A program made the translations under genes and the position numbers. A model generated the notes under the pieces. It was not told the DNA's origin. It saw nothing but the letters and a program-made list of their open reading frames with translations, and did no database searches. From contig CANKTP010000014.1 of assembly GCA_947486375.1 (NCBI GenBank), forward strand, positions 1 through 35,307: a DNA stretch of 35,307 nt, read 5' to 3'. Shown piece after piece: positions 1 to 35,307 of the stretch; the first letter of the stretch is position 1; each line of letters begins with the position of its first letter. Source of the stretch: Candidatus Hydrogenedentota bacterium. Its GTDB lineage: Bacteria > Hydrogenedentota > Hydrogenedentia > Hydrogenedentales > GCA-2746185.

Positions 1-2
1 GG

Positions 3-44
3 TTGACCTGGATCGAGTTCGTCGTCAAGCGAGACAAGCCATGA
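3..44 (+). CDS. C-terminal end of an upstream protein truncated by the window edge (...LTWIEFVVKRDKP*)
   Basis: Open frame from the window start to TGA at 42-44, overlapping the next ATG (41-43) as ATGA; identity cannot be determined from 13 codons. Confidence 0.45.
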   Translation: MTWIEFVVKRDKP

Positions 45-601
45 AACAAGGACGCCCGACACGCGGGGTGTTCTTCTTTTGCATGAAATTCCTCGCGATC
101 GCACCCGTCTGCCTCGCCCTGTGGTGGGGCCCGATTATTCGGGGCTATGTATGGATACTCGGACAGATCAGCGGCGGCCTGCTTCGCACGCTCTTTGGCT
201 TGCCCATCGACTACATGAGGGTCGTCACGGACCCCGACGGCATACTGAATTCGGAGACCGTGCTGGCGTTTCACGAAAATTCCCGCGAGCAATTCATCAA
301 GATCGCGTACATGGTCGACAGTCTTCCCCCCTTCGTCATCCTCACGCTCGCGACCGCCGGGCTCGGGATGTGGAGGCGGCTCCGGGTAATCTTGGTCGGA
401 GTGGCGATCATGTTTGCGGGGCATATCGCATTCGTCACGCTGGTATACCGCTTCCGCGCCGCGATCGCCGAGTCGCCCGAGATTCCCAGCGCCCTGGGCG
501 AGTTCTGGTTGACCGTCCCTTTCGTCCTTTGGATCGTCTTGGCCTACTGGGACAAAGTCTCGGGCCTGTTCAGCATCGACCCCGGGAAGTTGCGACGGTA
601 A
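41..601 (+). CDS. Hypothetical integral membrane protein (186 aa); possibly an exosortase-associated accessory membrane protein
   Basis: Complete ORF with several hydrophobic segments; ATGA overlap with the upstream gene. The exosortase link is only a weak impression. Confidence 0.65.
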   Translation: MKQGRPTRGVFFFCMKFLAIAPVCLALWWGPIIRGYVWILGQISGGLLRTLFGLPIDYMRVVTDPDGILNSETVLAFHENSREQFIKIAYMVDSLPPFVILTLATAGLGMWRRLRVILVGVAIMFAGHIAFVTLVYRFRAAIAESPEIPSALGEFWLTVPFVLWIVLAYWDKVSGLFSIDPGKLRR

Positions 602-679
602 TTCGTAGCGCGTCGCCGAATTAACTAGCGCAGCATAGCCCCAACCCAAGGGTCGAATGTCCATACTGATTGACGAATT

Positions 680-755
680 CTTTGTGTTCTTTGCGTTCTT
701 TGAGGCTAGATCATTGGGCAAAAATTAGCCTCAAAAAACGTGGAGATCGCAAAGC
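680..755. repeat. Imperfect long inverted repeat (CTTTGCG..TTTGAGGCTA / TAGCCTCAAA..CGCAAAG)
   Basis: TTTGAGGCTA 699-708 pairs exactly with TAGCCTCAAA 727-736; CTTTGCG 689-695 pairs with CGCAAAG 749-755. Confidence 0.7.
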
Positions 756-815
756 AAACGACTTCTCGCCGCAAGAACTTCTGCGAAAGAAAACAAGATT
801 CTGGCAAGTAGTAGT

Positions 816-2117
816 ATGGAGGTCACTAAAATGGATAAGGCATCGTCCGAGAAATGCGAGGGCTGGCTCCTCGAAGTCCAGGACCATCTCCGGGATGAAT
901 TGCTGCCCTACTGGCGCAACCACGGGGTGGACAACGAATTCGGGGGATTCCTGACCTACCACGACCGGAACGGAAAACCGACGGGCGAAACCCTCAAGAC
1001 GCTCATCTGCCAGACGCGCATGATCTACACCTTCTCGTCCATTCACAGGGCCGGGCTGGACAAGGGCAACGTATTCATCGAGGGAGCGCGACAGGGCGTC
1101 GAGTTCCTGATCGAGCATTTCTGGGACGATACCCACTCGGGCTGGTACTGGACCGTCGAGCGCGACGGTACCCCGGCCAACCAAAGCAAACTCGCCTACG
1201 GCCATTCCTTCGCCATGTATGCGCTCAGCGAATACGGCATGGCGTCCGGCGATCATCGCGGGATGGAGTGGGCGGTCAAGACCTTCGAGGCGCTCCAGGC
1301 CTTCGCCGCGGACAATCGCCACGGCGGATACTACGAGTTCTTCGAGCGCGACTGGACGAAGAAAAAGCCGGGCGTGTACGGCGGCGACCGCAAGTCCTTC
1401 GATGTCCACATGCACCTCATGGAAGCCTTCACCAACATGTACGAGGCAACCGGCGCGCCCATTTACCGGGAGAAGACCCTCGAGACGATTGGCGTGCTGT
1501 TCGACCGGATTATTCACCCCGAGTTCGGCACGGGCATGGCCCAGTTTCTTCCCGATTGGTCGCCCCAGAAGGCCATCCTGTTCCGCGACGTTTGGGGCAG
1601 CGACCGCGACGTCGAGCACGACGAAGGACGCCCCCTCGACAACACCAGCTTCGGGCACAACGTCGAGTTCGCATGGTTGTTAAGCCATACGATTCGAATC
1701 CTTGGGCTCGACGTATCGGCGTACAAGGAACGCATGCGCAAGCTGTACGACCATTGCGTCGTATACGGCGTTGACTACAAGAACGGCGGCGTCTTCTGCG
1801 AAGGCCCGAACCAAGGCCCCGCGCGGGAGCGCAACAAGGAGTTCTGGCAGCAAGCCGAATGCCTCGTCGGCCTCCTCGACGCCTACTTCGTCCTCGGCGA
1901 TCCCAAGTACCTCGCCGCCTATGAGAAAGTCCACCGTTTCGTGATGGACCACGTCATCAACCGCGAGGTCGGCGAGTGGTTTCCCCTCTTCGACGAGAAC
2001 AACAATTTGCTCTGGGACTATATGGGCCACGCGTGGAAGATTAACTATCACACCGTGCGAAGCATGATTCAGTCCGAGGACCGGTTGAATAAGATTATCT
2101 TGGGTAGGAAGAAGTAA
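816..2117 (+). CDS. AGE family (N-acylglucosamine 2-epimerase / cellobiose 2-epimerase-like) epimerase/isomerase
   Basis: 433-aa ORF with an AGE-type (alpha/alpha)6 barrel sequence (QTRMIYTFSS, SKLAYGHSFAMYALSEY, DVHMHLMEAF, WQQAECLVGLLDAY, WKINYHTVRSM). Start may be the internal ATG at 831. Confidence 0.9.
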   Translation: MEVTKMDKASSEKCEGWLLEVQDHLRDELLPYWRNHGVDNEFGGFLTYHDRNGKPTGETLKTLICQTRMIYTFSSIHRAGLDKGNVFIEGARQGVEFLIEHFWDDTHSGWYWTVERDGTPANQSKLAYGHSFAMYALSEYGMASGDHRGMEWAVKTFEALQAFAADNRHGGYYEFFERDWTKKKPGVYGGDRKSFDVHMHLMEAFTNMYEATGAPIYREKTLETIGVLFDRIIHPEFGTGMAQFLPDWSPQKAILFRDVWGSDRDVEHDEGRPLDNTSFGHNVEFAWLLSHTIRILGLDVSAYKERMRKLYDHCVVYGVDYKNGGVFCEGPNQGPARERNKEFWQQAECLVGLLDAYFVLGDPKYLAAYEKVHRFVMDHVINREVGEWFPLFDENNNLLWDYMGHAWKINYHTVRSMIQSEDRLNKIILGRKK

Positions 2118-2135
2118 GCGGCCCCTGCCGAAAGG

Positions 2136-2302
2136 GGGGACTGTCCCCTATTCCGGCCTCATGGCTACCTAACAAATTTCGCCGTTGCGAGGGCCCATCG
2201 ATCGGGCCCGGGCGAACATACTCCACGTTCAGGTTCGCCACCACATGCCGGATCCGTGCCTCCGACCCGGTAGCTGCTCCCTCCCTGTCATATGGGGCAC
2301 CC
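2136..2302 (-). pseudogene. Decayed copy of the hotdog thioesterase 3' end (copy 1) with attached element-like arm
   Basis: Minus-strand peptide EARIRHVVANLNVEYVRPGPIDGP matches EPRIWYVTANLNVDYIRPTPIDGP of the intact gene at 4968-5432. About 110 nt is missing internally, and homology continues into ACTGTCCCC beyond the stop. Confidence 0.75.
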
Positions 2303-2567
2303 TCGCCCATTTGCCTGCCGTCTAATCGGACCACCGGAATTTTCTGGCCTCGACGCATGTTCAATCCTCCAACGGGGCGAGCCGATCCCGGCTGACTTCC
2401 TTCAAGATCGGGAATCCCGTAAACATTTCCGGCATGCAATCAAATCTTCGAACCTGGCAATGCCATTGCGGGGTTTCGATGCGCCGCGAAGCCACATCCG
2501 CTGCCGCAAAAGCGCGGTCGCCATTACGTCCGCAAGCCGGAAAGAAACCCAATAGGACCCCGCATCG

Positions 2568-3581
2568 ATGCCCGACAGTGTAATTTTTGCGTTCTCCGAT
2601 TACTGGTGGTTTTACGCTGGCTTCTCCGCCTTTGTATTGGCCTTGCTGGCGCTCGACCTTGGGGTATTCCACAAGGAATCCCATCGGGTCTCTTTCAAGG
2701 AAGCGGGCATTTGGAGCGTCGTATGGGTCGCCTTGGCGTTGCTTTTCAACTACGGGTTCTATCGATTCGCGCTCTACACGTTCACGGGCGATCCGCAGCT
2801 CGCGGGTCTTGGCGCGCTCGAGCCCGCGGCGGCCGCGAGGCAAATTGGGCTCGAGTTTCTGACGGGATACGTTGTCGAAAAATCCCTGGCGATAGACAAT
2901 ATCTTCGTCTTCGTCGTTGTATTCACGTTCTTCGGGATTCCGGAGAAGTACCAACATCGCGTGTTGTTCTACGGAATTATCGGCGCCCTTGCGTTCCGCG
3001 CGATATTTATCGCCATGGGATCCGTACTGTTGCAGTACGAATGGATCGTGTATCTCTTTGGGGCCTTCTTAATCCTTACGGGGATTAAGATGTTCTTCGC
3101 GCCCGACAAACCCATCGATCCGGGAAAGAACCCGATCCTCCGGTTGTTTCGTCGATTCGTACCCCTCACTCCCGATTTGCACGGCCAACGGTTTTGGGTG
3201 CGGCTGGACGGACGCCTCCACGCGACTCCGCTCATGGTTTCGCTTGTCTTCCTCGAGTTGAGCGATGTCATATTTGCGGTCGACTCGGTTCCCGCAATCT
3301 TCGCGCTCACGAACGAGCCGCTTATCGTATTCACCTCGAACGTGTTCGCGATACTCGGGCTCCGCGCCATGTACTTTCTCCTTGCCGGGGCCGTCGATTT
3401 GTTCCACCTGTTGAAGTTCGGCCTCGCCATCGTCTTGATATTCGTGGGCCTTAAGATGGTCTGGCTAAACGAGGCATTCGACGGGAAATTTCCCATCACA
3501 TGGTCCCTCGCGATTATCCTTTCCGTAATTGTCGCGACCATCGGGTTGTCCCTGGCCTTCCCCAAGAAGGCAAAACCGTAG
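2568..3581 (+). CDS. TerC/Alx family integral membrane protein
   Basis: 337-aa multi-TM protein with TerC hallmarks (LLALDLGVFHKESHRVSFKEA, FLTGYVVEKSLAIDNIFVF, SLVFLELSDVIFAVDSVPAIFA). Confidence 0.93.
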   Translation: MPDSVIFAFSDYWWFYAGFSAFVLALLALDLGVFHKESHRVSFKEAGIWSVVWVALALLFNYGFYRFALYTFTGDPQLAGLGALEPAAAARQIGLEFLTGYVVEKSLAIDNIFVFVVVFTFFGIPEKYQHRVLFYGIIGALAFRAIFIAMGSVLLQYEWIVYLFGAFLILTGIKMFFAPDKPIDPGKNPILRLFRRFVPLTPDLHGQRFWVRLDGRLHATPLMVSLVFLELSDVIFAVDSVPAIFALTNEPLIVFTSNVFAILGLRAMYFLLAGAVDLFHLLKFGLAIVLIFVGLKMVWLNEAFDGKFPITWSLAIILSVIVATIGLSLAFPKKAKP

Positions 3582-3648
3582 GGAGGACGCCGACCGAAAG
3601 GGCGCGAGCGGAGGAAAGCCCGATCGCGATGGCGGCGCCGCAACTACC

Positions 3649-3780
3649 GCGGCAGCCTGACAAACATCGCCGTCGCCCGCGCACATTCCTTGCCGCGCGA
3701 AAACAGCGCGCGCGTCAAAAAGGACTTCCCCTTCCATCCGCTCCACCCGGGCCCCGAGTTCAACCGGGCGCTCGATCGGC
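3649..3780 (-). pseudogene. Fragment of the hotdog thioesterase 3' end (copy 2)
   Basis: Minus-strand peptide VERMEGKSFLTRALFSRGKECARATAMFVRLPR aligns with VERMEGRKSFLTCALFSQGKECARATAIFVRLP of the intact gene; no remaining N-terminal part. Confidence 0.85.
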
Positions 3781-3791
3781 TCCGCGCTGGT

Positions 3792-4664
3792 TCACGAGAA
3801 GACGGTGGTATGGGCAGACTCCCGGCGAAATCCCCGGGGATAAAGCATAAACAGGGCGAGTGCCCCCACGGCGTATGCCGGGACATCGTAGGGCTGAATG
3901 TCGGGGAACATCGGGTTGTTGAGCTGCCAGTGGAATAGCATGGGCAGGAGAAGACTTCCCCTTGCGCCGTTGAACATTCCCGTGAAGAGGACCGAGGCAA
4001 ACAAGATCGCCAACAGAAACGGGAACACCCCCCAAGCGCCCTGCGGGAGCCCCGCCACGAAGAAGGAAGGCAGGTGCCAGATGCCCCACACGATGCCGAC
4101 GATGATCCCCGCGGTAAGCGGGGCGAATCGTCGTTGCAAAACAGGCAGCATATATCCACGCCACCCGAGTTCTTCCAACGGCCCCAGTATCAACATGAAT
4201 CCCAATGCGGCGAGCTGCGAGACGAATCCTTCTTCCGGTCCCGTCGGCCATTTCCCCGCGCCGAGTCGATAAAACACCGCCCCAATTGCGGTGCAGGTGG
4301 GTGCGATCAGAAAGGCGAACCCGTACCAGACAGCATCGACGCGCCAATTCAGGATTCGCCGCAAGAACCCCGCCAACCCCGGGCGGCCGCCGGTTGCCCC
4401 GATGACGATCAACGCGGAAATCGCGGGCGAATACACCGCGAGAATAAATATGGGATTGCCAAGCCCCGCCGGCCCAAAGGTAGCCTCGACGAACTTCGGC
4501 GCGAAGATAAACAACGAGCCGAGCCCCCAAGTGATGCCGAAAGCGAGCGCACAATACGTGGCCAACCACCGTGTGCTTCCTGCGCGCAACTCGTTTTCGC
4601 CGTTCACCGCGATCCTCCCAGTTGGTAGACGCGGGTTTGGCCATCCGGGTTTCAAGGGCGCCAT
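3792..4664 (-). CDS. CPBP family intramembrane glutamic endopeptidase (Abi/CAAX-protease-like)
   Basis: 290-aa multi-TM protein with EELGWRGYMLP, HLPSFF and FNGARGSLLLPMLFHWQLN motifs; start may be downstream of the first ATG. Confidence 0.88.
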   Translation of the reverse strand: MAPLKPGWPNPRLPTGRIAVNGENELRAGSTRWLATYCALAFGITWGLGSLFIFAPKFVEATFGPAGLGNPIFILAVYSPAISALIVIGATGGRPGLAGFLRRILNWRVDAVWYGFAFLIAPTCTAIGAVFYRLGAGKWPTGPEEGFVSQLAALGFMLILGPLEELGWRGYMLPVLQRRFAPLTAGIIVGIVWGIWHLPSFFVAGLPQGAWGVFPFLLAILFASVLFTGMFNGARGSLLLPMLFHWQLNNPMFPDIQPYDVPAYAVGALALFMLYPRGFRRESAHTTVFS

Positions 4665-4721
4665 GCCGCCATCGCCGAAACTAAGTCTCCGTCAATCGAA
4701 GGGCCGGGCGTTTCTCGCCAA

Positions 4722-4962
4722 AAATTGGGGACAGTCATACATGAGGCTTACGCCTCACCCATAACAATGAAAAAGTGGTGGCCTGAGAGGTGGCCGGGGA
4801 CAGACACCGCGTTTCGCCCAAACTGCCGGGCGAAATGCGGAGTCAGTCCCTTGGGCTCGCCCGATGGTTGTATTTTCAAGGCAGTCACCCATTTTCTCGT
4901 CGTCGATAACTTGATTATTATTCGACAACGGCAATCGAGAAATAGGTGACTGTCCCCAATTT
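4722..4962. repeat. Palindromic element (copy B), 241 bp, 16-bp perfect terminal inverted repeats, with nested palindromes
   Basis: AAATTGGGGACAGTCA 4722-4737 is the exact reverse complement of TGACTGTCCCCAATTT 4947-4962; inner arms 4882-4899/4936-4952; internal stem CCGCGTTTCGCCC 4807-4819 / GGGCGAAATGCGG 4828-4840; hairpin TGAGGC-TTAC-GCCTCA 4742-4757. Confidence 0.8.
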
Positions 4963-4967
4963 CGGCT

Positions 4968-5432
4968 TCACGGCAACCTGACAAATATCGCCGTCGCCCG
5001 CGCGCATTCTTTGCCCTGCGAAAACAACGCGCACGTCAAGAACGACTTCCGCCCTTCCATCCGCTCCACCCGCGCGCGAAGTTCCACGGGGCCGTCGATG
5101 GGCGTCGGGCGGATGTAGTCCACGTTCAGGTTCGCCGTCACATACCAAATGCGCGGCTCGGACCCGATCGTGCGCCCCTCGGCATCGTACGCGGCGGCCA
5201 CCGCCGCGACGCCACAATGGCAGTCGATGAGGCTGGCCACAATCCCGCCATATAAAAACCCCGGCCCGCCCGTATGGTAGGGCTTCGGCGTCCACGTACA
5301 CACGGCCTCCGCGCCGTCCCAGTAACTCTTGATCTGGTGGCCCACCTCGTTTTGCGATCCGCAGCCAAAACAATTGGAGGGGACCAAGTCCTGGATCGCC
5401 TGCCGCGATTCCCGTCCCTCGCGCGAGTCCAT
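4968..5432 (-). CDS. PaaI-type hotdog-fold thioesterase (154 aa)
   Basis: MDSREGRESRQAIQDLVPSNCFGCGSQNEVGHQIKSYW...GGPGFLYGGIVASLIDCHCGVAA...; start ATG 5432-5430 overlaps the ppc stop (TGATG). The longer 4968-6122 frame is the ppc antiframe. Confidence 0.85.
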   Translation of the reverse strand: MDSREGRESRQAIQDLVPSNCFGCGSQNEVGHQIKSYWDGAEAVCTWTPKPYHTGGPGFLYGGIVASLIDCHCGVAAVAAAYDAEGRTIGSEPRIWYVTANLNVDYIRPTPIDGPVELRARVERMEGRKSFLTCALFSQGKECARATAIFVRLP

Positions 5433-8212
5433 CAGCCGGTCGTCCGTTCCGCGCTGGCGATGGCGTTGATCGAGAGCAATAGCGAGGGCAGCATCCGTTC
5501 CGCCTCCGCGGTTTGATCGCGCTCGCGAAGGTCCCGCCAGCGGCGTAGCAGTTGGATCTGGCGCGTGTGCAACCGGCGCAACCCCGCCGCGCGCATGGCC
5601 AACGTCTTGACGAGCCGGGGCCGGCGCGAGGCGCGGTCCTTCCCGAAAAACTCGTCCAGCATGCGCTCGGTGCGTTGGAACTCCTCGACGATTCTCGCGA
5701 ACTGGCCTTCCCGCACGCCTTCGTCTTCGACCAACATCGCGTAGTCGCGCATGATGTCCGGGTCCGCCGACGCAAGGCTGACCTCCGCGTTGTAAAAAAC
5801 GTACCGGACGAAGGACCGTTGCTCGACATTGCTCCGCAACGCCTCGAAACCCGCACGATCGGTCTCGAGTAGTTTTTCCATCGCGCTCCCGATCCCGTAC
5901 CAACCGGTCAGGTAATAGCGGGCCTGCGTCCAACTGAACACCCAGGGAATGGCCCGCATGTTCTCGAGGGTCTTCTCGCCCGAGCGTCGGCTGGGCCTCG
6001 AGCCGATGAAGCTGTTCTCGAGCGCGTCGATTGGCGTCGCCTGCATCCAGAACTCGAGGAAACCCGGCCCGCCCAGCAACTCGCGGTAGGCTTCCGAGCT
6101 GAAGCGCCCCAGCCTGTCGCACAAGGCGAGGTACTCGGGGTCCTCCGTCCCCGCGCGCCCGTATCGAAGCGTGGTCCGCGCCACCCCGGCGAGAAGCAGC
6201 TCGAGGTTGAAGACGGCCGTCGGCAGGTTGCCGAACTTCTGCGCGATGACCTCGCCTTGTTCGGTCACGCGGATGTGCCCGCCCAGCGAACCGGCCGGGA
6301 GCGACTCGAGGAACCGGTGGGTCGGGCCTGCCCCGCGGCTGAACGTCCCCCCGCGGCCGTGAAAAAACGCGATGCGCACGCCCGCATGCTTCGCGACTTG
6401 GGCCAGCGCGTGTTGGGCGCGGTTCAGTGCCCAGTTACTCGAGAATATCCCCGAGTCCTTGTTGCTGTCGCTATAGCCGATCATCACTTGCTGCGTCGCG
6501 CGGCCCGCGTCCGCGGCGAACTGGGTCCGTCGCGTGATCGGATGATCGAGAAACGCGCGCAAAATGTCCGCGCTGTGATCGAGGTCCGTGAGCGTCTCGA
6601 AGAGCGGGACGATCGAGACTTCCGAGCGCATCCCGTCCATGCCGGCGCGCAACAACCCCACCTCGCGCGCGAACAGGTACACCACGAGCAGGTCGCTGAC
6701 GTCGCGCGTCATGCTCACGATCAGGCCCCCGATGCCCGCGGCGCCGTAGTCCCGGATGTATCCGGCGATGACCTCGAAGCATCCGAGCACAGCCTGCGCG
6801 TGTTCGCCCAAATCGCCCGACCGGGGCGCCAAGGGACGCGGCGTCGTGAGCTCGCGGTCGAGGAACTCGCGCCGAGCGGCGGCGTCCCATTGCGTGTAGT
6901 CCCAATCCGTGAACCCGGCGGCCTTGAGGAGTTCCGCCACGGCGGCGGCGTAAAACTCGCTGTTCTGGCGAATGTCCAGCGCCGCCAAGTGGAACCCAAA
7001 ATGTTCGAGATGGGACAAGACAGGATCGACTTCAGCCGCCGCGAGCCTTTCCGCGCCGACGAGTTCGAGCGACTCGCGCAGCACCCGGAGGTCCGTCAGC
7101 AACTCGTGCGAATGACGGTAACACCCCGCGGAGTCTGCGGCCGTCCCCGAAAGGCGGCAACGCAATAGCCGGACATACTCGCGCCACGGTTCGTCCGTAT
7201 ATACCTCGAGCTCAATCCGGCCGTGCGCGCCGAGGCCCTCGCGCTGGCGTGCAATCGCGGCGACAAGCAACGGCGGGGGGGCCTGGAACAATCCGGACAA
7301 CGTCAGGCTGTCGATCAGCCGCACGAGATGTTCGTCGGCGAGTCGAATCGCGCAACCGCGAAAATCCCCCAGCGTCTTGCGCGTGGTCTCCGCCGTGACC
7401 AAGGGGTGTCCGTCGCGATCGCCCCCGACCCAGTTGCCGAAGGTCAGCTTCGGGCAGAGCGTCAACCGGCGCAGGGTCTCCCTCGATAACCCCGCCTCGA
7501 GCCACGTCTCCCCCAGCCGTTTCTGCACCGCGGAGAGGGCCGCGGGAAACACCTCGCGAAAATAATCCATGACGTGGTCCACCTCGGACAATACGTCGGG
7601 CTTCTCGAGATACATCTCGCCCGTGCGCCAAAGCCGCTCGAGGATTACCTTGATGCGGTTGCGAATGGCGCTGCGCTCATGGGGCGTCCAGATCGCGTTC
7701 TCGAGTTGCGAGAATTCCTCGAACAGCGCGCGGTGTTGCCGGAGCACCGGGGGCCGTTTCGCCTCGGTGGGATGCGCCGTGAGGACCACTTCCACGTGGA
7801 TCGAGGACAACGTGTCCGCGATGTCCGCCTCGGAGTAGCCCTTGGAAATAAGTTCGTTCAGGGCGTGCCCCCACAACCCCGGTTCATGCAGGAGACCGAA
7901 CCGCGTCTCGCGGCCCCGTCGGGCCTGCGCGGCCGCGTTCTCCTCGACGAGGTTCAGCAGGTGGTAGGCGATCGAGAGCAACTGCAACTCGCGATTAATC
8001 TCGTCGAGCGACAGTTCCGGCGCGGGCATCGCGCCGTCGTCGCCCCCCTTCCAAGGCAGGGCATTCGACAACTCCGCCTCGCCCAGTTCCTGGAGCACCT
8101 CGGCAAAACACGTCGCCAGAAACCCGATGTCCCCGTCGATCTTCTCGAACCACTCGTCCAGGACGGGCCTGTCGGCACGGTCTTGATTCCCCGCCTTCGT
8201 TTTCACGCCCAC
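5432..8212 (-). CDS. ppc: Phosphoenolpyruvate carboxylase
   Basis: 926 aa; VVLTAHPTEAKRPPVL, GYSDSNKDSGIFSSNWAL, FFHGRGGTFSRGAGPTH, and C-terminal ...RTTG* like other PEPCs. Confidence 0.97.
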   Translation of the reverse strand: MGVKTKAGNQDRADRPVLDEWFEKIDGDIGFLATCFAEVLQELGEAELSNALPWKGGDDGAMPAPELSLDEINRELQLLSIAYHLLNLVEENAAAQARRGRETRFGLLHEPGLWGHALNELISKGYSEADIADTLSSIHVEVVLTAHPTEAKRPPVLRQHRALFEEFSQLENAIWTPHERSAIRNRIKVILERLWRTGEMYLEKPDVLSEVDHVMDYFREVFPAALSAVQKRLGETWLEAGLSRETLRRLTLCPKLTFGNWVGGDRDGHPLVTAETTRKTLGDFRGCAIRLADEHLVRLIDSLTLSGLFQAPPPLLVAAIARQREGLGAHGRIELEVYTDEPWREYVRLLRCRLSGTAADSAGCYRHSHELLTDLRVLRESLELVGAERLAAAEVDPVLSHLEHFGFHLAALDIRQNSEFYAAAVAELLKAAGFTDWDYTQWDAAARREFLDRELTTPRPLAPRSGDLGEHAQAVLGCFEVIAGYIRDYGAAGIGGLIVSMTRDVSDLLVVYLFAREVGLLRAGMDGMRSEVSIVPLFETLTDLDHSADILRAFLDHPITRRTQFAADAGRATQQVMIGYSDSNKDSGIFSSNWALNRAQHALAQVAKHAGVRIAFFHGRGGTFSRGAGPTHRFLESLPAGSLGGHIRVTEQGEVIAQKFGNLPTAVFNLELLLAGVARTTLRYGRAGTEDPEYLALCDRLGRFSSEAYRELLGGPGFLEFWMQATPIDALENSFIGSRPSRRSGEKTLENMRAIPWVFSWTQARYYLTGWYGIGSAMEKLLETDRAGFEALRSNVEQRSFVRYVFYNAEVSLASADPDIMRDYAMLVEDEGVREGQFARIVEEFQRTERMLDEFFGKDRASRRPRLVKTLAMRAAGLRRLHTRQIQLLRRWRDLRERDQTAEAERMLPSLLLSINAIASAERTTG

Positions 8213-8367
8213 GAAAATTGTCCCTTCAACGGTTTGGATGGAGTCCTAAATTATCGCACCGAACCGCATGGGATTCCCAATGCGTGTGGGTGCTCGGGCG
8301 TAGGATGGCATCGCGAAGCCCCCCGCTCCCGCAATCGCCGGAACCAAGGGCACAATTACAACGTCAG

Positions 8368-8409
8368 CATCCATCCATTTAGTCCGTCGTGTCCATTCCG
8401 TCCATCCCC
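8368..8409. repeat. 9-nt-periodic repeat (GTCCGTCGT GTCCATTCC GTCCATCCC), copy 1
   Basis: 9-nt tandem units 8382-8408; related in inverted orientation to 29311-29349. Confidence 0.6.
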
Positions 8410-8526
8410 AAATTCCTCGTGCCCGCGCTTTTTGGATACGGTGCGCTCGCAACCTATAATCGCGAACCCGCCGCGCCTCTTCGGGCGAGACGGCCCCCGC
8501 ACCGGCTGTACCCAATTGGAGCGCCA

Positions 8527-9753
8527 TTGATTCACGCCAACGACGACACGCCGCACTCGAAGGGCCTCCTCGCGCTCACCCTGTTGATGTGCAGCGCGCT
8601 CACCATCATGGCCGGCGCCGCCGTGGCCCCCGCCTTGCCGTCCATGGCCGAGCATTTCGATCGCGAGCGGCCCGGCGCGACGCTGCTCGTCCGGCTCATC
8701 CTCACCTTGCCCGCCCTGTTCATCGCCTTGGGCGCGCCGTTCATGGGAATCCTGCTCGACAAGTTCGGCCGGAAACGCATCCTCGTGTGCTCCTTGCTCG
8801 CCTTCGGGATTTTCGGCGGGATGGCGTTCCTGCTCGCGTCGCTCGAGGCGATTCTCGTGAGCCGCGCCGCGTTGGGCATCGTGGTCGCGGGCCTCATGAC
8901 CAGTTGCAGCACCCTGATCGGCGACCATTTCGAGGGGAGCGAACGCGACCGCATCATCGGCCTGCAAGGCGCGTTCATGTCCTTCGGCGGAGTCGGGTTC
9001 ATCCTCGCCAGCACCTTCCTGGTGCGCTTCGGTTGGCGGGAACCGTTCCTCATCTACCTCGTGGCCTTCGCCCTCGTGCCCCTCGCCGTGTGGGCTGTAC
9101 CCGAACCGGTGCGGCAACCCGGCCCGTCAATCGGGACGGATGTCGAGGGAGCGCCCCTGCCCTGGGCAACGATTCTCGTCACTTGCGGGCTATCGTTCCT
9201 CGGCATGGTGTTCTTCTACATGATTCCCGTGCAACTACCCTTCCTGGCCAATGACCTCACCGGTGGCCAGACCTTGCACTCCGGCTTGGTGGTCGCCACG
9301 TCGTCGGTGCTCGGGGCCTTCTCGGCGACCCAGTATCATCGTCTGCGCCGGCGGCTGGACGTCAAAGCCGTGGCCGCACTCGTGTTCATTCTCATGGCCG
9401 CCGGGTATTCCATCGTCGGGCTGTCCGACAATATCGGCCTCTTGTATGCCGGAGTCGCGACCGGCGGGCTCGGCCTCGGGATGCTCATGCCCAACCTCGC
9501 GCTATGGTTGATGTCGGAGACACCCGAGGCGATCCGGGGTCGAGTGGTCGGCGCGCTCACTACGAGCGTTTTCCTTGGGCAGTTTTTGTCGCCGCTCATC
9601 GTCGAGCCGGCGGTCCGCGAAGGCGGGGTTTCCTTTTCGTTCCGCGTTGCGGGAGCAGCCTTGCTTGCGCTTGGAATCGTGTTGATCGCGGGCAACGCGC
9701 TTGCCGCGAAGCGGCAGCTTATTGGAACAGCGGAAGGACCTTCGGCCCGATAA
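8527..9753 (+). CDS. MFS transporter
   Basis: 12-TM-like protein with MFS motif GILLDKFGRKRI. The ORF track opens at 8389, but that N-terminus begins inside a repeat; in-frame TTG at 8527 (LIHANDDTPHSKGLLALTLL) is a better start. Confidence 0.85.
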   Translation: MIHANDDTPHSKGLLALTLLMCSALTIMAGAAVAPALPSMAEHFDRERPGATLLVRLILTLPALFIALGAPFMGILLDKFGRKRILVCSLLAFGIFGGMAFLLASLEAILVSRAALGIVVAGLMTSCSTLIGDHFEGSERDRIIGLQGAFMSFGGVGFILASTFLVRFGWREPFLIYLVAFALVPLAVWAVPEPVRQPGPSIGTDVEGAPLPWATILVTCGLSFLGMVFFYMIPVQLPFLANDLTGGQTLHSGLVVATSSVLGAFSATQYHRLRRRLDVKAVAALVFILMAAGYSIVGLSDNIGLLYAGVATGGLGLGMLMPNLALWLMSETPEAIRGRVVGALTTSVFLGQFLSPLIVEPAVREGGVSFSFRVAGAALLALGIVLIAGNALAAKRQLIGTAEGPSAR

Positions 9754-10906
9754 GTCCCGCCTGCCAACGCATGAGCGGAGCGCTCTCGAGAAGGGCCTCG
9801 TGACTTTTCGGCCGCTTGTGCGCGATTTGGGCCAACGTCGCCCTCGAGGCGATGAGCGACGCCGTGAGTCCCAATTCTTCGCCGATTCCGGCACAGGCCT
9901 TTTGAAGACGGTCCAGCAACGCTTTTTCCTCGGGCGGGACCGGCGGCAGTCCCGATCGCTTCCGCCGTTCGGGCCACTCCGACTCGGGCAACTGGCGCGC
10001 GCGGCGAAGGCCCCCCTTCAGCTTCGCCAAGCGCGGCCCCGTACACGAGCGAGGCAACCTCGGGCCTTCTTCCAATTCCGATTCGGGATGGGCCACTGAC
10101 CACTGGGCCAGCTCGATGATCTCGATGTTTCCGAGAATCTTAAACGGGGGCCTGTCGGCCCGCTGCGCCTCCTCGTCCCGCCATTCCCAAACGGCGCGGA
10201 CAAAGGCGAGGGTCCGCCGATCCAACAGCCCGGAGCCCTTGATGCGCCAGCGGTCGTCGTCATCTCGTTCTGACTCTGCGGTGGCCGCCGCGACCATCCG
10301 CGCGCACGACTCCTCGTGCCATTCCAAGCGCCCGAGCGCCTCGAGTTCGCCGCGCATCGTGTCGGCAAGCTGCGCGAGATAACGCGTGTCATCAGAGGCA
10401 TAGTCGAGCTGCGCCGGCGACAACGGCCTGCGCGACCAATCGGATTTTTGGCCCTGCTTCGTTAGCGCGATGTCGAGATACTGCCGGGCGACCTCGACCA
10501 ACCCGATCGAGGCGCAGCCCAGTAGTTGGGCGGCCAGCATGGTGTCGAACACGGGCTTGTGCGGCACGAACCCGAACGAGGCGCGCATCATCCGCAGGTC
10601 GTAATCGCCCGCGTGAAATATCAGCGGCTTTTTCGCAATCAGTTCCAAGAATGGATCGAGCGTTAGCTCGGCCAGCGGGTCGAGGATGTAGTTCTCTTGA
10701 TCGAAGGTCAGTTGAACCAAGCAGACCTTCTGGTAGTATTGGTGGAGGCTGTTGGCCTCGGTGTCCAGCGCGATGCGTTCGGTCTTGCCCAACTTGCGGA
10801 CGAGCGACTTTAAGGAGTCGGGAGAGTCGACATAAGTAAAATTAGGAGGTGCATCCAAATCCGGCGGGACCCTTCGAAATCCGAGGTGACACCCAAGAAG
10901 TACCAT
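9719..10906 (-). CDS. rnd: Ribonuclease D (DEDD 3'-5' exonuclease + HRDC)
   Basis: 395 aa; IALDTEANSLHQYYQKVCLVQLTF, LIFHAGDYDLRMM, YASDDTRYLAQLADTM; 3' end overlaps the convergent MFS gene by 35 nt. Confidence 0.93.
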   Translation of the reverse strand: MVLLGCHLGFRRVPPDLDAPPNFTYVDSPDSLKSLVRKLGKTERIALDTEANSLHQYYQKVCLVQLTFDQENYILDPLAELTLDPFLELIAKKPLIFHAGDYDLRMMRASFGFVPHKPVFDTMLAAQLLGCASIGLVEVARQYLDIALTKQGQKSDWSRRPLSPAQLDYASDDTRYLAQLADTMRGELEALGRLEWHEESCARMVAAATAESERDDDDRWRIKGSGLLDRRTLAFVRAVWEWRDEEAQRADRPPFKILGNIEIIELAQWSVAHPESELEEGPRLPRSCTGPRLAKLKGGLRRARQLPESEWPERRKRSGLPPVPPEEKALLDRLQKACAGIGEELGLTASLIASRATLAQIAHKRPKSHEALLESAPLMRWQAGLIGPKVLPLFQ

Positions 10907-11079
10907 CCGGCGAGGGCTATGTCAACCAAGAAGCGCATCCGCGCAAAACTACTGCCCCCTCGTTTAATATATAACATGCTGAAAACAAACGGGTTATGAT
11001 GCAAACGTGTCCGCCACCTACTAGACCACGGTCAGGCATATTTACGTCAAATGCGTCTGCAACCAGCGGAGATACAGTC

Positions 11080-11547
11080 ATGCCCATCCTCGACCTGAAC
11101 GAAAAGAATCTGGCCTATCATTCGGATCGCATGCGCACCCTCGGCCCCGATCAGGCGCGACTCCGGGGCAAGATGACGCCGAGCCTGATGTTGTACCACC
11201 TGCGCCGCACCATCGACATCTCCCTCGGAAAGATCCCCGGCGTGGGCAAGCCCGTGGTTCCACTAGGACTACGCTGGCTGTTCCGGCTCGTCTTTTTCGA
11301 GTGGTTCACGACTTGGCCGATGGGCAAAATCAAAGCGCCCGACATTGTCGTTCCGACGACCGCAGGCGAGTTTGAAGAGGAGAAGCGTCTGCTGCTCGCG
11401 GCGATGGAGGAGTTCGTCCGCGAGGCCGCGGCCAATCCGGCCCGCATGACGGTCAATACGGGATTGGGCCCCTTGAGTCTCGCCTATTGGCGCCATGCCC
11501 ATGGCGTCCACATGAACCATCACTACCGGCAGTTTGGCTTGGTCTGA
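11080..11547 (+). CDS. DUF1569 / DinB-like domain protein, paralog 1
   Basis: LDLNEKNLAYHSDRMRTLGPDQARLRGKMTPSLMLYHLRRTID...HAHGVHMNHHYRQFGLV; start chosen at ATG 11080 rather than 10996. Confidence 0.75.
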   Translation: MPILDLNEKNLAYHSDRMRTLGPDQARLRGKMTPSLMLYHLRRTIDISLGKIPGVGKPVVPLGLRWLFRLVFFEWFTTWPMGKIKAPDIVVPTTAGEFEEEKRLLLAAMEEFVREAAANPARMTVNTGLGPLSLAYWRHAHGVHMNHHYRQFGLV

Positions 11548-11564
11548 ACATCGAGGAGTTGCCC

Positions 11565-12023
11565 ATGTCGAAGCCCCACCTTACCCGCGAAAATGAATCG
11601 ATGTTCCTGGCCCGAATCGAAAAGCTCCGCGCCGACAGCCCCCGCAAGTTCGGCACGATGGACACGAACAAGATGTTGCGCCACATGCGCAATGCGTTCG
11701 AGACCTGCGTCGGCGAAACGAACCTGCCGGATTCCAGCATTCCGGTGGTGCGCCGGATCCTGTATTTCGCGATTTGCCATGTGATGACCACTTGGCCCGG
11801 CGGACGCATCAAGGCACCCGACTACTGGTCACCGCCCACCGATCACCCCTTCGAGGAGGAAAAGGGCCTGTTCCTCGGCGCAATGAAGCGGTTCTTCGAT
11901 GCGCTTGAGGCCCATCCAGGCCAAGTGGGTCGCCATCCCATATTGGGCCCATTGACAATGCGGCAATGGAGCCGGTTGAACGGGATTCACCTGCACCACC
12001 ATCTCCGCCAATTCGGCGCTTAG
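11565..12023 (+). CDS. DUF1569 / DinB-like domain protein, paralog 2
   Basis: MSKPHLTRENESMFLARIEKLRADSPRKFGTMDTNKMLRHMRNAFE...LNGIHLHHHLRQFGA; colinear with the preceding ORF (TTWPMGKIKAPD / TTWPGGRIKAPD). Confidence 0.75.
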   Translation: MSKPHLTRENESMFLARIEKLRADSPRKFGTMDTNKMLRHMRNAFETCVGETNLPDSSIPVVRRILYFAICHVMTTWPGGRIKAPDYWSPPTDHPFEEEKGLFLGAMKRFFDALEAHPGQVGRHPILGPLTMRQWSRLNGIHLHHHLRQFGA

Positions 12024-12138
12024 CCTGCACCGCAACTTTCGGAACGTGCAAACCGTTTTCCCCCCGGTGTACTATCCCCCTCCCGCGTGACGGCCCGATC
12101 GGGCGCGCTCGCGGGGACCGGGATTGCGGAGCGGTGGC

Positions 12139-12744
12139 ATGACAAAAATTCGGCGCGCCATACTAAGTTGTTATGACAAGACCGGGATCGTCGATCTCGC
12201 GAGGATTCTGGGCGAGTCGCAAGTCGAGATGATTGCGACCGAGGGGACCCACCGCGCGCTGACAAAGGCCGGGATCGAGTGCAAGGACATCTCGGAATTT
12301 ACCGGAATTCGCGAGATGATGAACGGGCGCGTCAAGACCCTCCATCCGAAAATCCACGCCGGCCTCCTCGGAATTCGCGACAACAAGCTCCACGTCGAGG
12401 AAATGCAGACCTACGAATGCCAGTGGATCGACCTCGTCGTGGTGAATCTTCGCCCGCTCAATGACATCGCCCGGTTGCCCGGCATCACCCTCGAGGAGGT
12501 GATCGAGCAGGTCGATATCGGCGGCCTCGCAATGATCCGGTCGGCGGCGAAGAACTACCGCTACGTGTCCGTCGTGGTCAATCCCGAACGCTATTCTTCC
12601 TTTGTCCATGAGCTTCGCGCGAACGACGGGACGCTGACCTTCCGCACCCGCTTCCGCCTCGCGCAGGAGGCCTTCGCCTGTTCCGCCAAGTACGACGAGG
12701 AACTGGGCGAGTACCTGCACCGCTGCGAGCCGCCGGAGTATTGA
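12139..12744 (+). CDS. Stand-alone IMP cyclohydrolase (N-terminal half of PurH only)
   Basis: MTKIRRAILSCYDKTGIVDLARIL...IATEGTHRALTKAGIECKDISEFTGIREMMNGRVKTLHPKIHAGLL...VDIGGLAMIRSAAKNYRYVSVVV; stops at about 200 aa with no AICAR formyltransferase domain, followed by TGACATG of purD. Confidence 0.9.
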   Translation: MTKIRRAILSCYDKTGIVDLARILGESQVEMIATEGTHRALTKAGIECKDISEFTGIREMMNGRVKTLHPKIHAGLLGIRDNKLHVEEMQTYECQWIDLVVVNLRPLNDIARLPGITLEEVIEQVDIGGLAMIRSAAKNYRYVSVVVNPERYSSFVHELRANDGTLTFRTRFRLAQEAFACSAKYDEELGEYLHRCEPPEY

Positions 12745-12745
12745 C

Positions 12746-14032
12746 ATGCGCATCCTCGTGATCGGGTCCGGGGGACGCGAGCACGCGCTCGCCTGGAAGA
12801 TCGCGCAAAGCCCCCTGGTCGCGCAGATATATTGCGCGCCCGGAAATCCGGGCATGGCCGGCCATGCGAAATGCGTCGACATCGCATCGGGCGACATCGA
12901 TGGCCTGCTTAAATTCGCGGCGGATCGGAAGATAGACCTTACAGTCGTCGGGCCGGAGGATCCGCTCGCGGCGGGGATCGTGGACCGTTTCGCGGAAGCG
13001 GGCCTTCGCGCGTTCGGGCCCAGCGCCGCCGCGGCGCGACTCGAATCGAGCAAGGCCTTCGCGAAGGCCCACATGGCGCGGCACGGCATCCCGACGGCGG
13101 CCTACGCCGAGTTCGCGAACGCGGACGACGCCATCGAGTACGTCAAGTCCCAGCCGCTGCCGATTGTGATCAAGGCCGATGGCCTCGCCGCCGGAAAAGG
13201 CGTCACCGTCGCGCAGGACATCGAGACCGCGATTCGCGCAATCCGGGAGTCCCTCGACGAGGGCGCCTTCGGCGACGCGGGCAACCGGCTGATCGTCGAG
13301 GAGTTTCTCGACGGCGAGGAGGCCTCGTTCTTTTCGCTCACCGACGGCCATACCATCGTTTCGCTCGCGTCGGGCCAGGACCACAAGCGCGCCTTCGATG
13401 GGGACACCGGCCCCAATACCGGCGGCATGGGCGCCTATTCGCCGGCGCCGGTGGTGACGCCGGAAGTCCACCGCGCGATCGAGGAACAGATCGTGCGTCC
13501 GTGCATCGAGGGCATGGCCAGGGACGGACATCCGTACCGGGGCGTGCTCTACACCGGCGTGATGGTCACGGCCTCCGGCCCAAGGGTCGTCGAGTTCAAC
13601 TGCCGGTTCGGCGATCCGGAAACGCAAGTCGTCCTGCCGCGCATGAAGAGCGACCTTGTACCGTTACTGCTCGCCTGTTGCGATGGGACACTCGACCGGC
13701 ATCGCGTCGAGTGGCACGGCGGCGCCTGCGTCACGGTGGTGATGGCCTCGGGGGGATACCCGAAGGCCTACGCCAAGGGGATGGAGATAACCGGGATAGA
13801 CGCGGCGGAACGGGTCGCGGGCGTACAAGTGTTTCACGCCGGGACCGCCATGAAGGGAGGCCGGCTGGTCACCAACGGCGGGCGCGTCCTGAATGTCACC
13901 GCGATGGGATCGGGGGTCGCCTCGGCGGTCGAGAGCGCCTATGCTGCCGTGTCGCACATCCGCTTCGATGGCGCTTTCCACCGAAACGATATCGCCCATC
14001 GCGCACTCGGGCGGCGGAACGGCTGTCCCTAA
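12746..14032 (+). CDS. purD: Phosphoribosylamine--glycine ligase
   Basis: MRILVIGSGGREHALAWKIAQSPLV..., IKADGLAAGKGVTVA, GDTGPNTGGMGAYSP, FNCRFGDPETQVVLPRM; stop TAA lies in a partial palindromic-element arm. Confidence 0.97.
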   Translation: MRILVIGSGGREHALAWKIAQSPLVAQIYCAPGNPGMAGHAKCVDIASGDIDGLLKFAADRKIDLTVVGPEDPLAAGIVDRFAEAGLRAFGPSAAAARLESSKAFAKAHMARHGIPTAAYAEFANADDAIEYVKSQPLPIVIKADGLAAGKGVTVAQDIETAIRAIRESLDEGAFGDAGNRLIVEEFLDGEEASFFSLTDGHTIVSLASGQDHKRAFDGDTGPNTGGMGAYSPAPVVTPEVHRAIEEQIVRPCIEGMARDGHPYRGVLYTGVMVTASGPRVVEFNCRFGDPETQVVLPRMKSDLVPLLLACCDGTLDRHRVEWHGGACVTVVMASGGYPKAYAKGMEITGIDAAERVAGVQVFHAGTAMKGGRLVTNGGRVLNVTAMGSGVASAVESAYAAVSHIRFDGAFHRNDIAHRALGRRNGCP

Positions 14033-14037
14033 TTTCC
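14023..14037. repeat. Solo half-arm of the palindromic element (CTGTCCCTAATTTCC)
   Basis: 15-nt exact match to the terminal arm of the elements at 16410 and 25794; overlaps the purD stop and abuts the GGAGG of the next gene. Confidence 0.65.
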
Positions 14038-14052
14038 GGAGGTAATCTGCCC

Positions 14053-15522
14053 ATGTTTATTCGATTCGTTATGGCGCTATTTGTCTTGGCGTCGATCTCC
14101 GCCCGTGCCGATGACCCAAAAGTTCTCCTCATCGTCCTCGACGGACTTCGCCCCGACTACGTCACCCCAGACGTCATGCCGGTCCTCCACGCCCTCGGCG
14201 AACGCGGGATCGTCTTCGAGGATCACCACTCGGTGTTTCCGACGGTCACGCGGGTGAACTCGTCGTCGATCACGACGGGCTCGTATCCGGCATCGCATGG
14301 CCTGATGGACAATTCGGTGTATTTCCCCGAGGTCGATCCCCTCAAGGGATTGAACACCTCGGACGCGGCGAACTTGTTGCGCATCGACGAGGCCACCGGC
14401 GGAAACCTCTTGACGGCGAGGTCGCTGCCCGAGCGATTGGCGAAGTCCCGCATGGCCGCGCTGGTGGTCAGCTCCGGCTCCAGCGGTTCGGCCCTCCTGC
14501 TCAATCCCAAGGCGCTGGGCGGCGGCGTGATCAATGTCGAGCGCATCTTTCCGGAAACACAGCGCGATCGCATACTCGGCGCCTTGGGCCCCGCGCCGAT
14601 CGAAAGCACGCCGAATGACGCGCAGAACGGATGGGCCGTCGACGCATACCTCGCGTTTGGATTGGTCGAGTCAGGCCCCGAACTGGCCATGATGTGGCTC
14701 TCGGACCCGGACCACACGGCGCACGAACGCGGCATGGGCGATCCCGTCACCGTGGACGCGTTGCGGAAAGTCGATGCCCAGGTGGGCCGCGTCCTCGATG
14801 CCATCGCGAACAGCCCCTTCGCCGGGAAGGTCGATGTGATCGTCACCTCCGATCACGGCTTCTCGACCCATAAGGGCGGGATGAACGTGTCGGCGGTGCT
14901 CAAGGATCACGGCCTCGACGACGGCGCGGTCGTCGTTGCCGGCAACGTCTACGTCCAACAGGGCGGCCCCGAGCGCATCGCGGCCATCGTGAAGGCGCTC
15001 CAACAGGCCCCGTGGGCCGGCGCGATCTTTACGCGGGGCGCCGCGCCAGACGACATGATGGGCGCCGTCCCCGGCACACTCTCGCTGGCCGCGGCGCATC
15101 TCGATCATCCGCGCGCGGCGGACATCGTCGTGTCCGCCAATTGGTCCGGCGAGAAGAACGAGTTCGGATTCGCCGGTGCGACGACCCAAGGCGGCGTTGC
15201 GGGTCACGGCACCTCGAGTCCCCACGACATTCGCAACACCCTGATCGCGGCGGGGCCGTCCTTCAAGCAATCGGTGCGATCGCGGGTCCCCTCGAGCAAC
15301 GCCGACCTCGCGCCGACCATTTGCCAAATCGTGAATATTGAGGAATGGCCCCCGATGTACGGCCGGACGCTCCTCGAGGGACTGGTTGAGGGTCCCGATC
15401 CCAATCTGGTCACGGTGATTCGCTCGAGAATCCGTAGCGAATCGGAAGGCTACACCGTCGAGATGGACATCTCGACCGTCGCGAACCGGAGGTATATCAA
15501 CGGCACGCGGGTCAGCCGTTGA
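14053..15522 (+). CDS. Secreted alkaline phosphatase superfamily / type I phosphodiesterase-nucleotide pyrophosphatase-like hydrolase
   Basis: Signal peptide MFIRFVMALFVLASISARA, DDPKVLLIVLDGLRPDYVTPDVMP, TVTRVNSSSITTGSYPASHG, SDPDHTAHERG, TSDHGFSTHKGGMNV; GGAGG at 14038-14042. Confidence 0.9.
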   Translation: MFIRFVMALFVLASISARADDPKVLLIVLDGLRPDYVTPDVMPVLHALGERGIVFEDHHSVFPTVTRVNSSSITTGSYPASHGLMDNSVYFPEVDPLKGLNTSDAANLLRIDEATGGNLLTARSLPERLAKSRMAALVVSSGSSGSALLLNPKALGGGVINVERIFPETQRDRILGALGPAPIESTPNDAQNGWAVDAYLAFGLVESGPELAMMWLSDPDHTAHERGMGDPVTVDALRKVDAQVGRVLDAIANSPFAGKVDVIVTSDHGFSTHKGGMNVSAVLKDHGLDDGAVVVAGNVYVQQGGPERIAAIVKALQQAPWAGAIFTRGAAPDDMMGAVPGTLSLAAAHLDHPRAADIVVSANWSGEKNEFGFAGATTQGGVAGHGTSSPHDIRNTLIAAGPSFKQSVRSRVPSSNADLAPTICQIVNIEEWPPMYGRTLLEGLVEGPDPNLVTVIRSRIRSESEGYTVEMDISTVANRRYINGTRVSR

Positions 15523-15690
15523 TCAGTCCTTGCCGGGAAGAATCGACCCGATTATCCGGCCGACGGATTTCACGCCCGTACCCACCACGTTACCGGCGGT
15601 GCGAAGTACGATGCAGCCGGGCATGGCGGTAGAGGCGATCACCAAGACCGCGGCCAACAACAATCTTGCGAAGCGTTTGTAGCGCGGCAT
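15523..15690 (-). CDS. Small predicted lipoprotein (55 aa)
   Basis: MPRYKRFARLLLAAVLVIASTAMPGCIVLRTAGNVVGTGVKSVGRIIGSILPGKD*; basic N-terminus, hydrophobic core, lipobox-like AMPGC; absent from the ORF track because of length. Confidence 0.65.
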   Translation of the reverse strand: MPRYKRFARLLLAAVLVIASTAMPGCIVLRTAGNVVGTGVKSVGRIIGSILPGKD

Positions 15691-15968
15691 GCGCGGATTT
15701 CCTCGTTTCGAGCCGATTCGGGCGAGTTGTCAGGGGGATTGTACAACACAGGCCGGTCTCGAATCGCCGCGAGAATTCGCGTCGGGAATGCAGGCATGAG
15801 CGAACATCTTGGGAGTGGCGTCCCTTTTGTAGTGGCGACGACCGCATCGGGGTTTCTTGGGCAACCGGAAGGCTTGCTTTCCATTGCCGGGACCGGGGCA
15901 TGGCTTCGTTTTGCCGATGGTTTGCGTGGCGTGAGACAATCGCCCCGCCAATGCAAGGAGGATTGCTT

Positions 15969-16418
15969 GTGACGCTCGAGGACTTGGAACAATACGTCAT
16001 GCGGTATTTGGCGCAGGTGGGAAACCCGCTGGTCCGCATCGACACGTTGATCGCGCACCTCGAGGCGGACGGACGCTTGGCCGGGTTCAGCCGGGAGCGC
16101 CTCGTAGAGTTTCTCGCCCAACACGAACTCATCAAGGTCCTCGACGCGCAGGGGCTGAAGGCCAATCCGCGCATGGCGGCGGAGTGGGTGAAGGAAGGGC
16201 TTTCCCTCGGACCCTACGTGATTCTCAACACGCGCATGCCCGCGCCCGCCCAGATAATCGAGATGATGCGTGGCCAGATCCACACGATGCACGAGGCGCT
16301 CGAGGCGGCCCTCGATCACGCGCGCGAGGCGAAGGACGCGATCACGGAAGAAAAGGTCCTCGCCGCGATCGCCCGCGCGCAGGGCATTTGGAACAAGCTC
16401 TTGCCTCCGGGAAATTAG
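15969..16418 (+). CDS. Hypothetical protein (149 aa), GTG start
   Basis: AGGAGG at about 15957-15962 before GTG; VTLEDLEQYVMRYLAQVGNPLVRIDTLIAHLEADGR...; the last codons GGA AAT TAG come from the adjacent element arm. Confidence 0.75.
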   Translation: MTLEDLEQYVMRYLAQVGNPLVRIDTLIAHLEADGRLAGFSRERLVEFLAQHELIKVLDAQGLKANPRMAAEWVKEGLSLGPYVILNTRMPAPAQIIEMMRGQIHTMHEALEAALDHAREAKDAITEEKVLAAIARAQGIWNKLLPPGN

Positions 16419-16539
16419 GGACAGTCACCTATTATTCGATATAGGTAGTATATCTATGGCCCTAGTGCGGATTGAAGTAGCGCCGGTGCCTCGAGGTCAA
16501 CCGGCGGAATCGAATAATAGGTGACTGTCCCTAATTTCC
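16410..16539. repeat. Palindromic element (copy C), 130 bp
   Basis: GGAAATTAGGGACAGTCACCTATTATTCGA 16410-16439 and exact reverse complement 16510-16539 (32 bp if one more base at each end of the arm is counted); 70-nt core. Confidence 0.95.
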
Positions 16540-16598
16540 CCCATCGGGCGCCGCGCGTCCGCTAACGCGCGGCGCCCGTGTGGGAGCAAGGGCCCGCG

Positions 16599-19202
16599 CT
16601 ACGCAGCCGTTGAGACGTGCGCGGGCCGTACCGCAACCTCTTGCGCCGATAGCATGAGGGCAAAGCCACGCTTGGGTATCGTCTTGATCATCCCCTTGCG
16701 ATGGGAGAGGACGTTTTCGATTCGTTCGAGGAGTTGCCGTTTTTGGAAGTGCATCTGGTTGTCCTCGACCACCGCGTCGCCCCAGACCTCGCGGTAAATC
16801 CGGTCGTAGGGCACGCATTCGCCGGGATGTTGCGCGAGGAGCCGGATCAACCGGTATTGCTTTTCTTGCAGGGTCACCGAGACGCCGTCCAACTCGATCT
16901 GGCCCGCATACCGGTCGTCGACGATGAGCGACGGGCCGAGGGGCTTCCGCGTCTCGGGTGCCGATTCTCCGGGGAGCGGGACTGCGGAACGTCCCGCCCA
17001 GGCCTTGAGCGCGCGCGCGGCGTCCTTCGGCATCCATTGTTCGAGCACCCGCGCCGGGGCCTCGACTAGCGCCTCCGGCGTGTGCAAATTATTCGAGACG
17101 AGGGCTGCGATGGCCGCGCGAGAGGGTCCCGGATCCCTCACTCGGCCCACCGGCAAGGCTTCCTTCCGCAGCCCTCGTTGTACGCGTTCGGATAGTTCCC
17201 GCAACCGCGCCACAAACCCCGGCGCGGCCCCCAGCGCCGTCGCGATCGCGGCGGCACCATCCACCAACCAACTGATTTGGTCGGCCACGGCGAGGATTTG
17301 ACCCGTCAGGGTGTGATAGCGTTCCTCGAGTTCGCGCAACGGCGTCTGCTCGATCCAGTCGTTCAACAACAGCGCCGTCTTGATTGCGCGAATGTCGTCG
17401 AAGAAAGGTTTCACCGCGCTGTTCCGCACCCGGTTCAAGGGCACGTCGGCGCGGGAATCGTCCTCGGCCGTCACGCGGCGCAACCATGCCGGATAGTCCA
17501 CGCCGTCGCATTCCTCGGCGGTCAGCCCGATCAGCGGACTCCGTCCGTCGGGGGTCAATGCCGCCGCGAATACCAAGTCAATCGGGCTCCACGAGCGCGA
17601 CTGCGACCGCACCACCCAGGCCTCGAGCTCCGCGCCCGTCGAAATCGACAATCCCTTCGACGCCAACGCGAGACCCAGCGGCGTCGCCTCGATCCGTCCG
17701 TCGGGATCGTGCGTAAGCGCGCCCGCGTCCGCCGCCCGGTGAATCGCCGCGCGCACGCGCAGCTCGGCCTCTTCCTCGGTCAACGTCGATTTCCATACCC
17801 ATTGCCCCGTCAACGTCGCATCGAGAAACGCGCGAAGCTCGAGCTCCGTCCGGCAGGCGCGCGACGCGGCGAGTTGGAGCACATAATTCTCGAGCGGCTC
17901 GCGCGCGAGGCAGGGGTCGACCGGCTCGCGTTCGCCCTCGACGTAGCGCCGCCACAGGGACTCCTGCTCGAAGGGCGTCGCCGCGATCAGGATCGAGCGT
18001 CCGAAGTCTTGCCCGATGCCGTAGCGTCCCGCGCGCCCGCCCATGTTCTCGTATTCCGACCGCAGGATAGGCGCCTTCCACGGCGTGCCGAAGCGTTCGT
18101 CGTAGCGCCACTTGTCCGCCGTGATGAACACGTTGCGCGCGGGCAGGTTCATCCCCACCGCCAGCGTGCCCGTCGAGACCAACGCCCGGATCGCGCCGGT
18201 CCGGAATCCATGCTCGACGATCCGCCGTTCCTCGGGCGACAAGTCCGCGTTGTGAAACGCGACGCCCTTCGCCAGCGTCTCGAGCAGGGCCTCGCGCGAT
18301 TGCGTCGCCTCGAGCGCCCGCAACGCCGCCATCGGGCCTTCCGCCGCCGGGCACTCCATCCGCTCGGCCAGCAACCGCGCGCCGCGCCGCGATTCGTGTT
18401 TCGCCTTGACGAACACCATGCTCGTCTCGCCTTCCTCGGCGAAGCGGCACACGTTCCGGGTCAAGACTTCCCACGGTCCCTCGCCCGGCGCATCGTCCAA
18501 TTCCTCGGTGGCCTCGGTCATCCCGTTGTACATCCGGTAACGGAAACGTCCGTCGCACAACACACCATAGCGCAGCTCGACCGGGCGCTGCTCGTATTGC
18601 ACCAGCCGCGCCTTCATCCACGCCGCCAGTTCGTCCGCCGCGCCAATCACCGCCGACAGCCCAATCAACCGCCGGCCCGATTGCAGTACCCGCGTCAGTA
18701 GCAATTCGGCCATGCCGCCGCGTTCCGGGTCCGATAGAATCTCCAGTTCGTCCGCGATGACCAATTCGATCTCCGCAAGCCGCTCGGGACGCCGCACCAA
18801 CAACTGCGCCAGCTTCTCGTAGACCACCACAGCGATCGAGAAATCCCCCGACTCGAGCGCCCCGTCGAACTCGCGGTGGTCCCGCGACGACACGATGACC
18901 TTGATGCCGTACTCGCTGTACTTCGCCTTGAACTCGCGGTACTTCTCCTCCGCCAACGCCTTCAACGGCACAAGGTACACCACCTTCTTCCGCCGCAACG
19001 CGGTCTGCACCGCCGCCATCTCGCCGATAAACGTCTTCCCCGACGACGTCGGCGCCTGCACCAGCATATTGCCCCCCTCGAACAGCCCATGCCGCTTCAC
19101 CGCCGCCTCCTGCACCGGCAACAGCCGCTCGCCCATCGCCCCCTTCCAAAGGCCAATCACCGCCGGAGGCACATTAAACCGCAGCAAATCATCCAGTTTC
19201 AT
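16599..19202 (-). CDS. Ski2/Hel308-like SF2 DEAD/DEAH-box helicase with C-terminal OmpR/PhoB-type winged-helix DNA-binding domain
   Basis: Motif I QAPTSSGKT, motif II ADELE, motif III LSAVIG, motif IV-VI STGTLAVGMNLPARNVFI and NMGGRAGRYG; C-terminus RLIRLLAQHPGECVPYDRIYREVWGDAVVEDNQMHFQKRQLLERIE...IKTIPKRGFALML matches Trans_reg_C. ORF track start 19277; likely ATG 19202. Confidence 0.88.
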   Translation of the reverse strand: MKLDDLLRFNVPPAVIGLWKGAMGERLLPVQEAAVKRHGLFEGGNMLVQAPTSSGKTFIGEMAAVQTALRRKKVVYLVPLKALAEEKYREFKAKYSEYGIKVIVSSRDHREFDGALESGDFSIAVVVYEKLAQLLVRRPERLAEIELVIADELEILSDPERGGMAELLLTRVLQSGRRLIGLSAVIGAADELAAWMKARLVQYEQRPVELRYGVLCDGRFRYRMYNGMTEATEELDDAPGEGPWEVLTRNVCRFAEEGETSMVFVKAKHESRRGARLLAERMECPAAEGPMAALRALEATQSREALLETLAKGVAFHNADLSPEERRIVEHGFRTGAIRALVSTGTLAVGMNLPARNVFITADKWRYDERFGTPWKAPILRSEYENMGGRAGRYGIGQDFGRSILIAATPFEQESLWRRYVEGEREPVDPCLAREPLENYVLQLAASRACRTELELRAFLDATLTGQWVWKSTLTEEEAELRVRAAIHRAADAGALTHDPDGRIEATPLGLALASKGLSISTGAELEAWVVRSQSRSWSPIDLVFAAALTPDGRSPLIGLTAEECDGVDYPAWLRRVTAEDDSRADVPLNRVRNSAVKPFFDDIRAIKTALLLNDWIEQTPLRELEERYHTLTGQILAVADQISWLVDGAAAIATALGAAPGFVARLRELSERVQRGLRKEALPVGRVRDPGPSRAAIAALVSNNLHTPEALVEAPARVLEQWMPKDAARALKAWAGRSAVPLPGESAPETRKPLGPSLIVDDRYAGQIELDGVSVTLQEKQYRLIRLLAQHPGECVPYDRIYREVWGDAVVEDNQMHFQKRQLLERIENVLSHRKGMIKTIPKRGFALMLSAQEVAVRPAHVSTAA

Positions 19203-19280
19203 GACGCAACCCTCGCGCTCGCCACGGGTGGAGTCCCGGCAATCCAAGCCGGGTAGGCCATTCCGCCCATGCCGCATTCC

Positions 19281-19309
19281 AATATACTGAATTGTTGTTC
19301 AGTTGTCAA
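19281..19309 (-). promoter_or_regulatory. Predicted sigma70-type promoter of the helicase gene with dyad in spacer
   Basis: Minus strand TTGACA (19309-19304) - 17 nt - TATATT (19286-19281); ACTGAA-N6-TTCAGT dyad at 19286-19303. Confidence 0.75.
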
Positions 19310-19496
19310 GAAGATTTTTGAGCGCGGCCATCATGGCGCGGGATAACGGGTTAAGGTGATTCCGGATTGGCACGCATTGGGAACGCATTGACGAATTTGC
19401 TGGCTCGTGTTACCGTAGTGCTATGGGGGGTGCGGTCGGCGCAGGCCGCAACCCCGTTCGAGTCCTTTCGAATCGACCTACACCAAGGCGGCGCAG

Positions 19497-20078
19497 ATGA
19501 ATCAAGAGTTCCGAAAATCCCCCAAGTTCATTTCGCGCTATCTCCATGAGAGGGCCAGAAACTCGATCGCGCTTTTGGGCGTGGGTCTTGTGGGGATTGC
19601 GCTACGAGGGGAACCCTATATGGCTGAGAACTTTATCTTCGCAAGAGACGGAATTCTGTACTTCTTTCTCTTTTTTATTATCGTCGGGACTACGTATTTG
19701 CCCTACACCATCCGACGTTTCCGAACTGAGCGTCTCGTGGCGGACGCTTCGGGATTGAAGTGGATGTTTCCCGTCCAACAATGGGAGTTAGCGCTTGGTT
19801 GGACAAACATGACGGGTGTCCGCGCCACTCGACTCCGTTCGGGAAGGATCACCAAGCTCAGGATTACCGGTTTGGGAATGGTGCCGATGCGTCTTTCCCA
19901 TCTGGACGATCCGGAACGGCTGTTGCAAATCGCGCAAGAACAAACCGGCATCGACCCAGAGTACGCGACCGCCATCGACTGGAGCTTTTGGCGATCCATT
20001 TGCTTTTACGTCGCCATTGTCGGGATGTTGAATCAACCAATCACCTATTTCACAGGTCGCCTTCTGGCTTTTATCTGA
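19497..20078 (+). CDS. Hypothetical membrane protein, PH-like topology, paralog 1
   Basis: MNQEFRKSPKFISRYLHERARNS...SGRITKLRITGLGMVPMRLSHLDDPERLLQIAQEQTGIDPEYATAIDW...; similar to the next ORF. Confidence 0.75.
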   Translation: MNQEFRKSPKFISRYLHERARNSIALLGVGLVGIALRGEPYMAENFIFARDGILYFFLFFIIVGTTYLPYTIRRFRTERLVADASGLKWMFPVQQWELALGWTNMTGVRATRLRSGRITKLRITGLGMVPMRLSHLDDPERLLQIAQEQTGIDPEYATAIDWSFWRSICFYVAIVGMLNQPITYFTGRLLAFI

Positions 20079-20115
20079 GAGAACCCGAATTGTATCCCTG
20101 CGAAAGGCGGTGAGA

Positions 20116-20691
20116 ATGCATCAAGAGTTTCGGAATTCACCGCATCTCATCGCGTACTACCGCGCCATGGGCCCTCTCGCTTTCGTAACGCTATTGGGTG
20201 TGAGGGTGTTGGGAAAGGTGCTGGCGGAGTTTTCCCCGTCATTTAGTGAAACCTACAGCGTTGTTTATCCGGATTTATGGGCTTGGACTTTCGGCGCCCT
20301 CTGCACACTGGCGTTCTTGTACGCCATCTACCGATTTATGGTATTGGACCGTGTCGTGGCGAGCGATTTGGGATTGGCGCGGAAACGCAAATTCTTGAAG
20401 GAACGTGTGCTTCCGTGGACCAGCATGGCGAGAGTTCGCGTCTCCCGGACCCGGTCGGGAAAAATCACCTGGCTACAAATTACAGGATCGGAAACCGCAC
20501 CGATGTGGTTGCCCGAACTGGACGATACACAGCGATTGCTGCAAATCGCCCGCGATCGGACTGGACTCGAACCGGAGTACGTGACCCGCATCGACTGGAA
20601 CTCGTGGGGCATTCTGTTCATCACGATGATCATTGGATGCCTGATTTTGCCAGCCATTCTTTTCGCCAATATGTATCTGGCCGTCCACTAA
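20116..20691 (+). CDS. Hypothetical membrane protein, PH-like topology, paralog 2
   Basis: MHQEFRNSPHLIAYYRAMGP...SGKITWLQITGSETAPMWLPELDDTQRLLQIARDRTGLEPEYVTRIDW... Confidence 0.75.
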   Translation: MHQEFRNSPHLIAYYRAMGPLAFVTLLGVRVLGKVLAEFSPSFSETYSVVYPDLWAWTFGALCTLAFLYAIYRFMVLDRVVASDLGLARKRKFLKERVLPWTSMARVRVSRTRSGKITWLQITGSETAPMWLPELDDTQRLLQIARDRTGLEPEYVTRIDWNSWGILFITMIIGCLILPAILFANMYLAVH

Positions 20692-20754
20692 TCCGGCCCG
20701 AATTCAAACGAGCAAATCTCGGAATCCCCCGGGAGCAACTTGGAGGAAGTACCC

Positions 20755-21147
20755 ATGACCAAGACACGCATCGCCACGACCCTCGCCCTGATGACCCTCG
20801 CGTTCGCCGCAGGGACGCTCGCGCCCAACGTCCTCTCCTCACCCACGGTACACGCCCAGCAGTCCGCCGCCGATTGGTGGCCGATGTTCGCCAAGTCATC
20901 CGAGGGCGCGAACGCCGTACTCGCGATTACGCCCCAAGTCTCCGCCAACGGCCAAGTCCGTCTCTGGATCAATCTCGACCTCGGCGACGTGCCCTCCATG
21001 GAAAGCGAGCCCGCCCTAAACCCTGCCACTAACATCATCCTCAACAACCAAGACACGAGCTACTTCACATACGCGATCACTGACAAGGCGGAGTTCAAGA
21101 CGGTAGCCATCAGGGCGCACAAGGCAAGCGCTGGCGACGCCAAGTAG
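20755..21147 (+). CDS. Hypothetical secreted protein
   Basis: MTKTRIATTLALMTLAFAAGTLAPNVLSSPTVHAQQ signal/anchor, then a small soluble domain; upstream GGAGGAAG. Confidence 0.7.
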   Translation: MTKTRIATTLALMTLAFAAGTLAPNVLSSPTVHAQQSAADWWPMFAKSSEGANAVLAITPQVSANGQVRLWINLDLGDVPSMESEPALNPATNIILNNQDTSYFTYAITDKAEFKTVAIRAHKASAGDAK

Positions 21148-21252
21148 TCCTTTACTTCACTTGATTCTTAAAGTGGAAGCCGCGTCCTCGCCGCTTTAGA
21201 CGAACTCGAAGCCCCGAACAACGGCCAATAGCAAGACGTATTCATAAATTTT

Positions 21253-21335
21253 GGTCGGGGCACAAAGCGGCGGGACGCCGCTTCCATGTTGTGCGCCTCC
21301 TCGACGACCGTCGTACACGCCTCGGTGCCCCGACC
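21253..21335. repeat. Small inverted-repeat unit (83 bp) with internal hairpin
   Basis: GGTCGGGGCAC 21253-21263 pairs exactly with GTGCCCCGACC 21325-21335; inner AAGCGGCG-GGA-CGCCGCTT 21265-21283. Confidence 0.6.
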
Positions 21336-21604
21336 TCTACGCCCTCTGCGCCGACGGCAACCCCGACGCCTTCATCACCTCCCGCCTCTACTTCACGAGT
21401 CAATCCGGCAACCGCGTTTTGCGCCGACACTGCACGATGATAAGCGATTGGGAGAAACCGGAATGGGTCGAGTGAGCGGGGTGATTTGGTTATCAAATGC
21501 AATAGCCCGGGCGAATTGACAAGGGAATAAGGCCAGTCTCACGACTCGGAACATCGAAGACGGTATAATCCTATTGTAGAGTCGCGTGGGCGAGGAAGCT
21601 TTTC

Positions 21605-21811
21605 ATGGAACCGATGGTACTAACATCCGACTTTCGCATACAGTTTCCGGAAACGTTAAGAAAGCAACTGGGTTTGCGACCCGGCCAAAAGTTTCATGCG
21701 ATAGCGGTGGGGGAACATATTCATTTGATCCCCATCAAGCCCCTTGCCGAGCTTTGCGGGTTCGCCAAGGGCATCGATACCAATGTACCGCGAGACGACG
21801 ACCGCGTATGA
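21605..21811 (+). CDS. AbrB/MazE-type swapped-hairpin antitoxin
   Basis: MEPMVLTSDFRIQFPETLRKQLGLRPGQKFHAIAVGEHIHLIPIKP; ATGA overlap with the PIN-domain gene. Confidence 0.88.
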   Translation: MEPMVLTSDFRIQFPETLRKQLGLRPGQKFHAIAVGEHIHLIPIKPLAELCGFAKGIDTNVPRDDDRV

Positions 21812-22185
21812 ACGTGGTGGATTCCAGCGGATGGCTGGAGAACTTCGCCGACGGCCCCAACGCAGATTTATTCGCCGATCCGATTCTCGAGGCCGGCACC
21901 CTGGTTGTCCCGGTAGTCACGGTGTTCGAAGTCTTCAAACGGATGTATCTACAGCTCGACGAGCATGCCGCGCTTAGCGCGGTGGCAAACATGCAGCAAG
22001 GTCAACTGGTCGAGCTTGACACGGCGCTCGCCGTGCATGCGGCACGGCTCAGCGTCGATCTCAAGTTGCCGATGGCGGACAGCATCATCCTTGCCACGGC
22101 GCGCGCGCACGACGCCATCCTCTGGACCCAGGACAGCGACTACGAGGGAATCGAGAACGTCAACTACAGGCGGCGCAATTCCTAA
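21808..22185 (+). CDS. PIN-domain (VapC-type) toxin
   Basis: MNVVDSSGWLENFADG..., VTVFEVFKRM, LPMADSIILATARAHDAILWTQDSDYEGIENV; acidic PIN residues present. Confidence 0.9.
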   Translation: MNVVDSSGWLENFADGPNADLFADPILEAGTLVVPVVTVFEVFKRMYLQLDEHAALSAVANMQQGQLVELDTALAVHAARLSVDLKLPMADSIILATARAHDAILWTQDSDYEGIENVNYRRRNS

Positions 22186-22260
22186 CTGCCCATGCCGCGG
22201 GGGAAGGGCATTTGCTATGATCCGCGGCGGCGTCCGCGGGAGGGCGCGGGGAAGGAGCGC

Positions 22261-23211
22261 ATGGCAGGCACCTCTATCGAGAACCCGGTATTTCTGGTCG
22301 GGGCGGAACGGTCGGGGACGACCGCATTACGCCTCATGCTGGATCATCACCCGCGGGTGGCGTGGAAGTACGAGTTCGAGCTCAGCGTCGAGTTCCTTCC
22401 GCGGGAGGGCGGCTGGCCGGCGATGAGCGCCTACCACGATTGGCTCGAGAACCACCGGGTGTTCCGGGCGAGCGGGCTGACGCTCGACCGTTCGCTCGAT
22501 TATCCCGGCCTGATGAACGACTTCATGCGGCAAATTCGCGAGACGAACGGCAAGCCGATCACCGGCACGACCGTCCATCTCCACTTCGACCGAATCCTGC
22601 GCATCTGGCCCCAGGCGCGCTTCATACACCTTGTGCGCGATCCGCGGGACGTGGCCAAGTCGGTCATCGGGATGGGGTGGGCGGGGAACGTATGGGTGGG
22701 GGTGGAGGTGTGGATCGAGGCCGAGGGCCTCTGGGACAACTTACGCGCCGAACTAAGCCCCGACCGCCACATCGAGTTGCAGTTCGAGTCCCTCATGACC
22801 CAACCCGAGGCTGAACTCCGCCGCCTATGCGATTTCCTGGGCATCGAGTACGACCCCGCGATGCTCCGCTATCCCGAGCACACCTCCTACGACGCGCCGG
22901 ACCCGAATCTGGTATACCAATGGAAGACCAAACAGACGCCGCGGGAAATCCAACTCGTCGAATCGCGCTGCGCCGCGCACCTGGTACGGCGCGGTTACGC
23001 CTTGAGCGGCCACCCCCCAGTCGAGGTGACGCCGGCCATGATGGCCGCGTTGCGCGCACAGGACAAACGCGAGCGAGTGAAGTTCGGCATCCGCCGCTAC
23101 GGCCTCTCGCTCGTCGTGCAGGGATATCTCGCGCGGCGGCTCGGGCTCAAGGGGTGGGAACGGGCGGTGGATCGGCGGGTACAGGCAATCACGCAGAAGC
23201 ATTTGAAGTAA
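22261..23211 (+). CDS. Sulfotransferase family protein
   Basis: PAPS-binding loop VFLVGAERSGTTALRLMLDHHP and 3'-phosphate motif ARFIHLVRDPRDVAKSVIGMGW. Confidence 0.9.
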   Translation: MAGTSIENPVFLVGAERSGTTALRLMLDHHPRVAWKYEFELSVEFLPREGGWPAMSAYHDWLENHRVFRASGLTLDRSLDYPGLMNDFMRQIRETNGKPITGTTVHLHFDRILRIWPQARFIHLVRDPRDVAKSVIGMGWAGNVWVGVEVWIEAEGLWDNLRAELSPDRHIELQFESLMTQPEAELRRLCDFLGIEYDPAMLRYPEHTSYDAPDPNLVYQWKTKQTPREIQLVESRCAAHLVRRGYALSGHPPVEVTPAMMAALRAQDKRERVKFGIRRYGLSLVVQGYLARRLGLKGWERAVDRRVQAITQKHLK

Positions 23212-23369
23212 CTGCGGCGAGCGCGCCGGGGCGGCCCTTCGTGCCCGCCGCGAGTCCTGGAGCAAGAAGTCAGGACGGCTACCTCCTTGATCGACCGCCA
23301 AGGCTAGGTTATAGTCAGGAGCAGCGCAAGAGCATTTAGCGTCGTTTCAACCGATGGGTACACGCCCGT

Positions 23370-23768
23370 ATGGCTCCCCTACGAACTTTCGCCCCGTGTC
23401 TAGGTGATACGCTGTCGCGACTCCATGAGTTTCTCACCCTCGAGGCCAATTGGAATTCTTACGGTGCCGATCCCGTGTCCTTGAATGCGGTTGAGACGGC
23501 GATATCTATCATGTACTCCGTACAAGAAGAGTTGTTCGGCTCGATAGAGGAAAGAATTGTTCCTGCGTGCGTGGCCCCGCTTGACGATGGGGGTGTCCAG
23601 ATCGAATGGTCAGGGACGAACGCGGAGATCGAGGTCGAAATCGGGCCGGATGCGGCGCTTTCCTACCTGTTGGCGAATGGAATAGGTCCTGAACGAGCCT
23701 TTGAGGAAGTGGAAAGTGCGAGTCTCGACCTCACGCTGAATAAGATATTCTATACGTTACTTGCCTAA
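23370..23768 (+). CDS. Uncharacterised protein (132 aa), gene A of a two-gene cassette
   Basis: LHEFLTLEANWNSYGADPVSLNAVETAISI...PACVAPLDDGGVQIEWSGTNAEIEVEIGPDAALSYLLANG; 2 nt upstream of gene B. Confidence 0.75.
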   Translation: MAPLRTFAPCLGDTLSRLHEFLTLEANWNSYGADPVSLNAVETAISIMYSVQEELFGSIEERIVPACVAPLDDGGVQIEWSGTNAEIEVEIGPDAALSYLLANGIGPERAFEEVESASLDLTLNKIFYTLLA

Positions 23769-23770
23769 AA

Positions 23771-24151
23771 ATGGGTGCGGATGTAAAGATAGCGGAAAAC
23801 GACTGGTTATATCGACGAATTCTCGGCATCCACATCAAGGATGGCGACCAAGTTAGCTCTGCGGCATTCAAGAATAAAACCAAGAAGCCGGATCCCGAGC
23901 CGTCCGTGGATCTGGCAAGGCTGACGACTCCCCAACAATGTCTGGATCTGGTGCCGCGCGGCATGGGGCTTATCGAGTTGCAGGCAAAGATCCTGCTGTC
24001 TTTGGGGTTCGCCATAATCCATGCTCCCGTGCCGGACAACTCCGCGCACTGCGTGATTAGGGGCGGGCATACGATGGAAACGTGCCGCAAGCTGGCCGAG
24101 GGTTCCCGGGTACGGATCAGACCTTCGGTCCGCCAAAATCAGGGTATGTAA
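23771..24151 (+). CDS. Uncharacterised protein (126 aa), gene B of a two-gene cassette
   Basis: LYRRILGIHIKDGDQVSSAAFKNKTKKPDPEPSVDLARLTTPQQCLDL...LGFAIIHAPVPDNSAHCVIRGG. Confidence 0.75.
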   Translation: MGADVKIAENDWLYRRILGIHIKDGDQVSSAAFKNKTKKPDPEPSVDLARLTTPQQCLDLVPRGMGLIELQAKILLSLGFAIIHAPVPDNSAHCVIRGGHTMETCRKLAEGSRVRIRPSVRQNQGM

Positions 24152-24189
24152 CGTCAATCGCTGACCTAACGAACGGTATCCGACTCACA

Positions 24190-25794
24190 ATGTCCGCTAA
24201 TGCACAAACGCCCCTGCGCACCCTCACCGATGAAATCCTCGCCACGGAGGCCGTGCTTCGCGAGGGCGGGGGGCGGAGCGGCTGGGAACGGCAGCGCCGT
24301 CTCGGGCGGCTCCCGGCACGTGAGCGCATTCAGTTGTTACTGGATCCGGGCGCGGCGTTCCTCGAGGTCAATCTCTGGGCGGCCTATGGCATGTACGAGG
24401 AAGTCGGGGGCGTGCCCAGCGCGGGACTTGTCACCGGCATCGGACCGGTATGCGGGCGCGATTGTCTCATCGTCGCGAACGATGCCACCGTCAAGGCCGG
24501 CACGTTCTTTCCGCAGACCTGCAAAAAGATGTTGCGCGCGCAACGCATCGCCTTCGAGTGTTCGTTGCCGCTGCTTTACCTCGTCGATTCCGCCGGCGCC
24601 TATCTCCCGATGCAGGACGAGGTGTTTCCCGACGAGGACGACTTTGGCCGCATCTTCCGGAACAACTCGGTGTTGTCCGCGGCGGGCATCCCGCAATACG
24701 CCGCCATCATGGGCAATTGCATCGCGGGCGGGGCGTATCTGCCGGTGCTCAGCGACAAAATCCTGATGACCGAGGGCAGCGGCCTCTACCTCGCGGGGCC
24801 CGCGCTGGTGAAGGCGGCCATCGGCCAGGAGGCGGACCCGGAGGAGTTGGGCGGCGCGGCCATGCACGCCGAGATCAGCGGCACGGTCGATTTCAGGGAA
24901 CCCAACGACGAGGCCTGCCTCGCGCGGTTGCGCTTGTTGGTCGACCTACTTCCGGAAGCCGCGCCGTACGCCGCGCCCGGAGCGCCCGGCTCCGATCCGC
25001 AATCGCTCTATGACCTCATCGACGTGAACGGGCGAAAAGAGTACGACACGCGCAAGATCATCGACTGCATCATCGACGCGGGGACGTGGCAGGAGTTCAA
25101 GCCCGACTATGGCCAGACCATCGTCTGCGGCTTCGCGCGGTTCGGCGGTCGCCCCGCAGGCATCGTGGCGAACCAACGCCGGCGTTGCCACTCGAAGAGC
25201 GAAGGCCTGCAGATCGGCGGCGTGATTTATCCCGACAGCGCCGACAAGGCGGCACGGTTCATCATGGACTGCAACCAGACCCATGTCCCGATCGTATTCC
25301 TGCAGGACGTGATGGGGTTCATGGTCGGCCGCGACGCCGAACAGTCGGGCATCATCCGCAGCGGCGCTAAACTGGTCAACGCGGTGAGCAATTGCATCGT
25401 GCCGAAGATCACCGTCATTGTGGGCGGGTCCTTCGGCGCGGGCAACTACGCGATGTGCGGCAAGGCCTACGACCCGACGTTCATCTTCGCGTGGCCCAAC
25501 GCCAAGTACGCCGTCATGGGCGCCGAGCAGGCCTCGGGCGTCATCTTCGACATCCACAAGCGGGCCGCCGAGCGCGACGGCCACGGCCTCGACGCGGCGG
25601 AACTCGAGGCGCTCCGCGCGAAGATCCGCGCCGGCTACGTGGAGAAGACGGACATCCGTTACGGTGCGGCGCGCGGCTGGGTGGACGGCATCATCGCGCC
25701 GCACACGACGCGGGACGTGCTCGTCAGCGCCATCCGGCTCGTGGGGCGCGAACGTCCATCGAGGCGGTTCCACTCGGGCGTCTTGCAGGTATAG
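24190..25794 (+). CDS. Acyl-CoA carboxylase beta (carboxyltransferase) subunit, methylcrotonyl-CoA carboxylase-like
   Basis: LPARERIQLLLDPGAAFLEVNLWAAYGMY, LPLLYLVDSAGAYLPMQDEVFPDEDDFGRIFRNNSVLSAAGIPQYAAIMGNCIAGGAYLPVLSD, GGSFGAGNYAMCGKAYDPTFIFAWPNAKYAVMGAEQASGV. Confidence 0.95.
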   Translation: MSANAQTPLRTLTDEILATEAVLREGGGRSGWERQRRLGRLPARERIQLLLDPGAAFLEVNLWAAYGMYEEVGGVPSAGLVTGIGPVCGRDCLIVANDATVKAGTFFPQTCKKMLRAQRIAFECSLPLLYLVDSAGAYLPMQDEVFPDEDDFGRIFRNNSVLSAAGIPQYAAIMGNCIAGGAYLPVLSDKILMTEGSGLYLAGPALVKAAIGQEADPEELGGAAMHAEISGTVDFREPNDEACLARLRLLVDLLPEAAPYAAPGAPGSDPQSLYDLIDVNGRKEYDTRKIIDCIIDAGTWQEFKPDYGQTIVCGFARFGGRPAGIVANQRRRCHSKSEGLQIGGVIYPDSADKAARFIMDCNQTHVPIVFLQDVMGFMVGRDAEQSGIIRSGAKLVNAVSNCIVPKITVIVGGSFGAGNYAMCGKAYDPTFIFAWPNAKYAVMGAEQASGVIFDIHKRAAERDGHGLDAAELEALRAKIRAGYVEKTDIRYGAARGWVDGIIAPHTTRDVLVSAIRLVGRERPSRRFHSGVLQV

Positions 25795-25922
25795 GAAATT
25801 AGGGACAGTCACCTATTATTCGAATTGTCCGGTTGAGTTGCGTAACGGGGATCGCCCCAGCGCAACTGGAGACCGCGACGGTCCCGTACTCATCGAATAA
25901 TAGGTGACTGTCCCTAATTTCC
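25794..25922. repeat. Palindromic element (copy D), 129 bp
   Basis: GGAAATTAGGGACAGTCACCTATTATTCGA 25794-25823 and exact reverse complement 25893-25922; 69-nt core unlike the copy C core. Confidence 0.95.
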
Positions 25923-26513
25923 TGCCAGCGCCTTCGAGACAACCGCACGCAAATCGTCCGGTATCGGCAAGGACAACGCGGCCTGATGCGCCGCTTCCGA
26001 CATCTTCGTCCACGTCTTGCGGATGACGCCGATCAACTTTTCTTCGTCCATGTCGTCGCGCCGCGCAAATTCGCCGAGATGATACTCGATGAACACAAGG
26101 CAGGCGGCGTCCTCCAGTGCCTGGGTCTCCGCGTTTATTCGTAGGTCTTTCTTCTGTAGGAGTTCCTGGACCCGCGCGATGGTCCCGGTATCGTACCCGG
26201 CCTTTACCAGCAACGCGCCCGCCTCGTCCGCGTGAAAACGGTAGAGTCGCGTTCGCCACGCATGGTATCCCGCGCGCGTCATTGGGAATTCGTTTCGCGG
26301 AATCGCCCAACGCCGCAGGTGCTGCGCCCGCACCGCGAGCCGCAACGCCTCCGATGCGCCGGGATGGATTCGGTCCAGCCATGCGCTCATGCGGCGGCCA
26401 TAGATCAGTTCCTTCGCCTGCTCGACGCTTTCGGCCAGTTCCCGGTTCGGGTCTGCCGCGTTGGCTTCGTCGATTAACTCGATCGCCCGTTCGAACTTCG
26501 ATTTGCCGGTCAT
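25914..26513 (-). CDS. DUF4202 domain protein
   Basis: FERAIELIDEANAADPN..., ELIYGRRMSAWLDRIHPGASEALRLAVRAQHLRRWAIPRNEFPMTRAGYHAWR...IRKTWTKMSEAAHQAAL; start overlaps the upstream stop (ATGA); stop TAG lies in the element arm. Confidence 0.9.
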   Translation of the reverse strand: MTGKSKFERAIELIDEANAADPNRELAESVEQAKELIYGRRMSAWLDRIHPGASEALRLAVRAQHLRRWAIPRNEFPMTRAGYHAWRTRLYRFHADEAGALLVKAGYDTGTIARVQELLQKKDLRINAETQALEDAACLVFIEYHLGEFARRDDMDEEKLIGVIRKTWTKMSEAAHQAALSLPIPDDLRAVVSKALAGN

Positions 26514-29221
26514 TTTTCCCTCACGAGGCGGAAGCCGCGATAGGCCTCGCCGGCCATCGGCTCGCGCATGCGGCCATCGGCGGGTTGATCGGCGCTGCCG
26601 CCCATCAGCTTCCCGGCGCCGTCCTTGTCGGCGGTCCATTCGGCCGCGTTGCCGCCAAGGTCGAAGACCAGGAGGTCATCTCCCCTGCCCGCATGCATGC
26701 CCACTTCGCGGAGCAAGGGCGCGGCGCCCTCGAGCGCCGCGATGGACGCGACGAGGCGTTTCGCGTCGTCGGGGTTGGGGGCGAATCCGGCCCAGTAGTC
26801 GAGCGTGTTCTCGGCACCTTCGGCGGACTTGTAGAGAATCTTGGATTCGTCCTCGTTCGGGAGGCGATAGGCCGCGCCGATCCGCTCGGAGAGGGCCTTC
26901 GCATACACCGTCGCCTGCTCGAACGAGATTCCATTCGCGGGGAAGTTCTCGGTGCCGGGTTCGACGGCATAGTCCGGCATGAGCGACGCATACTGGGCGC
27001 GGGTGATCTCGAAGCGGCTGATCTCGAGGCCTTCGTAGGCGACGATCTCGGGGACAAGCGCGCCGCTCTCGCGATTGCCATGGAGGCGTCCGTCGCGCGC
27101 GATTGTGCTTATCTTCAGCGCGATGTCCAAGGGCGAGCCTTTCTTCACGGCGGGATTTTTCGGTTGCTCGGACTTGAAGAAATGCCGTGCGAACCAGGCG
27201 AGGTCCTCGTCGACCTTACGCTTCTGGTGTTGATACTTCTGCAAGCCGTGGGGTTCGCCGGGAAATAGAATGAACTTCACGTCGGTCTTGCCGAACTGTT
27301 GCAGGGCGCGAAAATGCGACCAACCCTGGCCGGGCGGCACGGCGCGGTCCTCCGTGCCGAAGTAGATGATCGTGGGCGCGGTGACTTTGTCGAGCCGGAA
27401 GAACGGGGACTTCTCGATGTATCGCTGCGGGTCCTCGAAGGGCGATGCGCCGAGGTAGTAGTTGTCGAACGATGCGCCGAAATCGACATTGCCCCAGTCG
27501 CTGATCCATTCGACGTCCCCGGCGCCCGCGGAGATGGCCTTGTAGCGCGGGTTTCGCGTGACGAGCTCGATCGAGAGGATGGAGCCGTTCGACCAGCCCA
27601 TCGTCGCGAGGCGATCCGGATCGGCGAGGCCCCGCGCAATGAGCGTGTCCACGCCGGCCTCGATGTCGGGTATCTCGAGGTCGTAGTAATTGCCGCCGCC
27701 GATCGAGTCGGACCAATCGAGGCCGTAGTTCGCGCTGCCGTGGTAGTTCACCTCGAGCACGAGGGCGCCTTCCTGCGCGAGCAAGACCTTTGGAGCGCCC
27801 CAGCCCTGGCGCCATTCGTCGGTGTCGGTGCCCATCGGCCCGCCGTGGATCGAGAGGATCAACGGATACTTCGTCCCCTCCTGGTATCCAATCGGGTAAT
27901 AGACAATGCCATCGACGCGATCGCCGCGCGCGCCCACCCAGTCGATTACCTCGGCCTTGGGCTTGGGCTTCTTGTCGTAGTTCGGATTGAGCTTGGTCAG
28001 GATGGTCTCGCCGCGAATCGAGCGGCCCCGAAGATCGGCGGCGACCCACTGCGACGGCACATCCGCCTTCGAGTAGCGATAGACCAGTGTGTCGCGATCC
28101 GGGCCGAGTTCCCAGCCGTACATGTTCGCGACATGATCGCCACCGATTTCTGACATGGACCAACGGTCGCCTTGCTTCGAATAGCGCGCCGGTTTGTATC
28201 GCACTCCATCGGAAAGAAGCGCGATGAACCCGACCCGCGTCGCATGGACGGTTGGGGACCCGAGGCCGCGTGACCATGCGAGGTCAACCTGCGTGAGCGA
28301 CCCGGTGGCGCGATCGCAGTAGTAGACCTGGTTGACGTAGCCCGTGATGTATACCGGATGTTTCGATACCGGCGCGGTGACGTAGAAGCCCTTGCTGTCC
28401 GGCGTCCAGTCGATATCCCGCGCGAGCAAGCGTTTGTCGGCGAAAAGTTGCGTCGACGCGCCGGTGTCGAGGTTCGTGAGGAACGTGAAGGGGAAGGCCT
28501 TGTGATCGAACTCGAAGCTCAGGCTTCGCGCGTGGCGCGTGACTGCCCAGCGGCCGTCCGGCGAGACCCATAACTCCTCCATCCAATCCGTGTTCGAGGT
28601 GACGCGAGTGACCTTCTTCTCGTTGACATCCAGCAGGAACAGGCGCACGGGGGGCTCGTGTTCGGCGTCCTCGACGACGTTGGAGGTGTCCTTGTCTTTC
28701 TTGATCGTCGCCTCGACCAGCGTCGGGTCTTCCTGGGCGATAAACGCGATGGTGTCCTTGTCTTTCCACGCATATCCCGCGATGCCCCGCTGGAGAGAGG
28801 TGACGTGCCACGGTTCGCCGCCATTGGGACGAATCAGCCAGAGCTGGGTCTCGGCGAGGTTGTCCTTCTTCTCGGGGGATTCGGGCAACGGGCGCGTGCT
28901 GATGACGCTGATGAGCTTGCCGTCCGGCGACCACCTTGGCGACGAGTACAGCGACTGCCCGCGCGTCAGTTGGATTTCCTGTTTTCCGTCGAGCGATGTG
29001 AGGAACAGATTGGCAATGCGCTTGCCCTTTTCCTTGTCCATCTGGGACTTGCACCACACAGCCCAACGCCCATCGGGGGCAATCTGGAACCCAACACCGG
29101 TCTCCGCGAGGAGGATGTCGTCGGGGGTCCATTTTGAATCGTCGGCGTGGGCGAAGATGGACAGGGATAGGGCGACTAGACAGGTCACAACTAGACTCGG
29201 AGTGGGGTTTTCGCAGTGCAT
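26510..29221 (-). CDS. S9 prolyl-oligopeptidase-family peptidase fused to a C-terminal FGE-sulfatase (SUMF1-like) domain
   Basis: Signal peptide; LILSIHGGPMGTDTDEW, ATMGWSNGSILSIELVTRNP, LFPGEPHGLQ triad regions; then FEITRAQYASLMPDYAVEPGTENFPANGISFEQATVYAKALSERIGAAYRLPNEDESKILY...NTLDYWAGFAPNPDDAKRL...LLVFDLGGNAAEWTAD...GGSADQP...YRGFRLV. Confidence 0.92.
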   Translation of the reverse strand: MHCENPTPSLVVTCLVALSLSIFAHADDSKWTPDDILLAETGVGFQIAPDGRWAVWCKSQMDKEKGKRIANLFLTSLDGKQEIQLTRGQSLYSSPRWSPDGKLISVISTRPLPESPEKKDNLAETQLWLIRPNGGEPWHVTSLQRGIAGYAWKDKDTIAFIAQEDPTLVEATIKKDKDTSNVVEDAEHEPPVRLFLLDVNEKKVTRVTSNTDWMEELWVSPDGRWAVTRHARSLSFEFDHKAFPFTFLTNLDTGASTQLFADKRLLARDIDWTPDSKGFYVTAPVSKHPVYITGYVNQVYYCDRATGSLTQVDLAWSRGLGSPTVHATRVGFIALLSDGVRYKPARYSKQGDRWSMSEIGGDHVANMYGWELGPDRDTLVYRYSKADVPSQWVAADLRGRSIRGETILTKLNPNYDKKPKPKAEVIDWVGARGDRVDGIVYYPIGYQEGTKYPLILSIHGGPMGTDTDEWRQGWGAPKVLLAQEGALVLEVNYHGSANYGLDWSDSIGGGNYYDLEIPDIEAGVDTLIARGLADPDRLATMGWSNGSILSIELVTRNPRYKAISAGAGDVEWISDWGNVDFGASFDNYYLGASPFEDPQRYIEKSPFFRLDKVTAPTIIYFGTEDRAVPPGQGWSHFRALQQFGKTDVKFILFPGEPHGLQKYQHQKRKVDEDLAWFARHFFKSEQPKNPAVKKGSPLDIALKISTIARDGRLHGNRESGALVPEIVAYEGLEISRFEITRAQYASLMPDYAVEPGTENFPANGISFEQATVYAKALSERIGAAYRLPNEDESKILYKSAEGAENTLDYWAGFAPNPDDAKRLVASIAALEGAAPLLREVGMHAGRGDDLLVFDLGGNAAEWTADKDGAGKLMGGSADQPADGRMREPMAGEAYRGFRLVREK

Positions 29222-29310
29222 GGAAATCCTCCCGTCGGGTTACGGCATTCTATGCGGGACGAGGAGGAAGCGCAAGGGGGTATTCACGGAGCATGCGTCA
29301 GTAACGTTGA

Positions 29311-29349
29311 GAATGGACGATATGGACACGATGGACAATATGGACGGAC
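29311..29349. repeat. 9-nt-periodic repeat (AATGGACG ATATGGACA CGATGGACA ATATGGACG), copy 2
   Basis: Four consecutive ATGGAC units with 9-nt spacing. Confidence 0.7.
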
Positions 29350-29388
29350 GGGGTGGCGACTCGCGAGCAAATCGGCGAGCGGAAACAC

Positions 29389-29907
29389 TCAGTGCCCCTG
29401 CAAGCGCCGGCGAAACCGCTCGAACCACGAGCCGCTCTCCTCGTCTTGGATGAGGTCATGAAGCGCCTCGGGGTCGGGCGCGGCGACGAGGGACTCGACG
29501 AAGGCGTTGCGGTTGAGGAGGTGGGAGATGCCGGCGAGGGTGCGGACGTGTATGTTGAACTCGCGGCGAGGGGAAATGAGCAGAATGATGAGGCGGGCTG
29601 GGGAACCGTCGAGGCTGTCCCACGGGATGCCCTCGGGCGCGGTGGCGAGGGCGGCGATGCGGCGGTCGATGCGGTCGGAGGCCGCGTGCGGCAAGGCGAT
29701 GCCGTGTTCCATCCCGGTGCTGAGGGAATGTTCGCGGGCGGAGACGATGCCGGTGGCGTGTTCGCGGAACTCGGCGGGGAGGTCGCCTGCGGCAATGAGG
29801 AGGTCGACGAGGGACTCGATGGCGGCGTATTTATCGGGCGCGTCGAGGGAAGTCGCGATGGCCCCCGGGTGAACCAGGTCGCCGAGGAGGATGGCGGCGT
29901 TGGTCAT
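29389..29907 (-). CDS. PTS EIIA type-2 domain protein (PtsN/fructose-type)
   Basis: AIESLVDLLIAAGDLP...VSAREHSLSTGMEHGIALPHAASDRIDRRIAALATAPEGIPWDSLDGSPARLIILLISPRREFNIHVRTLAGISHLL. Confidence 0.9.
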   Translation of the reverse strand: MTNAAILLGDLVHPGAIATSLDAPDKYAAIESLVDLLIAAGDLPAEFREHATGIVSAREHSLSTGMEHGIALPHAASDRIDRRIAALATAPEGIPWDSLDGSPARLIILLISPRREFNIHVRTLAGISHLLNRNAFVESLVAAPDPEALHDLIQDEESGSWFERFRRRLQGH

Positions 29908-30031
29908 GGGCCAGGGCTCCGGGATAGGATCGTGATCGTCATGTGGCACGCGCCCCGGGCAAGATCGCCCCCAAAGGGACGTTGCTTCGCATGTCGCGAT
30001 GATGTGGTGACAATATCAAGAACCTAGGTCA

Positions 30032-31957
30032 CTAATATATCAGTTGAAACTCGGGCAGCATGGCGACGGCCCAGAGCAGGTCCTCGACGCCTTGGGTACC
30101 GGCGCCTGTCGAAAGAATTTCGAGCGCGGCGGTCCGTTCGGCGGCGGTGGGGGGGCGTTGCAGGGCCATTCGATAGACCGTCTCGGTGAGCATCGCCGGG
30201 TCGACGAGGCCGCTTTCGACCAAGGCCGCCGCGCCCTTGCTAAGGAAACCGGCGAGGCGTTCGCCGTTGCTCAACTCGAGCGCCTGGAGGGTCGTATATT
30301 CCGTCTGCCGCCGCGTCACCACCTGTTCGCGGTTGGGCCGGCCGAGGGCTCGCGTGAGCGAGTCCGCGGGAATGCGCCACGCGCGGACGCCGACGCCGGG
30401 CGCGGGGACGTGGTCGTCCGAAATCGCGAATTGGGGTCCCTCCTGCCAGACGCCGGTGACGCGCGAGAGGGCGTCGAGAAATTCTTCCGCGGTCATGCGC
30501 CGGGCGAGCGGACCTTGGAAGGCGTAGGGCGCCTTCGGGTCGATCGGCCCGGCCTCCTCGCTGGCGAGCTGATAGGCCTTCGAGCTCATGATGGTCCAGA
30601 GTAGTTTGCGAAGATCGTATTCGTTGTCGACGAAATCCGCCGCGAGCCAGTCGAGCAAATCGGGGTCCCAAGGGCGACGGCCCATGTCGTCGAGGGGCTC
30701 GACGAGTCCGCGACCCATGAGTTGCGCCCAGACGCGATTGACGATGGTGCGCGCGAAGCGACCGTTCTCGGGGCTGGTCACGATATTCGCGAGGGCCTTC
30801 GTGCGTTCGCCCCGCGAGAGGCCCTCGTCGACGCCGCCGAGTTCGGGCCAGAGGAATTTCGTCATCGACTTTTTACCCGTGGGGACGTCGCAACGGACGA
30901 GTTCGAGCGCGTCGGTCGAGAAGAACGCGGCCATGCCGTAGGAGTCGGTCAGCTTCCAGTTGTCGATGAAACTGTCGTGGCACGAGGCGCACTTGAGGTT
31001 GACGCCGAGGAACACCTGCGAGACGCTTCGCGCCGCCTGTACCGGGGGCAGCTCCGCGGCGGGCACGACGCCGCGCCAGACGATGCCGTCGCTGAATCCG
31101 CGCGAGGACTCGGCGGGATGGATCAACTCCTGGACGAACAGGTCGTAAGGTTTGTTGTAGTAGAGCGCCTCGTAGAGCCAGCCGGTGATCTGTTTGCGCC
31201 CGCCGTCGATGTAACCGGTCCCTTGAAAATCGTTGCGCAGGGCATCGTTCCAAAAGCCGATCCAATGCTCGGCGTAGTCGCGGTCCGAGGCGAGCAATTC
31301 GCGCACCAGCGTCTGCCGCTTGCGCACGCTGTTCCGCTCGATGAATTCCTCCAGTTGCGCCGTCGCCGGCAATAGGCCCGTCGCATCGAGCCAGGCCCGC
31401 CGCGCAAATACGGAATCCGGAATCAGCGCAGGCGCGTCGATGCCCTTGTCCCCGAAGTATCGCGCGATGAAGCGGTCGACCGGGTGGATGGAGCCGTGGA
31501 TGCCCGGCAGGTTGGGGACCTCCGGACGGCGCGGGGCGATTGGGGCTTCCCAGGTGTCGACGGTGGGTTTCGAGAAGTCCCACACAATGCCCTGGTCGAT
31601 CCAGAGGCGGAGGATGTCGATCTGTTCCGGCGTGAGGCGCGGCTCTTTCGGCGGCATGACGAGTTTGTCGTCCAAACCCGAGACCAATTGGATCAAACGG
31701 CTCGACGGGCTATTGCCCTCGACCGCGACTGGGCCGTGATCGGAGCCCTTGAGAAACAGTTCGCGCGTGTCCATCCGCAATCCGCCGCGAGCCAGCCCGC
31801 CGCCGTGGCACTGATAACACCGCGCCGTGAGGATGGGATGGACGTCTTGTTCGAAGGAGATGGCCCGCGCAGGCGCGCCCGGCACGGCTTGTTGCGCGAA
31901 GGCGATCGGCATCGCGAAAGCAATCGCGGTGGCCAGTAACAATCGAATCGGATTCAT
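30032..31957 (-). CDS. PSCyt1 / DUF1549 / DUF1553 planctomycete-type cytochrome protein
   Basis: Signal peptide; CYQCHGGGLARGGLRMDTRELFLKGSDHGPVAVEGNSPSSRLIQLVSG; KCASCHDSFIDNWKLTDSYGMAAFF; GRFARTIVNRVWAQLMGRGLVEPLDDMG. Confidence 0.92.
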   Translation of the reverse strand: MNPIRLLLATAIAFAMPIAFAQQAVPGAPARAISFEQDVHPILTARCYQCHGGGLARGGLRMDTRELFLKGSDHGPVAVEGNSPSSRLIQLVSGLDDKLVMPPKEPRLTPEQIDILRLWIDQGIVWDFSKPTVDTWEAPIAPRRPEVPNLPGIHGSIHPVDRFIARYFGDKGIDAPALIPDSVFARRAWLDATGLLPATAQLEEFIERNSVRKRQTLVRELLASDRDYAEHWIGFWNDALRNDFQGTGYIDGGRKQITGWLYEALYYNKPYDLFVQELIHPAESSRGFSDGIVWRGVVPAAELPPVQAARSVSQVFLGVNLKCASCHDSFIDNWKLTDSYGMAAFFSTDALELVRCDVPTGKKSMTKFLWPELGGVDEGLSRGERTKALANIVTSPENGRFARTIVNRVWAQLMGRGLVEPLDDMGRRPWDPDLLDWLAADFVDNEYDLRKLLWTIMSSKAYQLASEEAGPIDPKAPYAFQGPLARRMTAEEFLDALSRVTGVWQEGPQFAISDDHVPAPGVGVRAWRIPADSLTRALGRPNREQVVTRRQTEYTTLQALELSNGERLAGFLSKGAAALVESGLVDPAMLTETVYRMALQRPPTAAERTAALEILSTGAGTQGVEDLLWAVAMLPEFQLIY

Positions 31958-32036
31958 CGAAAAGCCTACTCCCCATTCTCTTCAATCATGATACCACCGG
32001 TCACCGGGCAGGACAGCGCGGCTGGTTGGCGGGCGC

Positions 32037-33380
32037 TCAATCCGTCAAGTCACCGAACTCGCCCGGGGCGTTTCGTAGGCGCCGCTCCAAATCCGAGACG
32101 GCGGTAAAATACCACGCGCGCCCTATTTTAGTTTTTTCCAACAGTCCGCGCCCGCCCAGGTCGAGGAGATCTGCCCGGGCTGTTTGCTTGACGACATCGT
32201 GGCTATGGCGATGCGACTCGACGCTGTAGTGCTGTCCGGGATGCCGCAAGGCGTGGCCAATCAAGGCGCGTTGCCGATGATTTAACACGCGCGTTCCCTT
32301 CAGTCTCGAAACGAGGGCCTGGACCTCGCGGCCTTTCCGGTCGAGGTACTCGTGAAGCGCGCCCATCGCCTCGTGGATGACATCGAGTTGATGCACGATG
32401 AAATAGGTCAAGTCATTGTCGTCGGACTCGGTGTAGAGGTAGGCAAGGCTGTAATTTCTTCTCGATCGCAGCAGTATCCGCGATATCGAGATGTATTCGA
32501 AGAGCCAATATCCATGCCGGAGCATGCTCCAATAGAACAACGCCCGCGCCGTCCTGCCGTTTCCATCCACGAAGGGATGATCGTAGGCGAGCCAAAAATG
32601 GACGACGATCGCGCGAATGGCCGGATGCACGAAATGCCCGGGCGTGTCCCCGTTTGCGAAGGCGCAGAGTTTCTCGATACGCGGGCCCAGGCTCGCCGGG
32701 CTCGGAGGAACATGGAACAGCTCCCCGTTTTCATCGACCACCGCGATGTCGCCGTCTTCCGCCGTTCGAAAACGCCCCTCGGCGGTGGCGTCTCGAAGGG
32801 TGTCATGCGTCACCATCTGGTGGATGTCGAGGAGCAATCCCAGCGTCAGCGGTTGGTCCTTGATGCCACGCAGGCGTCTCATGGTCCGATAGTTGTTCAC
32901 GATCATCTGTTCGCTACGATCGCGGGCGGGCCGTCCGGTTCGCAGCATGTCCTTGGCGATCTGGCTTGTCGTCGCCGCGCCCTCGAGTTGGCTCGAGGTG
33001 ATCGCTTCCTCCATGAGCGAACTCACATAATACCGTTCTTGGGTCTCGGGGTTCGTGATGGGATCGGGGGTTGAAACGGTCCCACCCGCGCCCAAGTCAA
33101 TTCGATGGAGGCGTTCCGGTATGTTCGCGCCCTCGGTGTACACGAAGGGCCTCCCTTGGGTATCCTCCAAGGGTATTTGTTGGTAGGCCCCCGAGCGATG
33201 AAGCTTCAACGCGAACCACCATTCCTCGTGGGACAGGTCCCCCGGCGGTGGGTGGCGACGAAGCTTGTCCCAGTGGAGATACGCGCTCCGATGATCCGGT
33301 ACCATGGCCGCGATTTGCTGGAAGCGTTCCGGGCTCGGGATGTGGCGATGGAGTGATGGAGGTTTTTGTGGTTTTCTCAT
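32037..33380 (-). CDS. Fic family protein
   Basis: HPFVDGNGRTARALFYWSMLRHGYW Fic core; N-terminal TSSQLEGA inhibitory-helix-like motif; start MRKPQKPP at 33380. Confidence 0.93.
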   Translation of the reverse strand: MRKPQKPPSLHRHIPSPERFQQIAAMVPDHRSAYLHWDKLRRHPPPGDLSHEEWWFALKLHRSGAYQQIPLEDTQGRPFVYTEGANIPERLHRIDLGAGGTVSTPDPITNPETQERYYVSSLMEEAITSSQLEGAATTSQIAKDMLRTGRPARDRSEQMIVNNYRTMRRLRGIKDQPLTLGLLLDIHQMVTHDTLRDATAEGRFRTAEDGDIAVVDENGELFHVPPSPASLGPRIEKLCAFANGDTPGHFVHPAIRAIVVHFWLAYDHPFVDGNGRTARALFYWSMLRHGYWLFEYISISRILLRSRRNYSLAYLYTESDDNDLTYFIVHQLDVIHEAMGALHEYLDRKGREVQALVSRLKGTRVLNHRQRALIGHALRHPGQHYSVESHRHSHDVVKQTARADLLDLGGRGLLEKTKIGRAWYFTAVSDLERRLRNAPGEFGDLTD

Positions 33381-33401
33381 GTCTTTTGGCTCCAAGGGAT
33401 A

Positions 33402-33488
33402 TGCTAATCGAATTGCTAGCAAGTGTCAAATTAGCACTTCGTGGAGAATGTGGCATCGGTATTTGATCTGGCAATTGCTAATTTAGCA
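33402..33488. promoter_or_regulatory. Palindromic operator-like cluster and predicted promoter upstream of the Fic gene
   Basis: TGCTAA 33402, TTGCTAGCAA 33413-33422, TTAGCA 33431-33436, TGCTAATTTAGCA 33476-33488; minus-strand TTGACA with TAGCAT 17 nt downstream. Confidence 0.6.
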
Positions 33489-33558
33489 TTTACTAACACT
33501 TAATTTATACTTACTTAACCGTTGTTTATGAAACGCTTTACATCAAAAGGACTATTCC

Positions 33559-34635
33559 ATGTCATGCAAGATCAGCAAAAAACGTGCGCTCCTGCTTCTG
33601 CTTAGCCTATGTTTGCCCCTCCCCGCCTTCGCCGACCGTGCCCGAGAAATCGACGCGCTCGTCCAGGACCATTTCGCGAAGGGCCGCATCCACGGTTCGG
33701 TGCTCGTCGCGGAGAAGGGGCAGGTCGTCTACAAGGGCGGCGTGGGGATGGCGGACATCGAGTGGGGCGTTCCGAACGCTCCGGACACGAAGTTCCGGCT
33801 CGGGTCGATCACGAAGCAATTCACGGCGGCGCTGATCATGCAACTGGTCGAGCAAGGCAAGGTCGCCCTCGACGTGCCGATCACGACCTACCTCACGGAT
33901 TACCGGAAGGAAACGGGCGACAAGGTGACGGTCCACCACCTGCTGACCCACACCTCGGGCATCCCGAGTTACACCTCCGAGCCGAAATTCATGGAGGAGG
34001 TGAGCCGCGACCCCTATACGGTGCCGGACTTTGTCGCGAAGCATTGCAGCGGGGACCTCGAGTTCGAGCCGGGCTCGACGTGGCGCTACGACAACTCGGG
34101 ATATTTCCTGCTCGGCGCGATCATCGAGATAGTGACCGGCGGTACCTACGAGGAGGCCTTGCGGAAGATGCTCGATGCCTGTGGCATGGCGGACTCGGGC
34201 TACGACCGGCACGAGCCCATCCTGCCAAAACGGGCCGAGGGATATGAACGGAAGGACAAGGCCCTTGTGAACGCGGGCTATCTCGACATGGGCCTGCCCT
34301 ATGCGGCGGGCTCGATGTATTCCACGGTTGAGGACCTCTACAAGTGGGACCGCGCGCTCTACACGGACTCGCTACTCACGGCGGCGTCGAAGGGAACCAT
34401 GTTCACCGATCATAAGGATGGGTACGGATACGGGTGGTCAGTCAAGCCGATGAAGGTCAAGGGCGTGGACAAGGAAGTGCGCACGGTGAGCCATGGCGGC
34501 GGCATCAACGGGTTCAACACGCTCATCACGCGCGACATCGAAAACGAGAACTTGGTGGTCGTGCTGAACAACGCGGTCCCCTCAAATAGCGAGAGCTTGA
34601 CGCGCGAGGTGTTCGAGTTGCTGTACGCGGAGTAG
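33559..34635 (+). CDS. Secreted serine hydrolase, class C beta-lactamase / PBP-like
   Basis: Signal peptide; SITK (SxxK), YDNSGY (YxN), SHGGGI (HGG) motifs; 358 aa. Confidence 0.92.
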   Translation: MSCKISKKRALLLLLSLCLPLPAFADRAREIDALVQDHFAKGRIHGSVLVAEKGQVVYKGGVGMADIEWGVPNAPDTKFRLGSITKQFTAALIMQLVEQGKVALDVPITTYLTDYRKETGDKVTVHHLLTHTSGIPSYTSEPKFMEEVSRDPYTVPDFVAKHCSGDLEFEPGSTWRYDNSGYFLLGAIIEIVTGGTYEEALRKMLDACGMADSGYDRHEPILPKRAEGYERKDKALVNAGYLDMGLPYAAGSMYSTVEDLYKWDRALYTDSLLTAASKGTMFTDHKDGYGYGWSVKPMKVKGVDKEVRTVSHGGGINGFNTLITRDIENENLVVVLNNAVPSNSESLTREVFELLYAE

Positions 34636-34859
34636 CCGCTCGCCGTACCCGTGGGTGGCGAGAATAGGAGGTTGGACTGAAAATAGGCCGAAGGATGGGA
34701 AATCCGCTCGAGTGGCGAGCACTCATAACTCCTTATAAATCAAACGGTTGAATCTAATTCTATATCTCATGGCAGCAGGCGGATTCGGCCCCAACCTCGC
34801 AAGCCATAAGTTGCTTGACAAAAAAATGGATAAGTGATAGTTTCATGGAGGCATGCAAG

Positions 34860-35010
34860 AAGATTGGGTGCGGGCAGCTTAACGGGTTGCAGTGTCGCCT
34901 TCGGTGGGCGGCATTCGCCTCGGGTTCCCCATTCGGTAGGAAAGGAGCGTAGTCCGTGCTGCATGTTCGCCGTGGAACGGCGGACGAGGAACATGACCGG
35001 GTTCCGTAAG
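34860..35010 (+). other. Possible structured leader / untranslated region upstream of the prepilin-like gene
   Basis: Non-coding-looking sequence with stems CGCCGT-GGA-ACGGCG (34968-34982) inside CATGTTC/GAACATG (34962-34968/34989-34995); TTGACA...TAGTTT promoter-like sequence at about 34815. Confidence 0.35.
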
Positions 35011-35177
35011 TAATCCCGACGTAGATTCCCATGCCTAGGCTCCTCTTGCATACTCATCGCCGAATCATGAAATCATACCCTTCGTATCTTCGCATGGTCG
35101 GCGGTGGAATCGTTTGATTCGCAGTTTGAATATCGTTTGATACCGAATTCAACCATCGAACACAGGAGTTTTACAAG

Positions 35178-35307
35178 ATGAAATCCAAGAAAGGGTTTAC
35201 CCTGATCGAGCTGCTGGTGGTTATCGCCATCATCGGCATCCTCGCGGCCATCCTGCTGCCGGCGCTTGCACGCGCCCGTGAAGCGGCGCGCCGCGCGTCC
35301 TGCGCGA
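35178..35307 (+). CDS. Prepilin-type N-terminal cleavage/methylation protein (type II secretion / pilin-like), truncated by the window end
   Basis: [43 protein letters not shown]; upstream AGGAG. Confidence 0.95.

Follow-up and report, generated by a model that had tools for sequence, protein, structure and literature searches.

Among the described systems of short bacterial palindromes, REPINs and TIRtrons offer the closest comparisons to the hairpins analyzed here. REPINs are inverted doublets that form a hairpin with conserved ends; their spacer length and hairpin capacity are critical, and the stem often carries compensatory changes (Bertels and Rainey 2011, PMC3116915). Another account calls the spacers 'short and highly diverse' (PMC8049555). 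In TIRtrons, or TIRYTs, a RAYT-like Y1 gene is flanked by inverted repeats without GTAG, some of these terminal inverted repeats (TIRs) carrying the motif GGGGWSAS, and TIRs can form moderately abundant families in which many members are dimers (Di Nocera et al. 2013, PMC3733652). Subclasses of TIRYTs, such as group 2.1 with a C-terminal HTH, are discussed by Quentin et al. (2018, PMC6006769). In Escherichia coli, 260 of 496 REPs lie within 15 nt of the end of an open reading frame (ORF) (Liang et al. 2015, as described in PMC12306157), and, in the account of the latter source, REPs no more than 15 nt from a stop codon can regulate translation.

The two palindromes that we followed up (copies C and D) lie in a window of 35,307 nt, by which we mean the whole stretch of DNA that was analyzed; it corresponds to contig C14, and the genome (3.80 Mb in 253 contigs) is 88.7 per cent complete. 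Very probably, both are REPIN-like doublets of the TIRtron type, nonautonomous and RAYT dependent, with the foot [T/A]TAG in place of GTAG. They resemble REPINs in being inverted doublets with conserved ends and compensatory stem changes, in having a spacer that is diverse in sequence and constrained in length, and in occurring in many, mainly intergenic, copies with a RAYT gene beside the same repeats. Constant arms and spacing around a changing core, which the first-pass annotation had treated as an anomaly, are an already published REPIN property (PMC3116915, PMC8049555). Unlike REPINs, they lack a GT[AG]G foot, and their arm greatly exceeds a REP in length; moreover, the spacer is near saturation, and one-sided stem changes are almost absent from a family that is known from sequence alone. 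With TIRtrons and TIRYTs, the hairpins share a Y1 transposase that has HUH and Y---NP motifs and is encoded between non-GTAG TIRs; unlike TIRtrons, they are nearly all dimers, with two fixed spacer lengths, a perfect stem of approximately 32 bp, and placement at stop codons. With respect to the motif GGGGWSAS, most arms read AGGGACAG (7 of 8 positions), whereas the exact GGGGACAG is found in a minority of arms and in a genome of the same family (G001). TIRtrons and TIRYTs, with their TIR motif GGGGWSAS, are the closest named kind.

Hairpin copies in the window and across the genome

The hairpins and their neighbors in the window are as follows.

4868–4959: decayed short-class copy, the third in the window (covariance model 24.8 bits, E-value 0.00027 in the window; sequence read)
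15666–16418, + strand: ORF without a Pfam match; its stop TAG (16416–16418) comes from the left arm of copy C
16408–16541: copy C, long class; arms 16408–16439 and 16510–16541, core 16440–16509 (70 nt); exact arms; covariance model 118.1 bits on the − strand
16599–19277, − strand: DEAD-box helicase gene, a convergent neighbor that ends 58 nt from copy C
24082–25794, + strand: carboxyltransferase gene with an uncertain start (24082 or 24190); its stop TAG (25792–25794) is at the edge of copy D
25792–25924: copy D, long class; arms 25792–25823 and 25893–25924, core 25824–25892 (69 nt); exact arms; covariance model 115.4 bits on the + strand
25914–26639, − strand: DUF4202 gene, convergent; its stop TAG (25914–25916, − strand) comes from the right arm of copy D

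The first-pass annotation had noted identical 30-nt arms at both sites, and the arms are indeed exact in all four places (16410–16439 and 16510–16539 in copy C, 25794–25823 and 25893–25922 in copy D), with none expected by chance in dinucleotide shuffles. The two copies are oriented opposite to each other. The full arm is approximately 32 bp long, has GGGACAGTCACCTATT at its heart, and extends from about position −10 to +21 when counted from GGGACA. In the decayed copy, the right arm (4934–4963) alone is well preserved, with three mismatches. An Rfam scan of the window matched no family.

Directly adjoining the decayed copy is a palindrome of a different type (4796–4850; GGGGACAGACACCGCGTTTCGCCC ... 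GGGCGAAATGCGGAGTCAGTCCC), the arm mismatches of which fall at A/T positions, as in the palindrome family of contig C158 described below. The decayed element also adjoins a duplicated gene segment, the two parts of which (3650–3787 and 4971–5110) are 80–88 per cent alike and approximately 1.3 kb apart. In the predicted protein of the helicase gene, the helicase is combined, unusually, with Trans_reg_C, a C-terminal winged-helix regulator domain.

Across the genome, the arm has 85 matches at three or fewer mismatches, whereas a reversed-pattern control (the arm read backwards) has none. The genome-wide search for inverted arm pairs that the first-pass annotation proposed recovered 35 pairs spanning 112–115 nt and 8 spanning 74–77 nt, with none in between. 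Measured inside the 22-nt inner arms, the core is 68–71 nt long in all 35 long pairs. The correspondence of the 70- and 69-nt cores of copies C and D is thus a property of the family and not a chance match, and the wide variation in core length that had been named as evidence to the contrary was not seen. We also trained a covariance model on 20 of the long copies; in a genome-wide search, it retrieved the paired-arm set and added two short copies (on contigs C49 and C18), a decayed long copy (C3, 54 bits), an element beside a transposase gene (C103:2502–2641), and the decayed copy in the window. The family has approximately 48 copies, among them about 36 long, 10 short (with cores of approximately 30–33 nt), and the 1 beside the transposase gene. 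Published REPIN copy numbers are usually higher than 48, which counts against the REPIN-like reading. Decayed copies form no continuum, and nearly all copies score above 67 bits with the covariance model.

The two discrete core lengths (approximately 31 and 69 nt) apparently depend on one transposase, and the inner arms of the short class (for example, L034, L045, and L036) are slightly different, often reading TTTGA where the long class has TTCGA. At L211 (178–206; contig C52:8376–8406 of genome G000), GCGAAAATAGGGAC is joined directly to its own complement, giving a palindrome of arm tips that lacks both the inner arms and the core and is perhaps a deletion relic of an element.

The long-class pair was not detected in any other genome of the class (68 searched), and a paired-arm search of the contigs of GTDB220, a collection that possibly does not contain the source genome, retrieved none. 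The hairpin family is specific to this genome; the family itself is new, and its REPIN-like kind is already known.

Homology of the cores and symmetry of the arms

The first-pass annotation saw no evident similarity between the cores of copies C and D, which holds for the orientation in which they were printed but not once the cores are oriented. In their joint best orientation, the long cores score 986, as compared with 462 ± 53 for shuffled cores (the largest of 30 shuffles reached 624), and pairwise scores under free orientation average 0.13, as compared with −3.74 for shuffled cores. Because the oriented cores score so far above the shuffles, they constitute one diverged family, which is an outcome that the first-pass annotation had itself listed as speaking against its reading of the cores; its interpretation overall is partly supported. 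The mean best-orientation identity of the 35 long cores is 0.53. The best pair is 85 per cent identical, the next pairs approximately 70 per cent (71 and 70 per cent), and those that follow approximately 63 per cent, whereas most nearest neighbors have identities of 0.55–0.64, close to the shuffled background. Between copy C, reverse-complemented, and copy D, a stretch of 43 nt that takes in arm and the edge of the core (CCGGTTGA) agrees at 91 per cent of positions. The oriented cores of this pair score 3.0, where shuffles average −3.1 and 3.6 per cent of them score as high, a likeness so weak that kinship is not provable from that pair alone.

Each of the two cores can fold, as had been pointed out, but the folding is nothing special: the z-score of the minimum free energy (MFE) is −0.15 for copy C and −2.5 for copy D, and the means of the long class are +0.13 and +0.12 on the two strands. 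The consensus fold of the family consists of the 32-bp arm stem alone. With mean z-scores near zero on both strands and a consensus fold without core structure, the core was rejected as a structured RNA. Adenine-specific change of the core, of the kind made by diversity-generating (DGR-like) systems, was likewise rejected, since the core substitutions between the closest copies are of mixed type.

In the 32-bp stem, 98.3 per cent of cells are paired. At the variable positions from −10 inward, the left and right arms agree better within copies than between copies (0.67 vs 0.28 at position −10, 0.95 vs 0.46 at −8, and 0.98 vs 0.59 at −3); this excess stops at −11 (0.28 vs 0.25), and the flanks beyond −10 have no excess left/right complementarity. 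Stem changes are double-sided in 36 cells and single-sided in 1. Stepwise compensation should leave intermediates, of which nearly none are seen, and it is therefore more likely that one arm was copied from the other or that the elements inserted into already symmetric sites. The outermost 4 bp or so are complementary (that is, inverted) within a copy and differ between copies with related cores. Specifically, among three copies with related cores (L040, L041, and L015), 4–12 of 20 outer bases and 9–20 core positions differ, whereas none of the 44 inner-arm bases does. The outermost bases therefore appear to have been gained anew at each insertion site. Reading frames were used to ask whether the symmetric terminal 4 bp existed before insertion or were copied. 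With one of the two 4-bp copies taken as native, the extension is 14 codons or fewer in 6 of 12 cases, and in fewer cases otherwise; our own estimate of the chance figure is approximately 4, so that neither origin is favored. At position −3, in the foot, T occurs in 61 of 86 arms, A in 25, and G never, so that the foot is [T/A]TAG and the canonical GTAG motif of REPs, with GT[AG]G, is not found.

Transposase genes beside the arms

The genome has three Y1_Tnp genes. The one on contig C103 has same-arm palindromes on both sides and is the kind of RAYT/Y1 gene, flanked by the same arms, that the first-pass annotation recommended looking for. It encodes a protein of 224 amino acids with the motifs NHVH (HUH) and YVELNP (Y---NP), as read in the translation; the protein matches PF01797 with 44 bits and the NCBIfam model NF047646 (REP-associated tyrosine transposase) with 79.8 bits, just under the curated cut-off of 80. 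In Pfam, it matched Y1_Tnp alone and no HTH, and comparison with PDB sequences gave no relevant match. A paralogue on contig C158 scores 80.3 bits against NF047646; it has palindromes of its own, the arms of which are related but mismatched in part. These palindromes bracket the gene (L062) at 1169–1243 and 1931–2005, have imperfect arms (GGGACTGYCTCC vs GGTGGCTGTCCC), and are of a type that recurs very rarely in the rest of the genome.

Homologs of the RAYT in other genomes also stand beside similar arms. In genome G021, of the same order, homologs (57–67 per cent identity for the two best) have adjacent arms with GGGACAGTCACC; in G008, also of the same order, a homolog (61 per cent identity over 70 residues) is adjacent to GGGACAGCCACC; and in G001, the gene of a homolog (64 per cent identity) is flanked on either side by GGGGACAGTCACC. 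Common to these arms is GGGACAG[T/C]CACC. G021 also has palindromes with nearly the same arms and almost no loop, indicating that the spacer is dispensable in that genome. Several RAYT fragments in G021 lie at contig ends beside GGGACAG[T/C]CACC arms (L145, L149, L155, L157, L161, and L163), which suggests that the RAYT of this genome is multi-copy and insertion-sequence-like. Around the RAYT homologs from Acidobacteriia (L072–L074), simple scans for inverted repeats in the flanks detected no comparable arms.

We infer that the C103 HUH/Y1 transposase acts in trans, with the arms as its recognition hairpin. The hairpins would be processed as single strands and inserted elsewhere, and the spacer would be a passenger of fixed length (68–71 or approximately 30–33 nt), the sequence of which is free to drift.

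Placement at stop codons and competing explanations

Nearly all copies are situated at gene ends. On the basis of simple codon-score gene calls, a facing stop codon lies between −12 and +6 nt from the element end in 30 of 43 copies, as compared with approximately 9.5 per cent expected for uniform intergenic insertion. The stop codon is inside the arm in 12 of these copies, a stop that would arise with every insertion in that frame, and at the element edge in the other 18. Both situations are found in the window: copy C closes the upstream ORF by its own arm, and copy D has an edge stop (carboxyltransferase) and an arm stop (DUF4202). Once the element is removed, more than half of the element-bearing gaps are 36 nt or shorter, whereas tandem gaps of up to 30 nt make up just 98 of 13,236 intergenic bp. 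The copies in G021 and G008 have similar stop-codon placement. Like REPs of E. coli, these palindromes lie just past the ends of ORFs, at a distance of a few nucleotides; unlike those REPs, the arm itself often provides the stop (TAG in TTAGGG or ATAGGG), and the element-free gaps are mostly tight operon junctions. Insertions lie mainly at the 3′ ends of genes, where the TAG of an arm can close a reading frame and a tight operon gains an intercistronic hairpin.

The same placement is what one would look for if the hairpins were regulatory devices of the host, such as terminators, mRNA stabilizers, or translation brakes at gene 3′ ends, with selection on the arms of old and stationary copies and no constraint on the core. 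Clean arms, the near absence of decayed copies, and cores near saturation agree with this explanation, as does the regulation of translation by E. coli REPs close to stop codons, as described in PMC12306157. We nevertheless consider it unlikely. Stationary copies should recur in the five genomes of the same family, but none has a hairpin that scores alike (the best, a hairpin with a 3-nt loop, reaches 50.6 bits); selection at the RNA level would be expected to leave stem intermediates, one-sided or G-U, of which there is 1 as opposed to 36 double changes; and the presence of a RAYT gene between matching arms would have no explanation. Both views can be partly true if mobile elements acquired an effect on the host later.

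The first-pass annotation had also raised core replacement or cassette capture, in which fixed arms repeatedly take up a new insert of set length. The fixed length fits such a process, as does the barely above-shuffled likeness of most core pairs, but the cores taken together are one family, their graded similarity with mixed substitutions resembles drift, and a relative has nearly the same arms without any core, all of which makes capture very improbable. A conventional MITE of DDE insertion-sequence origin, to which the terminal inverted repeats and small size would be suited, is hardly credible at all, because the transposase encoded between the matching arms is of the HUH/Y1 type, the flanks beyond −10 lack excess complementarity, and the outermost bases are inverted and not directly repeated.

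Under the preferred reading of the copies as RAYT-dependent doublets, one arm has apparently been re-copied from the other, by which the stem would stay perfect when bases change. One tentative version, which we think possible but not probable, is that the element lineages are old and their sites young. With each move, one end would fold back and copy the other arm along with a few flanking bases, thereby remaking a perfect stem and replacing the outermost 3–4 bp, while the cores approach saturation and the arms remain clean. Fold-back copying predicts symmetric double changes without intermediates, as well as ends that are not common to copies with related cores, and both are seen; alternatively, the symmetric ends may be due to insertion into already palindromic sites. 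For the combination of clean arms and old cores, young sites are favored over selection on the arms in place with loss of the copies from genomes of the same family. At copy D, the best orthologue among the same-family genomes (G004, 71 per cent) is not syntenic downstream.

The family carries the logic of REPINs and RAYTs over to a TIR-type system that is non-GTAG, has clean length classes, and lies outside the organisms usually taken as models. Because one-sided stem changes are nearly absent, it becomes directly testable whether stem symmetry is due to selection for pairing or to templated copying during movement. Finally, their placement at stop codons makes these copies a natural set of intercistronic hairpins for the study of operon expression.
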